64,000 nucleotides of DNA, taken from assembly GCF_017872975.1 (NCBI RefSeq), contig NZ_JAGGJP010000009.1:62001-126000 (forward strand). Direction: 5' to 3'. How positions within the stretch are numbered: position 1 is the stretch's first letter; each line of letters opens with the position of its first letter. Both the position numbers and the translations under genes were made by a program. The stretch is from Rubellimicrobium aerolatum. Its GTDB lineage: Bacteria > Pseudomonadota > Alphaproteobacteria > Rhodobacterales > Rhodobacteraceae. The notes beneath the pieces are model-generated. The model made no database searches, was not told the origin of the DNA, and was given only the letters and a program-made list of their open reading frames with translations. Of the stretch, positions 1 through 64,000 are shown piece after piece.

Positions 1-73
1 CCCTGGGGAGCGCCGGGCCGTGCGGACGAGGGCCGCTTGCGTGGGGTCGTGCGAGGGAGAGAATCGCACGCAG

Positions 74-140
74 GCGTTAACGCCGCCTGACAGCAACGAA
101 CGCTCAGCCTCCGGTTCGCGCAACACCCCCGGCGAGGGAG
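74..140 (+). repeat. dispersed intergenic repeat, module A (copy 1)
   Basis: A 67-bp non-coding block starts GCGTTAA, has a central ACGAACGC and ends CGCAACACCCCCGG. A related copy lies on the minus strand at 57695..57757 with the same order of conserved words. In both places a module B repeat follows on the same strand. Neither copy lies in a gene. Function unknown. Confidence 0.55.
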
Positions 141-328
141 GGGCGGCGGCGGCGCGCAAGACGCGCACCCTACGGGAGCCGAAGGAGCGGGGCGGGGGCG
201 GACGGCCACGGGAGGGTGGAACCCCCTTACCATGCCTCGGGGTCCGCCCGGCGCGACGGGCGCATGGTGGGGTGGAACCCCACCCTGCGGGGTGGCGGGA
301 CGCGCGCCGGGGCCGCCTCTCGGGCCCT

Positions 329-401
329 GGCCCTTCTTTGGCTCCAAATATCCCGGGGGGAGTCGCGCAGCGACGGGGGGCAGAGCCCCCCGGCGACGGT
401 G
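329..401 (+). repeat. dispersed intergenic repeat, module B with GC stem-loop (copy 1)
   Basis: The block begins GGCCCTTCTTTG, continues CCAAATATCCCGGGG and ends in a GC hairpin (GGGGGGC / GCCCCCC arms near 375-391). Closely similar copies lie at 54729, 57588 (minus) and 58110. All four are intergenic in host DNA and none is in the prophage. The rest of positions 1-459 is non-coding: it also has two GGGTGGAACCC words near 216 and 272, and no gene that I can support. Confidence 0.65.
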
Positions 402-409
402 ACGAATCA

Positions 410-437
410 GGCCGCACCCCGGCGATGGGGCGCGGCC
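410..437 (-). terminator. hairpin downstream of gltB
   Basis: An inverted repeat GGCCGC / GCGGCC encloses a CCCC / GGGG inner stem with a 6-nt loop, 23 nt past the gltB stop. The one imperfect pair is a G-U wobble on the minus strand but an A-C mismatch on the plus strand, so it folds better as gltB mRNA. There is no U-run, so termination is an inference. Confidence 0.4.
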
Positions 438-459
438 TGGGACGGCCGGGGGGCCGGGG

Positions 460-5000
<4,541 letters not shown>

Positions 5001-5004
<4 letters not shown>

Positions 5005-5429
5005 GGCGCGTCTCCTTCCACGGAGGGATTGTCTTGCTCGTATTGCTCCCGCGTCTTGCGGGGATGGTCGCCGGACAGGCGGGCACAGGCCATGGCGCGG
5101 TCGATGTAGATCTCGCTCCGCAGCGGCCAGTCCTTCGCCTCGTCGAAGAGGCCGGGCATCAGCTCGTAGTCGGTGGGCTCCTCGCCCTCCTCGACGTCGC
5201 AGAACCAGATATGCGAGCCGCAGGTGGCGCAGAAGGCGCGTTCCGCGAAGGGGGAGGAGCGGAACCGCGTCACCGGCCCCTCGACGGTCACGTCATGGGC
5301 GGTGAAGCAAAGGAACAGGCCACCCGACCAGCGCTGGCACATCCGGCAATGGCAGGCGCCGACGCAGGATTCGTGGGGGCCGCTCACGGTGACGGTGACG
5401 GCGCGGCAGAGGCAGTGGCCCTGGATCAT
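5001..5429 (-). CDS. GFA (glutathione-dependent formaldehyde-activating) family protein
   Basis: A 142-aa single-domain zinc protein of the Mss4-like/GFA fold. Visible zinc ligands are the early CLC pair (GHCLC), the C-H-C-x2-C motif CHCRMC and the CATCG pair in mid-protein, the usual GFA layout. The family is named for a glutathione/formaldehyde adduct enzyme, but most members have no tested substrate, so the reaction here is unknown. Its ATG overlaps the stop of the secreted protein gene and its stop overlaps the gltB start. It therefore sits, coupled, between gltD and gltB. Confidence 0.85.
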
Positions 5430-6142
5430 CCGCGCGCCTCCGGAAGGAGGCCCAGCGAGGACATGGTCGCGCCGCAGCCGTATTTGGGGTTGACCGACAG
5501 GAAGCCGCGCTCGCCGGGCTGGACGAACTCCTTGGGGGTGTCGTCCTGCTCGCTCACCTCGTCGGCGACGACGCTGCTGCTGCGGCCGGACAGGAACATC
5601 CGCCAGTCGCGGCTGACGAACTCGTTGCCCGCGCCGCGCCAGAGCTCCTGGCCGTCGGCGCCGTAGGCGGTGATCCGGTATTCCGTGCGGTCCAGCGTCA
5701 CGCCGTCGATCGTCACCGTCTCGCCCAGGAGGCGGTCGCTGCCGACGTAGCGGGTCTCGCCGATCTCCTGAGATTCGGTGGTGAAGTCGAAGCTGTCCTC
5801 GCCGTTGGCGAGGAGGTCGTCGAAGCTCGCCGGGTCGGCGGGGTCGGGGGACAGCCGCTCGCTGTGGCCGGTCATCGTGTGGAAGGATTCGACCCACTGG
5901 GTCTGGGCGTCGATGGCGCCGAAGTAGGTGATCCCCTCCTCGTCCATGTCCACGCGGCGCTGCCAGCCCTCGGGGTCCCGCTCGCAGGTGAAGTGGTGCG
6001 AGACGGTGCAGGAGGACATCTGCACGGTGAGGTAGGCGGTGCAGCCCTCGGGCGGCTGGAAGGTGCGGCTGTCGCGGGGCGCGTCCTGCGCAAAGGCCGG
6101 GGCGGCGAGGAGGAGGAGCGGCAGGAGGGCGAGGCGGCGCAT
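5426..6142 (-). CDS. secreted protein of unknown function
   Basis: The 238-aa product begins with a clear Sec signal peptide (MRRLALLPLLLLAAPAFA, cleavage after AFA-Q). The mature part has cysteines at about residues 34, 45 and 52, suggesting disulfides in the periplasm, and a late YGCGA. I do not recognise a domain. The start at 6142 is chosen because it places the signal peptide at the N-terminus; an upstream in-frame start would bury it. It lies 77 bp downstream of gltD and overlaps the GFA gene. Confidence 0.8.
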   Translation of the reverse strand: MRRLALLPLLLLAAPAFAQDAPRDSRTFQPPEGCTAYLTVQMSSCTVSHHFTCERDPEGWQRRVDMDEEGITYFGAIDAQTQWVESFHTMTGHSERLSPDPADPASFDDLLANGEDSFDFTTESQEIGETRYVGSDRLLGETVTIDGVTLDRTEYRITAYGADGQELWRGAGNEFVSRDWRMFLSGRSSSVVADEVSEQDDTPKEFVQPGERGFLSVNPKYGCGATMSSLGLLPEARG

Positions 6143-6219
6143 GGGGGGTCCTTCGTGGGATGGGACCGGGCGAGGGTCGCCCGGCCGGTCCTTCGTAAGC
6201 GGGGCCTTCGTGGGGGCCG

Positions 6220-7656
6220 TCACTCGGCAGCGACGGAGGTGGCGGCGCTCTGGCTCAGGTAGCGCAGGATGGCGGCCGCGGCCTCTCGCCCATCGCGGAT
6301 CGCCCAGACGACAAGCGAGGCTCCGCGCACGATGTCGCCCGCCGCGAACACGCCGTCGAGCGAGGTGCGGCCGGTGCCGAACTCGGCCCGGACGGTGCCC
6401 CAGCGGGTGACTTCGAGGCCCGGCGTGTTCCAGAGGGCGGGAAGCGCCTCGGGCTCGAAGCCCAGCGCCTTCACCACGAGGTCCGCGCCTTCGAGGACGA
6501 CCTCGCCCATGGGCTCAGGGCTCCGGCGGCCGGAGGCGTCGGGGGCGCCGAGGCGCATCCGCTGGACCTGCACGCCCTCCACCGCGTCGCCGACGAAGCC
6601 TTCGGGCGCGGAGAGCCAGACGAACTCGACGCCCTCTTCTTCGGCGTTGGCGACCTCGCGCTGGGAGCCGGGCATGTTGGCGCGGTCGCGGCGGTAGAGG
6701 CATTTGACGCTCGCCGCGCCCTGGCGGATGGCGGTGCGAACGCAGTCCATCGCCGTGTCGCCACCGCCGATGACGACGACGCGCTTGCCTTCGGCGTTCA
6801 GCTCGCCCGAGTCGAACTCGCGCACCTCGTCGCCGAACTGCTTGCGGTTGGAGGCGGTGAGGTAGTCGATGGCGCGGACGATGCCGCGCGCGGACGCGCC
6901 CTCGCCCTCGATCTCGCGGGATTTATAGACGCCGGTGGCGATGAGGATGGCGTCGTGGCGGCCCCGGATGGCGTCGAAGGACAGGTCCTCGCCGACGTTG
7001 CAGTTCAGCACGAAGTCCACGCCGCCGTCGCGGAGGTGGTCGATGCGGCGCATCACGACGTCCTTCTCCAGCTTGAAGCCGGGGATGCCGTAGGTCAGGA
7101 GCCCGCCGGCGCGGTCGTGGCGGTCATAGACGGTGACCTGAAGGCCCAGGCGGCGCAGCGTGTCGGCGCAGGCCAGGCCCGCCGGGCCCGCGCCGATGAT
7201 GCCGACGCTCTCGGGGCGTTCGACGGTCGGGCGGATCGGCTGCACCCAGCCCTCCTCCCAGGCGTTGTCGGTGATGTAGCGTTCGACCGAGCCGATGGTG
7301 ACGGTGCCGTGGCCCGACTGCTCGATGACGCAGTTGCCCTCGCAGAGGCGGTCCTGCGGGCAGATGCGGCCCGTGAACTCGGGGAAGTTGTTGGCGGCCT
7401 GCGCGATCTCGTAGGCCTCGCGCAGCCGCCCCTCGGCGGTCAGGCGGAGCCAGTCGGGGATGTTGTGGTGCACGGGGCAATGCGACTGGCAGTAGGGCAC
7501 GCCGCATTGCGAGCAGCGCGACGCCTGCTCGGCCGCCTTGGGCTGGGCGAAGTCGCCGTAGATTTCCAGGAAGTCGTGGCGACGGTCGTCGGCCTCGCGC
7601 TTCTGCGGCATGTCGCGGCCGACCGTCACGAACTTGAGCATCTTTTCGACGGCCAC
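6220..7656 (-). CDS. gltD: glutamate synthase (NADPH) small subunit
   Basis: A 478-aa flavoprotein that oxidises NADPH and passes electrons to GltB through Fe-S clusters. The N-terminal cysteine clusters are visible (CSQCGVPYCQSHCP, then CPQDRLCEGNC). An FAD-binding GAGPAGLACAD and an NADPH-binding GGGDTAMDC follow. The start is GTG at 7656; an in-frame ATG five codons later (MLKFVTVG) is a possible alternative. It heads the gltD - secreted protein - GFA - gltB unit. A palindrome about 60 bp upstream may carry its control site. Confidence 0.96.
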   Translation of the reverse strand: MAVEKMLKFVTVGRDMPQKREADDRRHDFLEIYGDFAQPKAAEQASRCSQCGVPYCQSHCPVHHNIPDWLRLTAEGRLREAYEIAQAANNFPEFTGRICPQDRLCEGNCVIEQSGHGTVTIGSVERYITDNAWEEGWVQPIRPTVERPESVGIIGAGPAGLACADTLRRLGLQVTVYDRHDRAGGLLTYGIPGFKLEKDVVMRRIDHLRDGGVDFVLNCNVGEDLSFDAIRGRHDAILIATGVYKSREIEGEGASARGIVRAIDYLTASNRKQFGDEVREFDSGELNAEGKRVVVIGGGDTAMDCVRTAIRQGAASVKCLYRRDRANMPGSQREVANAEEEGVEFVWLSAPEGFVGDAVEGVQVQRMRLGAPDASGRRSPEPMGEVVLEGADLVVKALGFEPEALPALWNTPGLEVTRWGTVRAEFGTGRTSLDGVFAAGDIVRGASLVVWAIRDGREAAAAILRYLSQSAATSVAAE

Positions 7657-7714
7657 GACGTTGCCTCCTCACCTTGGGTGCGGCGGGGATAAAACAGGCC
7701 GGACCTCAAGGCAA

Positions 7715-7729
7715 GTCAGCAAGGCTGAC
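7715..7729 (-). promoter_or_regulatory. palindrome upstream of gltD
   Basis: A perfect GTCAGC-AAG-GCTGAC palindrome lies in the 156-bp gap between uppP and gltD, about 60 bp before the gltD start. On the minus strand, TTGCCT followed 17 nt later by TATCCC could be a weak promoter just downstream. The site could be an operator for a nitrogen or amino-acid regulator. The regulator is unknown. Confidence 0.35.
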
Positions 7730-7812
7730 CTATTGTCGATATTTCCGGTCGCGCCGGAGGGATCGGGGCGGGAACTTGCCTCCGATTGGGTCAGCTTGGT
7801 TTACCTATCGGA

Positions 7813-8619
7813 TCAGAACCCCAAAGAAAGCAGGGCCAGCGCCGCGCTGCCGACGACGATGCGCCACCAGCCGAAGATGGCGTAGCCTCGGCGGCTGACG
7901 AAGCCCAGGAGCCAACGGACGACAAGAAGGCCGCTCAGGAAGGCCATGGCGAAGCCGATGGCGATGAGGCCCATGTCGTCGAAGTTCAGGATGTCGCGGC
8001 TCTGGAACAGGTCGTAGGCGACCGCGCCGCCCATGGTGGGGAGCGACAGGAAGAACGAGAACTCGGCCGCCGCGCGCTTGTCCACGCCGAGGAGGAGCGC
8101 GCCGACGATGGTGGAGCCCGAGCGCGACACGCCCGGCACCAGCGCGAGGCACTGGAACAGGCCGATGCCGAGGGCGGTGGGCAGCGGCAGGCGGTCGGCC
8201 TCGTGGTGGCGGGGGCGCAGCGGCATCCGGTCCACGAAGAGGAGGACGATGCCCCCCAGGATCAGCATGACGGCGATCAGGACGGGCGTCTCGAACAGGA
8301 CGGTCTTGATGGTGTCGTGCAGCACCACCCCCGCCGCCGCCGCCGGCAGGAAGGCCAGGAGCACCGCCAGGATGAAGCGCCGCGCCACGGGGTCGCGGGG
8401 GGCCGAGCCGAAGACCCAGGCCAGCTTGCCGAAGTAGGCGACCGCGATGGCCAGGACCGCGCCGAGCTGGATCACCACCTCGAAGGTCTTGCCCGCGCTC
8501 TCGAAGCCCAGGAAGTGCCCGGCGAGGAGGAGGTGCCCGGTGGAGGAGACGGGAATGAACTCCGTCGCCCCTTCGAGCAGCCCGAGGAAGGCGGCCGTGA
8601 TGGCCTCCGGCAGGGTCAT
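7813..8619 (-). CDS. uppP: undecaprenyl-diphosphate phosphatase (BacA family)
   Basis: A 268-aa inner-membrane enzyme that recycles undecaprenyl pyrophosphate to the monophosphate carrier for peptidoglycan and other glycans. Both family signatures are present: the N-terminal [17 protein letters not shown] and the later [12 protein letters not shown] with its catalytic Ser/Arg. Several hydrophobic helices follow, as expected for about eight membrane spans. It lies 27 bp downstream of the NDUFA9-like gene on the same strand. Confidence 0.95.
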
Positions 8620-8646
8620 GGGTCGGGTGTCCGTGGCTGGGGCGCG

Positions 8647-9621
8647 TCAGGAGCGGAGGTTGCGCGCGGATTCCTTGAGGGCGGCGTACTGGCCCGAGGG
8701 CCGGAAGCGCCAGAGGTAGTCGGGCAGCACGGCGTCGAGCGCGGTGGGGGTGATGCCGAGGGATTCGAACCCGCGCGCGCCGGGCGACACGACGTTGTCC
8801 GTCCGCAGCGAGGCGACCTGATCGCGCGTGACCGGCGCGGGGACGAGCCCACCCGACAGCGTCCGCCCGGCATCGAAGGCGCCGCCCATGAGGTTGCCCA
8901 GCCAGAACGGCAGGCCCAGCACCAGCTTCCGCCGCCGGGTGACGTGGAGCATCTTCTCCATCAGCTCGCGGAAGGTGAGCACCTCGGGACCGCCCAGCTC
9001 GTAGGTGCCGGGGGCGGCCCGGCCGCTCGCGCCCATCGCGGCGGCGGCGGCCACGTCGTCCACCCAGACGGGCTGGAAATGGGTGCTCGCCCCGAGGATC
9101 GGCAGGACCGGGCCGGGCATCCCAGCGAAGCGGTTGAAGAACGCATCCTCCGGCCCGAAGAGGATGGAGGGCCGCAGGATCACCGCGTGCGGCATGGCGG
9201 CCAGCACGGCGGCCTCGCCTTCCGCCTTGGAGCGGGCGTAGTCGCTGCCCCCCTCGGGGTTCGCGCCCAGCGCCGAGACGTGGACGAGGCGGCGCACCCC
9301 CTCCTCCAGGCAGGTCCGGGCGATGCGGCCCGCCGCCTCGACATGGATGGCCTGGAAGGAGTTGCGGCCCTTGCGGTCGAAGGTGCCGACGCAGGTGACG
9401 GCGGCGTCGGCCCCGCGCAGGGCGGCCCGCACCGAATCGTCGTCGCGGATGTTGCAGGCCCAGGGCATGACCTGCCCCGTGTGGCCATACATGCGGACGA
9501 AGCCCGCCTGCTCCACCCGGCGGACGGCGACGCGGACGCGCCAGCCGTCCTTGGCCAGGCGCCGGGCGATGTAGCGCCCCAGGAATCCCGAGCCCCCGAA
9601 GATCGTCACCAGCTTCGCCAT
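8647..9621 (-). CDS. complex I NDUFA9 subunit family protein (atypical SDR)
   Basis: A 324-aa extended/atypical short-chain dehydrogenase fold. The N-terminus has the nucleotide-binding GGSGFLGRYIARRL, then HVSALGANP and a YARSKAEGE motif (Tyr-x3-Lys). Alphaproteobacterial relatives of mitochondrial NDUFA9 have this architecture; the role is probably in respiratory complex I assembly or stability rather than catalysis. The ATG at 9621 places the Rossmann motif at the N-terminus, so I prefer it to upstream starts. It precedes uppP on the same strand. Confidence 0.85.
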   Translation of the reverse strand: MAKLVTIFGGSGFLGRYIARRLAKDGWRVRVAVRRVEQAGFVRMYGHTGQVMPWACNIRDDDSVRAALRGADAAVTCVGTFDRKGRNSFQAIHVEAAGRIARTCLEEGVRRLVHVSALGANPEGGSDYARSKAEGEAAVLAAMPHAVILRPSILFGPEDAFFNRFAGMPGPVLPILGASTHFQPVWVDDVAAAAAMGASGRAAPGTYELGGPEVLTFRELMEKMLHVTRRRKLVLGLPFWLGNLMGGAFDAGRTLSGGLVPAPVTRDQVASLRTDNVVSPGARGFESLGITPTALDAVLPDYLWRFRPSGQYAALKESARNLRS

Positions 9622-9697
9622 GGGCCGCTTCCCCTGTTCCGTGTCACGGCAGCACTTACCCTCGCAGGAACCTGTGGGCAAGCGCCCCCACCCCCCG

Positions 9698-9726
9698 TTG
9701 ACACCCCCCGAGTCACCCCGTAAGAG
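9698..9726 (+). promoter_or_regulatory. promoter of tRNA-Leu
   Basis: A perfect -35 TTGACA (9698-9703), a 17-bp spacer and a -10 TAAGAG (9721-9726) lie 16 bp before the tRNA 5' end, the expected spacing for a stable RNA gene. Confidence 0.7.
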
Positions 9727-9742
9727 CCTCGCCACACCCCGT

Positions 9743-9829
9743 GCCCAGGTGGTGGAATTGGTAGACGCGCTGGTTTCAGGTACCAGTGTCCGAAAGGACG
9801 TGGAGGTTCGAGTCCTCTCCTGGGCACCA
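9743..9829 (+). tRNA. tRNA-Leu (anticodon CAG)
   Basis: An 87-nt class II tRNA with CCA encoded. The acceptor arms GCCCAGG / CCTGGGC pair fully, the anticodon stem CTGGT / ACCAG encloses loop TTCAGGT (anticodon CAG), there is a long variable arm, and the T-arm reads GAGGTTCGAGTCCTC. A CACCCC / GGGGTG hairpin at 9834-9852 may help end transcription. Confidence 0.97.
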
Positions 9830-9994
9830 CCATCACCCCCCTTTGTGGGGTGGGTGTGGATATCTCCTGAGGTCTTCGCCAGCCAAGCCCTTTCGGCAGG
9901 CTGGATTTGCCCCGTAAGGTGCCTACAGCGTGTCCCGAGGACATGTTGGCGTGGAACTCCTGTCGGTTGCGCGGGATGATGCGAGTCGCCAGCT

Positions 9995-10563
9995 TCACGG
10001 GCGCGCCTCGACAGCGTCGCGGATCGAGATCACCCGGCTTTCGCCGAGCTCGCCTGCCTTGGAGAGGGTCGGGCTGGCGACCGAGGCGATGTGCGCGTTC
10101 ACCCGCTTGAGGTCGCGCAAGATGTCGAGGGGGAGCGAGCTCGATGCCAGGGTCTCGGGCCGCCCGGCTTGGAGGCGCTCAAGCTGGCGGCGCTGGAACT
10201 GCTCTTCGAAGCGCCGCACACCTCGATCCTGGCTTCGGCGAGGCGGCGCGCCAGGCCCACGTCGCGGCTTGGGAACACCGACGGCGCGAGCTCCAGGCTG
10301 GCTGCGGTCTTTCGATGGAATTCGCGATCTCGCGCTCGCCAACTTCGGGAAAGCGGACCTGCCGGGCGGACTCCTTCTCGGCGCCGCTCGGCCTCGCCGA
10401 GAGAGCGGGCGTTGAGGCGGGCGAGATGGAGCTTCACGCCGCCCAGCAGCGCATCCACCTGGTCGTCGAGATCGGAGATCGCGAGCCGCGCCTCCGGGCT
10501 GTCGGCCTGGAGTCCGGCGAGGTTGCTCTCCAGCATCGCCGCGACGGTGGGCGAGACGGCGTT
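9995..10563 (-). pseudogene. remnant of a Na/Pi cotransporter C-terminal (PhoU-like) region
   Basis: Minus-strand coding similarity is spread over several frames. One frame gives AAMLESNLAGLQADSPE, another gives LELAPSVFPSRDVGLARRLA, and a third gives PLDILRDLKRVNAHIASVA just before the end. Together they follow the order of the helical PhoU-like tail of Na/Pi-cotransporter family proteins, but no single reading frame spans them and the membrane part is missing. It is therefore a frameshifted, 5'-truncated remnant. It abuts the tail-protein remnant near 10563. The family call rests on recall of the motif, not on a search. Confidence 0.5.
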
Positions 10564-11197
10564 CGGGGCGTTCGACGAGGTGGACGTGGAGGTCCGCGAG
10601 GGCCTGTCCACCGATCTTCCCGTGACCCTCTACCCCCGGCAGGTGATCGAGGAGCAGGTGGGCGTGGAGCTCGCCCGCCCCTTGCCGCGCGACGACGCGG
10701 GCGAGGTGGTCGAGGGCGAGGCCCTGGCCTCGCCCGTCACCCGCACCACCGCCGCCGACGCCCGGCGCGTGGCCCTGATCCTGGCCTGGCCCGGCGGCCT
10801 GATCCGCTTCGACGAGGACGGCGAGCCCCAGCCCGAGACGGTGGAGATCCGCATCGAGCAGCGCCCGGCGGGCGGCGGGGCTCCTTGGGCGGAGGTGCGC
10901 GTGCTCCGGGTGACCGCCGAGACGCGCGAGGCCTTCTACCGGAGCCATGCCTGGACGCTGCCCGAGCGCGGCCGCTGGGAGCTGCGCCTGACCATGCTGA
11001 CGCCCGAGACCGAGAGCACGCAGGTGAGCCGCCGCACGAGCTGGGCGGCGCTGCAGTCGATCCGGCCCGAGTATCCGCTGGCCCCGGACGACGCGCCCCG
11101 GACGACGCGCCCCGGCCGCCCAGGGATCAACTGGCCAAGGTTTCAAGTGGCCAAGGTTCCTGTCCAGAAGGCAGTCCCGCGCCACAGCCAGTCATGA
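10564..11197 (+). pseudogene. remnant of a J/TipJ-type phage tail tip protein
   Basis: About 200 aa of open frame encode a segment typical of the middle of lambda J-like tail tip proteins: LPVTLYPRQVIEEQVG, a WPGGLIRFDEDGE strand, REAFYRSHAWTLPE, and TSWAALQSIRPEYP. The usual start and the long flanking parts are absent, and the frame enters from remnant sequence on the left. The intact prophage has its own tail tip gene (18271-21519) on the other strand. This piece therefore comes from a second, decayed phage or a recombination by-product. Confidence 0.5.
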
Positions 11198-11485
11198 GGT
11201 CTCAGTGCAGCCTCAGGAGATGATTCCAAGAGGAGGATCAGGGCCGAACATACGCAAGCCCCTCTCTATCTTGAAATGTCTTGGTAGCGGAGGACCGATC
11301 CGCGCCATTGCCTGCAATGCCGATGGTCCGGGTCGCCGTCTAACGACCCTCAGTCGGGCGCCCGGCCCCGCGATCGATAGCGATTTTCTCGACCTCCCTG
11401 CTTGACGCAGCCGTGCCGCTGCGGCCCTGACCGAGCCGCTCACGGCCGGGTGGGCCCGGTGACGTAGTTTCTCGTGACCAAAATA
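11198..11485. other. intergenic region before hicA
   Basis: No gene, RNA or clear repeat is visible here. It separates the tail-protein remnant from the hicAB operator and may contain the prophage left end. I found no recognisable copy of the tRNA-Met 3' half in it. Confidence 0.4.
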
Positions 11486-11515
11486 AACACTTCTGTTGAC
11501 CTAAACAGTTGTGTT
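11486..11515 (+). promoter_or_regulatory. hicAB operator/promoter palindrome
   Basis: A 30-bp near-perfect palindrome: AACACTTCTGTT, a 6-bp centre, then AACAGTTGTGTT (10 of 12 arm positions match). A TTGACC -35 (11496-11501) lies in its centre, and TAGCCT 17 bp later could be the -10. That would start transcription at about the hicA ATG. HicB-type antitoxins with a DNA-binding tail usually bind such sites, so autoregulation is likely. Confidence 0.6.
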
Positions 11516-11530
11516 GAGTAGCCTACATAC

Positions 11531-11719
11531 ATGAACAGCAGCGAACTGGAGAGGCTCCTCAAGAAACACGGTTGCACCTTCCACGCCCACAAGGGCGGCA
11601 GCGGCCACCAGACGGTCCGGAGGGGAGAGCGGACCTCTCAACTCCCCAAGCACGGCTCCCGCAAGGAACTGAGCACCGGCCTCGTCAAGAAGATACTCAA
11701 GGACCTCGGCATCGAATGA
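11531..11719 (+). CDS. hicA: HicA family toxin (mRNA interferase)
   Basis: A 62-aa double-stranded-RNA-binding-fold toxin of the HicA/YcfA family. Such toxins cleave mRNA and are held inactive by HicB. The N-terminal SSELERLLKKHGC helix, the catalytic His in GGSGHQTVRR and the C-terminal LVKKILKDLGI helix are all in place. There is no Shine-Dalgarno sequence and the predicted transcription start is at the ATG, so translation may be leaderless. hicB follows 32 bp downstream with a good ribosome site. Confidence 0.9.
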   Translation: MNSSELERLLKKHGCTFHAHKGGSGHQTVRRGERTSQLPKHGSRKELSTGLVKKILKDLGIE

Positions 11720-11751
11720 TGCCGGGGCTCCCCCAACCCCTGGAGGCGTCC

Positions 11752-12159
11752 ATGCGCTACCCCATCGACCTCACGCCCGACGAAGACACCCTGCTCGTCA
11801 CCTGCCCTGATCTGCCCGAGGTCACGTCCTTCGGGCTGGATGAGGCTGATGCGCTGCGCATGGCTCACGGGGCTATCGAGGAGGCCTTGGCGGGTCGCCT
11901 CGTCCAGTTCGGTCCCATCCCCGCCCCTGGACCGATCGGCGGTCATTCGGTCCGCGTGTCGCTGCAAACGTCCCTCAAGGTGCAGCTCATGTGGGCCATG
12001 GCCGCAGAAGAGGTGAACCGCGCCGAGCTGGCCCGCCGGCTGGGTTGGCATCGCCCGCAGGTGGACCGGCTCTTCGACCCGAACCACGCCACCCGCCTGG
12101 ATCAGTATGAGGCGGCGTTCGACGCGCTCGGCCGCCAGATTGAGGTGCAAGCGGCATGA
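11752..12159 (+). CDS. hicB: HicB family antitoxin with HTH domain
   Basis: A 135-aa antitoxin. The N-terminal half is the HicB partial RNase H-like fold (DEDTLLVTCPDLPEV, then DEADALRMAHGAIEEAL). The C-terminal half is a helix-turn-helix (RAELARRLGWHRPQVDRLF) that would bind the palindrome at 11486. The ATG at 11752 is chosen because GGAGG lies about 7 bp upstream; ATGs at 11716 and 11719 lack a site. The stop overlaps a possible small gene (ATGA). Confidence 0.88.
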   Translation: MRYPIDLTPDEDTLLVTCPDLPEVTSFGLDEADALRMAHGAIEEALAGRLVQFGPIPAPGPIGGHSVRVSLQTSLKVQLMWAMAAEEVNRAELARRLGWHRPQVDRLFDPNHATRLDQYEAAFDALGRQIEVQAA

Positions 12160-12317
12160 GGCGAGGCGTTTCGTCCTGGCGCGCCGTGGCGCGCGAACTC
12201 ACGCGCACTACAGGGTCTGAGCGGGCGATCCTGATCTTCGCCGCGCTGGTCTGGATCTGCTGCCTCGCGCAGATCCCGGCCCGAGTACACGATGTAAGAC
12301 TGCTCTTGGGCTGGTGA
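12156..12317 (+). CDS. possible small hydrophobic protein coupled to hicB
   Basis: A 53-aa ORF whose ATG overlaps the hicB stop (ATGA). It is basic at the N-terminus and has one hydrophobic stretch (AILIFAALVWICCLAQI) that could span the membrane. No family recognised. The coupling and the single membrane segment are the only support; it could be chance. Confidence 0.35.
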   Translation: MRRGVSSWRAVARELTRTTGSERAILIFAALVWICCLAQIPARVHDVRLLLGW

Positions 12318-12555
12318 TGCCGACCCAGCCCCCAGGGCCCGCCGCTCGGCCTAGGGCTACACTGTCGCGTCATCGCTCCGTCAGACGTTAACATACTCGC
12401 TAGAGTTGCTCATCACTTGACAGACGAAGCTTGTTGACTTAATGGCCCCGCCCCTCTACTTATCCCCCTGCAAGTCGCCTTCGGTTCCCGAACTGTCACC
12501 GTATGGTGTGCGTGTCAGTCGAACGGCTGAATAGGGACCGAGGCGCACCGCTCCT

Positions 12556-13173
12556 CTAGCGGAACTTCCAGACATTCTCGATTTTGCGGTGTCGCTTGAG
12601 TTGCGACATCCAGCGATTGCTGTCAGCGCGGTCGGTCCTGTAAGACCTCGCAATCGCGCCCACGCACATATCAGCGAGTTGCAGAAGAGGATCCTTCAAA
12701 GAGTCCTTGAGATCGATCTCGCGAACCGAGTCCACGTCCAGGTGCTTGCGGAGGTAACTCCGGAAGGAACGCTTGAACTGCCGATCACCGGAGCCATCGA
12801 TGACCACCTTGGCGCCGATCAGAGCTCCGCCGTCGCGTTCCATCATTTTCCGGATGAAGAACTTGTAAAACGTCTCGGTCGCTGTCTGAAGCGCGGTCGA
12901 GTAGATGAGGTCCTTCTGAACCACAATGGAGCGCGTGCGAAAGGCGAGCGGCGCGACCGCCTCGAAGAACGCATCGCGGCGAACGTTGTCCAGCTTGTTG
13001 AACTTGAACTCAGGCTGCACACGCAACCTGCTCCGGAGCGCCGAAACAGTGGCCTGAGCCTCGGCCGCATCTGCGCTCTGATCGAAGATGACCATGGACA
13101 TGACGAAGATGGGGGAGCTCCCCTTCTCGATCTTGAACCCGGGATCACCCGACTCGTCGATGAAAACCAGCAT
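12556..13173 (-). CDS. DUF3800 domain-containing protein
   Basis: A 205-aa protein starting MLVFIDESGDPGF, the DUF3800 hallmark. It is a putative RNase H-like fold with an early acidic DESGD motif, a later IDGSGDRQF and a C-terminal LQLADMCVGAIARSY. DUF3800 genes are common on phages and genomic islands; the function is untested. Base composition is lower in GC than the phage late genes, fitting acquired cargo beside hicAB. The 238 bp downstream (12318-12555) hold no gene I can support. Confidence 0.85.
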   Translation of the reverse strand: MLVFIDESGDPGFKIEKGSSPIFVMSMVIFDQSADAAEAQATVSALRSRLRVQPEFKFNKLDNVRRDAFFEAVAPLAFRTRSIVVQKDLIYSTALQTATETFYKFFIRKMMERDGGALIGAKVVIDGSGDRQFKRSFRSYLRKHLDVDSVREIDLKDSLKDPLLQLADMCVGAIARSYRTDRADSNRWMSQLKRHRKIENVWKFR

Positions 13174-13261
13174 CCGTCGGGGTTAGACCAACGATCTCGC
13201 CTACGCCACTTCATTAAACATTTGACATGGTGCGCATTCCTGCCTGTGCGACGAGACGTAG

Positions 13262-13431
13262 CTAGCCTGCCGCCACCACCGACTGCTGCACCACGAAGGT
13301 CTCCCGCCACGCCACCTGCGTCTCCCCGCTCCGGGTGACGCGCAGCTCGGCCGTAGCCGAGGGCGGGGCGTCTCCCCGCCCGTGGCGGCCTGGAGCGCGG
13401 CGAGGAGGTCGGGGGTGGTCTGGATGGTCAT
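13262..13431 (-). pseudogene. frameshifted small phage gene
   Basis: From an ATG at 13431 the first 23 codons read well (TIQTTPDLLAALQAATGG). Coding-like sequence then continues one frame away (ELRVTRSGETQVAWRETFVV, then a stop at 13262). The joined product would be about 56 aa. The length is not a multiple of three, so a single-base indel or a frameshift is needed. It is probably a decayed small tail-associated gene at the prophage edge. Confidence 0.35.
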
Positions 13432-13539
13432 GGGGGCCTCGGGGGCGATGGCGGGGCTGACGATGCCGAGCCTGTTAACGAAGTCTTAAGGTCAGGGCGG
13501 CTAGCAGGGGCGCTAGAGCGTCATGCAAGGGACGTGCGC

Positions 13540-13734
13540 ATGGTGGACTGGGAGGATGAGCACACGGAGGCCCCATCCTGGGCCGAGTTGCGAGCCCAGT
13601 GGGTCACAGTGGTCATCCTCGTCCTCGCCATCCTCCTGATCGCGGCGCTGGGGCAGACCTACGCCCCACCCCAGCCCGACCCGATAGCCCCACCGATCAC
13701 GGCACATCGAACGTCTGGATCTGGCCGATCTTGA
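13540..13734 (+). CDS. small single-span membrane protein
   Basis: A 64-aa ORF with an acidic N-terminus (VDWEDEHTEAPSW) and one strong membrane span (VTVVILVLAILLIAALG). An AAGGGA ribosome site lies about 8 bp upstream of the ATG. The C-terminal 12 codons overlap the end of the tail fibre gene on the other strand. No family recognised. A single-span peptide near a prophage end could be a lysogenic conversion or exclusion factor, but that is inference. Confidence 0.5.
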   Translation: MVDWEDEHTEAPSWAELRAQWVTVVILVLAILLIAALGQTYAPPQPDPIAPPITAHRTSGSGRS

Positions 13735-15694
13735 TCGTCAGCGTGTCGCTGTCCTGCGCCGCCGTCCCGAACAGGAGCCCCAGGACGAAACCGACGCTGC
13801 TGCCCCCGGCTGCGCCCAGGACATGGGCGCTGGACTCCAGCCAAAGGTCGTGAGGCATGGTGCCGTCATGCTTGAGCACGGATGCCCAACTTGGCCCCGG
13901 CGCGATCAGGGTCGTGGGGTTGCTGGAGTCGGTCTGGGAGGCGAGCATGTAGGCGCGGCCCTGCGACATATCCCCGAACTGGTTGGTGTTGCCGACGCTG
14001 CCCCACAGGGCATAGGGGATTGCCGTGCTTCCGACGATGACGCGCGCCCGCCCGCTCACTTTGCGCCCCTCGGCCAACGGGAACCCGCTGACGAGGTTGA
14101 AGGCGAGCATGTTGCCGTTGGCCGGCACCAGGCTCGCCGCCGAGATGGTGAACACCTGGAACGTCTCGCCGTCGATCACCTCCTGCGCGGCGATGGTTGT
14201 GGAGGAAGCTCCGGACAGTTGCGCGTTCCAGCCATCGGCAACGACGCCGGTAAGCCGGGTCTTGGTGCCGCCCGTCCCCGACATCGCGCCGATCAGGCTG
14301 TCGGGTGTGCGCGCCGGATAGGGACGCGGCTTGCAGAACTTGCGGAGCGCGGGCAGGACCGCCTCCCGCCCCGCCACCATGGCCCCCTTGGTGGTGTAGT
14401 GCGTCTGGTCCGAGCGCGTGACCCAACCATAAGGGTCCGCGATAGAGGAGGCGGGGTCCGTCAGGCAGTCGTAGTTCCGCACGACCCCGACGGTCGCCTC
14501 GTTCTGGGCCGCCCAGGCCTCCAGCCAAGCGTTGTAGTCGCGGATCACGGCGCGGTTGTTGGAGGTGGAGGTCCATGCCGACCGATTCCACATCTTGCTG
14601 ACCAGCACCGCCTTGGCCCCGGCGGCGAGGAGCTTGCCCACGTCCTCGATGGTCCAGGCGATGAGGTCGGACGCCAGCGAGGTGGTGGAGCCGATGTCGT
14701 TGCGCCCGACCTCATACCACGCGAGCCAATTCGGCTCGGCCGCCATCTCGGCGGCAAGGGCGGTGATCTGCGCGGCGTAGTCGGCGCGGATGGCCCCCGC
14801 GACGGCCTGGTTGTCGCCGCTCACGTAGTCGCCGGTGGCCTCCGACCGGACCCGGATCTCCGCGATGCGCTCGCTCATCAGTGCCCAGGTTAGGGGGCCT
14901 ACGGCGCTGTCGCCCTGCCGATACGGCGTGGTGCCGCTGCCGACCGCCCCATAGGTGGTGTGAGCCATGGTGCTCGGCCCGATCAGGCCGATGCGCGGGA
15001 AGTCCAGCCGGGTGTCGGCTGTGGCCGTGGGCGTCCGCGTCTTGGCGGACGACAGGGGCGCGTCGCCCACGGCGTTGCCGACCCCCACCTGCACGGACGC
15101 GGCCTCGCCCGCCAGCACGGGGATCGGGTAGGTCCACGGCAAGGCCGGGAGCGGGCTCGGAAACGCGGCCGTCTGCACGGCCCCGGCCCCGATCCGCCAG
15201 CGGAGCGAGAGCAGCCCCGAGCCGCCGTCGTCGGGCCACGCGAGGATCGTGATCCCCAGCGTGTTGCCGCCGGGCGAGGGCACGTCCACGAGGTCCCAAT
15301 CCCCGGCCGCAAGCTGCGCGGGCGCGGCGGCCGAGGAGGGCACCACGCGGGCGGCGGAGGCTGCGCCCTCCAGGCGCAACTCGATCTCGTCGCCGGTCGC
15401 GAGGAACCCCGCCGCGCGCCCTGCCACGAAGGCGCTGTCGCCCGTCGAGAGCGTGAGGCGCCCCGCCAGGGTCTCCCCCGTGCGGTTGCCCCCAGTGTCG
15501 CGGGCGATCTTGTAGACGTTGGTGCGGGACATGGGCGGGATTCCTGTGACGGTGCCGTCGGCGGCAAGGCTGACGGAGGATGGGATAGGCGGCAGGGCCG
15601 CCAAGACGCCGCTTGGCAGCAGGAGCCAGACTGCCGTAGAGGCCCCTCCCCGCCAGAGCGGCAGGGTGGTCAGGCCGAGGCCGAGCGACAGCAT
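13697..15694 (-). CDS. phage tail fibre protein with SGNH/GDSL hydrolase domain
   Basis: A 665-aa last gene of the late operon. After a hydrophobic N-terminus and beta-rich repeats there is an SGNH hydrolase domain: block I is GLIGPSTMAH (the usual GDS is replaced by GPS), block III is GRNDIG, and block V is SDQTHYTTKG with its Asp and His. The C-terminus is a beta-rich carbohydrate-binding-like module. SGNH domains in tail fibres usually deacetylate or de-esterify host surface glycans during adsorption. The GDS-to-GPS variant leaves activity uncertain. It starts 4 bp after the spike base gene. Confidence 0.75.
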   Translation of the reverse strand: MLSLGLGLTTLPLWRGGASTAVWLLLPSGVLAALPPIPSSVSLAADGTVTGIPPMSRTNVYKIARDTGGNRTGETLAGRLTLSTGDSAFVAGRAAGFLATGDEIELRLEGAASAARVVPSSAAAPAQLAAGDWDLVDVPSPGGNTLGITILAWPDDGGSGLLSLRWRIGAGAVQTAAFPSPLPALPWTYPIPVLAGEAASVQVGVGNAVGDAPLSSAKTRTPTATADTRLDFPRIGLIGPSTMAHTTYGAVGSGTTPYRQGDSAVGPLTWALMSERIAEIRVRSEATGDYVSGDNQAVAGAIRADYAAQITALAAEMAAEPNWLAWYEVGRNDIGSTTSLASDLIAWTIEDVGKLLAAGAKAVLVSKMWNRSAWTSTSNNRAVIRDYNAWLEAWAAQNEATVGVVRNYDCLTDPASSIADPYGWVTRSDQTHYTTKGAMVAGREAVLPALRKFCKPRPYPARTPDSLIGAMSGTGGTKTRLTGVVADGWNAQLSGASSTTIAAQEVIDGETFQVFTISAASLVPANGNMLAFNLVSGFPLAEGRKVSGRARVIVGSTAIPYALWGSVGNTNQFGDMSQGRAYMLASQTDSSNPTTLIAPGPSWASVLKHDGTMPHDLWLESSAHVLGAAGGSSVGFVLGLLFGTAAQDSDTLTIKIGQIQTFDVP

Positions 15695-15697
15695 GGA

Positions 15698-15955
15698 TCA
15701 GTCCCACCCGTAGACGGTGGCGGTGGTCCCGGTCGCCAGCACCTTGACGGCACGGAAGGGTAGGACCTGGCCCGCCTGGACCGCGTAGGTCAGCTGGACG
15801 CCATCGATGTCCTCGATCACGACATCGCCCGCCATCTGGCACCAGAGCGCCCGGGGCCGGGGGCTGATGGGCAGGCTGTCGGAGGGCATGATCGGCCGGT
15901 GCCGGTCGCCGGGGCTGCCCAATCCGCGCTGGTGGGCCTTGAAATTGTCCGCCAT
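15698..15955 (-). CDS. spike base protein, RCAP_Rcc01079 family
   Basis: An 85-aa protein. The mid region MPSDSLPISPRPRALWC and the tail QAGQVLPFRAVKVLATGTTA match the small spike base protein known from the Rhodobacter capsulatus gene transfer agent and many Rhodobacterales phages. It would sit at the base of the head or tail spike. It lies between the lysis genes and the fibre gene. Confidence 0.75.
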   Translation of the reverse strand: MADNFKAHQRGLGSPGDRHRPIMPSDSLPISPRPRALWCQMAGDVVIEDIDGVQLTYAVQAGQVLPFRAVKVLATGTTATVYGWD

Positions 15956-16024
15956 GGGATGGCTCCTTGTTCAGGGGGTGAGGCGTCGGCCGCCGCGTGT
16001 GAGGCCGACAGGATCACGGGGATC

Positions 16025-16117
16025 TCAGATGAGGCGCATGGCCCAGCACCAGGCCGCGACCAGCGCCGCGTCGGCGAGGAGATGCGCCACGAGAATGACG
16101 CAGGCTCGGCGGAGCAT
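16025..16117 (-). CDS. 30-residue hydrophobic peptide
   Basis: The ATG overlaps the stop of the holin-like gene (ATGA) and the product is nearly all one membrane span (ACVILVAHLLADAALVAAWC). Position and coupling suggest an accessory lysis peptide. It is short enough that expression is unproven. Confidence 0.45.
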   Translation of the reverse strand: MLRRACVILVAHLLADAALVAAWCWAMRLI

Positions 16118-16338
16118 CAGGTCGCGCCGCCGAGCCGCTTGGCGATCCGGCGCCAGAGCAGCGCGAGCGCCAGCACGAGGGCGGCGATGATCACCTGGGC
16201 GGCGTCGTCCACGCGGATGGTGACGACGCCCGAGACGGGGTCCAGCGCCGCGAGCCCCGCCCGGGCGAGCCAGCCGGCGAGGAGCAGCAGGAGGTAGCGG
16301 ACGGCCAGCGCGAGCGGGCCGACGAGGAGGTCGGTCAT
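16117..16338 (-). CDS. holin-like membrane protein
   Basis: A 73-aa protein with two hydrophobic segments (LALAVRYLLLLLAGWLARAG and VIIAALVLALALLW) and a basic C-terminus (RRIAKRLGG). The size, topology and place next to the muramidase gene fit a class II-like holin that releases endolysin. The sequence family was not recognised, so the call rests on context. Confidence 0.6.
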   Translation of the reverse strand: MTDLLVGPLALAVRYLLLLLAGWLARAGLAALDPVSGVVTIRVDDAAQVIIAALVLALALLWRRIAKRLGGAT

Positions 16339-16445
16339 GGTGATGATCCTGATGTTGGACGGTAGTTAGACGAGGGGGGCCACGACGCGGAAACCAAACC
16401 GCCGCGGTTTCGGAAACCGTGACACCCATTTCCGGCGAGGGCGGC

Positions 16446-17177
16446 TCACTCCGCCCCGACCAGGTCGCGGATGCGCGCGACCACGGTCTCGGCGGGCGGC
16501 GGCGGGGCCTGCTCCAGGAGGGCGATCACCCGATCGAGCACCTGCTCGGGCGTGTCGAGATCGGGCGTCCAGGGCGTGTCGGGCTTGGTCTGCCACCAGG
16601 CGTAGGCCTTGGCGAGCCTGGTGTGGTAGGCGTTGGCCCGGTAGCCCGCGCCGTTGTAGACGCGGGCGAACCCGGCCCAATCGCGGGCCCGCAGCTCGTC
16701 GTCGATCCCCTTGGCCGCGATGAAGCCGACCATCGCCTCCACGTGGTGCTCCTCGTCCTCCATCATCGCCGCGACCATGTCCTCGACGCTGGCGAAGCCG
16801 GCGCTGATGGCGTTGTCGCCGAGGATCTGCCCGCGCCCCCAGGACGCCGAGCGGAGCGCGGCCGAGCTGCTGATCCGCTGCGCCGCGAGGAGGCGCGGGT
16901 AGCTGTCCTTGGGATAGGGCCTGGTCCCCCACTTGGGATAGGCCAGCCCCTGCCGCACGGCCTCGTCCCGGGCCGCCCCGGGGCCGAGCAGCCGCCAGAA
17001 GATGTGCGGCTCGAAGAGCATCCTCGGCCGGCCCTGCGCGTCGAAGCCGCTCCCGGGGGCCTCCACGTCGAGCACGGCGTGGATGAGGTCCTCCTCCAGG
17101 TCGAGCCGGTGGCCGATCCGGGGGATGTCGATGTCGTCCAGCCGGCGGGCCGCGCCGGCGAAGGCGGTGATGGTCAT
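16446..17177 (-). CDS. N-acetylmuramidase domain endolysin
   Basis: A 243-aa protein of the N-acetylmuramidase (DUF3380-type) family, which cleaves the peptidoglycan glycan backbone at lysis. Visible family features: RPRMLFEPHIFWRLL, the SASWGRGQILGDNA motif, EHHVEAMVGFI and the FARVYNGAGYRANAYHTRLA segment. An N-terminal region of about 35 aa precedes the domain; no signal peptide is seen, so export depends on the holin. It stands between two membrane-protein genes in the lysis cassette. Confidence 0.88.
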   Translation of the reverse strand: MTITAFAGAARRLDDIDIPRIGHRLDLEEDLIHAVLDVEAPGSGFDAQGRPRMLFEPHIFWRLLGPGAARDEAVRQGLAYPKWGTRPYPKDSYPRLLAAQRISSSAALRSASWGRGQILGDNAISAGFASVEDMVAAMMEDEEHHVEAMVGFIAAKGIDDELRARDWAGFARVYNGAGYRANAYHTRLAKAYAWWQTKPDTPWTPDLDTPEQVLDRVIALLEQAPPPPAETVVARIRDLVGAE

Positions 17178-17205
17178 GGCGATGTCCTTGCGGGAAAGGG
17201 TCGGT

Positions 17206-17475
17206 CTAGGAGCCGGCGCGCGGGCGCACGGCGTCGCGGACCTCGCGGACCATGTCCGTGAGGCCCCGGAGCTCGGTGACGATGGCGATGTTGCCCTGCT
17301 CGACGCCCCGGATGCGATGGTCGTGCCGGTCGCGGTGGGTCTGGAGCTCGGTCACCTTCTCGGCCGTCCGCTCCTGGGCGGAGGCCAGATGGCTCAGACG
17401 CCACACGACACCGACCAGGGCGATGCCGAGGGGGATGAGGTTGCCCACGTTGAGGCTCATGTCGACGGCAGCCAT
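17206..17475 (-). CDS. small membrane-anchored coiled-coil protein of the lysis cassette
   Basis: An 89-aa protein with an N-terminal membrane span (NLIPLGIALVGVVWRL) followed by a helical, charged coiled-coil (SAQERTAEKVTELQTH and onwards). This is the Rz/i-spanin-like or holin-accessory topology often found next to endolysin genes. No sequence family recognised. It lies 28 bp upstream of the muramidase gene. Confidence 0.6.
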   Translation of the reverse strand: MAAVDMSLNVGNLIPLGIALVGVVWRLSHLASAQERTAEKVTELQTHRDRHDHRIRGVEQGNIAIVTELRGLTDMVREVRDAVRPRAGS

Positions 17476-17623
17476 GTCACTGTCCTGTGGCGAGAGGAGA
17501 CCGCCCCGGTTGCTCCGGGGTCGGCGGGGGAGGATGTCGGCGTCGTCAGTCCCGCCAGGCGGCGTCCTGGCCCTCGTCGGGCTCGACGCTGTCGGCGAGG
17601 TGGCCGGGGTCGAGCCATGTGGC

Positions 17624-18274
17624 TCAGCCCGGCGGGTAGGTGGCGGTGAGGGCGTCGAGGGCGGCCGCGTAGGCGGCGAGCGCCGCCGCGATCGCCGCCT
17701 CGTCCTGGGCCGCGGCGAGGGCGTCGTCGGCCCGGTAGCGCGCGGCGTCGAGGGCGGCCGCCAGCCCCGTCCAGACGCCCGCGCGGTACGCGATCACCTG
17801 GGCGGCCTGCCAGTAGCTCCCGGCCCGGCCGGCGCGCAGCTCGCTCGCCAGGAGCGGGTAGACCTCCGCGTCCTCCGGGGCGGGCGCGTCGGCGGAGGCG
17901 GCGAGGTAGGCCAGGGCCTGCAGGCGCTTGTGCTCGTAGACCAGCGTCTGGCCGGGCAGGTCGGTGAGGTAGAGCCGCTGGACGTGGGCGGCCGCCTCCA
18001 GCACCTGGGCGCGCGCCTCGCGCCGGCCCGCCTCCAGCGCCCGCGCCGCGACGGCGGCGGCCGTGGGCTCGGGCTCGGGTGGGGGCAGGTCGGCGCGGGG
18101 GACCCAGACGCCGTTCACGCAGCGGCTGGCCCAGACCTCCTCGCGGCTCATCGCCTCAGGGACCCAGACCACGTCGGCGTCGGGGAGGTCGGCGGCCGAG
18201 GCCGAGGCCGGCAGGGTGCCCAGGCGCACGGGGGCGCCGGTGGGATCGAGGATGGCCCAGCGGATCAGGCTCAT
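17624..18274 (-). CDS. phage tail-associated protein, unknown function
   Basis: A 216-aa protein with a beta-rich N-terminus (IRWAILDPTGAPVRLGTLP) and a long Ala-rich helical C-terminal half. Its ATG overlaps the stop of the tail tip gene (ATGA). It may be a tail fibre assembly or tip accessory protein by position. After its TGA stop the same frame stays open for 25 more codons, almost all ending in G or C (17546-17623), before a second TGA. That suggests either stop readthrough or a recent nonsense truncation. Confidence 0.65.
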   Translation of the reverse strand: MSLIRWAILDPTGAPVRLGTLPASASAADLPDADVVWVPEAMSREEVWASRCVNGVWVPRADLPPPEPEPTAAAVAARALEAGRREARAQVLEAAAHVQRLYLTDLPGQTLVYEHKRLQALAYLAASADAPAPEDAEVYPLLASELRAGRAGSYWQAAQVIAYRAGVWTGLAAALDAARYRADDALAAAQDEAAIAAALAAYAAALDALTATYPPG

Positions 18275-21200
18275 ACGGTGGTCCTCGCGATGTTGAAGCG
18301 GGGGTTGCGGACCACGACGGCGCCGCCGTTGCCGCCGCCGCGCCGCAGCAGGCGCATCTGCAGGGAGTTGGTGGTGGAGGCGGCGACGACGGCCGTGGCC
18401 ATGCCACCCCGGTAGACCACGTCGTTCTCGATGCGCTGGACGAGGGCGTTGATCCACTCGGTCTGGTCCACCTGCCGGTACTGGCCCAACACCTCCGTCC
18501 AGGCGCCGCTGGTGGCGCCCGCCCGCTGGCGCCATGTCCAGCCCAAGAGGAAGATCTGCCCGCGCTCGACATTGGTGCCGCCCGCGAGCTGGAACAGGTC
18601 CCCGCATTGCGACCACGAGGTCGCCGACCCTTCGGTGAACTCGTCGTTGCGCTCGTCGCTCCATTCGTCCGACACCGCGCCCCAGCCGGAGAAGCTGCCC
18701 CGCACGATGAGCTTGTTGAAGGTCGCGGCTCCGCTCTTGGCGATGCGCCAGCCCGCCGAGGCGGAGTAGTTGTCCGACTGGAGCGCGCCCTTGAAGATGG
18801 CGAGCCCCTCCGCCGCGAAGGTGTCGGTGTCGACGTGGTTGGCGCGGACGGCGCCGTCCACGATCATCTCCGCCTCGTTGGCGCGCCGCATCGCGAAGCG
18901 CTCCATCAGGATGGTGCGCTGGTAGGGCTGGGCGCCCAGGATCACCACCTGCAGCGCCGCCCATCGGGCGCTCGCGGGCGCCTGGACCTTCGCGACCTGC
19001 GTCACGAAGTCGCCGTTCGGGAGCCCCACGTTCTCCCAGCCGCCCGTGCCGATCGCCGGGCCGTTCAGCTGGGCATACCACACCACCCGGGCGTAGGCGC
19101 CCGAGGCCATGGCCCCGCCGACCGTGCGCCAGCGCACCTCGAGCCAATACCACTTGCCGCCCTGCACCGACCGCCGGTCGGCGGCGTTGGACTCCGCTTG
19201 GCTATGGGTCGCGTTGTTGCCCGTCGCGCGCACGAAGCGCAGGCAGGACGTCCCGGCGTCCGGGTTGCCGTCCGGCATCACGTCCATCCAGTCGCGGTTG
19301 AACCGCGAGTCGTTGGTCCCCAGCCCGCTGAAGTCCGACCACTCGGGGAACAGCGTCTCGGTGTCCGCCAGCAGCAGGTGCTTGGCCCGGATGGCGCGGG
19401 CGGCGAGCTGGTCGGCCCCGATGGCGGCCGCTCCGATCTGGATCGCCGTCAGCTTGCCCACGACCTGATCGGCCGCCACCTGCGCCGTCCAGGCCCCGCC
19501 GGTGTAGCGGTGGATCTGGCCCCCGAACACGGCGAGCCGGCCCTCGAAGAGGCCCTCCGTGGGCAGCGCCGTGACGATGCGGGGCACCGAGATGCCGGCC
19601 GCGAAGGCGGTCTCGTCCAGCGCGCCCGCCAGCGCCAGCGCCATGTCGATGTCGGCCGAGGTCAGCTTGACCTGGTCGAGCGTGACCGTCGCCCACCCCG
19701 TCCAGGCGGTGGCGTCGCCGCGCGCGCGCACCTCGTAGGTCCCGCCCGCCACCAGCCCGTCCGAGGCGATGGCCTCGCCGGCCGCGACGTTGGCGGTGGT
19801 GCCGCCGGGCGCGGGCGCGCCCGTGGCCTGGACGCGGATCTCCCAGGTGACCGCCCGCACCCCGGTCAGCGCCGTGGACCAGCCGATCCGGATCGCCGCC
19901 CGCCGGGCCGTCCCCGCCGCGTCCGTCAGGATGAGCGGCTCGGCCACGAAGCCCGGCAGGGGCTCCAGCTCGGGCACCACCCGCGTGGCCGAGGGCGCGA
20001 CGGCGGGCAGCAGCTCGCCCGCGTCCCAGTCGTAGTCGGCCGGGTCCACCTCGCGCAGGGCCAGCGTCACGGCCAGCGTCGCGGGCTCCATCGCCACTTC
20101 CGCGACCTCGAAGAGCTTGGCCTCGTAGCCGTTGCGCTGGCTCGTCCAGGCGATCACGTCGAGGGGCAGCAGATGCGAGTACTCGGGCGGCAGGGTGATC
20201 GTGTGCCGCCGCATCCGCCGCGCATCGCGCAGGTAGAGCCGCTGGAGGCGCTGGACCTGGCCGCCGTCGTAGACGGCCGGCAGCGCGAGGTCGGCCACCA
20301 GCCGCTCGCCGTCCTCGGCCTCGGCGTCCGCGTCCACGCGCAGGGGCGCCTCGGTCGAGGCCCAGCCCTGGGCGGGCGCGGGGTGGGTGGCGCGCACGGC
20401 GTTGTAGACGTCCGCCACGCCCCGGTGCGGCTCGTAGTCCTGGGGCCGGCTGACCACGATGTCGTCGTCGGTGAGATAGGCCACCGGCAGCCCCGGCGGG
20501 CCCGAGCGCACGACCCAGGTGCCGCCGCAGTCGGCGATGGCCCCGGCGCAGGCCTTGAGGAGCTCGTCGATGATCGCGAAGGGCTCGTCGCCCCCGGTCT
20601 CGGCGGTGGCGAGGCGCGCCTCGATCCCGGCGCGGTAGCGCGCGGCCCCGTCCACCAGCTCGTCGCAATGGTCGGCCGCGGCCACCCAGGGACCTTGCGG
20701 CAGGTCCGCCACCTCCACGCCCAGGCCCCAGCTCGTGCCGTCGGCGAGGGGCAGCCCCCGCAGGATGGCGGCCACCAGGGTGACGGGGTTGTTGCTGTAG
20801 GCCCAGGTGGCGGGGTCGGCGAGCCGCTGCGGGCCCGCGCCGCCCTCCGAGCCGTCGAGCCGGCGGTCCCAGACCCGCGCGCCCTCCAGGTCGTAGAGCA
20901 CCTGCGGTTCGCCGCGATGAAGGTCGGGGTCGTAGCGGTGCATCCAGACCCCGTAGGCCACGCCGCGCCCCACCATGGAGGCCTGCCAGGGCCGCTCGGC
21001 GTGGCTCCCGAAGCGGTCGAGGAGCAGGGGATCGGCCGCCGCCTGCCGCCCGTCGTGGACGCGCAGGCGGAGCGATTCGGGGTTGGTGCTCCAGGAGGGC
21101 AGCGCGGCCGAGCGGTGCCCGGTGTGGATGTCGCCCGAGAAGTCCGAGGCCCAGAAGCGCTGGCCGTCGACCCACACCGCGCGCACCCGCTCGATCGGGT

Positions 21201-21519
21201 GGTCGCTGATGTCGATCACCGACCAGCGGAAGGCGCGCTTGATGTCGCCCGCCCGGCCCAGGGCGTAGGGGGGCGCGACCAGCACCCCCGCCGTGGCGGT
21301 GCGCCCCAGGATCAGGGTCTGGGGGAGCGTGCCCCCTTCCATGGTCACGTCGGTCGCGATGCCGCCCGCCGAGCCGGCGCGCGACTGGGGGGTGAGCGCG
21401 CGTGCGAGCGAGGAGGCCGCGAGCCCCACCCCCACCTGCACGAGCCCGCCCACGACAACGGCGCTGGCGCCCGTCAGGCCCAGCGAGGCGACGACAAAGG
21501 CTCCGGCGGCCTGCGGCAT
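18271..21519 (-). CDS. tail tip / host-specificity protein
   Basis: A 1082-aa protein at the J position of the tail operon. It starts with a hydrophobic Gly/Ala-rich segment, then a TQ-rich phage tail hub region with EGGTLPQTLILGRT, a middle hub domain, a beta-sandwich region (about residues 570-670, fibronectin-like spacing) and a C-terminal fibre-like region. It should form the distal tail tip that contacts the host. The ATG at 21519 overlaps the stop of the preceding gene; an upstream frame extension is low-complexity and was rejected. Confidence 0.75.
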   Translation of the reverse strand: MPQAAGAFVVASLGLTGASAVVVGGLVQVGVGLAASSLARALTPQSRAGSAGGIATDVTMEGGTLPQTLILGRTATAGVLVAPPYALGRAGDIKRAFRWSVIDISDHPIERVRAVWVDGQRFWASDFSGDIHTGHRSAALPSWSTNPESLRLRVHDGRQAAADPLLLDRFGSHAERPWQASMVGRGVAYGVWMHRYDPDLHRGEPQVLYDLEGARVWDRRLDGSEGGAGPQRLADPATWAYSNNPVTLVAAILRGLPLADGTSWGLGVEVADLPQGPWVAAADHCDELVDGAARYRAGIEARLATAETGGDEPFAIIDELLKACAGAIADCGGTWVVRSGPPGLPVAYLTDDDIVVSRPQDYEPHRGVADVYNAVRATHPAPAQGWASTEAPLRVDADAEAEDGERLVADLALPAVYDGGQVQRLQRLYLRDARRMRRHTITLPPEYSHLLPLDVIAWTSQRNGYEAKLFEVAEVAMEPATLAVTLALREVDPADYDWDAGELLPAVAPSATRVVPELEPLPGFVAEPLILTDAAGTARRAAIRIGWSTALTGVRAVTWEIRVQATGAPAPGGTTANVAAGEAIASDGLVAGGTYEVRARGDATAWTGWATVTLDQVKLTSADIDMALALAGALDETAFAAGISVPRIVTALPTEGLFEGRLAVFGGQIHRYTGGAWTAQVAADQVVGKLTAIQIGAAAIGADQLAARAIRAKHLLLADTETLFPEWSDFSGLGTNDSRFNRDWMDVMPDGNPDAGTSCLRFVRATGNNATHSQAESNAADRRSVQGGKWYWLEVRWRTVGGAMASGAYARVVWYAQLNGPAIGTGGWENVGLPNGDFVTQVAKVQAPASARWAALQVVILGAQPYQRTILMERFAMRRANEAEMIVDGAVRANHVDTDTFAAEGLAIFKGALQSDNYSASAGWRIAKSGAATFNKLIVRGSFSGWGAVSDEWSDERNDEFTEGSATSWSQCGDLFQLAGGTNVERGQIFLLGWTWRQRAGATSGAWTEVLGQYRQVDQTEWINALVQRIENDVVYRGGMATAVVAASTTNSLQMRLLRRGGGNGGAVVVRNPRFNIARTTV

Positions 21520-21974
21520 CAGAGCCCCCCCACGCGGAAGGCGCGGGTCGCGCCGTCGAGGGGGAGGAGCCCCCAGCCCGCCTCGGCCAGCACGTAGGCC
21601 ATGCGCCCTTGCGCGATCCCCAGCGCGTCCTCGGCCATCACCACCACGTCGCCCGGGCGCGCGAGGCCGGGGGCCACCTCGGGCAGGCGCGCCGCGAAGA
21701 CGGCCACGTGGTCCGCGAGCCCCGCCGCCCGCGCCACCCGCAGGCCGCCGGCCCGCGTCCGGTAGCGGCCCCGGAAGGGCGCGCTCAGGTCCTCGCCGGT
21801 CATGGCCTCCACGCAGGCGGCCGTGAACAGCGCGCAGTCCCACGTCCCCCAGGCGAAGGGCCGGCCGCGCGCGGCGGCGAGGACGGCCACCAGCCGCGCC
21901 TGCCAGTCGGGGCGGCGCAGGAGCGGCGCGGCGGCCTCGGGGGAGCTCGCGGGCCGGGTCATGGTGTCGGGCAT
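21519..21974 (-). CDS. DUF6950/NlpC-P60-like tail assembly protein
   Basis: A 151-aa protein. The segment FAWGTWDCALFTAACVEAMTG has the Cys in the WDC context seen in phage NlpC/P60-like proteins, and PGDVVVMAED is the following strand. In siphophages such proteins sit just before the tail tip gene (lambda K position) and may cut peptidoglycan peptides during tail maturation or DNA entry. ATGA overlaps join it to both neighbours. Confidence 0.7.
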   Translation of the reverse strand: MPDTMTRPASSPEAAAPLLRRPDWQARLVAVLAAARGRPFAWGTWDCALFTAACVEAMTGEDLSAPFRGRYRTRAGGLRVARAAGLADHVAVFAARLPEVAPGLARPGDVVVMAEDALGIAQGRMAYVLAEAGWGLLPLDGATRAFRVGGL

Positions 21975-22564
21975 CAGTCGGTCCCCCAGGTGTCGGCCGC
22001 CACCGAGCCCACGTCGGCGTACTGGCGGAAGCGGTCGGTGGAGAGGCGAGCGCGCTGGCTTTGGTCGCTCTTGCGCCCCGCCACCGTCATGGTCCCGCGC
22101 CGCGCGGCCGACACGAGTGTGAGCGTGAGCGCGGCCTGGCCCTCCTGCTCGGGCGTGGCGATGCGCACCCCGTCGACCAGGCCCTTGAACATCCGCCGCA
22201 GCCCCAGGAGCCCGCCCGTGTCGGCGTCGAAGACGGCCGCGTGCAGCTGCACGGGGGCCAGCCGGGTGTTGTACCCCCGGACCAGCGTCACGCCCTCGGG
22301 TGAGAGCGAGAGGCCGAGGTCGAGCGAGGCGACCTCCGTGCCCACCCGGTAGGCGATCGGCGGAACCTGCAGCCCGCCTTGCGCGCCGTGGTAGAGACGC
22401 GCCTGGCCCTCCACGACGATCGTCTCGTGATCGTCCCCGGTCCAGAGCCCGACCGACACGGCCGCTCCGCCCCCGAAGGGCTTGACGGTGGCCCAGAGGA
22501 GCCAGTGGACGGCGTAGGGCAGCCGGGCGGCGAAGTGGGTGAGAACGGCGGCAGGCCAGGTCAT
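21974..22564 (-). CDS. minor tail protein
   Basis: A 196-aa protein with mixed beta structure and a characteristic C-terminus (RKSDQSQRARLSTDRFRQY) found in hub-type minor tail proteins of alphaproteobacterial siphophages. It lies between the distal tail protein and the NlpC-like gene, with a 4-bp overlap upstream and ATGA downstream. The exact role (hub or baseplate part) is inferred from gene order. Confidence 0.65.
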   Translation of the reverse strand: MTWPAAVLTHFAARLPYAVHWLLWATVKPFGGGAAVSVGLWTGDDHETIVVEGQARLYHGAQGGLQVPPIAYRVGTEVASLDLGLSLSPEGVTLVRGYNTRLAPVQLHAAVFDADTGGLLGLRRMFKGLVDGVRIATPEQEGQAALTLTLVSAARRGTMTVAGRKSDQSQRARLSTDRFRQYADVGSVAADTWGTD

Positions 22565-23187
22565 CGCAGGGTCTGGATCCAGTCAAAGGTGGCGCCCTCG
22601 CCCAGGACGGAGCGCAGTTGGCCAGCCCGCACCGACTTCGGCACCAGGACCGCCTTGAGCACGGGCGCGGCAAGCTGCACCGCGGTCCCCGTCGTCGTCC
22701 CGGCCTTGAGGGGTGGCACGACCTCGCCCCAGCCGGTCAGGCCGGCGCTGTCGGCGACCATCGCCTCGGCGAGCTGGTGGAGGGCGTAGCGGGTGGGGGA
22801 TGAGCCATACGTGAAGCTGAGATAGGCCCCACGGGGTACGGAGACCCCGGCAGCGAGCCCCGACAGGCGCAGCTCGCGCCCGTTGCGGATGGTATTGAGC
22901 GTAGCGGCCCCGGCTCCCACGCGCTCGTGATGACGGGGCGAGACCAGGAAGGACGCCCCGGGACGCTGCAGCACCCGAAGTCGTGCCATGATGTCCTCCA
23001 GCACGGCGTGTCGCCGCGTGGCGAGCGTCACCGAACCGCGCCAGAGCCGGCTGCCGTGCTCGGCCGTGAGCACCTCGCCCGAGCCGAGGGTCAGCAGCTC
23101 CACGGCGTCGGGAAGCTCGAACGTCATGGAGTCGATCGCTACGTCGCGGAAGAAATCCGCAAGGCCCACAGGGAAGCTCATGGCCAT
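22561..23187 (-). CDS. minor tail protein (distal tail-like)
   Basis: A 208-aa protein directly after the tape measure gene, where lambda-like phages place M/L or distal tail proteins. The sequence is beta-rich, with SRLWRGSVTLATRRHAVLED in the N-terminal half and a long hydrophobic C-terminal part. No catalytic motif is seen. It overlaps both neighbours by a few bases. Confidence 0.6.
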   Translation of the reverse strand: MAMSFPVGLADFFRDVAIDSMTFELPDAVELLTLGSGEVLTAEHGSRLWRGSVTLATRRHAVLEDIMARLRVLQRPGASFLVSPRHHERVGAGAATLNTIRNGRELRLSGLAAGVSVPRGAYLSFTYGSSPTRYALHQLAEAMVADSAGLTGWGEVVPPLKAGTTTGTAVQLAAPVLKAVLVPKSVRAGQLRSVLGEGATFDWIQTLR

Positions 23188-25901
23188 CAGGTCTTCCTCG
23201 GATCACGGGTGATGGCCTTGACCTTGGCCGTGAGCTGTCCCTCGAGGGTGCGCACCCGGGCGTCCGCCGCCGCGACGCTGGTCCGGGCCACGTAGGCCTG
23301 CAGGCGGCCCTGATCGTCCACATCGACGGCCACGCGCACATCGACGGCCTGCCGGGACGCCTGGGCGGCACCATCGGCCGAGCCGCCCGCCCCCAGGCGG
23401 TAGCGCGGCGTCGCCCAGCCGGACGTTCCCTTGGTGTGGTCGATGATCGTCTCGTCGGGATGGATGATCGCGAGCCGGCCGCCCTTGCCGTCCAGCCCCC
23501 CCGAGCGCGAGCCCGAGCCGGTGTAGCCGCCTCCGTCGAAGCTGTCCAAAACCGCCTGGGGAATGGTGAGGCCGTAGGTAGAGCCAGTGACGCCCGCGCT
23601 CTCCCCGGTCCCGCTCCCCAGGAGCCCGCCCAGCAGGCCCCCCAGGAGCCCCGAGCCGCCGTCCGACCCGCCCGAGCCGAAGAGCCCGGTCGTGAGCCCG
23701 TCGAGCCCGGCGTCGAGGACCTTGCCTGCGATGTCGTCCAAGACACCCGCGAAGACCTCGCCGGCCGAGGCCCCCTCGCGCAGGTCGTCGATGATCCCGC
23801 CCAGCAGGTCGCGGCCCGCGTCGCGCACTGCGTCCATGCGGTCCTCGACCCGCTCGAGCGAGGCCTCCTCGGCGGCGTTGGAGCGGATCAGCGCCTCGAC
23901 CTCCGCGCGCTGCTCGGCCGTGGCCCCGGCCATCTCGTCCCGCGCCCGGATCAGCTCCCGCTGCACAGGGTCGGTCTCGCGCAGGAGGGCCTCCTCCTCG
24001 CGCAAGCGGTCGAGGAACTTCTGGACGCTCTCCGTCTCGCGTTCGGCCGCGCGCGCGCCGTCGCTCCGGCCCGAGCCACCGCCCGAGCCGCCGCCCGAGC
24101 CGCCCTTGCTCCGGGCCGGGACGACGCGCGGTGTGCGTACGGGCGCGTCGAGGTTGCCGAAGCCCAGTTCGGGCGCGGCGGTCTCGACGCCGGCCAGGCC
24201 GGGGACAGACGGCTTCCCATCCTCATCGTAGAGGGTCGGGCCAACGCCTTGGGCGTAGCCCAGGCCGCCACCGCCCGGGGCCCCCTCGGGCGCGCCGAGC
24301 CCGAAGCCAATATGGCTCTGGCCCGTGGACCGGCTCGCCTCGGCGGCGGCGAGCTGGTCGGCGAAGCTCACCGCGGCCGAGAGGTTGGCGAGCAGAGCGG
24401 CCGAGCCATCGATCGCGCCCCCGAAGGTGATCTCGCCCGAGGCGATGGCGAGGCGCGTGGCCGCGTCCTGACCATCATCAACGGCAGCGGTCAGATCGTC
24501 CTGTGTGACCACCGCTGCCGCCGCACGCTGCACAACGTCGCCCACAGCATTGGCGGTCCCGGCAAGTGCGTCGGGAAGGCTGAGGCTCTCGGACTTGAAC
24601 TGGCGGATCAGATCGAGCGCCGCCTGCGCGGCGTCCCGGACCTGCGCCGCATCCCCCGTCGATCGGGCGGTCTCGATGCCATCCAAGGCGGCCTGGAGGG
24701 CACTGGCCTGCTCCGCCGTGAGCCCGACCATGGCGGCCGCAGCCTCGGCCTCGGCCCGCACACGGGCCACCCCGGCCTCGGCTTGGGTGACGTTGACCGA
24801 CTGGCCCTCCCGCGCTCGCAGGGTGGCGAGCTTCGCCTCCTCCTCGCGGAGACGGCCAAGCGCTGCCATGGCCGCGTCCATGCCCTGTGTGAAATCGTCA
24901 GCGTCGAGCGAGTCGAGCGCCGCCGACAGGTTGATCCGGGCGAGCCACTGAGCGTTAGCGCGGATCTCTTCGGCGTAGGAGCCGAACTCGTCTCTCAGGT
25001 CTGCCGTGGACCGCTGAGCGGTCAGGGCGAACTGGTCGAAGCGGTCGAGCGCCTCGGAGAACTGATCCAGTCCGCGACCTGCATCTTCGGCGCTTTCTCC
25101 AGATTCCAGCCACATCGCCGCGAGCGGCACGCCCACGGCGATAACCGCACCAGCTGCCGCGCCCCAGAGACCCATCCCGCCCAGGAGCTGGGGCAGCTGC
25201 TGGCCAAAGGCGGTGGCCGCCGGCGTTCCGGCAGCCACCTGCACGGCAAAGTCCTGCACCTGGAAGGACGCGTTCTGCATCTGCCCGCGCATGTCGCGGG
25301 CTCCGATCCCCATGGTGTCCATCGCCGCGTCCGCGCCGCGCGCCGCGACGGCCGCGGCCTCGAACCGGGTCTTGGCCTGTGCCAGGACCCGGTTGGCTTC
25401 CTCCTGGGTGGTGATCCCCAGGCGCACCGCGCGGTTGACCGCCTCGACCTCCTGCTCGTAGCGGACCTGCGCCGCGTAGGCCGGATCGATCGAGGCCTTG
25501 AGCCGCACGAAGGCGGCCGACTCGGCCGCCAGCGCCGCCTGCGCGCGCAGCTCGGCCGAGGTCACCTCTTCCATCTGGGCCCGGGCACGCGCCAGGACGG
25601 CGTTCGCCTCCTCCCGGGTGGCGATCCCGATCCTCACGGCGCGGGCGGTGTCCTCCTCCACCTTCTGGAACCGCAACGTCGCGGCGTAGGCCGGATCGAC
25701 GCTGGCCCGCACCCGGTTGAACGCATCCTCCTCGCGCAGGAGCGTCCGCAGGAGGACCTCGCTGCCATCGGATCCCTGCGCGGCCCCAGCCGAGACCTTG
25801 GCGCCCGCTTCCGCTCCGGCCCGGCCGACGCCCTCGAGCTCGGCGCGGACCTGCGCCCCACCCTCGGCCGCCAGGCGGACCGTGACCTTGCGCTCAGCCA
25901 T
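23187..25901 (-). CDS. phage tail tape measure protein
   Basis: A 904-aa protein, the longest gene in the tail block apart from the tail tip. It has an N-terminal helical repeat region with three tandem units built around ASVDPAYAATLRFQKVE and ASIDPAYAAQVRYEQEVE, a central hydrophobic stretch (LWGAAAGAVIAVGVPLAAM), and a Gly/Ser-rich part near residues 620-640 and 750-790. This is the usual tape measure layout; it sets tail length and is ejected with the DNA. It overlaps the chaperone frame by 8 bp. Confidence 0.88.
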   Translation of the reverse strand: MAERKVTVRLAAEGGAQVRAELEGVGRAGAEAGAKVSAGAAQGSDGSEVLLRTLLREEDAFNRVRASVDPAYAATLRFQKVEEDTARAVRIGIATREEANAVLARARAQMEEVTSAELRAQAALAAESAAFVRLKASIDPAYAAQVRYEQEVEAVNRAVRLGITTQEEANRVLAQAKTRFEAAAVAARGADAAMDTMGIGARDMRGQMQNASFQVQDFAVQVAAGTPAATAFGQQLPQLLGGMGLWGAAAGAVIAVGVPLAAMWLESGESAEDAGRGLDQFSEALDRFDQFALTAQRSTADLRDEFGSYAEEIRANAQWLARINLSAALDSLDADDFTQGMDAAMAALGRLREEEAKLATLRAREGQSVNVTQAEAGVARVRAEAEAAAAMVGLTAEQASALQAALDGIETARSTGDAAQVRDAAQAALDLIRQFKSESLSLPDALAGTANAVGDVVQRAAAAVVTQDDLTAAVDDGQDAATRLAIASGEITFGGAIDGSAALLANLSAAVSFADQLAAAEASRSTGQSHIGFGLGAPEGAPGGGGLGYAQGVGPTLYDEDGKPSVPGLAGVETAAPELGFGNLDAPVRTPRVVPARSKGGSGGGSGGGSGRSDGARAAERETESVQKFLDRLREEEALLRETDPVQRELIRARDEMAGATAEQRAEVEALIRSNAAEEASLERVEDRMDAVRDAGRDLLGGIIDDLREGASAGEVFAGVLDDIAGKVLDAGLDGLTTGLFGSGGSDGGSGLLGGLLGGLLGSGTGESAGVTGSTYGLTIPQAVLDSFDGGGYTGSGSRSGGLDGKGGRLAIIHPDETIIDHTKGTSGWATPRYRLGAGGSADGAAQASRQAVDVRVAVDVDDQGRLQAYVARTSVAAADARVRTLEGQLTAKVKAITRDPRKT

Positions 25902-26564
25902 TCTGGGCCTCCAGGATTGCGGGGATCGCGCCCGCCTCGATCACGGGCAGGAACTCGGCCACAGCCGTGCGCGAGATGCCGAGCGCCTCCCCCATCTCGA
26001 GGGCCGCGCCGAAGTCGAAGCCCCCGGTCCCCCCGAAGGGCCCGCGCGCGTAGAGCTGCCGGCCCAGGCGCGTGGCGAGGCTCCAGACCTGCTGGCCTTC
26101 GGCGGTCAGGGGCGCGTTCACGCGGGCAGGGCAGCCGTCGCAGACGCCGTCGCAGCTGCCGCAGTAGTCTCCGCCCCCGCCGAAGTGCCAGCGGGCGAGG
26201 GCGTGGAGACGTTTCCCTCGGCGACCAGGGCGGCACCGGCGCGGACGTAGTCCCGCGCGAAGGCCACATAGAGGTCGGTGTGCTGCTCGAGGAGCGCGTC
26301 GATGGCCGGGCCGCTGACCGGCAGGTCCGCCCCGGTCTCGTCGGCCACGCCCTCCCAGGCCCGGATCGCGCGGCGCGCCACCGCCTTGGCGTGGGCGATG
26401 TTCCGGCCGATCAGCGTGGGCAGGTCGAGCTGGTCGGGCTCGATCACGGGCAGCTCGGCCCGGGCGGCCAGGTCGATGAAGCTGCCGAGCGGCTCCACTT
26501 CCACCCGGACCCCTCGGCCGAGGTCGATCCAGCGGGGTGCGGCGGACAGGTTGAGGCGGATCAT
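25894..26564 (-). CDS. tail assembly chaperone, long -1 frameshift product (GT-like)
   Basis: The ribosome starts at 26564, slips back one base at the GGGAAAC site (26211-26217) and reads to a stop at 25894, giving 223 codons. The frame arithmetic is exact (671 nt plus the repeated base is 224 triplets). After the shift the product reads RLHALARWHFGGGG, then a Cys-rich CGSCDGVCDGC and a folded C-terminal domain ending AIPAILEAQN. In lambda the homologous G/GT pair holds the tape measure before tail tube assembly. The gene position, just before the tape measure gene, is the same. Confidence 0.82.
26118..26564 (-). CDS. tail assembly chaperone, short product (G-like)
   Basis: The zero-frame product is 148 aa: an acidic/hydrophobic helical body (LGSFIDLAARAELPVIEPDQ) and, after the slip site, an Ala/Thr-rich tail (AGAETTAAAATASATAALPA) that looks like filler. 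It would be made in excess over the long form. The start ATG overlaps the tail tube stop (ATGA). Confidence 0.82.
   Translation of the reverse strand: MIRLNLSAAPRWIDLGRGVRVEVEPLGSFIDLAARAELPVIEPDQLDLPTLIGRNIAHAKAVARRAIRAWEGVADETGADLPVSGPAIDALLEQHTDLYVAFARDYVRAGAALVAEGNVSTPSPAGTSAGAETTAAAATASATAALPA
26167..26217 (-). promoter_or_regulatory. programmed -1 ribosomal frameshift element
   Basis: The zero-frame codons GAG GGA AAC contain the canonical heptamer G-GGA-AAC (26211-26217). After an 8-nt spacer comes a 9-bp stem (26194-26202 with 26173-26181; GCCCTCGCC / GGCGGGGGC with one U-G pair) and a 12-nt loop. A further 6-bp helix GTCTCC / GGAGAC (26205-26210 with 26167-26172) stacks below it. 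Heptamer, spacer and stem all match the known rules for -1 frameshifting. Confidence 0.85.
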
Positions 26565-27502
26565 CAGTAGCTCGCGATGGTGTTGGTGAGGACGGCGGTG
26601 CACATGCGGGCGGGGGTCGTGGCCTTCGCCGCCTGCCAGTCGAAGGTGACCTCGACGCCTTGCGGTCCCTGGATCGGGCGGCGCGGGCGGGGCAGGTAGA
26701 CCGCATGCGCGGTCAGCGACCATTTGGCGTCAGCCGCGAGCTCATGCCCGAAGACCAGCTCGCAGGCCGAACCCGCCACGGCCTGGTCGAGGAGCGTCGT
26801 GTCGGCAAAGCGGGCGGTGATCTGGCCCGTCAGCTCGGCGTTGCCCGCCTCGATGCCGTCGATCTTGCCGTCCGCCCGGATGGTGCCGACCGGGTCGAGG
26901 TTGTTGCGATAGGTCACCTGCGCCGAGACGATGTTGCCGAGCGAGGCCCCGTTGCGCTTGATGGAACCGTGGAAGTGGCCGAAGCGCCGGAGCGCGAGCG
27001 CGGTGGTGGAGCCTGCGGCCGAGGCGGCGGCCATGGCCTCGCCCTGCCCGATCAGCTTGGCGGTCGCCGTGAGGAGCCCGCTCCGCGCCATGTTGAAGCT
27101 CAGCTCATCGAGCATGACGCCCGAGTACATGGCGAAGCTCGGCACGCTCGGCATCCCCACTTCCATGGCGAGGCTGGGCAGCACGGCCCCGCCGCTCTGG
27201 AAGGTGTGCACCTTGGGCGTGGTGCCGGTGGTGGTGGGGGCACCGAAGGCGGCCTTGAGCCAGACGCCCAGATTTTCCACGTCCATCGGCAGGACGAGGT
27301 CGCCGTCCACCGTGACGGCGTCCAGCACGGGGGCGAGCGGGTCGCGCCCCTGCCCCACCAGCTCGCTCGCGAGGAGCGGCTGCGCAGCCCCGAGCGTGGT
27401 GCTCGCGAACGGCATCAGCCGGTAGCCGCTGGCGGGCGCGGTCCCGTAGGTGGTCTCGAAGGCAACGGCCAACTGGGCCGTCGCGCCGGTCTGGCGGGCC
27501 AT
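26564..27502 (-). CDS. major tail tube protein
   Basis: A 312-aa beta-rich protein starting MARQTGATAQLAVAFETTYG, typical of phage tail tube subunits of this lineage, with later LSFNMARSGLLTATAKLIG. It polymerises into the tail tube around the tape measure. Gene order supports it: head-tail proteins upstream, chaperones and tape measure downstream. The stop overlaps the chaperone ATG. Confidence 0.85.
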   Translation of the reverse strand: MARQTGATAQLAVAFETTYGTAPASGYRLMPFASTTLGAAQPLLASELVGQGRDPLAPVLDAVTVDGDLVLPMDVENLGVWLKAAFGAPTTTGTTPKVHTFQSGGAVLPSLAMEVGMPSVPSFAMYSGVMLDELSFNMARSGLLTATAKLIGQGEAMAAASAAGSTTALALRRFGHFHGSIKRNGASLGNIVSAQVTYRNNLDPVGTIRADGKIDGIEAGNAELTGQITARFADTTLLDQAVAGSACELVFGHELAADAKWSLTAHAVYLPRPRRPIQGPQGVEVTFDWQAAKATTPARMCTAVLTNTIASY

Positions 27503-27527
27503 GCAGGTCTCCTCAGGTGGTGAGCGG

Positions 27528-27956
27528 TCAGCTCAGGGGGTCGGGGGTGGCGAAGTGGAGGCGGATCGGCACGACCGCCGCCTTGAGCGGGGCGCCGCCC
27601 TCGGTTACGGGCAGGTCCTCGATCTGAGGGGCTCCCGCCTCCAACCAGTCGCAGAGCCCGCCCAGGGTGCGGTCGGCCCCGAGCGCCTGGCCCAAGGCGA
27701 GCTTGAGGGCGTCGAACACGAAGTGCCGGTCGGCGCCGACGTCCGTGAAGATCTCGGCCTGCGCCTCGTGCTCGTAGTGATAGGTCAGCGGGCACAGGGT
27801 CACGTCTGGGGTGCCAGGGTCGCCCTCCCGCAGGATGATGAGGCCGTTCGGGGGCACCCGCACGGGCAGGACCTCGCCGCGCCGCACGGCCGCGCCGGTC
27901 CAGGCCGTCAGCCGCGCTTCGAGCACCTGCATGATCTCCTCGAGGCGCGACGGCAT
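27528..27956 (-). CDS. tail terminator / minor tail protein
   Basis: A 142-aa protein located just before the tail tube gene, the usual tail terminator place. It has an N-terminal helix (SRLEEIMQVLEARLTAW) and the segment YHYEHEAQAEIFTDVGAD, resembling phage tail terminator or acyl-carrier-like minor tail proteins. Function inferred from order and size. Confidence 0.6.
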   Translation of the reverse strand: MPSRLEEIMQVLEARLTAWTGAAVRRGEVLPVRVPPNGLIILREGDPGTPDVTLCPLTYHYEHEAQAEIFTDVGADRHFVFDALKLALGQALGADRTLGGLCDWLEAGAPQIEDLPVTEGGAPLKAAVVPIRLHFATPDPLS

Positions 27957-28594
27957 CAGCGATCCCCCAGTCCGGCGGCGATGATGGCGGCGAGCGAAGC
28001 GTGGACGCGCCCGATCTCGCCGGAAAGGTCGAGCCGCTTGGCCAGGCGCACCTGCGGCACGAGGACGAAGATCGGCACGGTCTGGGCCCCGGAGAGCATC
28101 CCGTCGCGGCGGCGCCGGCCCTTCTTGGCGGCAGCCAGACCCCGGCGGCTCAGGCGGGCGTCCTCCGCGACCAGGAGCGCGGTCCGGCCGCGGCGGTAGA
28201 CGAAGCGCAAGCGCTGGCCCGTCTGGCGCTCCCAACGGGCGGGGGTCATCTTGCGCCCGCCTCCCGCCCGCCCGGCGGCCGGCAGCGGGATCGCCAGCCA
28301 GAACCCGTTGGGCGAGCGGATCAGCGCCCCCTCCTCGTAGGCGCCGACGATGTGCGGAGCCTTGGCCCAGACCAAGGCGGCCGCGTCGAGCGAGGCCGTG
28401 CCCTTGGGATAGGTCTCGCCCCGGATGCTGTTCGCGAGGCGCGCGCCCAGGGCCCCTCTGACCTGGCCACGCCAAGCCGCCTTGAGTTCGGTCTGCGCCT
28501 GCCCGATAGCCTGCGTCACTACCCGGGCCGATCGCTCGGCCTCCACCCGCAGGGCCACGCGGAGATCGCCCTCGATCCGGACCCCGAGTCTCAT
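27956..28594 (-). CDS. DUF6441-like head-tail protein
   Basis: A 212-aa protein. The N-terminal helix VTQAIGQAQTELKAAWRGQV and the mid region YEEGALIRSPNGFWLAIPLP match a conserved phage family placed between the head-tail adaptor and the tail terminator (HK97 gp10-like position). It is basic and likely structural or an assembly factor. It is ATGA-coupled downstream and overlaps the adaptor gene by 4 bp upstream. Confidence 0.65.
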   Translation of the reverse strand: MRLGVRIEGDLRVALRVEAERSARVVTQAIGQAQTELKAAWRGQVRGALGARLANSIRGETYPKGTASLDAAALVWAKAPHIVGAYEEGALIRSPNGFWLAIPLPAAGRAGGGRKMTPARWERQTGQRLRFVYRRGRTALLVAEDARLSRRGLAAAKKGRRRRDGMLSGAQTVPIFVLVPQVRLAKRLDLSGEIGRVHASLAAIIAAGLGDR

Positions 28595-28905
28595 TGCGGC
28601 TCCGTCTCCACGGTCCAGACGAGGCCCAGCCGGTCGCGGCGCGGCTCGCCCAGTACCAGGTAGGCCTCGGACCCGATCACGATCCGGTCGCCCTCGGCCG
28701 GGCGCGCGAGATCGGCCACGCGCAGGTCGAAGCGCGCGGCGTCCGTCAGGATGCGCGCCTGGCCGAAGGCGACCTCGGCGTCCGGCGCGCGCCGGATGAC
28801 CCGCACCGCTTGGCCCGCGCCCGCGCCTCCGGTGAACCACAGGGCGTCCAGCGCCATGTTGGGATCCGCGAAGACACGGTCGATGGCGCGGGCCACGGCG
28901 GTCAT
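28591..28905 (-). CDS. head-tail joining / adaptor protein
   Basis: A 104-aa small beta-barrel-like protein (LARPAEGDRIVIGSEAYLVL) in the head completion slot of the operon. Phage head-tail connectors of this size commonly end with a beta strand such as LGLVWTVETEP, as here. The specific family was not fixed. It begins 2 bp after the DUF2190 gene. Confidence 0.65.
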   Translation of the reverse strand: MTAVARAIDRVFADPNMALDALWFTGGAGAGQAVRVIRRAPDAEVAFGQARILTDAARFDLRVADLARPAEGDRIVIGSEAYLVLGEPRRDRLGLVWTVETEPQ

Positions 28906-28907
28906 GG

Positions 28908-29237
28908 TCAGACGGTGCCGTTGAGCCGGACCGAGCCGACCGCGGCGCCGGCAGCAGCTGCGGCCAAGGCGCAGCCGATCAGCTTGTTGCTGCCGACAAC
29001 GCTCGTGCAGAGCTTGGCCGAGTTGTCCCAGTAAATCTTCACGCCCTGGGCCCAAGCCTCGGCCGGGACCTTGTCGAGCTCGGCTCCGCCACGGGTCTTG
29101 ATCTCACCCTGGGCGCCCGAGGCGATGTCGGTGGTCGCGACGCCGAACAGGTCGCCGACCAGCACGCCCTTGCCGGACGCGACCGCCGCCGTCGCGGTGA
29201 TGGTGACGGCGTCGCCGTCGGAGATGTAGTTCTTCAT
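28908..29237 (-). CDS. DUF2190 capsid decoration (cement) protein
   Basis: A 109-aa protein of the DUF2190 family: early DGDAVTITATAAVASGKGVL, mid VATTDIASGAQGEI and KIYWDNSAKLCTSV. Such proteins decorate and stabilise the capsid after expansion. It directly follows the capsid fusion gene, as in many lambda-like phages. Confidence 0.85.
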   Translation of the reverse strand: MKNYISDGDAVTITATAAVASGKGVLVGDLFGVATTDIASGAQGEIKTRGGAELDKVPAEAWAQGVKIYWDNSAKLCTSVVGSNKLIGCALAAAAAGAAVGSVRLNGTV

Positions 29238-29308
29238 GCTGATGAACCTTCAGGAAAGGGGTTGGGCGCGGCGGATCGGCCCGCCACGCCGCTCGGCGGG
29301 CCTGGGGA

Positions 29309-31312
29309 TCAGGCCGCCGCGCCGGGGTTGCGGTAGAGGCCGCGGTGGTCGATCGCGGCGGCCGCGAAGTCGTGGCGCGCCTTGAACTCCATGCCGTCCA
29401 CCTCGAAGCCCGCACGGGTCTCGGTGTGCACGCCCTCGTTGCCGTCCAGGTAGGCGTACTCGACGGTGTCGATGCGGGCGGGATCGGCGGCGAGGTACCA
29501 GGGGTCTTGGCCCGCGGCGGGGATCAGCCGCGCCTCCTCGACCACCTGCAGGCGGCCCGAGAAGGTGTTGACCTCCGCCGTGCTCGAAGGCGTGGTGGCG
29601 GTCACCTGCTTGCGCGCCTCGACCGACCGCTGGCCCGGGGGCACCAGGATGAACTTCGGCAGGATCGAGATCAGCCGGCCCTCCAAGCCCTTCTGCTTGC
29701 CGAAGTCGCGATAGGCGGCGGCCAGCGCCGTCTCGTTGATGGTCGCGCCGGTCCCAACGTTGCCGTGATCGGCATGGAACAGGGCCTTGCCGTCGGCCAT
29801 CGCGGCGTTGGCGAGCAGGATGCCGTAGACGATGTCGCTCTCGAGGTCGGCCGCCGACGCGCCCCAGGCCTCGGGCATGCGGGTGAAGGCGTCGAGCTCG
29901 TCATTGATCAGCGCCTGGCGGGTGATCGGGAAGATGCGCCCGAAGGTGGCGAGGCCGTAGACCGCCTTGCCCTCGCCCATGGTGCCGTACTTGAACTCGC
30001 CGTTCTCGTTGACCTTCAGAAGGTCGGGAGCGCCGCCGAGCTGGGCGCGGGTCACGGGCCGGAAGTCGGCGATGGTCGCGCGGCGCGCCCAGGCCTGGAA
30101 GGTGCGGGGCGTCGATTCGTAGGCCGCGCGCAGGGTGCGGTTGGCGACGTTGCCGAGGATGGTCGGGAAGTCGCTGGCGGAGTGGTAGCCCGCCGAACGC
30201 ATGGTGAAGGCCGAGGCCGCGACCTCCATCTTCGACATGCCCCGGGTCGAGACGCCGCGCCGTCCCAGGACCTCACGGGCGAGCTCGAGGAGCGACAGGC
30301 CCCGGAACTCGCGCGCGCCCTCGGGCAGCTGCTGCCCCGAGGGGTTGTGACGGTGCATCAGCGCGGAGGCCACGGCGTCGCGGAAGGCGGTCTCGGTCGC
30401 GCCCTGGCTGCGCGCCTGCGCAGGCACGGGCTCCACCACCCGACCCGCCGGGTCGCTGCCGGCCAGGTGGTCGAGGATCGCGGACCGGGCGGCGTCGAGC
30501 GTGGCGCCCTCGCCGATGAGCGTGTCGGCCAGCGTCTCGGGGGCGCCGTGCCGCCGGCAGAGTTGCGAGATCTCGGACACGCGGCGGCGCTCCTCGGCGC
30601 GGATCGCGTCGGCCGAGGTGGCCTGCGGGCTGCCGGGCGGGGTGGGGACGGTCCGCGTCTCGGTGCCGGGCGCAGCCTGGTCTTCGTTTTCCATGGTGGT
30701 TCTCTCACGCTGAGCCGCGGGCGCGGCGGGGGTGTCCTTCCGGGTGAGGACGCAAGGGGCGAGCGCGTCGCGGCTGGCCTCGCCGGACCGGACGTGCGCT
30801 CCCGGATCGGCGGGCATGGCGACCGCCGAGATCTCGAAGGGCTCCCAATCGACGGCCCGCCACAGCTCGCGCTGGCCTTCGCGATTGGTGATCTCATAGC
30901 GGTGGACCCGATAGCCCACCGAGACGAAGCGGACCGAGCCCTCCATGATGCGCTGGACGGCGTCGGCCGCATCGGCGGCCTCGGTCAGGCGGACCGTGGC
31001 ATGGCCGAGGCTGCCCTCAATGCGGACGGAGCCTGGCACCACCGAGCCCAAGACGCTGCCCAAGCTCCAGGAGGAGTGCGAGTCGAGGAACGGCGCACCC
31101 GCGTTGAGCCGATCAAGCCGCACGGCGTTGCCGCTGACGATCAGCTCCTCGTCATACTCGACACGTTCGTCCCAGCCTTCCCAGCGCGCGCGCTGGACGG
31201 TGGCGCCGGTGGTCCAGACCACCTCGATCGTGCGGGCTTCGGCGTCGATGCTTGCCGGGCGCACCTCGGCAGCCCGCCCCAAGAGGGGCAGGAGGGCGTT
31301 TCGTTGGGGCAT
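29309..31312 (-). CDS. prohead protease-major capsid protein fusion
   Basis: A 667-aa single polypeptide. Residues 1 to about 200 form a HK97-type prohead protease (GAPFLDSHSSWSLGSVLG with catalytic His/Ser context, and EGSVRFVSVGYRVHRYE). A linker (about 200-290) follows, then a HK97-fold major capsid region with an N-terminal delta-like helix and late VNTFSGRLQVVEEARL. The protease would cut itself and the scaffold off the capsid subunits. Such fusions are a known type in phages of this group; the two functions are separate genes in HK97. It lies between the portal and DUF2190 genes. Confidence 0.85.
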   Translation of the reverse strand: MPQRNALLPLLGRAAEVRPASIDAEARTIEVVWTTGATVQRARWEGWDERVEYDEELIVSGNAVRLDRLNAGAPFLDSHSSWSLGSVLGSVVPGSVRIEGSLGHATVRLTEAADAADAVQRIMEGSVRFVSVGYRVHRYEITNREGQRELWRAVDWEPFEISAVAMPADPGAHVRSGEASRDALAPCVLTRKDTPAAPAAQRERTTMENEDQAAPGTETRTVPTPPGSPQATSADAIRAEERRRVSEISQLCRRHGAPETLADTLIGEGATLDAARSAILDHLAGSDPAGRVVEPVPAQARSQGATETAFRDAVASALMHRHNPSGQQLPEGAREFRGLSLLELAREVLGRRGVSTRGMSKMEVAASAFTMRSAGYHSASDFPTILGNVANRTLRAAYESTPRTFQAWARRATIADFRPVTRAQLGGAPDLLKVNENGEFKYGTMGEGKAVYGLATFGRIFPITRQALINDELDAFTRMPEAWGASAADLESDIVYGILLANAAMADGKALFHADHGNVGTGATINETALAAAYRDFGKQKGLEGRLISILPKFILVPPGQRSVEARKQVTATTPSSTAEVNTFSGRLQVVEEARLIPAAGQDPWYLAADPARIDTVEYAYLDGNEGVHTETRAGFEVDGMEFKARHDFAAAAIDHRGLYRNPGAAA

Positions 31313-31327
31313 GGGGGTCTCCTGTCC

Positions 31328-32881
31328 CTAGCTGGTCTCAGGGGGCTGGGCATCCGTCCCATCGGGGACGGCGCCGGATGCGGTGCTCTGCGCGACCCCG
31401 ACCTTGGACACGTGGCGGGGGTCGCTGTCGAAGACGAGGGTGCGGCCGTCGGCGGCTTGGGCGTCGGCGGCCCACTCCTCCAGGATCTCCTCAGGATCGT
31501 AGCCGCGCCGCGCGATCATCTGCGATCGGGTCGCGAAACCGGCCCGCACCTCGGCCAGGTCGGCCGCGACGTCCTGCAACGGGTTGACGCTCTCGAAGCG
31601 GGGCGTGGCCCATTCCGCCGGAATCGGCCGGTCGGGCAGAAGCCCGGCGAGCTGCGCGGCCTCGACGAACCACCGCCACATGGGCTCGCAGAACATCGGG
31701 ATCACGGTCTTCCACTGCAGCTGATCGACCATGCGACGGAACTCGTTGAGCCCGATCCGGTTCGAGGCGAAGTTGGCCTGGCTCATGTCGCCGGTCATCA
31801 GCGCATAGGGCACCCGCCAGCCGGCGGCGACGATGTGCATCTGTACCCGGTTCCACTCGGCCACCCCACCCGTCGCGGCCGGCTGGTTGAACTTCACGTC
31901 CTCGCCGCCATTGGCATAGGCCAGCATGCCGGGGGAGAACTCCTCCACCACGTTGCCGGACCCGTCCACCAGCCTGCCGTTGAGCCCGCGCCCGGTCGTC
32001 CCGTTCGGCGTCGCGTCGTCTTCGCGGATCACCACGCCGACGAGGCAGGCCTCGGTTTTCTTCCGCAGGAGCTCGGCGTGGTGCCAGTCGCCCAGGTCCC
32101 GCAGGCTGCGGATCGCGGGCACGCCCCAGGGGGTGCCGCGCGACTGGATGCGCTGGCGCTCGAAGAGGTGCGCGACCTGGGTGGCCGGGATCCGCACCGA
32201 TTGCAGGCTGCGCGCCAGAGGGGTCCGCTCGCCCGGATGCTCCGGGAACATCCAGTAGGCCGAACGCCGGCCCGTACGGTCGGTCTCGATCCCCTGCGAG
32301 ATGCGAGCGCCCGTGGCCTCCTGGGCGGATTTGCTCCCGTCGAGGTGATCGGCCTCCCTGATCTCGATCTGGAGAGGCACCGTCAGGCCCCGGCCCGCCG
32401 GCATGGGGCGGCGGAGCGCGAAGGCGTCGCCACCCTCCAGCATCTCCCGCACCGCGAGCGCCTGGAGCCCGTAAACGTCGGTGTGGCCGTGCGCGTCGCA
32501 CTGCTTCGACCAGACCTTCCAGAGGTCGTTGACCTTCTTGTCGAGAGCCTTGTCACCGGTGCGGGCGCGCGGCCGGATGCCCGGGCCCACGATGTTGTTG
32601 ACCAGGACCTGCAGGGCCTGCGCGGCCAGAGGGTCGTTGCGCACCAGGTCGCGCATCCGGTCCCGCAGGGTGCCGCCGGCCGCGCCGATCTCCGCGTCGG
32701 CCGAGGTGCCGGCCGTCCGCCAGCCGTCGGTGCCCCGCCCCCGGGCCGCCGCGTCATAGCCTCGGCGGGTGACCGACAGCGCCACCCGCTCGGCGAAGCG
32801 CCGGCGCGCCCATCGGGGCGAGACCCGCGCGATGGCCTCGTCCAGGAGGCCCCAGCGGACCCCGTCGTCAGGCGCGCCCAT
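31328..32881 (-). CDS. phage portal protein, lambda family
   Basis: A 517-aa protein of the lambda-type portal family (GpB-like), forming the dodecameric DNA channel at one capsid vertex. Family segments: LRDRMRDLVRNDPLAAQALQ, GHTDVYGLQALAVREMLEGG and SQANFASNRIGLNEFRRMVD. The ATG overlaps the gpW-like stop (ATGA). Confidence 0.92.
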   Translation of the reverse strand: MGAPDDGVRWGLLDEAIARVSPRWARRRFAERVALSVTRRGYDAAARGRGTDGWRTAGTSADAEIGAAGGTLRDRMRDLVRNDPLAAQALQVLVNNIVGPGIRPRARTGDKALDKKVNDLWKVWSKQCDAHGHTDVYGLQALAVREMLEGGDAFALRRPMPAGRGLTVPLQIEIREADHLDGSKSAQEATGARISQGIETDRTGRRSAYWMFPEHPGERTPLARSLQSVRIPATQVAHLFERQRIQSRGTPWGVPAIRSLRDLGDWHHAELLRKKTEACLVGVVIREDDATPNGTTGRGLNGRLVDGSGNVVEEFSPGMLAYANGGEDVKFNQPAATGGVAEWNRVQMHIVAAGWRVPYALMTGDMSQANFASNRIGLNEFRRMVDQLQWKTVIPMFCEPMWRWFVEAAQLAGLLPDRPIPAEWATPRFESVNPLQDVAADLAEVRAGFATRSQMIARRGYDPEEILEEWAADAQAADGRTLVFDSDPRHVSKVGVAQSTASGAVPDGTDAQPPETS

Positions 32882-33084
32882 CAGGACCTCCGGAAGCTGG
32901 CAAACCCCACGCGCGGGCGCGGGTTGCCCGAGGTGGCGGCGATTTCCGCCTCGATCACCCGGATGCGGGCCAGGAGCGCCGCCCCGTCGTCGTATCGGGT
33001 GCTGACCCCGTCATAGCGGACCTCGAGCACGCCGCTCGCATAGGCCGACTTGAGCGCGTCGATCTCGGATTGCGTCCAGGCCAT
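32881..33084 (-). CDS. gpW-like head-tail joining protein
   Basis: A 67-aa protein starting MAWTQSEIDALKSAYASGV, with a short beta hairpin (VRYDGVSTRYDD) and a C-terminal helix and basic tail. This is the gpW/head-to-tail connector family, placed between terminase and portal as in lambda. Overlaps with both neighbours are ATGA. Confidence 0.85.
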   Translation of the reverse strand: MAWTQSEIDALKSAYASGVLEVRYDGVSTRYDDGAALLARIRVIEAEIAATSGNPRPRVGFASFRRS

Positions 33085-35117
33085 CAGGACAACCAGCCTT
33101 TCCTTCGGGGCCCCAGATACCCGTCCGGGCGACCGGAGGGGGAACTGGGCGCCGCGTTGCCACCGGGGGTCGCAGGGGCCGCGGCAGCCACCGGCGCCGC
33201 CGCCTCCGCGTCAAAGAGGTCCGGCTGCGGCTCAAGGGGCGCACCGCCCCGCTCCGCCTCCAGCCGGTCCCACTGCTCGTCCGTCAACGAGGTCCAGCCG
33301 TGCCGCCGCGCGGCCGCCTCGGCGTAGTTCATCGTGTCCAGCGCCTCGTTTCTGCGCGTGGCCTCCACCAAATCCCAGGAGCTGGTCAGCACGCCCGTGC
33401 GGGACCGGCGCAGGACCCGCACCTCCGAGGTCACCTGCCGGAAGTACTCGTCGCCGAGGCCCCTGGCGAAATGCACGTAGCCACGCTCGATCGGGTCGAG
33501 CTTGGCAAGCCAGGTGTAGAAGTCCGCCTTGAGCTGGCTCACGTTCAGCATGAAGGCGCGCTTCTGCGCCCGCTTGGCTTGGCCGTCGTTGCGGCGCTCG
33601 AACTTCATGGGCAGGAGCACAGGCCCCGTGGCCGAAGTTGCACCCTTGACCAGGATGACCCGATTCCAGGGGTGGCGCTTGCCGTAGGCCCACACCTCCT
33701 CGGTGAAGGTGCCCACGTCGATCGCCATCATGTCGAGCGGCAGCCGCAGCCCCCGTTCAGTGCGCCAGGTCGCCTTGAGCAGCGCGTCGAGGGCCTCGCG
33801 CCCCTTCTCGTCCCCGATGAAGTGCGGGATCACCCGATAGTCCACGACCCAGCGACGGTAGCCTCGCCCGAAGGCCACCACCTGCACCTCGATCCGGTCG
33901 CCTTGGCAGTCAACGCCGGCGGCGAGGATCACGCCCTGGGAGGGCACCACGCCGACCGGCAGGCCCTCGCCCGAAGCCGCGTTCTCCACCCGGTCGCGCA
34001 GCTCGGTCCAGTCGGGCCCCTTGCTCGCCTGTTCGTAAGGCAGGCCCAGCACATCGTTGAAGAACGTCTGCTCGGTTTCCGCCTCGACAGCCTTGGCGAG
34101 CGCTGGCTCGGCCGCCGCGCCTACCTCGCCCAGGCTGGTCCAGCCCATGGCGCGCGCGTAATCGAGCGCGATCGACGCCCAGTCCCGCTGCGGCGCGTAG
34201 GCCCGCCACAGGTGGAAGCCCGGATGGTCGCCCCGTGGGTTGCTAGGCACCCAGTCGCCGACCGCCACGATCCGCACCTTGTCGGCGTGGCTGATGACGC
34301 ACCCACACGAGTCGCACGTGAAGTGCGCCGCGTGGAGCCGCTCGGGCTCCAGGTTGCGCCGAAAGTTCTCCCAGGTCAGCGGCGCCCGGTGCCCGCAGTG
34401 CGGGCAGGGCACGTGGTAGAAGCGGCGATCCGAGCGGTCGAAGGCCCGGGTGATTCGGCAGGTGCCCTTGATGAGCGGAGTAGAGACCCGCAGGATCTTC
34501 GCGTCCTCGAAACCCGAGGCCCGCGACAGCGACAGCTCCTCCGGGTCGCCCTTGTCGGTCTGCTCGAACTTGGACAGGTCGTCCATGATCACCAGCCGCC
34601 GCGAGGTGCCGGTGAGGTCGGCGGGCGAGCCGGCCGAGGCGACCTTGAGCGAGCCGTTGCGCGCCAGGGTCTCCTGGTTGAACTTGGCGTCCTTGTTGTC
34701 GCCGCCCCGTCCGTCCCCGAAGATCCGGCGCAGCCCCTCGGCCTGCCGGCGCATCGGCAGCCACTTGTTGTCCACCCACTCGGTCGCGGCCGACATCGTC
34801 GGGTGCACGACCAGGCTGTCGAGCGGCGTGTGCTCGTGCCAGGCCCCCAGCGTCGGCTGGATGATCGACACCGTCTTGCCCCACTGGGCGCTGCCCCGGA
34901 TCGTCACCTCCCGCGCGGGATGCTCCGGCGACAGGCACTCGTGGATCTCCCGAAGGAACGGGAAGCGGTCGATGCGGAACGGTCCCGGCATGGGCGACCG
35001 CTCGTCGAAGACGATGTTGTCCTCGCACCACCGCGTGATGTCCGGCGGCGACGGCGGGGCCAAAGCGTCGGCGAGCGCGCGGGCGATCACCGCCTCGGCC
35101 GAGGCCAGGAACCCCAT
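33084..35117 (-). CDS. terminase large subunit (GpA type)
   Basis: A 677-aa DNA-packaging motor of the lambda GpA family. The ATPase domain has a Walker A-like RGSAQWGKTVSI and a Walker B region RRLVIMDDLSKFE. A zinc-finger-like CPHCGH / CDSCGC pair sits mid-protein, and the nuclease domain has GVDCQGDRIEVQVVAFG and MMAIDVGTFTEEV. It cuts and pumps the phage genome. The ATG overlaps the small subunit stop. Confidence 0.93.
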   Translation of the reverse strand: MGFLASAEAVIARALADALAPPSPPDITRWCEDNIVFDERSPMPGPFRIDRFPFLREIHECLSPEHPAREVTIRGSAQWGKTVSIIQPTLGAWHEHTPLDSLVVHPTMSAATEWVDNKWLPMRRQAEGLRRIFGDGRGGDNKDAKFNQETLARNGSLKVASAGSPADLTGTSRRLVIMDDLSKFEQTDKGDPEELSLSRASGFEDAKILRVSTPLIKGTCRITRAFDRSDRRFYHVPCPHCGHRAPLTWENFRRNLEPERLHAAHFTCDSCGCVISHADKVRIVAVGDWVPSNPRGDHPGFHLWRAYAPQRDWASIALDYARAMGWTSLGEVGAAAEPALAKAVEAETEQTFFNDVLGLPYEQASKGPDWTELRDRVENAASGEGLPVGVVPSQGVILAAGVDCQGDRIEVQVVAFGRGYRRWVVDYRVIPHFIGDEKGREALDALLKATWRTERGLRLPLDMMAIDVGTFTEEVWAYGKRHPWNRVILVKGATSATGPVLLPMKFERRNDGQAKRAQKRAFMLNVSQLKADFYTWLAKLDPIERGYVHFARGLGDEYFRQVTSEVRVLRRSRTGVLTSSWDLVEATRRNEALDTMNYAEAAARRHGWTSLTDEQWDRLEAERGGAPLEPQPDLFDAEAAAPVAAAAPATPGGNAAPSSPSGRPDGYLGPRRKGWLS

Positions 35118-35758
35118 CAGACGTCCGCCTCGCCCTCGGCCGGCGTGAGGTCGGCCGCATCGGCCGCCTGCACCAGAGCCTCCGAGCGGTGCGCGCGGTG
35201 GCCGCGCCAGGTCGCGACCAGGATCTGGCGCACGGACTTGTAGTCCACGCCCAGCTCGTCGGCCACGCGCCGCGACGCCTCGCGAAGCACCGTCTCGAAC
35301 TCGGCGACCTCCTGGGCGATCAGCCGTTGGGTCTGCCGCGCCGCCTCGGCTGCCAGGACGAAGGTTCCCTCCGCCTCGAGGTTCTGCCGGCGCAGCCGCC
35401 GCGCCTCTTCCTCGGCCTTGAGCGTGCGCGCCAGCTCGTAGCGGTCGCCGTCGCCGGCGGGGAGCTCTGTGGCTCCTCCGCCGGTCGGGGGCGGCAGCGG
35501 GAGCATACGCGGGGGTGCCTGCTCCCCCATCTCCCGCTGCACGGCCAGAGCCTGCCTCGTGCCCGCGCCGTTCCCCATCATCTGCCCCGGGTCGAGTCGC
35601 CGGCCCAGGGCCTCGAAGCACTTGTCGCTGTCGAACCGCCGGGCCTGGCCCTCGCCCACGTAGCAGCCGGCGAGCTTGCCGTCGGCCACATACTGACTGA
35701 CCCGCGCCCGCGACACGCTGAGTCGCTCCGCCAGCTCAGAAGCCCGGACCATCGCCAT
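35117..35758 (-). CDS. terminase small subunit (Nu1-like)
   Basis: A 213-aa protein with an N-terminal winged/HTH domain (SELAERLSVSRARVSQYVAD) of the Nu1 DNA-packaging type. A helical multimerisation region (ARTLKAEEEARRLRRQNLEA) and a C-terminal TerL-interaction part follow. It should bind the packaging site, possibly in the repeat-rich region just upstream (35759-36099). First gene of the late operon. Confidence 0.85.
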   Translation of the reverse strand: MAMVRASELAERLSVSRARVSQYVADGKLAGCYVGEGQARRFDSDKCFEALGRRLDPGQMMGNGAGTRQALAVQREMGEQAPPRMLPLPPPTGGGATELPAGDGDRYELARTLKAEEEARRLRRQNLEAEGTFVLAAEAARQTQRLIAQEVAEFETVLREASRRVADELGVDYKSVRQILVATWRGHRAHRSEALVQAADAADLTPAEGEADV

Positions 35759-36099
35759 GTCGCCGCCCCGCTGAACTCTCCTGTTAAGCCCGGTTAAGGC
35801 TTTGCCGACTGTTAAGCCGCGCGAAACTCATGCGCTCAGCCGCCCCGTATACGGCAGGTGCCCCGGAAGGACCCAAGACCCCCCGGCCTAGGCCGGGATG
35901 GGCCGGATCGACCCAAAGTCGGGGCCAGCGAGGTGGGATCGACCGGGGCGGCCCAACCCGACCGCCCCGGTACGGGCCGCCTCCCCCCAGGAAGGACCGC
36001 CCGCAACGAGAAGCGCCCGGCCGGGTCTCCCCGCCGGGCGCATCTCTGCATCATGTCGCTACCGCTACGTCCGGTTGACCTAAGCCGTCAAGAGGGTTG
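35759..36099. other. late-operon leader with repeats; candidate cos/packaging region
   Basis: No gene. It holds three GTTAAGSC words (35783, 35793, 35811) just before terS, a perfect 16-bp palindrome CCCGGCCTAGGCCGGG (35882-35897), a 10-bp inverted repeat ACCGGGGCGG / CCGCCCCGGT (35942-35971) and a repeated GGATCGACC (35905, 35936). Packaging sites and the late promoter/terminator region of lambda-like phages lie next to terS, so either or both may be here. Confidence 0.5.
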
Positions 36100-36987
36100 T
36101 TAGAGCCCGTAGAGCCGGTCCAGCGCGGCACAGAGCGCGGCCCTCAACACGGCAAGGCTTTCGGTTCGCGCCGACCACCCCCGCCGCTGGAGCAGCGCGC
36201 TCAGGGTGAGACCCTCGCAGCAAACCGCATCCACCAGATCGGCCACCGTGATCGTGCGCCCCAGCTCCCGCGTCGCCCGATTCGTGGCGGCAAGCACCCG
36301 CCCCCCCTCCTTGCGGACGACGGTCGCGGCCTGCCGCCGAGGGGCCAGCGCCAGCTCCCGCCCGATCGCCGCCCGCATCCGGTCCAGCCGTTCGCCCCGC
36401 TGGATCACGCCGTCGATCCACGACCCCTGCCCCGACCCGCCCGACTGCCCCAGCGCCTCCACCGAGGTGCAGCGCACCCCCTCGCTCAGGCACCGCTCCC
36501 GCAGCCGTGCATACTCCCGCCCCGCCTCGACCTGGGCGACCGTGTAGGGCGGAGCCGCATCCTTGTCCCGCCGCCGGGCTTGCATGGTCATCACGTCAAA
36601 GGCATCGGCCAGCGCCACCGGGTGGAACCCGTCCCGCGTCACCGCCCGCGCACGCGGCCCGGCGTCCGTCCAGACCGTCTCGGCCTGCGGCGCCACCCGC
36701 ATCGGCCCCCGCGCCGGCGCGGCGACGATCTCGGGGCTCGCCACCTCGGGCACGGCCGCGCGCGCCTTGACCGCCTCCACCGCCGCCCGGTCCCGCTCGG
36801 CCCGAGCGACGGCCCGACGACGCAGGCAGGCCAGCCGCTCGCCCACCTCCGCGGCCCCGCAGGCCATGGCCAGCGCGTCCCGACCCTCGCCCGGCACCGC
36901 CCCGCAGGCCGGGCACCGGCCCTTGGGAGGCGTGGGAGGCACGTGGGAGGCAAGCGCCACGGCCTCGATTTGGGTCTCGATCTTCAT
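36100..36987 (-). CDS. phage protein of unknown function, possible late regulator
   Basis: A 295-aa protein with a short Cys motif near the N-terminus (GRCPACG), a Lys/Arg-rich middle and a helical C-terminal half with an HTH-like TITVADLVDAVCCEGLTLSA segment. I do not recognise the family. It is the last gene of the replication block, directly upstream of the repeat-rich leader of the late genes. That is the position of lambda Q, so a late gene activator or antiterminator is a reasonable but unproven guess. Confidence 0.6.
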   Translation of the reverse strand: MKIETQIEAVALASHVPPTPPKGRCPACGAVPGEGRDALAMACGAAEVGERLACLRRRAVARAERDRAAVEAVKARAAVPEVASPEIVAAPARGPMRVAPQAETVWTDAGPRARAVTRDGFHPVALADAFDVMTMQARRRDKDAAPPYTVAQVEAGREYARLRERCLSEGVRCTSVEALGQSGGSGQGSWIDGVIQRGERLDRMRAAIGRELALAPRRQAATVVRKEGGRVLAATNRATRELGRTITVADLVDAVCCEGLTLSALLQRRGWSARTESLAVLRAALCAALDRLYGL

Positions 36988-37259
36988 CCTGTTGTTCCTG
37001 CTCGGCTTTTCGTTTGTTTGGGAAGGTAGGGAGGCTAGGGAGGGTTTTCAGGAAAGTCCTACAGGAAGACCTCTCTTTCTCGGGGTCACCCCCTCTTTCA
37101 CGCGCGCGCGTGCGCGTGTGGGACTTTCCCCAAATGCCTCCCCAGCCTCCCTAGCTTCCCACGCCACGCCGCATCCCCTTGTCCTCAAAGCCATTCCCCC
37201 CCGGACCCCTGGAAGGGGCGCGCCGACCGCCACCCTCCCGCCACCTTCCCTAGCCTCCC
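36925..37259. repeat. cluster of GGGAGGC repeats; candidate phage origin
   Basis: Seven exact GGGAGGC/GCCTCCC words lie within 335 bp: 36925, 36934 and 36945 (inside the 295-aa gene), 37029, and reverse copies at 37136, 37145 and 37253. Two are part of a longer inverted pair, GGGAGGCTAGGGA at 37029 and its complement at 37247. The cluster lies next to the helicase-primase gene and includes the 273-bp gap between the genes. Iterons near a replication initiator are a known origin layout. Confidence 0.5.
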
Positions 37260-37260
37260 G

Positions 37261-39174
37261 TCAGAAGTCATTGAGGGGGTCCGGGGGAGCGGCGGAGGCG
37301 GACGCGGCCACGCCGACGGGGCGGCCGTCGCGGTCGCGCGGCGCGGCGCGGAAACGGGCGGCGAAGTCGCGGGCGAGGCGGATGCCCTCGTACTGGCTCA
37401 GCGAGGACTTGCCCTTGTCGAACCGCTTGCCGGTGTGCGGATGCTTCCAGACCCGGCTCTTGGTCGCGACCTGCTTGGTCAGGCTGGTGGGCTGCCGCGT
37501 GTTCCATCCGCGCTCGATGAAGTAGTAGTTGATGGCGTCCACCATCTCGCGCGACTGGATCACGTCGCCCGCGTCCCCCGTGACCTCGCAGGCCATCATC
37601 AGGAAGGCGTTGAGCGGGTCGCTGTCCTCGCGGTACTCGCCCGTGGCCTCCTGCACCGAGGCGGGCGGGGCCAGCCCCTGCTCCAGGACCATCAGCGCGC
37701 CCTGGACCAGCCAGGCCATGATGCCCGCCCCTTCCCGCGACAGGAGCTTCTCGACGAAGCGCTCGTCCTGCTCACTCTCGGGGATGGTGACGCTGAACGG
37801 CACCAGCAGGATGCGCCGCCAGATGCCCATGTCGGTGCCCGAGATCTCGGGCTTGTAGTTCGACCCCATGGTGATCTTGAAGAACGGGTCGATCTCGATC
37901 TGCGAGCCGTAGTTCGGCCGCACCGGGATCGGCTCGCCGCCGGTCATCGCCTTGACGATGCCCTCCTGCAGGGCGACCCCCTTCTCGGGCTCCGAGGTCC
38001 GCACCAGGCGCGCGTTGATCAGCGGGATCAGGTCCGGCGTCGCATCCGCCCCGCCCCGCTTGTTGTCCCCCGTGATCGTCTCGATCTTCATGGTGGCGGC
38101 GTAGTTCCCCAGGAGCCGCGCGATCGTGTCGACCAGCACCGATTTCCCGTTCGCCCCATCCCCGTAGAAGATCGCCATCTTCGACGACTTGAGCCCCAGC
38201 GCGTTGAGCCCGAGCCAGCGCTGGACGAACTGCCGCATCGCCAGGTCCGGCAGCACCCGCTCCAGGAAGGCCACCCACAGGTCGCAGGCCGCGTCCGGGT
38301 CGTAGGCGAATGGGGCCAGCTTGGTGATCCGCCGCGCCCGGTCGTGCGCCAGGACCTCGACCTCGGCCCGCTTGCGCCCGCCCTCCACCTCCACCCGGAA
38401 CCGCAGCAGCCCCGACAGGGTGTTGAGCTCGAGCGGGTTGCTGTCGAGATCGCCGATCGGCACCGACAGCCGTGTGCGGCTCTGGTCGATCATGTTCTTG
38501 ATCTTGTCGCCGTTGCCCGAGGCCAGCGCGAAGGCCTTGAGGTGCCCGGCCACCGCCTTGTGCTTGGCCAGCCGCTTGCGGGCCTTCTCCAGCTCGCCCG
38601 TGACCTGCTTCAGCTCGGCCTCGTAGCCCTCGGGCCGCTGGCCCTCCGGCAGGAGGATCAGCTCCTCCTCCCGCGCCCGCAGCTTGCCCTCCCGCGCGAT
38701 CAGCACCGACACGACGCCCGCCACGTCGACGTGCCGCTCCTCCAGAGCGATCAGCTCGTGCATGGTCTGCGCCCGTTCCAGCACGCGCAGGGCCTTCTCG
38801 TCCTCGGCGTAATGGGTGCCCGCCCAGACGAACCAGCGGTCGAGCTGCGCCACGTACATCAGGTCGCGCCCGTGGTGGATGGCGAAGCGCCGCCCGTTGC
38901 CCACGTCGTTGAGCGGCTGCTTCGCGGCCAGCGCCACGGGATCCTCGGGACCTTGGTCGCCATCGCCGTCAGGGCCGCCTTGGGGGTCCGGGGGCCCATC
39001 CGGCCCGTCGAAGTCCGGCGGCGGCAGCTCGCCACCCGTGTCCTGGTCGTCGGACCCGGCATCGCCCGCCCCGTCCCCCGCGACCGGCACCCCGCCCATG
39101 TCGATGTCCTCAACCGTGATCGCAGCGCCGAACGTCTCTTGGAGCCGGGCTTGCAGGTCTTCAGCCGGGATCAT
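37261..39174 (-). CDS. phage/plasmid primase-helicase, P4/D5 family
   Basis: A 637-aa replicative protein. The N-terminal 90 residues are acidic and disordered (PPDPQGGPDGDGD). A D5-N-type region follows (about 100-330), then an SF3 helicase domain with Walker A GDGANGKS in MAIFYGDGANGKSVLVDTIA, and a C-terminal winged-helix part (ATKSRVWKHPHTGKRFDKG). The ATG overlaps the Bro-N gene stop. It should unwind the phage origin; priming may be shared with the CHC2/Toprim protein at 41678. Confidence 0.85.
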   Translation of the reverse strand: MIPAEDLQARLQETFGAAITVEDIDMGGVPVAGDGAGDAGSDDQDTGGELPPPDFDGPDGPPDPQGGPDGDGDQGPEDPVALAAKQPLNDVGNGRRFAIHHGRDLMYVAQLDRWFVWAGTHYAEDEKALRVLERAQTMHELIALEERHVDVAGVVSVLIAREGKLRAREEELILLPEGQRPEGYEAELKQVTGELEKARKRLAKHKAVAGHLKAFALASGNGDKIKNMIDQSRTRLSVPIGDLDSNPLELNTLSGLLRFRVEVEGGRKRAEVEVLAHDRARRITKLAPFAYDPDAACDLWVAFLERVLPDLAMRQFVQRWLGLNALGLKSSKMAIFYGDGANGKSVLVDTIARLLGNYAATMKIETITGDNKRGGADATPDLIPLINARLVRTSEPEKGVALQEGIVKAMTGGEPIPVRPNYGSQIEIDPFFKITMGSNYKPEISGTDMGIWRRILLVPFSVTIPESEQDERFVEKLLSREGAGIMAWLVQGALMVLEQGLAPPASVQEATGEYREDSDPLNAFLMMACEVTGDAGDVIQSREMVDAINYYFIERGWNTRQPTSLTKQVATKSRVWKHPHTGKRFDKGKSSLSQYEGIRLARDFAARFRAAPRDRDGRPVGVAASASAAPPDPLNDF

Positions 39175-40004
39175 TCCCCGTCCTCCTTGAGCCGCAGCCC
39201 CCGATAGCCCGAGGCGCTCGACTTCGCGGGCTCGACCTCGGGGCCGAGCAGGTCCGGCGTCTCGCGCACGATGGTGGCCATCCGCTTGGCGAACAGCGGG
39301 AAGGGCCAGCCCGGCTCGCCCGCCTCCGCGCGCCACGCCTCGAAGGCCAGCCACAGCGCCGAGGTGCGGACGAAGTGGTTGTCGCCGCCCGGCTCGCAGC
39401 AGGCGATCAGGAACCGCGCCATCACGTCGCCTGGCCCCCGGCCCCGGCTCCGCGCGGCCTCCGGCAGCGGCGGCAGCGGCGATTCGGCCCACAGCGCGCG
39501 GGCCGCCTCGCGCCCCGCCACCTTGCGCGTCAGCTCGATCAGCCGCAGCCAGCCCTCGACCGTCTCGGGCCGCGACGGCATGAGCGCCTCCGGCTCCCGG
39601 CCTTCGATCTCGTAACGACCCGTCCGGCGCAGCGCCGGCACTACCTGCGAGGTGATCCATTTGCGGAACCGCTTGGCCTCGGGCTTCCGGCTGGTCAGGA
39701 CGAGGGCGTAGAGGCCCGACTCCGAAATGATGATCAGCTTGCGCGCGCCGCCCCTTTGACCCTCAGCACTGCTTAGGGTCATTCCGTTGGCATGGAGGGC
39801 GTCAGCACTGATGACCTTCTTCTCGTCGTCATCGAGGCCAGCGACTGCCATCGTCGGATTTGAGTGGCCCAGCACCCGGCACACGTCGGCGGCGACGAAC
39901 CACGGCTCCCCGTCGATCATCACGATGCGAACGGGCTGGCTGACCTCCTCCCCGTCCTCGGTGGGATCGGCGGCGAAGTCGAAGATGATGAGATCGTCAC
40001 CCAC
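39171..40004 (-). CDS. Bro-N domain (antirepressor-like) protein
   Basis: A 277-aa protein with an N-terminal Bro-N domain (EPWFVAADVCRVLGHSNPTM, then LIIISESGLYALVLTSRKPE, then FRKWITSQVVPALRRTG), the DNA-binding fold of phage antirepressors. The C-terminal half resembles a winged-helix region of D5-type replication proteins (FLIACCEPGGDNHFVRTSAL). It is coupled to the helicase gene downstream, so it may act in replication or early regulation. Confidence 0.82.
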   Translation of the reverse strand: MGDDLIIFDFAADPTEDGEEVSQPVRIVMIDGEPWFVAADVCRVLGHSNPTMAVAGLDDDEKKVISADALHANGMTLSSAEGQRGGARKLIIISESGLYALVLTSRKPEAKRFRKWITSQVVPALRRTGRYEIEGREPEALMPSRPETVEGWLRLIELTRKVAGREAARALWAESPLPPLPEAARSRGRGPGDVMARFLIACCEPGGDNHFVRTSALWLAFEAWRAEAGEPGWPFPLFAKRMATIVRETPDLLGPEVEPAKSSASGYRGLRLKEDGE

Positions 40005-40335
40005 GGCGCACCTCCGCCTTCGGCTGGTGGGGACTGGACAGCCGCAGTCGCGCCCGCGCGCGCTCGGCCAAGCCGGGCAACTGCTCCGCCCAGGTGGTGC
40101 CGTCCGCGTCGTGGATCACGGCGATCTGCGCGTCGGCGTCGTCCAGGCTCACCACGTCGCGGGTGAGGATCGCCTCCCCGACCGCCTTGTAGGCGGCGTA
40201 GAAGGCGTCCACCGGCGCGTCGCTCAGCCAGCGCCGGTTGGTGAGGTCGAGGAAGGCGTCATACAGCGCCGCCAGCTCGCGCGAGGTGCAGGCGTCGAGG
40301 TCCAGGGTCAGCGTCAAAAGGGGGTGTTCGGCCAT
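39997..40335 (-). CDS. phage protein of unknown function
   Basis: A 112-aa acidic protein; the N-terminal half is helical (CTSRELAALYDAFLDLTNRR), the C-terminal half has [27 protein letters not shown] ribosome site lies about 8 bp before the ATG. The C-terminus overlaps the Bro-N gene start by 8 bp. The folded 40401-40529 segment lies 65 bp upstream and could be its 5' leader. No family recognised. Confidence 0.65.
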   Translation of the reverse strand: MAEHPLLTLTLDLDACTSRELAALYDAFLDLTNRRWLSDAPVDAFYAAYKAVGEAILTRDVVSLDDADAQIAVIHDADGTTWAEQLPGLAERARARLRLSSPHQPKAEVRRG

Positions 40336-40400
40336 GGCCGGTCTCCTCAGGTTCGGATGAACCCGGCGACCAGCTCTCACCCTGGTGGCCGGGCAACGCA

Positions 40401-40529
40401 GGGTTGAGAGACCGCCCTGAGGAGCGGCGAGCCTTGCGGCTCCCCTACGCGCCCGACCATAAGGAACGCCGCCCCCGAGACGGGTAGCGGCGTGCGGATG
40501 CACCTCAGCTATAGACGGGCTCTCAACCC
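40401..40529. ncRNA. candidate structured RNA (strand undetermined)
   Basis: A 129-nt intergenic segment with nested helices seen by eye: P1 GGGTTGAGAG / CTCTCAACCC (40401-40410 with 40520-40529), extended by three pairs after one mismatch; P2 CTGAGG / CCTCAG (40417-40422, 40503-40508); P3 GAGCC-TTGC-GGCTC (40429-40442); P4 ACGCCGC / GCGGCGT (40466-40472, 40487-40493) with an inner CCCG-AGA-CGGG. It is a multibranch fold with no ORF. It may be a leader of the minus-strand operon or a free RNA. No known class recognised. Confidence 0.5.
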
Positions 40530-40600
40530 CGACCGGCCCTTTTCTGACCGGCAGGCTCAGGTTGCGCGCAGGCGGAACGGAAGTCAAGGCCGGTTTCCGC

Positions 40601-40641
40601 ATCACGAAAACCCTTGCGCCCGGCATTTTTCGTGATACATT
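40601..40641 (+). promoter_or_regulatory. brnTA operator/promoter
   Basis: A perfect 10-bp inverted repeat ATCACGAAAA / TTTTCGTGAT (40601-40610, 40627-40636) flanks TTGCGC (-35-like, 40614). TACATT (-10-like, 40636) follows 16 bp later. The predicted start is at the brnT ATG. BrnA antitoxins of the ribbon-helix-helix class repress their own promoters, so this is probably the BrnA site. Confidence 0.65.
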
Positions 40642-40648
40642 ATCCCCC

Positions 40649-40894
40649 ATGAAGATCGTGTGGGATGAACCGAAGCGGCAAGCGACCCTGAAGGATCGGG
40701 GCCTCGACTTCGCCGACCTGACACCGGAGTTCTTCGCGGCCGCGCTGGTTCGTCCAGCGAAGGAAGGCCGATTGATGGCTTTGGGCCGGCTCGATGGCCG
40801 CATCCTGGCCGTCGTCGTCCGGCTCCTGGGCCGCGAGGCGCTCTCGGTCATCTCCATGCGGCCGGCCAGCAAGAAAGAAAGGGCGCTGCTATGA
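40649..40894 (+). CDS. brnT: BrnT family toxin (ribonuclease)
   Basis: An 81-aa RelE-fold toxin. MKIVWDEPKRQATLKDRGLD at the start and the late VISMRPASKKER are the BrnT signatures (His is often present in the KH-RG-like part; here it is DRG). It cleaves RNA and is neutralised by BrnA. There is no ribosome site; it may be leaderless. The stop overlaps the brnA ATG. Together they point against the surrounding minus-strand genes, so they are an inserted cargo unit. Confidence 0.88.
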   Translation: MKIVWDEPKRQATLKDRGLDFADLTPEFFAAALVRPAKEGRLMALGRLDGRILAVVVRLLGREALSVISMRPASKKERALL

Positions 40895-41208
40895 CCAGGA
40901 AGAATCTCATGACGGAGTTCGAGCCGGGGCACGGCTTTACCCAGGAGGACTGGGACGAGGTGAAGGAGGCCGAGGCCGAGTCCACCGACGAGGAGCTGGC
41001 GCAGTTCCGCCCGATGTCCGAGGCGATGCCCGACCTCTATGCCGCCCTTCAGGAGGAGATCGCCCGCCGGCCGGGCCGCCCCAAGTCGCCCGCGCCCAAG
41101 GTGCAGGTCTCCCTGCGCCTCGACCCCGACGTGCTCGACAAGTTCCGGGCCACCGGCAAGGGCTGGCAGGGCCGCGTCAACGCCGCGCTGAGGGCGGCGA
41201 AGCTCTGA
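40891..41208 (+). CDS. brnA: BrnA family antitoxin
   Basis: A 105-aa acidic antitoxin. The N-terminal EFEPGHGFTQEDWDEVKEAE is BrnT-binding-like and the C-terminal ribbon-helix-helix VQVSLRLDPDVLDKFRATGK binds DNA and represses the pair. Its ATG overlaps the brnT stop (ATGA). The likely operator is the inverted repeat at 40601. Confidence 0.88.
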   Translation: MTRKNLMTEFEPGHGFTQEDWDEVKEAEAESTDEELAQFRPMSEAMPDLYAALQEEIARRPGRPKSPAPKVQVSLRLDPDVLDKFRATGKGWQGRVNAALRAAKL

Positions 41209-41225
41209 TCCACGGCGGGGCGCGC

Positions 41226-41681
41226 TCACGACCGCCCCTCCGCGTCCGCGATCATTCCGGCGAGCCGCGCGTGCGCCTCCTCCAGCAGCCGCACCGTCCC
41301 GCCATCGATGTCGGCCCACCACAGCAGCCGGATGACCTCCGCGACCGCCCCCTGGAACTCCGCCAGCACCCCGTCGAACCGCGCGTGATCGCGCTCGGTG
41401 CGCCCCTGCGGCCCCGGCCGGCCCCACAGCCGCCGCTCGTGCTCGCGCGCGACGTACCAGGCCGCCTTGCGCAGGTCCGGGGCGGCCGCGCCCTTGAGCC
41501 CCGCCCGCCACAGGTACTTGACCGCGTTGCCGAGGCAGAACCCCATCGCCTCGGTCATGGCGATGCACTCGACCGACCGCGAGGTGTAGTGGCCGGGCCG
41601 GGTCACCGGATCGGCCGCGCCGGCGCGGGCCGACCGGAACACGGGCCCGGCCTCGGCCGGGACGGGGGTGGCGTGGATCAT
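41226..41681 (-). CDS. DUF3310 protein (SaV-like nucleotide kinase family)
   Basis: A 151-aa protein with the DUF3310 core: HYTSRSVECIAMTEAM, then GFCLGNAVKYLWRAGLKG and LRKAAWYVAREHERR. The family occurs in phage replication modules and is annotated as a nucleotide-kinase-related fold; the enzymatic role is not certain. The ATG overlaps the primase stop. Confidence 0.82.
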   Translation of the reverse strand: MIHATPVPAEAGPVFRSARAGAADPVTRPGHYTSRSVECIAMTEAMGFCLGNAVKYLWRAGLKGAAAPDLRKAAWYVAREHERRLWGRPGPQGRTERDHARFDGVLAEFQGAVAEVIRLLWWADIDGGTVRLLEEAHARLAGMIADAEGRS

Positions 41682-42832
41682 GATGTCCCTCTCGCGCCGG
41701 CGGTCCCGGCGTCCATCAGCAGGTCGTTGAGATCGCGGCCCTCGCCCGGATGGACGATCGACGCGCGCGTGACGGTGGGCACCCGGGCCCGGGCGCGCCG
41801 CAGCCCCGCGAGGAGCTTGGCGCGCGTCAGGCGGGGATCGCTGTCCCCGTCCTGGATGAAGAGGAGCCACTCGACCCCGCGCGGCGGCAGGAACGCCTCG
41901 TGCTCGTCGAGGTCGGGGACGCCGGCATACTTCATGCCCTCGCCCCGCATGATGCGCGCCCCGCCCATGTGGCCGAGGTCGATCCCCGCCCAGTAGGCCG
42001 CCCCGGGGATGGCGTCGGCGGCCAGCGCCGGCAGCGTCGTCTCGATGCCCTCGCCCATCACCAGCGCCCGGAACGCCTCGCCCCGATGGTGGCTCAGCCG
42101 GATCGCGCCGCGCCGCTTGCTGCCCCAGACCTTCTTGGCCGGGCGCGGCCGTCCGGCGGCGTCCAGCCCGAGGTCCGCCTTGCCCTTGGGCCGGCTCAGG
42201 TCCAGCCAGGTCCGGTGCACGCCGATCAGCCCGCCGTTCGGCCCCTGGATCAGCGCCAGCATCGCCGGGCCGCGGTGGATCGTCTCGGGCTTGCCGCCCT
42301 CCTGGATCACGTAGGCCAGGTCGGGCGCGTAGCGCAGCACGGCCGGCGGCGCGTCGACGATGGACGCAGGCATCGCCCGCAGCGCGAGGTAGTCGGCGAC
42401 CGGCGACCCCTTGGCCTCCCGTCCGCCCCGCCAGAGCGCCCGCGCCGAGGCGATGGCCTCCCCCCGCCGCCGCTCCGCCTCGGCCTCGCGCCGCGCCAGC
42501 TCGCGCGCGTGCGCCTCGTCCCGCCGCGCCCGCTCCTCGGGGTCGATCTCGACGGCCGCGCCGCCCTCCAGCCAGGTAAGAGCCCCCGCGAGGTCGCACC
42601 CCAGCACCAGCCGCACGAGGCTGATCGCGTCGCCCTTGGCCTCGCAGCGGCGGCAGTTGAAGACGTTCTTGCGGACGTTGATCCCGAAGCGGTCCACGCC
42701 CCCGCAGGCCGGACAGGGCCCCACCAGCTCGCCCGACACCCGCGACAGCCCTTGGACGCCCAGCATCTCGGCAACGCGGGCCACCTCGCGGCGCCGCGCG
42801 TCCTGAAGGCGGGGATCCTCCGCGACGGCCAT
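41678..42832 (-). CDS. CHC2 zinc-finger / Toprim primase-like protein
   Basis: A 384-aa protein with an N-terminal zinc finger (CPACGGVDRFGINVRKNVFN then CRRC). A middle linker rich in Arg/Glu follows, then a Toprim domain whose ALVMGEGIETTLPAL gives the catalytic Glu. The late LLFIQDGDSD gives the acidic metal-binding pair. It makes RNA primers or supports priming. The helicase partner is the D5 protein at 37261, so the primase is split over two genes. Overlaps its neighbours by 4 bp (ATGA). Confidence 0.85.
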   Translation of the reverse strand: MAVAEDPRLQDARRREVARVAEMLGVQGLSRVSGELVGPCPACGGVDRFGINVRKNVFNCRRCEAKGDAISLVRLVLGCDLAGALTWLEGGAAVEIDPEERARRDEAHARELARREAEAERRRGEAIASARALWRGGREAKGSPVADYLALRAMPASIVDAPPAVLRYAPDLAYVIQEGGKPETIHRGPAMLALIQGPNGGLIGVHRTWLDLSRPKGKADLGLDAAGRPRPAKKVWGSKRRGAIRLSHHRGEAFRALVMGEGIETTLPALAADAIPGAAYWAGIDLGHMGGARIMRGEGMKYAGVPDLDEHEAFLPPRGVEWLLFIQDGDSDPRLTRAKLLAGLRRARARVPTVTRASIVHPGEGRDLNDLLMDAGTAGARGTS

Positions 42833-43152
42833 CAGAAGCCCGCCCGGCTGTGGATGACCTGCACCAGCACGTCGCGCAGCCGCCAGTCGCGGGAATGCTG
42901 CGACTCGTCGCTCGGGATCGCGCCGATCACGCGCTCGGCGGCGATCCGCAGCCCCAGCACCCGGTCGTCCTCGACCAGCGCCAGCTCGTCGCACAGAGCG
43001 CGCATCCGGCCCCGGCACTGGGCGCGCAGCTCGGCCCCCCACCCCAACAGGTACAGCGTGGTGGCATCGATCAGCCGCAGCGCCGCGCGGCGCTCCAACT
43101 CCGTCAGGGGCTTGGCCAGGGACCGGATCGGAGGGGTCCCGCCGTCAGCCAC
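42832..43152 (-). CDS. phage protein of unknown function
   Basis: A 106-aa protein with a GTG start at 43152, chosen because codon quality begins there and the stop of the preceding gene lies 8 bp into it. Helical, with LTELERRAALRLIDATTLYL and RGRMRALCDELALVEDDRVL. No family recognised. It is ATGA-coupled to the primase gene. Confidence 0.6.
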   Translation of the reverse strand: MADGGTPPIRSLAKPLTELERRAALRLIDATTLYLLGWGAELRAQCRGRMRALCDELALVEDDRVLGLRIAAERVIGAIPSDESQHSRDWRLRDVLVQVIHSRAGF

Positions 43153-43417
43153 GGCCCACCCCCCAGTCCAGCAGGAAGTCCCGCAGCGCCCGGCCCGCGT
43201 CCTCCGGGGCTTCCGCGACGCGGCCCCGGAACGCGCCCAGGGCGGGCTCGGCCAGGTCGCGATCGGCGCGCGGAAGCTGCCCGACGGCCGCCTCGAGCGG
43301 CGCGAGCTCGCGCGCCACGCGCGGCGGCAGGTCGCGCGCCAAGGCCCGCTGCGCCAAGGCCAGCGCCTGCAGGCCGAAGGCCACGCGCGGGCTGTAGGGG
43401 GCATGGGCGAAGCGCAT
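43145..43417 (-). CDS. phage protein of unknown function
   Basis: A 90-aa, largely helical protein (RVAFGLQALALAQRALARDL and later DAGRALRDFLLDWGVGRG). It starts ATGA-coupled to the 306-aa gene and overlaps the next gene by 8 bp. Tight packing in the replication operon is the main support. No family recognised. Confidence 0.6.
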   Translation of the reverse strand: MRFAHAPYSPRVAFGLQALALAQRALARDLPPRVARELAPLEAAVGQLPRADRDLAEPALGAFRGRVAEAPEDAGRALRDFLLDWGVGRG

Positions 43418-44337
43418 CACGCCACCCCCGCGCGAGCGCGCAGCTCGGCCACCAGCCAGCCCTGCCCCTCGACCGTGCAGGCCAGCCGCATCCGGCACCG
43501 CCCGTCCACCACCTGCCGCACCTCGGCCTTGATCGGCGCGCTCAGCCGCTCCCAGCGGGCCAGGGCCACCTCGCGCCGCACCCCGGCCGCCGCGAGCTCG
43601 GCCAGCACCGCCTCCCGCCGCCCACCCAGCAGCCCCTCGACGAGCTGGAGATCGAGCGCCGGCGTCCAGGGCGCGCGGTGGTCCAACTGGTCGAGGTGCC
43701 GCGCCACGGCGTCGCGATCCGCACCCACGCGCGTCGGGGCCGCCGGCGCGGGCCGGTCGAAGCCCGCATGGGCATGATGCCGCTCGCGCAGCACCGGCTT
43801 GTCGGCCACCCGTGTCGCCCGCAGCTCCGCCATCACGGCGGCGACCACGGGGGCCACGGCGGCCGCGCGGGCAGGGGCCGGAGCGGCGGGACGCGCCACG
43901 ACGACGGGCAGCGGCGCCGGCGCGGGCGCGAGGACGGGCATGGGCAGGACCTCCGGCTCGGGACTGGGATCGGGGTGCGAGGCAGCCTCCAGCTCCGGCC
44001 GGCGCACCACCAGGACGACGACGGGCGCCGGTTGCGGATCGGGCGCGGGCGCCGGTTGCGGATTGGGTGTGATTTTCGGATTTGGTTGCGGCAGGGCCTC
44101 CGGCTCCGGCGCGACCGCGACGGACGGCTCACCCCCGCCCGGCAGCACCAGCCCCGTGCGGATGACGATCTCTGCGCCCGGCACCAGGTCCACCCGCGCC
44201 CGGCCCAGCACGGCCAGCGCCTCCTCGACGCGCGCCAGCCGCCGCGACAGCCCGCGCCGCTCGGCCGCGGACAGGTCGGGCAGCCCCAGCGCGACGGCGA
44301 GGCGGGCGGGACGGGACGGCGAAAGGCTCTGCTCCAT
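43417..44337 (-). CDS. Pro/Val-rich phage protein, first gene of the replication operon
   Basis: A 306-aa protein with an N-terminal helical part (LSRRLARVEEALAVLGRARV), a long Pro/Ala/Val-rich linker (about 75-165) with repeated ITPNPQPAPAPDPQPAP-like units, and a helical C-terminal domain (VEGLLGGRREAVLAELAAAG). Unknown function. The ATG at 44337 was chosen over upstream starts because those lie in hairpin-rich non-coding sequence. The probable promoter/operator is at 44550. Confidence 0.6.
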   Translation of the reverse strand: MEQSLSPSRPARLAVALGLPDLSAAERRGLSRRLARVEEALAVLGRARVDLVPGAEIVIRTGLVLPGGGEPSVAVAPEPEALPQPNPKITPNPQPAPAPDPQPAPVVVLVVRRPELEAASHPDPSPEPEVLPMPVLAPAPAPLPVVVARPAAPAPARAAAVAPVVAAVMAELRATRVADKPVLRERHHAHAGFDRPAPAAPTRVGADRDAVARHLDQLDHRAPWTPALDLQLVEGLLGGRREAVLAELAAAGVRREVALARWERLSAPIKAEVRQVVDGRCRMRLACTVEGQGWLVAELRARAGVA

Positions 44338-44549
44338 GATCAATGCTCCGGGCAAAGGAGGGGGACGGATGGCAGTCCGTCCCCCAGGGACGCGCGCCAG
44401 GCAGGGGCGAGGGCGCGCGGAACACGGGGACCCGTCCGCGGTCGGACGCGCGGACGGGCCAGCCCCTGCGCGGGAGGGAGACGCAGGGACATGGGGGCCC
44501 GGACTGTTTCCGCCCGCGCATCCAGTCCGCTCCGTTTCCCTAAAATTGT

Positions 44550-44577
44550 CGCCATACACGCTACGGTTGTATTGGCG
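44550..44577. promoter_or_regulatory. palindromic operator-like site upstream of the replication operon
   Basis: CGCCATACA and TGTATTGGCG form an inverted repeat with a one-base bulge around a 9-bp centre. It lies about 210 bp upstream of the 306-aa gene, in an AT-richer patch. It differs from the TTCGCA-type repressor sites, so a different protein may bind. Confidence 0.45.
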
Positions 44578-44686
44578 GCTGTGGAAAGGCGGGGCGCGGC
44601 GCGCATGGGGGTCAGTCTCGGATGCTCGGGAGGGGGTGAAAGAGGGGCCGGGTCAGGCCGGGTCGTCAGGGGTAGCGGGCGAGGAC

Positions 44687-44745
44687 GCCCGCGCGGCGTG
44701 ACAGCGCCGCGCGGGCCGGCACCCGCGACGGCGGAGCAACCGCCG
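44687..44745. terminator. pair of strong GC hairpins after the cro-like gene
   Basis: A perfect 12-bp inverted repeat GCCCGCGCGGCG / CGCCGCGCGGGC with a 6-nt loop (44687-44716) and a second hairpin CGGCGG-AGCAA-CCGCCG (44729-44745). They lie 28-86 bp past the cro-like stop, between it and the replication operon. This is the tR1-like place in lambda. No U-run follows on either strand, so they may be a Rho-related or processing structure. The rest of the 435-bp gap (44338-44772) holds only the palindrome at 44550. Confidence 0.5.
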
Positions 44746-44772
44746 CGGATGAGGCATGGGGGCCCGTGCCAG

Positions 44773-44997
44773 TCACGGTGCGGGCCCGGCGGTCGTCTCC
44801 TCGGCCAGTGGGAAGAAGTCCTCCCGGCCAAGGGGAAGGCCGTTGGCCTGCGCGACGGCAAGAACCTCGGGCTTGCTGGGATCGGGGATGGACCCGCGAT
44901 CCTTCCAACTCTTGACCGTGGACACGGGGCGTTTGATGGCCGCCGCCATCGGACGGATGCCACCAAACGCATCGACGATTTTGTTGACGTAAGTCAT
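44773..44997 (-). CDS. Cro-like HTH protein
   Basis: A 74-aa protein with one helix-turn-helix (VDAFGGIRPMAAAIKRPVST followed by VKSWKDRG), the Cro/DicA-like form. It is divergent from the CI-like gene with a shared 73-bp operator region. It should favour the lytic programme by repressing the CI promoter. The start at 44997 has no ribosome site. Confidence 0.8.
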   Translation of the reverse strand: MTYVNKIVDAFGGIRPMAAAIKRPVSTVKSWKDRGSIPDPSKPEVLAVAQANGLPLGREDFFPLAEETTAGPAP

Positions 44998-45070
44998 GTT
45001 CGCAAGATGCGCTAATGTCGTTCGCAACGCAAGCGCGATTTGCGAACGGACGACGGGCGCAAAATGCGTC
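44998..45070. promoter_or_regulatory. cI/cro operator region
   Basis: Sites of the form TTCGCA-nnn-TGCG lie at 44998-45014 (GTTCGCA-AGA-TGCGCT) and 45056-45070 (GCGCA-AAA-TGCGTC). Two half-related sites lie between (45020-45034 and 45033-45047, ending TTTGCGAAC). The spacing suggests three or four operators. The same sequence, as a perfect palindrome, occurs at 47442. Confidence 0.6.
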
Positions 45071-45775
45071 ATGGCTCCGCGCATGACACAGGTCAGCGAC
45101 GTCGCCCTCCGGCTCCGGGATATCCGTCAGCGCTCCGGTTTTTCGGTGCGGGGCTTTGCCGAAGCTTTGGGCATGACCGCAGGTGGCTACAAGCACTACG
45201 AGGATCGCTACAAGCGACCTTTCTTTCCCCGGGATTTTGTCGAGGATCTGCTGCACGTGCTTGTCCCACGCGGTTTTAATCCGACCGAGCTGCTGGCCTT
45301 GGCCGGCGAGGATGCCGACCCGGCGGGCGCAGCCGAATCGCACCCCGTCGCCGCGGTCGAGGGCAAGGCCCTCATCCCGCTCTACGACGTGGCGGCCAGC
45401 GCCGGGCCCGGCACCTACGTGGACAGCTACGAGCCGATCGCCACCAGCCTCGCCCTCCCCGAGGACTACCTCCGCCGGATCACGCGCGCGCGCCGGGACG
45501 ATCTCGCCATCATCAGCGTCAAAGGCGACTCGATGTGGCCTACGCTTAAGGACGACGATATCGTCCTGCTGGATCTATCCAAGCGCAGCACGGCCTTCGA
45601 CGGCCTTTTCGTGCTGCGCTTCCGCGACGCGCTCCACGTCAAGCGGCTCGGCCGGGGCTCCCGCCCCGACCTGGTCGCCATCATCAGCGACAACAAGGAC
45701 TATCCGACGCAGGAATACCCCGCCGACGACGTCCAGGTGGTCGGCAAGGTTCTCTGGGTCGGAGGGAAGGTTTGA
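45071..45775 (+). CDS. CI-like repressor with S24 peptidase domain
   Basis: A 234-aa repressor: N-terminal HTH (FSVRGFAEALGMTAGGYKHY), a linker with ALIPLYDVAASAGPG, and a C-terminal LexA/S24 domain with the catalytic Ser in VKGDSMWPTL and the Lys in the LHVKRLGR strand. It would hold the prophage silent and self-cleave with RecA after DNA damage. It starts at 45071 (or 45083), divergent from cro, with probable leaderless translation. It heads the lysogenic operon. Confidence 0.9.
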   Translation: MAPRMTQVSDVALRLRDIRQRSGFSVRGFAEALGMTAGGYKHYEDRYKRPFFPRDFVEDLLHVLVPRGFNPTELLALAGEDADPAGAAESHPVAAVEGKALIPLYDVAASAGPGTYVDSYEPIATSLALPEDYLRRITRARRDDLAIISVKGDSMWPTLKDDDIVLLDLSKRSTAFDGLFVLRFRDALHVKRLGRGSRPDLVAIISDNKDYPTQEYPADDVQVVGKVLWVGGKV

Positions 45776-46587
45776 ATAGATACAGTTTCGCGGGCGGGTT
45801 GCTGCAGGTGCTAGGCGGGCTGGCTTGGCTTGGCGGCGGCCTGTCACTGCTTGGCGGGCTCTACTGGCTCAGCCAGAGCGAAGTCCCGCTCGGTTTGGCA
45901 ACAATGATCGTTGGGATCATCTCAGCTGTCGCCCTACTCGCAATGTGCGAGGTCGGGGCCGCAGTACTCGACCTCGCGGACAACTCCGCCTCCCTGTTGC
46001 ATTCCCAGCGCGAGGCCGACACCAGGGCCAACAAAGCCGCGCAGATCCCCCAGCCCGCGCCGCCCGTCACGACTGCGGCATCGGCTCCCGCCGCGCCGCG
46101 TCCGCAGGCCGTAGATTCCCGCCGGTGGCAGTTCCTCAAGGAGGCCGACCCGGAGGTCGCGGCCGCCGCGACCCGCGTGGCTGGCCTGGGACCGGGCTAC
46201 GAGGACCATCTCGCCGAACGGCTCCTCACCCTTGGCGACCGCGCCCTTCTGCCCGGCATCGAGCGCGGGCTGGCCGAGGCCGCCGAAGCGGAACGGCGGC
46301 GGCACGAAGAAGCGGTGGCGGCCATGGGCGAGGGCACCGCCCGCGAGCTGCAGACCTATCGCGCCTTGGTCGAGGCCAATGGCGGGCTCGACCCCAAGGA
46401 GAAGAAGCGTGTTGTCGACATCCAGCCCTACTCGGGAAGCTGGCTGGCCTTCCAAGGCGGCCTGCGGATCAAGCTCGAGGACAGCTCCTTCCTGTTGATG
46501 AAGGACGGCTTTGGGCGGCGGTTCCTTTATGATCCGGATGCCGGCTTTGGCCGGGGTCCGCTCCGAAAGGCCGAGTCAGAAGGTTAG
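45772..46587 (+). CDS. two-span membrane protein of the lysogenic operon
   Basis: A 271-aa protein starting at a TTG that overlaps the repressor stop, with GGAGGGAAGG just upstream. Two membrane spans (GGLLQVLGGLAWLGGGLSLL and ATMIVGIISAVALLAMCEVG) precede a Pro/Ala linker and a helical cytosolic domain (LAEAAEAERRRHEEAVAAMG). No family recognised. Coexpression with the repressor in the lysogen suggests superinfection exclusion or another lysogen trait. Confidence 0.65.
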   Translation: MNRYSFAGGLLQVLGGLAWLGGGLSLLGGLYWLSQSEVPLGLATMIVGIISAVALLAMCEVGAAVLDLADNSASLLHSQREADTRANKAAQIPQPAPPVTTAASAPAAPRPQAVDSRRWQFLKEADPEVAAAATRVAGLGPGYEDHLAERLLTLGDRALLPGIERGLAEAAEAERRRHEEAVAAMGEGTARELQTYRALVEANGGLDPKEKKRVVDIQPYSGSWLAFQGGLRIKLEDSSFLLMKDGFGRRFLYDPDAGFGRGPLRKAESEG

Positions 46588-46628
46588 ACCAGGGCCCGAA
46601 CGAGATGGACCCGAACCGGAGGAGCCGA

Positions 46629-46910
46629 ATGATGCCTGACGACGCAGACTACGCCAAACTTCTGGCAAGGCTGGACGATCTCGAGAACCTGTCCCAGCAT
46701 CAGGCTGGTGTAGTTATCGCCCTCTACAATGGGCTGAACCGGCTCAGCTCCGTCATGATCGGCGTCAACAAGTCCATCCTGAGCGCCGTCTTGGGTCGGG
46801 ACGAACCGCCCGACCTGCAGAGCAAGCTTGAACAGGATGGTCAAACCTTGGCTGACACTCTCCACGACATAGCCAATCGGCTGGATTTGATGAATGACAG
46901 CCTCCGGTAG
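46629..46910 (+). CDS. small helical protein of the lysogenic operon
   Basis: A 93-aa protein; MMPDDADYAKLLARLDDLEN is followed by helices and an amphipathic C-terminus. A GGAGGAG site lies 5 bp before ATG 46629, which is preferred over an ATG at 46605 that has none. The stop overlaps the next gene start by 17 bp. Unknown function. Confidence 0.6.
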   Translation: MMPDDADYAKLLARLDDLENLSQHQAGVVIALYNGLNRLSSVMIGVNKSILSAVLGRDEPPDLQSKLEQDGQTLADTLHDIANRLDLMNDSLR

Positions 46911-47283
46911 ACCCACCCCCCCTGCACCCCCGCCGATCGACAAGCCCAGCAACGTCCTCGACTTCCCCGGATCGCGGCGGTCCTCGCCGTCCAGCAACGA
47001 CAGCTTGCAGACTGATCCTTCGACCTCATATTCAGGTGGTGGAGGTGGCGGCATGGAAACCCGGTTGGCGGTCGTGGAGGTCAAGCTGGCGGCGGTGGAA
47101 ACCCGCCTAGAGGCCATCGACACGCGTATGCGCGCCGTCGAGGCCAGCCTCGCGACCCTCACGGAGAGGGTGGCCCATCTGCCGTCCAAGGGCTTCATCG
47201 TCACCAGCACCATGACGACATTGGCCGTCGTGGCCGCCTTCGGCCTGTTCGCCGACCGATTGCGCGCCCTTTTGGGGCTCTGA
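46894..47283 (+). CDS. coiled-coil protein with C-terminal membrane anchor
   Basis: A 129-aa protein: a Pro/Ser-rich start (DKPSNVLDFPGSRR), a Gly run, a long heptad coiled-coil (METRLAVVEVKLAAVETRLE and following), and a C-terminal membrane span (TMTTLAVVAAFGLFADRLRA). The topology resembles XhlA-like or exclusion proteins. Last gene of the lysogenic operon, before a terminator. Confidence 0.65.
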   Translation: MTASGRPTPPAPPPIDKPSNVLDFPGSRRSSPSSNDSLQTDPSTSYSGGGGGGMETRLAVVEVKLAAVETRLEAIDTRMRAVEASLATLTERVAHLPSKGFIVTSTMTTLAVVAAFGLFADRLRALLGL

Positions 47284-47306
47284 CGCCACCCAAACCACTG
47301 ACCCAA

Positions 47307-47330
47307 GCCCGCCACTCCGGCGGGCTTTTT
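47307..47330 (+). terminator. intrinsic terminator of the lysogenic operon
   Basis: GCCCGCC-ACTCC-GGCGGGC followed directly by TTTTT, 24 bp after the last stop. A textbook Rho-independent terminator. Confidence 0.88.
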
Positions 47331-47418
47331 GCTGTCCGCCTCCATTGTCCACGATGGCGCAACTGTTCGTTTCAACCCTTCGATTCGGGTCTACAGCACT
47401 GGCTTGCGAACACTGTTG

Positions 47419-47458
47419 ACGCAATTTGCGCTTGCGTGACTGTTCGCATTTTGCGAAC
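47419..47458 (+). promoter_or_regulatory. second repressor operator pair
   Basis: A perfect 17-bp palindrome GTTCGCA-TTT-TGCGAAC (47442-47458) and a weaker ACGCA-ATT-TGCGC site (47419-47431) lie just before the TerB-like gene. A further half-site TTGCGAAC is at 47404. They match the TTCGCAnnnTGCGAA form of the cI/cro sites, so the rightward block starting here is probably repressed in the lysogen. Confidence 0.65.
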
Positions 47459-47499
47459 ATAGTCCTATGCCGCGCTCCTGCGGCTGGCAAAGGGACAGC

Positions 47500-47952
47500 A
47501 TGTTCGGATTTCTCAACGGCAAGAAGGCCAGGAACGACCTCAAGGCGAAGCTCGCCGACAGCGCCAACCGCCTGAGCGGCCGGCTCGACTTCCTCCAGGG
47601 CGCGGTGTCGCTCGCCGCGCTCGTCATGGCCGCCGACGGCGAGATCGAGGCGGCCGAGCGCGACATGCTCGCGCGCTCGCTGCGCAACAACGACACGCTC
47701 AACGCCGCCTACACCGGCGCGCAGATCGACGAGGCGACGAAGCGGGCGCTCGCCAAGGCCGAGCAGGGCCGCACCGGCAAGAAGGCCCTCTGGTCCGAGG
47801 TCGAGGACCTGAAGGGCGACCCCGACGCCGAGACGGTGATCCTGATGGCGATGGACGTGGCCGACAGCGACGGCGACATGGAGCCCGCCGAGCAGAAGGT
47901 CCTGCGCGACGCCTGCGACCGGCTCGGCCTCAGCTTCGAGGCGCTGGTCTGA
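47500..47952 (+). CDS. TerB family protein
   Basis: A 150-aa acidic helical protein of the TerB/DjlA-type fold: VMAADGEIEAAERDMLARSL and MAMDVADSDGDMEPAEQKVL carry the two metal-binding acidic repeats typical of TerB. TerB proteins link to tellurite and phage-stress responses; alone here, its role is unclear. It is first in the rightward block, directly after the repressor palindrome. Confidence 0.8.
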   Translation: MFGFLNGKKARNDLKAKLADSANRLSGRLDFLQGAVSLAALVMAADGEIEAAERDMLARSLRNNDTLNAAYTGAQIDEATKRALAKAEQGRTGKKALWSEVEDLKGDPDAETVILMAMDVADSDGDMEPAEQKVLRDACDRLGLSFEALV

Positions 47953-48131
47953 TGCTGGCGGCGCTCCGCGAGCGGGCGCTGGCCTGGATGACGGCGGTGG
48001 CCGCCGTCCTCTTCCTCCTGCGATTCGCCCTGCCCGACCTGATGATCGACCTCGCCACGCTGGCACTGGTCCCGCTCACCGCCAGGGTCGCGGCCCCCGC
48101 CCCGTCCTGGCTGGGCCGGGCCACCCGCTGA
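47952..48131 (+). CDS. small membrane protein coupled to the TerB gene
   Basis: A 59-aa protein, ATGA-coupled to the TerB-like gene, with two hydrophobic stretches (WMTAVAAVLFLLRFALPDLM and LATLALVPLTARVA). No family recognised. Coupling suggests joint action with TerB at the membrane. Confidence 0.6.
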   Translation: MLAALRERALAWMTAVAAVLFLLRFALPDLMIDLATLALVPLTARVAAPAPSWLGRATR

Positions 48132-48192
48132 CGCATCGCCCGAGGGCTTCCGCGCGAAGCCCTCCCCCATGCGCCAACAAGACAGGTGATCC

Positions 48193-48525
48193 ATGACGCC
48201 CCACCCCCTCCACCCGCGCGACGAGGCCGACGCCCGCGCCACCCTGACCGACCCCCGGGCCCATCGGGGCCAGCCGCTGCTGATCGCGCCGGCCTGGGCC
48301 TACCTCAAGCAGCGCCAGGGCCAGCCGATCAGCGCGCGCCAGTGGACGCGCCTCCACCCCGTCCACCGCGTCGCGCCCGACCCCTTCCCGGCCCTGCCCG
48401 CCGTGACCCCGGCCGAGGAGCCCACCCTCGCCCAAGCCCTCGACCGCGCCCGCCCCGCCATCACCCGCGCCTGCGCCGAGGCCCTGTCCCGCCGCCGCGC
48501 CGCCTGCGCCGGGGACGCCGCATGA
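48193..48525 (+). CDS. phage protein of unknown function
   Basis: A 110-aa protein with HRGQPLLIAPAWAYLKQRQG and a Cys-containing C-terminus (ALSRRRAACAGDAA). No recognised domain. It overlaps the next tiny gene by 4 bp (ATGA), giving it a place in the early block. Confidence 0.55.
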   Translation: MTPHPLHPRDEADARATLTDPRAHRGQPLLIAPAWAYLKQRQGQPISARQWTRLHPVHRVAPDPFPALPAVTPAEEPTLAQALDRARPAITRACAEALSRRRAACAGDAA

Positions 48526-48638
48526 CCGCCATCCTCGGCCTCGCCCGCCTCGGCCTCCTGGCCCTGCTCACCCTCACCCTGTCCCACGTCGCCCTCAAGG
48601 CGGCCCTCGCTGCCGCGCTGGGGGGCCTCCTGTCATGA
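48522..48638 (+). CDS. 38-residue membrane peptide
   Basis: ATGA-coupled on both sides. Nearly the whole product is one membrane span (LARLGLLALLTLTLSHVALK). Coupling is its main support. Confidence 0.45.
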   Translation: MTAILGLARLGLLALLTLTLSHVALKAALAAALGGLLS

Positions 48639-48934
48639 CCGGCCTCGGCAACCGCCCCGCCCGGGACGTGCTGGCCTGCGTCGAGGACCTCGAGACGCGG
48701 CTCCAGGGCTGGCCGTCCTTCGGCGAGGACCCGGACGGCTACGTCCGGCGCGAGGACGATCTCGCGCAGATCCTCGAGACGCGCCCGACCTGGCGCGCCA
48801 CCGTGCGCCGCCGCTGGGACGGCGCGTCGATCTCCATGATCGGCCTGCGCGCGACCTCCACGATGGGGTTCGCCCAAGCCTGCCGCAACTGGGTCGCCCA
48901 GGCCCGCCGCAAGCTGGAGGACGCCAGCGCATGA
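48635..48934 (+). CDS. phage protein of unknown function
   Basis: A 99-aa soluble, charged protein (LACVEDLETRLQGWPSFGED; later FAQACRNWVAQARRKLEDAS). It is ATGA-coupled upstream and downstream. No family recognised; overall it has the feel of a small DNA- or protein-binding inhibitor. Confidence 0.55.
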   Translation: MTGLGNRPARDVLACVEDLETRLQGWPSFGEDPDGYVRREDDLAQILETRPTWRATVRRRWDGASISMIGLRATSTMGFAQACRNWVAQARRKLEDASA

Positions 48935-49065
48935 TCCGCCGCCGCCGCATCCTCCTCGTGACCGGCCCCGCCCTGGTGCTGGCCGTGGCCCTCCTCCTCT
49001 GGACCCTGATCGCCATCGGCGCCCGCGAGGTCGCCCTCTGGACCTGGGAGATCGCCCATGGCTGA
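48931..49065 (+). CDS. 44-residue single-span membrane peptide
   Basis: A basic start (MIRRRRILLV) leads into one span (ALVLAVALLLWTLIAIGA). Overlaps both neighbours. Topology is N-in by the positive-inside rule. Confidence 0.5.
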   Translation: MIRRRRILLVTGPALVLAVALLLWTLIAIGAREVALWTWEIAHG

Positions 49066-49414
49066 CGCCCTCGCCCCCGCCTCCGCCCGGGACATCGACC
49101 CGCTCACCCTCTGGATCCGGATCGAGGCCGGCGCCGCCAACAGCGCCCGCCTCCTCCTGCGGACCGAGGCCCTGCACCGCGCCCTGGGCGACGTGCGCGA
49201 GCTGCTGCCCGAGGTGATCGCCATCGCCCTGGGCGAGGCCAGCCCCGCGAGCCGCGCCCAGGCCGAGCAACGGCTCGCCGTCCTCCTGCGCCGCATCGAC
49301 TTCGCCCTGGCCGCCGACGCCTTCGCCGGCCACGTCCGCCCGGTCGGCCGCGACCCCGACACGATGCCCGCGCGGGCCACCCCCACTCAGGAGCCGCCCC
49401 ATGCCGCCGGCTGA
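49058..49414 (+). CDS. phage protein of unknown function
   Basis: A 118-aa helical protein (EALHRALGDVRELLPEVIAI, then AEQRLAVLLRRIDFALAADA). Overlaps both neighbours by a few bases. No family recognised. Confidence 0.55.
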   Translation: MADALAPASARDIDPLTLWIRIEAGAANSARLLLRTEALHRALGDVRELLPEVIAIALGEASPASRAQAEQRLAVLLRRIDFALAADAFAGHVRPVGRDPDTMPARATPTQEPPHAAG

Positions 49415-49664
49415 CGCCCTCCCCGCCGACGCCCTCCCCGACGACGCGATCCTCGACGACGAGCTGCTGGCCATGCTCGAGGCCGCCATCCGCGACCGTC
49501 TCGGCCGAGCGCCCCGGGGCCCGATCGTCCTGATCCTGGTCGAGGAGGAGACCGTCGAGTTCACGGCCCTCGGCTGCGCCTGCTCCGACTGCCTGGGCCC
49601 CGCCGCCGATGCGCTCCACGCGCTCCAGCGCGACGCCCACGTCACCCCCACCCCGCGACACTGA
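49401..49664 (+). CDS. small acidic Cys-containing protein
   Basis: An 87-aa acidic protein with repeated ADALPADALPDDAI at the start, a hydrophobic strand (GPIVLILVEEETVEF) and a CACSDC cluster that could bind zinc. Overlaps the preceding gene. Unknown function. Confidence 0.55.
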   Translation: MPPADALPADALPDDAILDDELLAMLEAAIRDRLGRAPRGPIVLILVEEETVEFTALGCACSDCLGPAADALHALQRDAHVTPTPRH

Positions 49665-49672
49665 GGCCCCCC

Positions 49673-49852
49673 ATGAGCCGCGACAGCTACATCCACCGCC
49701 GCGCCAAGCGCATCCGCCGGCTGACAGGGCCCCATCCTGCCCGAGGCCTGCGCCTCAAGGACCACCTCGTCGTCCGCATCATCGCTGACCAGGCCCGCCA
49801 GCACGTCGTGACCGACGCCATCCGGCGAAAGATGGAGCAGCGTCGTGGCTGA
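49673..49852 (+). CDS. small basic protein, paralogue of the 50915 gene
   Basis: A 59-aa basic protein (SRDSYIHRRAKRIRRLTG, ARGLRLKDHLVVRIIADQAR). It aligns by eye with the 69-aa protein at 50915 over its whole length (MSR-SY-RR-RIRRL, GLRL-D-LV-R, ADQAR). The two flank the DUF5131 gene. Probably nucleic-acid binding given its charge, but unproven. Confidence 0.6.
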   Translation: MSRDSYIHRRAKRIRRLTGPHPARGLRLKDHLVVRIIADQARQHVVTDAIRRKMEQRRG

Positions 49853-50918
49853 GCACTCCACCATCGAGTGGACCGACGCGACCTGGAACCCGATCACGGG
49901 CTGCACCATGGTCTCGGCCGGCTGCACCAACTGCTACGCCATGGGCCTCGCGGCCACGCGGCTGCGGCATCATCCCTCCCGCGCCGGCCTGACCCGAATG
50001 ACCGGCGGCCGGGCCGTCTGGACGGGCGAGGTCCGCCTCAACGACCAGTGGCTCGACCAGCCGCTCGGCTGGGCCCGCCCGCGTCGCATCTTCGTCTGCG
50101 CCCACGGCGACCTCTTCCACGAGGCGGTGCCCGACGAGTGGATCGACCGGGTCTTCGCGATCATGGCCCTCGCGCCGCGCCACACCTTCCAGGTGCTGAC
50201 CAAGCGGCCGGAGCGGGCGCGGGCCTACCTGTCGGAGTTGCAGCGCCGGATCACGGTCAGCGCCCACACAGTGCAATTGGGGACCGGCGTGCTCGGGGCC
50301 GATGTCGTGGACCTCACGCCTTGGCCCCTCCCCAACGTCTGGCTCGGCACCTCCATCGAGGATCAGGCCACCGCCGACGCCCGCATCCCCGATCTGCTCG
50401 CCACCCCCGCCGCGATCCGCTTCGTCTCGGCCGAGCCGTTGCTCGGGCCGGTGGACCTGGAGAGCGCCTGGCACGAGGAGAGCGCCCTAGAGGGCGATTG
50501 CTGGGGCGCGTGCGGCTGGTGCGACGAGGGGCGACCCCCGCTCCACAACTGCATCCGCGCACGGCAGAGCGACCAAGAGGCACACCGAAGCCGATCCGGC
50601 CTCGACTGGGTCATCGTCGGCGGCGAGAGCGGCCCCAAGGCCCGCCCCATGCATCCCGACTGGGCCCGCGCGCTCCGCGACCAGTGCCAGGCCGCCGGGG
50701 TGGCCTTCCTGTTCAAGCAATGGGGCGCTTGGTCCCCTCTCTCAGAGGATGCGGACTGGGGCCGCGACTGGATGCTGCTCCACGCCGACGGCGATCACGA
50801 CCTGCCTGACGGTCGCGCGCCGGCCTACGAGTTGGGCGAGATCGCCATCCGCCACGTCGGCAAGACCGCCGCCGGCCGCCTCCTCGACGGCCGCACCTGG
50901 GACGAGGTGCCGGCATGA
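49845..50918 (+). CDS. DUF5131 (phage Gp37/Gp68) family protein
   Basis: A 357-aa protein of the phage Gp37/Gp68 family. The N-terminal WNPITGCTMVSAGCTNCYAM holds Cys20, Cys27 and Cys30 (C-x6-C-x2-C), a probable metal or Fe-S site. FVCAHGDLFHEAVP, FQVLTKRPERA, WVIVGGESGPKARPMHPDW and FLFKQWGAW are family blocks. No reaction is assigned to the family with certainty. The start is GTG at 49845, overlapping the previous stop. Confidence 0.85.
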   Translation: MAEHSTIEWTDATWNPITGCTMVSAGCTNCYAMGLAATRLRHHPSRAGLTRMTGGRAVWTGEVRLNDQWLDQPLGWARPRRIFVCAHGDLFHEAVPDEWIDRVFAIMALAPRHTFQVLTKRPERARAYLSELQRRITVSAHTVQLGTGVLGADVVDLTPWPLPNVWLGTSIEDQATADARIPDLLATPAAIRFVSAEPLLGPVDLESAWHEESALEGDCWGACGWCDEGRPPLHNCIRARQSDQEAHRSRSGLDWVIVGGESGPKARPMHPDWARALRDQCQAAGVAFLFKQWGAWSPLSEDADWGRDWMLLHADGDHDLPDGRAPAYELGEIAIRHVGKTAAGRLLDGRTWDEVPA

Positions 50919-51124
50919 GCCGCCTGAGCTACACCCGCCGCCGGTCCCGCCGCATCCGCCGGCTGATGCGGTCCGACCCCACGCGCGGCCTGCGCCTGAC
51001 CGACCGCCTGGTCGCGCGCCTCCTCGCCGATCAGGCCCGGGCCCTCGGCGTCCCCGCCCCGCTCGCGCCCGCCTACACCCCGCGCTGGATCATCGACGCC
51101 ATCCTGGAGGCCGCCCATGGCTGA
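50915..51124 (+). CDS. small basic protein, paralogue of the 49673 gene
   Basis: A 69-aa basic protein (SRLSYTRRRSRRIRRLMRSD, RGLRLTDRLVARLLADQARA) ending in a short PRWIIDAILEAAHG helix absent from its 49673 paralogue. It overlaps the DUF5131 stop by 4 bp. Duplication around DUF5131 is discussed in the findings. Confidence 0.6.
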   Translation: MSRLSYTRRRSRRIRRLMRSDPTRGLRLTDRLVARLLADQARALGVPAPLAPAYTPRWIIDAILEAAHG

Positions 51125-51353
51125 CGCCCCCGATCCCGCGCCCGCCGATCCCGGCCTGCACATGATCGCCCGCGCCATAAGGGGCGAGCTCACGCAGCCC
51201 AGCCCCGAGGACCGCGCCCGGCTCTTCGCCGCGTGGCGCGCGCTCGACCCCGCCACGCGCGGCACCTTCTTCGAGTGGGCGCACGGCCGCAAGGCCGAGG
51301 CCGAGGCCCAGGGCGTCCCCATCGCCCAGCTCCTCGCCGGCGAGGGCGGCTGA
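51117..51353 (+). CDS. small phage protein of unknown function
   Basis: A 78-aa protein (LHMIARAIRGELTQPSPEDR, FFEWAHGRKAEAEAQGVP). It is helical and charged. Overlaps the previous gene by 8 bp and is followed 2 bp later by the next ATG. Confidence 0.55.
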   Translation: MADAPDPAPADPGLHMIARAIRGELTQPSPEDRARLFAAWRALDPATRGTFFEWAHGRKAEAEAQGVPIAQLLAGEGG

Positions 51354-51355
51354 CC

Positions 51356-51592
51356 ATGCCGGCCGCTCTCAAGCCGGACCGCCCACCCGACCCGCAGCTC
51401 CTCGCCTTCGTGGAGGCCTTGGCACGAGCCCACGCCCATGCCGATAATGCCGCCACCCTCGCCCCGGACGCCCCATGCCCGACCGCCGCCGAGCCTGCAT
51501 CTACGCCCGATTCTCGACGGACCTCCAATCCGACCGATCCATCGACGATCAGGTTGCGCTTTGCCGCGCCTACGCCGCCCGCGAGGGCCTGA
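51356..51592 (+). CDS. small ORF overlapping the integrase start
   Basis: A 78-codon ORF; the first 30 codons look coding (DPQLLAFVEALARAHAHADN), but the last 39 overlap the integrase gene in another frame and look like a shadow. It may end functionally earlier or be a leader that couples to integrase translation. Confidence 0.4.
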   Translation: MPAALKPDRPPDPQLLAFVEALARAHAHADNAATLAPDAPCPTAAEPASTPDSRRTSNPTDPSTIRLRFAAPTPPARA

Positions 51593-53088
51593 CCGTCGTC
51601 ACCACCTACAGCGACCGCGCCCGCACGTCCGCCTCCCTGATCGGCCGCGACGGCCTGCAAGACCTCATGGCCGACGCCCGCGCCGGCAAGTTCGACGTCC
51701 TGGTCGTCGAGGCTTTCGACCGCCTGAGCCGCGACCAGGAGGACCTGGCCGGCATCCACAAGCGGCTCGATTTCCTGCGCATCCCGATCCTCGCCGTCAA
51801 CGACGGCCGCGCCGACGCGATCCAGATCGGCGTGCACGGGCTCCTGGGCCAGATCTGGATGGACGGCCACAAGAAAAAGGTCCGGCGCGGCATGGCCGGC
51901 GTGATCCGCGGCGGTCGTCACGCCGGCGGCCGCGCCTACGGCTACCGTCCCCTCCCCGGCCAGCCCGGCGAGCTGGAGATCGTCGAGGCCGAGGCTGAGG
52001 TGATCCGCCGCATCTTCGCGGCCTACGCCGTCGGCACCTCCGCCCGCGCGATCGCGGCCGAGCTCAACGGCGAGGGAGTGCCGCCGCCGCGCGGGCCGCG
52101 CTGGAACGCCTCCACCCTGATCGGCAACCACGCGCGCGGCCACGGCCTCCTCCGAAACGAGCTCTACAAGGGCATCCAGGTCTGGAACCGCATCACCATG
52201 GTGCGCGACCCCGACACCGGCCGGCGCGTCAGCCGGACGAACCCCGAGTCCGAATGGCAGCGCAGCCCCGCCCCGCACCTGCGGATCGTCGAGGACGCGC
52301 TCTATGACCGCGTGCAGCTCAGCAAGGCCGACCGCGCCCAGTCGGGCGCCCGGGGCCGCGCCCTTACCCGCCCGCTCCGGCCCTTCTCGGGCCTGCTGCG
52401 CTGCGGCTGCTGCGGCGCCGGCATGTCGATCTCCAACCGGCGCGGGACGGCCATCCTGATCCGCTGCTCCCGCTCGGTCGAGAGCGGCACCTGCGCCAAC
52501 CGCCGCCAGGTCCGCCTGGACCGGATCGAGGCCGCCGTCTTCGCCCGCCTGCGCGAGGAGCTGGAGCACCCCGCCTACCTGCGCGAATATCTGCGCGTCT
52601 ACCACGGCGAGCGGCAGCGCCTCGCCAGCGCCGCCCGCCGGGACAAGGCCCAGCTCGGCCGCGCCGCGACCAAGGCCCGCGCCGCCTTCGACCGGGCGCA
52701 CAAGCTCTACATCGATGGCGTCACCGACGGCCCGGCCGCCGAGGCCAACATCCGCCGCCTCCTGGACGAGGCCCGGGCCGCCGAGATCGCGCTCGCCCAA
52801 GCCGAAGCCGAGGTGCCGGTGGTGGAGCTGCACCCCGCCGCGCTGGCCCGCTACATCGACGCCCTGGCCGACCTCGCCCCCAGCCTCGCCGCCCCGACCC
52901 CGCCCGCGCAAGAGGCCGTCGCCATCCTGCGCGAGCTCATCAGCGCCGTCGTGGTCACCCCCGAGGAGAGCCACGTGGACGTCGTGATGCACGGCTACAT
53001 GGCCATGCTGCTGGGTCGGGACCGACTGGATTGCAGGGGTTTGATGGTAGCGGAGGAGGGATTTGAACCCCCGACACACGGATTATGA
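51475..53088 (+). CDS. large serine recombinase (phage integrase)
   Basis: A 537-aa large serine recombinase. The resolvase domain starts ACIYARFSTDLQSDRSIDDQ with the nucleophile Ser14; the recombinase domain follows (about 170-290). A zinc ribbon (LRCGCCGAGMS and RCSRSVESGTC) and a coiled-coil region (about 370-450) come after. It would integrate and excise the prophage. The last residues, MVAEEGFEPPTHGL, are encoded by antisense tRNA-Met sequence, so the gene end is built by integration into the tRNA; the free phage form would end differently. Confidence 0.93.
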   Translation: MPDRRRACIYARFSTDLQSDRSIDDQVALCRAYAAREGLTVVTTYSDRARTSASLIGRDGLQDLMADARAGKFDVLVVEAFDRLSRDQEDLAGIHKRLDFLRIPILAVNDGRADAIQIGVHGLLGQIWMDGHKKKVRRGMAGVIRGGRHAGGRAYGYRPLPGQPGELEIVEAEAEVIRRIFAAYAVGTSARAIAAELNGEGVPPPRGPRWNASTLIGNHARGHGLLRNELYKGIQVWNRITMVRDPDTGRRVSRTNPESEWQRSPAPHLRIVEDALYDRVQLSKADRAQSGARGRALTRPLRPFSGLLRCGCCGAGMSISNRRGTAILIRCSRSVESGTCANRRQVRLDRIEAAVFARLREELEHPAYLREYLRVYHGERQRLASAARRDKAQLGRAATKARAAFDRAHKLYIDGVTDGPAAEANIRRLLDEARAAEIALAQAEAEVPVVELHPAALARYIDALADLAPSLAAPTPPAQEAVAILRELISAVVVTPEESHVDVVMHGYMAMLLGRDRLDCRGLMVAEEGFEPPTHGL

Positions 53089-53121
53089 TTCCGCCGCTCT
53101 AACCAGCTGAGCTACTCCGCC
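53045..53121 (-). tRNA. tRNA-Met (anticodon CAT, elongator type)
   Basis: A 77-nt tRNA with CCA encoded. Acceptor GGCGGAG / CTCCGCT (first pair G-U), D-arm GCTC/GAGC, anticodon stem GCGGA / TCCGT with loop ATCATAA (CAT), T-arm GGGGGTTCAAATCCCTC. It lacks initiator features, so it is elongator Met. The integrase stop lies in its anticodon region, marking the attachment site. Confidence 0.95.
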
Positions 53122-53131
53122 ACGGGGCCTG

Positions 53132-53160
53132 CATCTAAGGCGCGCGCGGGGGGGCGTCAA
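53132..53160 (-). promoter_or_regulatory. promoter of tRNA-Met
   Basis: On the minus strand, TTGACG (53155-53160), a 17-bp spacer and TAGATG (53132-53137) lie just before the tRNA 5' end. It is on the host side of the junction, so integration leaves it intact. Confidence 0.55.
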
Positions 53161-53269
53161 CGGCAAAGTGGGCGCCTCGCGCCGGGCCATCCGCCGGACC
53201 CGCGCCGCCCCCTTCCCTCCGCGCGCCGCCTCGGCCATGACTCCCCCGCAGCCGCGACGGAACGCCCCC

Positions 53270-54682
53270 ATGGACCTCACCCAAGCCCTCGCCGCCATCG
53301 TCGGCCCCGCCCACCTCCTGCAGGGCCCCGACGCCGCGCCCTGGGCGCGCGACTGGACCGGCGGCTACCGGGGCCAGCCCCTCGCCGTCGCCCGGCCCGG
53401 ATCGACGGCCGAGGTGTCCCAAATCCTCCGCATCGCCCACGACGCGCGGCTCCCCGTCGTCCCCGCCTCCGGGCGAACCGGCCTCACCGGGGCCGCCCAC
53501 GCGCCCGGCGCGCTCGTGCTGTCGCTCGACCGGATGAACCGCATCCGCGCGCTCAAGCCCGGCCCCCGTCTCGCCATCGCCGAGGCCGGCGTGATCCTCG
53601 AACGCCTGCACGAGGCCGCCGCCGCCCACGACCTTCAGTTCCCGCTCACCTTCGGGGCCAAGGGCTCGGCCATGGTGGGCGGCGCGCTCTCGACCAACGC
53701 GGGCGGCTCCAACGTCCTGCGCCACGGCTCCGCCCGCGACCAGGTGCTCGGGCTGGAGGTCGTCCTGGCCTCCGGCCGCGTGCTCGACCTGATGGCGGAG
53801 CTGCACAAGGACAACTCCGGCTACGCGCTCCGCCACCTGTTCGTCGGGGCCGAAGGGACGCTGGGCGTCATCACCGCCGCCGTGCTCAAGCTGGTGCCCC
53901 GCCCGCGCGCCCACGCCACCGCCATGATCGCCGTTCCCTCCGTCGCTGCCGCGCTCGATCTCCTGTCGCGCCTCCAGGAGACCACCGGCGGCGGCGTCGA
54001 GGCCTTCGAGTACATGCCCCGCGCCTTCATCGCCGCCCACCTCACCCAGACCCCCGGCGCCCGCCCGCCCTTCGACTCCCCCCACGAGCACACCATCCTG
54101 CTGGAGGTCGGCTCCACCGCCCCGCGCGACGCCCGGCCCGGCCCCGACGGCGCCACGCCCCTGATGAGCCTGGTGGAAGGCGCGCTGGCCGAGGCGCTGG
54201 TCCGGGGCCAGGTCCTCGACGCCGTGCTGGCTCAGAACGAGGCGCAGCGCCGCGCCATGTGGGAGCGGCGCGAATCCGCCGCCCGCATCACCTTCACGCG
54301 GCCCGCCTGGGTCGATACCGACGTGGCGCTCCCCCTCGACCGGCTGGAGGAGTTCCTCGCCACCGTCCGCCGCCGCCTGGCCGAGATCGATCCGGGGGCC
54401 GACGACATGGTGGTGGCGCACCTAGGCGACGGCAACGTCCATTACACCGCCTATCCCACGCGCGGCGATACGGACCACCTCGCCGCGATCCGCGCGCTGG
54501 TGGATGCCACGGCGACAGCCCTCGACGGCAGTTTCTCGGCCGAGCATGGGGTGGGCCTGTCCAAGCTCGCCTCGATGCGGGCGCACAAGGATCCGGTGGC
54601 GCTCGACACGATGAGGGCGCTCAAGGCCGCGCTCGACCCCCACGGCATCCTGAATCCCGGCAAGGTGCTGCCGGCGCCCTGA
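53270..54682 (+). CDS. FAD-binding oxidase, GlcD/D-2-hydroxyacid dehydrogenase type
   Basis: A 470-aa flavoprotein of the FAD_binding_4 / GlcD family. PVVPASGRTGLTGAA and GAKGSAMVGGALSTNAGGSN bind FAD; the C-terminal domain has VVAHLGDGNVHY and SFSAEHGVGLSK. It oxidises a D-2-hydroxyacid such as D-lactate, D-2-hydroxyglutarate or glycolate; the exact substrate cannot be read. The ATG at 53270 places the first domain at the N-terminus. First host gene right of the prophage. Confidence 0.88.
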   Translation: MDLTQALAAIVGPAHLLQGPDAAPWARDWTGGYRGQPLAVARPGSTAEVSQILRIAHDARLPVVPASGRTGLTGAAHAPGALVLSLDRMNRIRALKPGPRLAIAEAGVILERLHEAAAAHDLQFPLTFGAKGSAMVGGALSTNAGGSNVLRHGSARDQVLGLEVVLASGRVLDLMAELHKDNSGYALRHLFVGAEGTLGVITAAVLKLVPRPRAHATAMIAVPSVAAALDLLSRLQETTGGGVEAFEYMPRAFIAAHLTQTPGARPPFDSPHEHTILLEVGSTAPRDARPGPDGATPLMSLVEGALAEALVRGQVLDAVLAQNEAQRRAMWERRESAARITFTRPAWVDTDVALPLDRLEEFLATVRRRLAEIDPGADDMVVAHLGDGNVHYTAYPTRGDTDHLAAIRALVDATATALDGSFSAEHGVGLSKLASMRAHKDPVALDTMRALKAALDPHGILNPGKVLPAP

Positions 54683-54728
54683 CGCGGCCCGACCCCTGCG
54701 CGCAACGCCTGGACGGCGTGCGCGGCAC

Positions 54729-54790
54729 GGCCCTTCTTTGACTCCAAATATCCCGGGGGAAGCCCCGCAGGGGCTGGGGGCAGCGCCCCC
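54729..54790 (+). repeat. dispersed intergenic repeat, module B (copy 2)
   Basis: Starts GGCCCTTCTTTG, ends in a GGGGGCAGCGCCCCC hairpin. It lies between the convergent oxidase and hemC genes, where a terminator is expected. Confidence 0.65.
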
Positions 54791-54799
54791 TCCGCCCCC

Positions 54800-55726
54800 T
54801 CAGAGGTCGAAGAACCCCGGCCCGGCCTCGCGCCGCATCCGGCAGGCCATGACGCCGCCGATGTCGCGCCCTTCCTCCAGCGGCCCGGTCGAATCGTCCG
54901 CCAGCACGCGGCTCCCGTCCGGCCGCAGGATCTCGCCCCGCATCCGCAGCCGGTCGCCCTCGATCTCCGCCAGCCCCGCGATGGGCGTCTGGCACGACCC
55001 GTCGAGCCCCCGCAGGAACGCCCGCTCCGCCGCCAGCCGCAGCCCGGTGTCGCGGTCGTGGATCAGCGCCAGCATCTCGCGCGCGCGGCCGTCCGCCGCC
55101 CGCCGCTCCACCCCGATCGCCCCTTGGGCGAGGGCGGGCAGCATGGCGTCGGGCGGGATCGGCCGCGCCGGCACGTCGGCGTAGCCCAGACGGTTCATCC
55201 CCGCCATCGCCAGGAACGTGGCCTCCGCCACCCCCTGCGCCAGCTTCGACAGCCGCGTCTGCACGTTGCCCCGGAACTCCACCACCTCCAGATCCGGCCG
55301 CCGCGCCAGAAGCTGCGCCCGCCGCCGCAGCGACGACGTGCCGACCACCGCCCCCTCGGGCAGGTCCATCAGCCCCGCGTGCGCGGTCAGCGTCACAAAG
55401 GCGTCGCGCGGGTCCTCGCGGGGGAGATAGCAGTCCAGGAGCAGCCCCTCGGGCTGCTCCACCGGCATGTCCTTCATCGAATGGACCGCGATGTCGATGC
55501 CGCCCGCCAGCAGCGCCTCCTCGATCTCCTTGGTGAAGAGCCCCTTGCCGCCGATCTGCGACAAGGGCCGGTCCTGCACCGCGTCGCCGGTGACGCGGAT
55601 GACGACGATCTCGAAGGCGGCCTCGGGGAGCCCGGTGGCGGCCATCAGCCGTTGCCGGGTCTCGTGGGCCTGGGCCAGCGCCAGCGGCGAGCCGCGCGTG
55701 CCGATGCGAAGGGGATTCTGGGTCAT
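54800..55726 (-). CDS. hemC: porphobilinogen deaminase (hydroxymethylbilane synthase)
   Basis: A 308-aa enzyme that joins four porphobilinogen units into hydroxymethylbilane for heme, siroheme and bacteriochlorophyll. Seen: RIGTRGSPLALAQA, VHSMKDMPVEQPEG, GTSSLRRRAQLL and the cofactor Cys in FLRGLDGSCQTPIAG. The start at 55726 gives the normal N-terminus MTQNPLRIG. It is divergent from hemE, 110 bp away, so both may share a control region. Confidence 0.96.
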   Translation of the reverse strand: MTQNPLRIGTRGSPLALAQAHETRQRLMAATGLPEAAFEIVVIRVTGDAVQDRPLSQIGGKGLFTKEIEEALLAGGIDIAVHSMKDMPVEQPEGLLLDCYLPREDPRDAFVTLTAHAGLMDLPEGAVVGTSSLRRRAQLLARRPDLEVVEFRGNVQTRLSKLAQGVAEATFLAMAGMNRLGYADVPARPIPPDAMLPALAQGAIGVERRAADGRAREMLALIHDRDTGLRLAAERAFLRGLDGSCQTPIAGLAEIEGDRLRMRGEILRPDGSRVLADDSTGPLEEGRDIGGVMACRMRREAGPGFFDL

Positions 55727-55836
55727 GACGCCGCTATCTAGGTGCCTCCCGGCCAACCCACAACGGGGATGCCCAAGCCGTGACGAACGCGCGAGCGGCT
55801 TGACAAGTTGCGTGTCCCCCGGGCACGGCTCCCGGC

Positions 55837-56865
55837 ATGACCAAGCTCCTCCTGCGCGCCCTCGCGGGCGAGACGCTGCCCGTGCCCCCCATCTGGATGA
55901 TGCGGCAGGCCGGGCGCTACCTCCCCGAGTATCGCGCCACGCGCGAGACGGCGGGCGACTTCCTGTCGCTCTGCTACAACCCCGACCTCGCGGCCGAGGT
56001 GACGCTCCAGCCGATCCGCCGCTTCGGCTTCGACGCGGCGATCCTGTTCGCCGACATCCTGCTGATCCCGCAGGCCCTCGGCCTCGACCTCGCCTTCGAG
56101 GCCGGCGAAGGCCCGCGCCTCTCGACCGTCACGACCGAGGCCGACCTCGCCCGCCTCAGGCCGACCGACGCCATCCACGACACGCTCGCCCCCGTCTACG
56201 AGACCGTCCGCATCCTGTCCGGGGCGCTCCCGCCCGAGACGGCGCTGATCGGCTTCGCCGGCGCCCCCTGGACCGTCGCCACCTACATGATCGCCGGCCG
56301 GGGCACCCCCGACCAGGGGCCCGCCCACGCCCTCATCCGGTCGAACCGCCCGCTGTTCGAGGCCCTGCTCGACCGCCTCACGCTCGCCACCATCGACTAC
56401 CTGTCCCGTCAGGTGGAGGCCGGGGCCGAGGTCGTGAAGATCTTCGACAGCTGGGCCGGCTCCCTCCAGGGCGACGACTTCGCCGCCTATGCGCTGGCCC
56501 CCGCCGCCCGCATCACGGCGGCGCTCAAGGTCCGCCACCCCGGCCTCCCCGTGATCGCCTTCCCGCGCGGCGCGGGCGAGCGCTTCGCCGGCACCCACGC
56601 CGCCACCGGGGCGGACTGCATCGCCCTCGACGACGGCGTGTCGCCCGAATGGGCCGCCGCCCACGTCCAGCCCGACGGCTGCGTGCAGGGCAACCTCGCC
56701 TCCCCGCACCTCGTCACCGGCGGCGAGGCGCTGGTCACGGAAACTCGCCGCGTCGTCCGCGCCTTCGCCCACGGCCCCCACATCTTCAACCTGGGCCACG
56801 GCATCACGCCCGACGCCTCCATCGACAACGTGCACCGCATGATCGACACGGTGCGGGCGGGCTAG
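55837..56865 (+). CDS. hemE: uroporphyrinogen decarboxylase
   Basis: A 342-aa cytosolic enzyme that removes four carboxyl groups from uroporphyrinogen III to give coproporphyrinogen III. Family motifs: [17 protein letters not shown] at the start, [14 protein letters not shown] and [15 protein letters not shown] at the end. Its stop shares the CTAG with the convergent LysE gene stop. Confidence 0.96.
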
Positions 56866-57464
56866 CTCCGCCAGAGGAGCCAGACCGCCACCCCCGCGAG
56901 CGCGAGCGACAGCCCGCGTCGCACCCGCCGCTCGCGCGTCGGGTCGGTCAGCAGCCGCCGCGCCTGCCCCGCCAGCCCCACGATGCCCGCGTGCACCCCC
57001 GTCGCCACCGCGACATAGCCCCCGGTCAGCGCCAGCGTCTGCGGCAGCAGCCCATCGCCCGGCGGCAGGAAGCCGGGCAGCACCGCGACATAGAACACCC
57101 CCGCCTTGGGGTTCAGGAGGTTCGTCACCAGTCCCCGCCGGAAGGCCCGCGCCACCGCCCGCCCCGGCAGCGGTGGTGCCTCCTCCACCGCGCCGCGCCA
57201 GCCGTCCCAGGCGAGCCACAGGAGATACGCCGCCCCGCCCCAGCGCAGGACCTCGTAGAGCGCCGGAGAGGCCGCCACCAGCGCCGCCAGCCCCAGCGCC
57301 GCCGCGACGCCGACCACCCCCAGCCCCAGCGCCACCCCCGCCACGGCGGCGAGCCCCACGCCCGCCCCCTCCCCCGCCGCGACGACGGCGAGCCAGGCCA
57401 TGTTCGGCCCCGGCGTCAGCTCCACCAGCAGCGCCGTCAGCAGGAACGCCGCCCACCCCGTCAT
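56862..57464 (-). CDS. LysE family amino-acid exporter
   Basis: A 200-aa inner-membrane exporter. The N-terminal [13 protein letters not shown] and the later [18 protein letters not shown] are the LysE/RhtB signatures. Six hydrophobic segments fit the family. Substrate unknown (amino acid or amine). It converges on hemE with a 4-bp overlap at CTAG. Confidence 0.9.
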
Positions 57465-57532
57465 GCCCCGCCTCTCCCACCGATTCGGGTCCAGCCTAAC
57501 CCGTCCCGGCCCCGTCCACGTCCTCTGTCGAG

Positions 57533-57588
57533 GGGGGCTCTGCCCCCCGCTTCGCTCCCCCCGGGATACTTGGAGCCAAAGAAGGGCC
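57533..57588 (-). repeat. dispersed intergenic repeat, module B (copy 3)
   Basis: Read on the minus strand: GGCCCTTCTTTG, then CCAAGTATCCCGGGG, then a GC hairpin GGGGGGC / GCCCCCC. It follows module A (57757-57695) on the same strand, as at the left window edge. Confidence 0.65.
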
Positions 57589-57694
57589 AAGGAGCGGACG
57601 GGAGGAGCGCCACGCGCCCCGCCTCGTCCGCGTCGCCCCGCCCGTCCTGGCCCCCCCGTCCGCGATTCGGCCCGTCTCGCGCGCGCGTGGCACA

Positions 57695-57757
57695 CCCTCC
57701 GGGGGTGTTGCGCGCGGTGGGCGTCGGGCGTTCGTCGCCCTCACAGGTCCTTAACGC
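57695..57757 (-). repeat. dispersed intergenic repeat, module A (copy 2)
   Basis: Read on the minus strand: GCGTTAA, CCTG, ACGAACGC, then GCGCAACACCCCCGG. It matches the left-edge copy at 74-140 in word order and spacing. Confidence 0.55.
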
Positions 57758-58109
57758 CTCCGTGCGATCCTCCCCCCATGCGCAACCCCAGGCCTCGCCG
57801 CCGGGCCGCTCCCTCCTCCGCCTGCGCCGGGGCTGGCGGGGGGCGAGATCGCCGGCGGGACCGGAAAGGAGACCACGACGAAGAGCCAGCCGCCCGTGCG
57901 AGGCGGCGCAGATCCGACGCGATGGGCCAAGAGCGGCCAGATACGCGGCCAGGGAGAAGAACGCGGGACCGAAACCCGTCTCCGCCCCCTCGATGCCCTT
58001 GGACCCAGCCCGCTGCCCAGCGGACCGGCCCTCCCGCCCGCGCGCGCCCCGCCCCCGCGGCCCGGAGAAGACCCGGAAGCCTCGCGGGGTTTTACTCTGT
58101 CCGGGACAT

Positions 58110-58164
58110 GGCCCTTCTTTGACCCCAAATATCCCGGGGTGAGCGAAGCGAGGGGCGGAGCCCC
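58110..58164 (+). repeat. dispersed intergenic repeat, module B (copy 4)
   Basis: Starts GGCCCTTCTTTG, continues CCAAATATCCCGGGG, and ends in a GGGGC / GCCCC hairpin 2 bp before the hemF stop. It may double as the hemF terminator on the minus strand. Confidence 0.65.
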
Positions 58165-58165
58165 T

Positions 58166-59056
58166 TCAGACCCACTTCGCCAGCGGCGGCAGGCTCATCA
58201 GCACCGCCTCGGCGTCGTGCCCCGAGGCCAGCCCGAACTTCGTCCCCCGGTCGTACACGAGGTTGAACTCGGCATAGAGCCCCCGGTGGATCAGTTGACG
58301 CTCCTTCTCGGCCTCGCCCCAGGGCTGCGCCACCCGCCGTTCCGCCAGCGGCAGCCACGCCGGCAGGAACGCGCGGCCGATGTCCTGGATCATCGCGAAG
58401 TCCCGCTCCCAGTCGCCCGAGTTGTGGTCGTCGAGGAAGATCCCCCCCACGCCCCGCGCCCGCCCCCGGTGCGGCACGAAGAAATACTCGTCCGCCCAGG
58501 CCTTCTGGCGCGGATACTCCCCCTCCCCATGCGGGTCGAGATGCGCCCGCAGCACGTCGTGGAACCGCGCCGTGTCCTCGGGATACTCGATCGCCGGGTT
58601 GAGGTCGGTGCCGCCGCCGAACCACCAGGCGGCGGGCGTCCAGAACATCCGGGTGTTGAGGTGCACCGCCGGCACGTGCGGGTTGCGGGGATGCGCCACG
58701 AGGCTGATGCCCGACGCCCAGAAGCGCGGGTCCTCGGCCACGCCCGGCACCCCCCGCGCCGCCATGGCCTTCTGCGCCTCGGCCCCCAGCACGCCATGGA
58801 CGGTGGACACGCCGACGCCCATCTTCTCGAAGACCCGCCCGCCCTTGAGCACCGCCATCACGCCGCCGCCCGCGTCGCCGCCGTCCGGCGCGCTGCGCCG
58901 CGTCTCGCGGAACTGGAACCGCCCCGGCGCGATCCCCTCGGCCCCGGCGGCCTCGCCGTCCTCCAGCCCTTCGTAGGCCGCCACGATGCGGTCCCGCAGA
59001 TCCCCGAACCAGGCCGAGGCGCGCGCCTTCTCGTCGGTCATCATCTCGGCGTCCAT
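58166..59056 (-). CDS. hemF: oxygen-dependent coproporphyrinogen III oxidase
   Basis: A 296-aa aerobic enzyme that converts coproporphyrinogen III to protoporphyrinogen IX. Family features: GVSTVHGVLG near residue 100, SLVAHPRNPHVPAVHLNTRM, GGGTDLNPAIEYPEDTARFH and AEFNLVYDRGTKFGL. A strong AGGAGGTGAGG site lies before the ATG. Confidence 0.95.
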   Translation of the reverse strand: MDAEMMTDEKARASAWFGDLRDRIVAAYEGLEDGEAAGAEGIAPGRFQFRETRRSAPDGGDAGGGVMAVLKGGRVFEKMGVGVSTVHGVLGAEAQKAMAARGVPGVAEDPRFWASGISLVAHPRNPHVPAVHLNTRMFWTPAAWWFGGGTDLNPAIEYPEDTARFHDVLRAHLDPHGEGEYPRQKAWADEYFFVPHRGRARGVGGIFLDDHNSGDWERDFAMIQDIGRAFLPAWLPLAERRVAQPWGEAEKERQLIHRGLYAEFNLVYDRGTKFGLASGHDAEAVLMSLPPLAKWV

Positions 59057-59146
59057 GCCTCACCTCCTTGCTATCGGATATCGGACCTAGCGCCCTTTCC
59101 CGGCCTTCTCCACGGGATTAGGACAAGGGGAACAAGGAGTCCTCCC

Positions 59147-59542
59147 ATGCGCCGCCCCATCACCGCCGCCGTCCTGCTCTCGGCCCTGGCCCTCACGGCC
59201 TGCCAGACCCCTCGGGAGGCCTGCCTGTCCTCCGCCTCGCGCGACCTGCGGGTGATCGATTCGCTGGTCCGCGAGACCCAGGGCAACCTGCGGCGCGGCT
59301 ACGCCATCGAGCAGAGCCAGGAGGTCCGCGTCCGCCGCGACTTCTGCCGCGTGCGGGACGACGACGGCGACACCCGCCTGATCCGCTGCGACGACACCGA
59401 CGTGATCGACGTGAGCCGCCCCGTCGCCATCGACCTGAACGCCGAGCAGGCCAAGCTGGACAGCCTGCTCGAACGCCGCGCCCGCCTCGCGCGGGAGCAG
59501 GAGGCCCGCGTCGAGGCCTGCCGGACCGCCTACCCGGAGTGA
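59147..59542 (+). CDS. small lipoprotein
   Basis: A 131-aa protein with a lipobox (LLSALALTAC, Cys19) followed by a charged, helical, Cys-containing mature part (CLSSASRDLRVIDSLVRET; late LERRARLAREQEARVEACRT). It would be anchored in the outer or inner membrane on the periplasmic face. AAGGAG lies 8 bp before the ATG. Divergent from hemF; overlaps the methyltransferase gene end by 13 bp. Unknown function. Confidence 0.8.
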   Translation: MRRPITAAVLLSALALTACQTPREACLSSASRDLRVIDSLVRETQGNLRRGYAIEQSQEVRVRRDFCRVRDDDGDTRLIRCDDTDVIDVSRPVAIDLNAEQAKLDSLLERRARLAREQEARVEACRTAYPE

Positions 59543-60549
59543 GCGCGGCGCGTCCGCGCCACCGCCGCCTTGGCCCCGGCCTTCAGCTTCAGCGGCTGCG
59601 CGGCGTGGAGGAGCTTGAACCCCCCGTCGCCGCCGATCTCCTCGACGTTGCGGAACAGGTCCGTCAGCGCGGCCTCGTAGGGCAGGTGCCGGTTCGCCAC
59701 CAGCCAGAGCTGCCCGGAGGGCGTCAGCGCCTTGGCCGCCGCGCGCAGGAAGGCCTGGCCCAGCCCCGGCTCGGGCCGCCGCCCGGCATGGAAGGGCGGG
59801 TTCGTCACGATCCCGTCGTAGGGGCCGCGCGCGCCCTGCGTCGCGTCCTCCCACAGGAAGCGCGCGCGCGGGTCCGCCACGTTGAGCCGCGCGCAATCCA
59901 GTGCCAGCCGCTCGGCCTCGATCAGGTCGAGGGACTCGACCCCCTCGCGTCCCAGCGCGGCAAGCGCCAGCACGCCCACCCCCGCCCCGAAGTCGGCCAT
60001 CCGCTTGGGCAGCTTGGCGGGCAGCACGCTCGCCAGCAGCAGCGAGCCCCGGTCCGGCCCGTCCGCGCTGAACACGCCCGGCTGCGAGAAGAGCCCGTCC
60101 GGCCCCTGCCCCAGCTCGCCCAGGGCCCAGTCCTCGAACCCCGCGCCGCCCGCGAACCAGAACAGCCGCCCATGCCCCTGCGTGAGGCCCTGCACGTCGT
60201 CGCGCCGCGTCCGCACCTCGCGCCAGAGCGCGTCCACCCCGTCCGTCCGCTGCCCGTCCACGACCACCAGCGGCGCGAGCCGCGCGGCCTCGGCGATCAG
60301 CCCGCGGGCCAGCGCCTTCGATCGCGGCACGCAGACCAGCGCCGCCTCGGCGGGGGCGCCCTCGTCCACCACCCGGTAGCCCGCGCCCGCCCAGGCGTCG
60401 CGGTCGGGGCGGAAGCTGTGCCGGATCAGCACCCCGTCGCGGGGCAGGGCCGAGAGGTCCATGGCCGAGGGGGGCCGCAGGACGAGAAGTCCCTCGGACG
60501 GCAGCGAAAGGCCCTCCCCGAGGGCCGTGGCGAGGCGTGAGCGTGACAT
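59530..60549 (-). CDS. RsmC-like class I methyltransferase
   Basis: A 339-aa protein with an N-terminal RsmC-type non-catalytic domain and a C-terminal SAM-binding Rossmann domain (MADFGAGVGVLALAALG). The catalytic motif is IVTNPPFHAG, typical of N2-guanine rRNA methyltransferases such as RsmC (G1207 of 16S rRNA). The target is inferred. It lies 19 bp downstream of clpS on the same strand. Confidence 0.85.
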   Translation of the reverse strand: MSRSRLATALGEGLSLPSEGLLVLRPPSAMDLSALPRDGVLIRHSFRPDRDAWAGAGYRVVDEGAPAEAALVCVPRSKALARGLIAEAARLAPLVVVDGQRTDGVDALWREVRTRRDDVQGLTQGHGRLFWFAGGAGFEDWALGELGQGPDGLFSQPGVFSADGPDRGSLLLASVLPAKLPKRMADFGAGVGVLALAALGREGVESLDLIEAERLALDCARLNVADPRARFLWEDATQGARGPYDGIVTNPPFHAGRRPEPGLGQAFLRAAAKALTPSGQLWLVANRHLPYEAALTDLFRNVEEIGGDGGFKLLHAAQPLKLKAGAKAAVARTRRAHSG

Positions 60550-60568
60550 GACGGCGGGCGAGGCGCCC

Positions 60569-60916
60569 TTATTCCTTTTCCATGGTGCATTGCAGCGGAT
60601 GCTGGTGCCGCTGCGCGAAGTCCATGACCAGCGCGACCTTGGTCTCCGCGATCTCGTAGGAGTAGACGCCGACCACCGCGAGGCCCTTCTTGTGCACCAT
60701 CAGCATCAGGTCGAAGGCCTGGGCGTGGCTCATGCCGAAGAAGCGTTCGAGGACGTGGACCACGAACTCCATGGGCGTGTAGTCGTCGTTGAGGATCAGC
60801 ACCTTGTAGAGCGGGGGACGCTGCGTCTTGCTGCGCGTCTCGAGCTTGATGCCGGTGCCGCCGTCCTGGTCCCGGCCGGGCCCGCCGGCCATGGAAAACG
60901 CTTGACCCGTGATCAT
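60569..60916 (-). CDS. clpS: ATP-dependent Clp protease adaptor ClpS
   Basis: A 115-aa adaptor that delivers N-end-rule substrates to ClpA(P). The core [20 protein letters not shown], the later [19 protein letters not shown] and the binding-pocket residues are present, with a flexible N-terminal tail. Expected length. Confidence 0.95.
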
Positions 60917-61005
60917 GGGACGATGCCGACCTATCCAAGATGGAATTTCGTGTCGTGTCTATATAAGCCCACGACTCGCGCAAGGAAAGACGCGAGGGAG
61001 CACGG

Positions 61006-61704
61006 ATGCCGTCCTGGACCATCGGATTCGACGCCGACGACACCCTTTGGCACAACGAACGCTTCTTCCGCGGCACCGAGGACCGCTTCGAGGAGCTGCT
61101 CTCGGCCCACATGGACGGGCCCGGCCTGCGCGCCCGCCTGCGGGAGGCGGAGCGGCGCAACCTCGGCATCTATGGCTTCGGGATCAAGGGGTTCACCCTC
61201 TCGATGATCGAGACGGCCGTGGAGGCGACCGAGGGCCGCGTCCCCGCCGCCGTGATCGGGGAGATCCTGGCCATGGGGCGCGACATGCTGGCGCACCCCA
61301 TCGACCTCCTTCCCCACGCCCGCGAGGCGGTCGAGGCGGCGGCGCGCGAGGGCGAGGTCGTGCTCATCACCAAGGGCGACCTCCTCGATCAGGAGCGCAA
61401 GCTGGCGCAGTCGGGCCTGGGCGACCTCTTCGACGCGGTGGAGATCGTCAGCGACAAGACCCCCGCCACCTACCTGCGCGTGTTCGCGCGCCACGGCGGA
61501 CGACAGTCGATGATGATCGGCAACTCGCTCAAGTCCGACGTGATCCCGGCGCTGGCCGCCGGGGCCTGGGGCGTCCACGTGCCCCATGGCCTGACCTGGG
61601 AGCTGGAGCACGCCGACCCGCCGCGCGACCACCCCCGCTTCCGGGAGATTCCCTCGCTGGGCGACCTCCCCGGCCTCGTCGCCACCCTCGATTCCCGGCA
61701 CTGA
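61006..61704 (+). CDS. HAD family hydrolase
   Basis: A 232-aa phosphatase-like HAD protein. The motif I DxD is in TIGFDADDTLWHNERFF; motif II Thr is in VVLITKGDLLDQE; the motif III/IV acidic residues are in MMIGNSLKSDVIPAL. The cap domain lies at about residues 20-110. The substrate is not readable. Divergent from clpS. Confidence 0.88.
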   Translation: MPSWTIGFDADDTLWHNERFFRGTEDRFEELLSAHMDGPGLRARLREAERRNLGIYGFGIKGFTLSMIETAVEATEGRVPAAVIGEILAMGRDMLAHPIDLLPHAREAVEAAAREGEVVLITKGDLLDQERKLAQSGLGDLFDAVEIVSDKTPATYLRVFARHGGRQSMMIGNSLKSDVIPALAAGAWGVHVPHGLTWELEHADPPRDHPRFREIPSLGDLPGLVATLDSRH

Positions 61705-61944
61705 GGCCGACACGCCACAGCGGATTTTTCTGTCGGCGCAGGGAACCGGCCGTCGCGGAGCAGCCACCCCGCCCGTGGTAGGCGCGCGCCGCGCCGACCG
61801 CAACGGCTAGGGGTCAATCGCTCGCGCGGTCGCGGACCCGGTCCCGCAAGATGCTTTTGCGTCGCCGCTCCCCGTGGTATCCTCCTCCTCCATAAGAGGT
61901 GAACGGGCACGCATCCGTTCCCCGGGGCAAGAAGGGGCAGTGTC

Positions 61945-63348
61945 ATGGGCAGTCGAATCCGGCGGTCAGCCTGGCTGGCGGTCATCCTTGTCGCGAACGT
62001 TCTCGGCGCTGTCGCGGCGCAGGCCGCGCCCTACGCCGCCTTCGTCATGGACGCGCGCACCGGCCAGATCTTCCACGAGGAGAACGCCGAGACGCCGCTG
62101 CATCCGGCGTCGCTCACCAAGATGATGACGCTCTATCTCGCCTTCCAGGCGATCCAGCAGGGTCAGATCTCGCTCGACACCGTGGTTCGCATCCCCCGCG
62201 ATGCCGCCGACGAGCCGCCCTCGCGGCTTGGCCTGCGCGCGGGGCAGGAGATCAAGCTCCGCTATCTTCTCCGCGCGGCGGCCGTGAAGTCCGCCAACGA
62301 CGCCGCCATGGCCATCGGCTATGCGCTCGGCGGCTCGCGCGAGGGGTTCTCCGACCGCATGAACGCGATGGCGCAGGCCATGGGCATGAAGGACACCCAC
62401 TTCATGAACCCCAACGGTCTGACCGAGCAGGGGCACTACTCCACCGCCCGGGACATGAGCATCCTGGGGCGGCACCTGATCTATGACTTCCCCCAGTACT
62501 ACAACCTGTTCTCGCGCCGGACCGCCGATGCGGGCCTCGCGCAGGTCGCCAACACCAACCGCCGCTTCCTCGACGCCTACGATGGCGCGGACGGCATCAA
62601 GACCGGCTTCACCAACGCGGCGGGCTACAACCTGACCGCCTCGGCGCAGCGCGGCGACGTGCGGATCATCGCCACCGTCTTCGGCGGCACCTCGACCGCC
62701 GACCGCAACGCCCGGACGGCGCGGCTCCTCGACATGGGCTTCGCCCACGCGCCCGCCCACGCCCAGGTGGTGATGACCGACCCGCCCGTGGCCGCCGCGA
62801 CGACGCGGGTGGCCGCCAACACGAACGCCGCGCCCGCCGAGGCCCAAGCCCCAGCTCCGCAGGGCAAGGTGCGCGTCAGCGGCCTCATCGAGACCTCGCT
62901 GCGCCCGCAGCCGCGCCCCGGCTCCACGGTCGTGGCCTTCGCCACCGCCGTCTCGGACGAGGAGATCGAGGATGCCGTCACCGCCGCCCTCGCCGAGCCC
63001 GACAAGGGCCCGACCGAGATCATCATGACCGCCGCCGCCATCCGACCCGAATCGGCTCCGCTGGTCGCGCCCGAGCCCGAGGTCGTGCAGCGCCTCTCGA
63101 CCTCCGGCGGCTCGCTCTGGGGCATCAACCTGGGCAGCTTCACCACACGCGACCGGGCGGAGCGGGCGCTGATCCAGGTGGCGCTGGCCGAGTCGACCAC
63201 GCTCGGCGACGGGCTGCGCCGGGTCATCCAGCGGTCGGGTGGCTTCGACGGCAACATCATGGGCCTGACCCGCGAGGAGGCCGACCTCGCCTGCCGCCGC
63301 CTCCAAGCCCGGGGGACCACCTGCTTCATGATCGGCACCGAGGAGTGA
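61945..63348 (+). CDS. D-alanyl-D-alanine carboxypeptidase with SPOR domain
   Basis: A 467-aa class A PBP5/DacA-type enzyme with a signal peptide (SAWLAVILVANVLGAVAAQA). Active-site motifs: SLTK in HPASLTKMMTLYL, SAN in VKSANDAAMAIG, KTG in DGIKTGFTNAAGYN. A Pro/Ala linker and a C-terminal SPOR domain (WGINLGSFTTRDRAERAL, LQARGTTCFMIG) follow, which would target denuded septal peptidoglycan. It trims the terminal D-Ala of stem peptides in the periplasm. Confidence 0.93.
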   Translation: MGSRIRRSAWLAVILVANVLGAVAAQAAPYAAFVMDARTGQIFHEENAETPLHPASLTKMMTLYLAFQAIQQGQISLDTVVRIPRDAADEPPSRLGLRAGQEIKLRYLLRAAAVKSANDAAMAIGYALGGSREGFSDRMNAMAQAMGMKDTHFMNPNGLTEQGHYSTARDMSILGRHLIYDFPQYYNLFSRRTADAGLAQVANTNRRFLDAYDGADGIKTGFTNAAGYNLTASAQRGDVRIIATVFGGTSTADRNARTARLLDMGFAHAPAHAQVVMTDPPVAAATTRVAANTNAAPAEAQAPAPQGKVRVSGLIETSLRPQPRPGSTVVAFATAVSDEEIEDAVTAALAEPDKGPTEIIMTAAAIRPESAPLVAPEPEVVQRLSTSGGSLWGINLGSFTTRDRAERALIQVALAESTTLGDGLRRVIQRSGGFDGNIMGLTREEADLACRRLQARGTTCFMIGTEE

Positions 63349-63417
63349 GGCCCGCCCGCGGAGCCGCCCCGACGGGTGGCCTGCGCAGTCGGGACGCCGG
63401 CCCGAAAGAATGATGAA

Positions 63418-63439
63418 GGGGGCCAAGCGGCCCCCTTTT
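63418..63439 (+). terminator. terminator of the carboxypeptidase gene
   Basis: GGGGGCC-AAGC-GGCCCCC followed by TTTT, 70 bp after the stop. Confidence 0.85.
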
Positions 63440-63460
63440 CCGTTCATGGGGCGGCCCGCC

Positions 63461-64000
63461 CTACTCCGCCGCCTGTGCCGCCGGAAAGGCCGCCGCCATC
63501 AGCGTCCGCGTGTAGTCCGACCGGGGGGCGCCGAAGACCTCGGCCGCCGGCCCCTGCTCCACCACGTCGCCGTCCTTCATCACCAGCACCCGGTGCGACA
63601 TCGCCCGGATCACCTTGAGATCGTGGCTGATGAACAGGAACGCCAGCCCGTGCCTCTGCTGGAGCCCGCGCAGGAGTTGCACGATCTGCACCTGCACCGT
63701 CATGTCGAGCGCGCTCGTCGGCTCGTCCAGCACCATCAGCCGGGGCTTGAGGACCAGCGCCCGCGCGATGGCGATGCGCTGCCGCTGCCCGCCCGAGAAC
63801 TCGTGCGGGTAGCGGTCCATCGTGGCGGGGTCGAGCCCCACCTCCCCCATGACCTCGGCCACCATTCCGCGCCGGTCGCGCCCCGGCTCCACGCCATGGA
63901 CGCCCAAGCCCTCGGCGATGATCTCGCCCACCGTCATGCGGGGGGACAGCGAGCCGTAGGGGTCCTGGAACACGATCTGCATCTGGCGCCGCAGGGGCCG
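63461..64000 (-). CDS. ABC transporter ATP-binding protein, peptide type (partial)
   Basis: The 3' part (about 180 residues) of an oligopeptide/dipeptide or microcin-C-type ABC ATPase; the 5' part lies beyond the window edge. Seen: the Q-loop in MQIVFQDPYGSLSPRMTVGE, the signature FSGGQRQRIAIARAL, Walker B LMVLDEPTSALD, and the H-loop in FLFISHDLKV. The frame stays open through 64000. Substrate unknown. Confidence 0.9.
   Translation of the reverse strand, partial: RPLRRQMQIVFQDPYGSLSPRMTVGEIIAEGLGVHGVEPGRDRRGMVAEVMGEVGLDPATMDRYPHEFSGGQRQRIAIARALVLKPRLMVLDEPTSALDMTVQVQIVQLLRGLQQRHGLAFLFISHDLKVIRAMSHRVLVMKDGDVVEQGPAAEVFGAPRSDYTRTLMAAAFPAAQAAE

Follow-up and report, generated by a model that had tools for sequence, protein, structure and literature searches.

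In the tail chaperone gene of phage lambda, a -1 ribosomal slip at the heptamer GGGAAAG gives a minor, extended chaperone, gpGT, beside gpG, and a stimulatory RNA stem usually stands 5-9 nt behind a slippery heptamer. The T part of the lambda protein is not known to have a Cys cluster. In the description of PMC5009743, the tape measure protein is the partner of gpG, and the major tail protein is bound by the T part of gpGT. Slippery sites reported for the tail chaperone genes of other phages include AAAAAAC in Caulobacter phage phiCbK and GGGAAAC in Caulobacter phage Colossus and Burkholderia phage KL1 (PMC3556154, PMC3483164), and both G_GGA_AAC and A_AAA_AAC have been listed for haloarchaeal viruses. 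The described systems closest to the one analyzed here belong to two isolated phages of Rhodobacter capsulatus, RcOceanus (genes 14/15) and RcFrancesLouise (genes 16/17), whose records annotate two tail chaperones, the longer being given as a coding sequence joined from two pieces.

The window analyzed here is a 64,000-nt stretch of the genome assembly of the bacterium Rubellimicrobium aerolatum, in which a tail chaperone gene of the same organization is found within a phage region, on the minus strand. It shares with RcOceanus and RcFrancesLouise the gene order, the heptamer GGGAAAC at the same codon, the position of the stem and the Cys cluster, the T parts being 45% identical. It differs from them in that the T part comprises 105 residues, compared to 118 in the Rhodobacter capsulatus phages, and in the pairing around the stem, as RcFrancesLouise has a 10-bp inner stem with another outer pairing. 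With lambda gpG/gpGT the window shares a -1 slip giving a minor extended chaperone, which for the window is deduced from sequence alone; the heptamer ends in AAC in the window and in AAG in lambda. The likeness of phiCbK, Colossus and KL1 to the family of the window is at the level of the slippery site in tail chaperone genes. We consider it very probable that a programmed -1 ribosomal frameshift of the lambda type produces both the short protein G and the fusion G-T from this locus. The mechanism itself is already known in phages, and the window adds a further instance. The features of the locus are as follows.

26564-27502, minus strand: gene immediately before G, probably for the tail tube (major tail) protein (phrog_290, E 2.6e-65)
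26118-26564, minus strand: gene G, 0-frame ORF of 148 aa, ATG at 26564-26562, stop at 26120-26118 (phrog_313)
26211-26217, minus strand: slippery heptamer G_GGA_AAC in the X_XXY_YYZ register
25894-26211, minus strand: T part in the -1 frame, 105 aa after the slip, stop at 25896-25894
26173-26202, minus strand: conserved, putatively stimulatory stem-loop, 9 bp with a 12-nt loop, 8 nt after the heptamer
26167-26210, minus strand: outer 6-bp helix, GUCUCC (26210-26205) with GGAGAC (26172-26167)
26131-26163, minus strand: Cys cluster C-x2-C-x3-C-x2-C of the T part, a possible zinc knuckle
25909-26040, minus strand: match of T residues 58-101 to DUF7697 (E 4e-15) and phrog_11212 (E 1.2e-10)
23187-25901, minus strand: tape measure protein gene, directly downstream (phrog_8892, E 2.2e-19)

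Gene G thus sits between the tail tube and tape measure genes. Its ATG overlaps the stop codon of the upstream tail gene, and a profile search matched it to phrog_313, 'Tail assembly chaperone' (E 3.9e-08); no Pfam match to G was found up to E 1. The upstream family phrog_290 carries the name 'minor tail protein', and the gene in the same position is called 'tail tube protein' in two Rhodobacter phages. In a Synechococcus phage record (OP858991.1), the gene at the tail tube position (L198:211-1149) is annotated as a site-specific tyrosine recombinase, which is probably a misannotation. The -1 frame of the T part is open up to a stop near the tape measure start, so that its end overlaps the tape measure ATG at 25901, and T has no near start codon of its own.

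The 0-frame codons around the heptamer are GAG GGA AAC GTC, which is the register needed for a -1 slip; the heptamer proposed by the sequence-only reading was therefore confirmed at 26217-26211. The in-frame fusion to a Cys-rich C-terminal part, proposed by the same reading, was found as well: 105 open codons follow the slip in the -1 frame, and the calculated length of the fusion is 118 + 105 = 223 aa. GGGAAAC occurs twice on the minus strand of the window and is absent from the plus strand; the second copy lies at window position 44540. In eight other phage genes (4400 codons), eight in-register XXXYYYZ heptamers were counted, and in one of them, GGGTTTC in the terminase gene, YYY was AAA or TTT.

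Relatives of the locus were collected from several sources. Among phage records, DNA relatives comprised ten Rhodobacter phages and two with cyanobacteria as the recorded source. Whole-protein or profile searches revealed the T part in 34 of 195 related genomes, 32 of 196 genomes of the order and 15 of 385 genomes of the class, these three counts including the genome of the window itself and partly overlapping. From the related genomes, 53 of 54 places with T were taken in, and from the class set all 16; the 52 places of the order set comprised 12 already in the sample, 28 newly examined and 12 left out. The T part was also found in 84 IMG/VR loci, of which 80 were kept, and in 13 genome contigs. 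These 80 viral and 13 genome loci were found by peptide patterns that overlap the stem region, which biases this part of the sample toward similar sequences. We left out the window's own locus (L001 and L007), two chance DNA matches (L002 and L003), a locus whose match starts at residue 53 (L059), and five loci whose match starts at residue 24 or later (L176 and L178-L181). The slip region was readable in 188 loci, of which 149 are distinct over 134 nt. One IMG/VR contig (L060), with a T part 100% identical to that of the window, is probably the same region. The identical T parts of a Nostoc phage (L004, PP438413.1) and the Synechococcus phage mentioned above are related to the alphaproteobacterial ones, and both may come from bacteria accompanying the cyanobacterial cultures.

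A canonical heptamer stands at the same codon in 148 of the 149 distinct loci: A_AAA_AAC in 127, G_GGA_AAC in 15, A_AAA_AAA in five and A_AAA_AAT in one. The remaining locus, a distant homolog with a strong stem (L058:987-993), has the non-canonical GGGGGAA at the slip position and may slip on one tRNA only. The G profile, built from 12 loci, matches the upstream 0-frame in 146 of the 149 loci, 145 of which have the canonical heptamer; the three loci without a match include one (L141) that is cut by a contig end. The last base of the heptamer is C in 142 loci, A in six, T in one and G in none. T begins with Arg in 147 of the 149 loci, so this base may reflect the Arg codon in addition to slipperiness.

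The abundance of A-type sites raises the question of transcriptional slippage, in which RNA polymerase would slip on a homopolymer run and mixed mRNAs would reach T without any ribosomal slip. Among the 133 distinct A-type loci, the run is of seven A in 122, of eight in seven and of six in four, and two of the eight-A loci have fused frames. However, the slip site of 15 distinct loci, the window among them, is GGGAAAC, in which no base is repeated more than three times in a row, and polymerase slippage would not be expected to need the RNA stem that is conserved downstream. This explanation is therefore very improbable.

In the two loci with fused frames (L063 and L133), G is read in the same frame as T: with eight A in the run (GAAAAAAAAC, around 1494-1500), one additional A joins the two parts, and no shift is needed there. 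Either the frameshift was lost naturally in these loci or the extra A is an error in the homopolymer. These loci also bear on another explanation, that T is translated on its own or that the split is an ordinary gene decayed by a frameshift mutation. Several further loci can be read in this way. In the distant L176 (minus strand, about 1690-2242), the stop TGA of G is directly followed by ATG in T's frame; the locus lacks a canonical heptamer, and a frame change breaks up its T at a later point. In L166, an ATG is found at T codon 3. L178 and L181, in which no G was found, have a truncated tail tube gene and behind it, in a different frame, the C-terminal part of T; both are probably decayed regions. 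L179 and L180 are cut by contig ends. Nevertheless, codons 0-29 of T contain no ATG, GTG or TTG in 148 of the 149 loci, the exception being L166, and in 11 of the 149 the -1 frame does not stay open for more than six codons upstream. Moreover, the split layout of G and T recurs in isolated phages and in genomes of other families of the class, as well as in named genomes from Cereibacter to Sphingomonas. Homologs with fused frames or a separate start, which would speak against frameshifting, thus do exist, but the fused ones amount to two of 149 and the separate start is seen in L176, outside the 149. An independent or decayed T has, in our estimation, hardly any chance of being the right account, and a ribosomal shift into T remains the preferred one.

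Behind the heptamer of the window, the arms of the inner stem, GCCCUCGCC at 26202-26194 and GGCGGGGGC at 26181-26173, form 9 bp; the stem can be extended by the pair C26203-G26172, which competes with the outer helix. The 51-nt fold of 26160-26210 has -27.9 kcal/mol and z -3.34, with one of 200 shuffles as good, but the folds of longer stretches do not stand out (98 nt, z -1.47, 15 of 200 shuffles; 78 nt, z -1.12, 26 of 200). The inner stem is equaled by 239 of 2000 synonymous recodings (z -1.28), by 42 of 200 recodings with local codon usage (z -0.81), and in stability by 7.4% of 6986 stretches of 42 nt; the inner stem together with the outer helix is matched by five of 2000 synonymous recodings. 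Given these frequencies, the inner stem of the window taken alone was rejected as proof. Since it is no better than chance by these measures, the case has to be decided by the relatives rather than by the window.

The stem may, indeed, be a by-product of coding Ala-Leu-Ala and Gly-Gly-Gly in GC-rich DNA, with the heptamer acting alone. This is in line with the recoding result for the window and with the fact that the stem arms encode conserved residues. In the relatives, however, the synonymous codons depart from this expectation. At least seven of the nine bases of the 5' arm pair downstream in 144 of the 149 loci, and in 113 loci aligned without gaps (L058 and L120 excluded) nine pairs form in 82, eight in 29 and seven in two; the neighboring C-G pair forms in 110 of the 113. 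Codon choice in the stem is skewed towards pairing: CTG is used in none of 109 Leu codons (54% in the background) and GCG in none of 112 codons for the first Ala (45% in the background), being found at the second Ala in four, whereas the middle Gly is GGG in 98 of 113 loci, compared to 17% of Gly codons in the background. Thus, CTG and GCG are avoided and GGG is preferred where pairing needs it. A binomial tail probability for these counts was set aside, as it takes no account of the relatedness of the loci. Compared to synonymous recodings in 115 loci, the stems have a mean z of -2.82, with 114 values below zero and 95 below -2; the window has z -0.81 in this run, and L040 is above zero. In eight loci with a 0-frame stop a single codon behind the heptamer, all nine bases of the 5' arm are still paired, so 0-frame coding does not explain the stem there. 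A stem of different sequence is kept in five distant loci (L058, L166, L167, L169 and L175). The MFE favors another fold in five of 149 loci (L048, L130, L135, L182 and L183).

In a set of 32 chosen sequences, 94.1% of the cells in the stem alignment were paired, versus 47-61% when slid. Formal covariation in these sequences was modest, which may be counted in favor of a coding by-product: of 500 shuffles, 16 reached the score, 50 the number of paired cells and 86 the number of double-change pairs. The weakness follows from the arrangement of the codons, as each third codon position pairs with a mostly fixed first or second position; for this reason synonymous codon choice was used as the test instead. 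Taken with the codon results, this leaves the by-product explanation improbable. A stem-loop near the heptamer has thus been kept beyond coding need, its stimulatory effect being putative. The 9-bp stem located 8 nt behind the heptamer by the sequence-only reading holds in the fold of the window and in the homologs, and the comparison of relatives which that reading had proposed as a check revealed conservation of both elements, in support of its assignment to the known -1 frameshifts of siphophage tail chaperones.

The same reading had described a two-part stem of 15 bp. Both helices are indeed present in the window, but the outer one is not a feature of the family: at the pairing positions of the window type, which this count covers, all six outer pairs form in one of the 113 aligned loci, namely the window, five form in 10 and four in 23. 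The outer helix was accordingly rejected as a conserved element. Furthermore, its 5' arm adjoins the heptamer without a gap, so a ribosome occupying the slip site should hold this helix open.

Based on these data, the following scheme may be proposed for cells in which the region is expressed. The 148-aa protein would come from the majority of ribosomes, which would read G to its own stop. In the remaining minority, the stem 8 nt further on would cause a pause while tRNA-Gly and tRNA-Asn occupy GGA and AAC; both tRNAs would then re-pair one base back, on GGG and AAA, and translation would go on in the -1 frame. The product would be the fusion G-T (223 aa), with a T part predicted to be helical and to carry four clustered Cys. 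If the roles are those known from lambda, the tape measure protein would be coated by the G part, and tail tube protein would be recruited by the less abundant G-T; with such roles, the ratio of G to G-T would matter for tail assembly. The deep comparative set supports the view that a slip site and an RNA stem set this chaperone ratio in phages and prophage-like regions.

The Cys cluster in the shifted part had been regarded as an unusual addition, which was not borne out, as at least four Cys are found within T residues 13-60 in all 149 distinct loci; the exact spacing C-x2-C-x3-C-x2-C is present in 92 of 115 loci. The model of the 105-residue T part, which is predicted with confidence (pLDDT 89.2, pTM 0.82), consists of helices with two short strands. 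T may thus be a four-Cys helical domain, possibly one that binds zinc. In a Foldseek search of a viral library, the top match of the model was an uncharacterized protein (probability 1.00, E 0.062), and weak likeness was seen to the predicted folds of tape measure chaperones from Enterobacter phage F20 (probability 0.99, E 0.066) and Proteus phage Stubb (probability 0.82, E 0.51), the latter two matches not being significant on their own at these E-values. A search of solved structures with the T profile gave no matches at E up to 1, and Foldseek of the model against PDB gave none at E <= 0.001. Within the literature searched, DUF7697 was in no paper, and no title pointed to a tail chaperone with a Cys or zinc domain.

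The two families that match T, DUF7697 and phrog_11212, are both labeled 'unknown function'. DUF7697 scores 55.9 bits on T of the window (cut-off 27) and matches 49 of the 49 T members scanned, and phrog_11212 matches 47 of 49; 16 of the 49 also match a third family, phrog_680, which bears the name tape measure protein (best E 1.7e-05). The profiles of DUF7697 and phrog_11212, with 52 and 55 positions, are confined in their matches to the C-terminal half of T, which in the window means residue 58 onwards. In eight of the loci whose -1 frame does not extend far upstream, T has its first start codon in the range of codons 30-59. The record of Nostoc phage Nsp-JY21 indeed gives T a CDS of its own, which starts 40 codons into T. 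With start codons so late, gene callers probably miss the Cys half, which may explain why both families model the C-terminal half only. Genes matching DUF7697 or phrog_11212 can therefore be extended through the slip site, and for these families, to which no function has so far been assigned, a role as the frameshift-made half of a tail chaperone is suggested.

More tentatively, and with the odds somewhat against it, the loci could represent a distinct tail chaperone family, here from alphaproteobacteria, with a zinc-stabilized four-Cys T part (DUF7697) and a slip site that nearly always ends in AAC and never in AAG, the latter having been reported as more shift-prone in E. coli. If true, this would suggest a slip site tuned to the host and a metal-dependent step in chaperone function.
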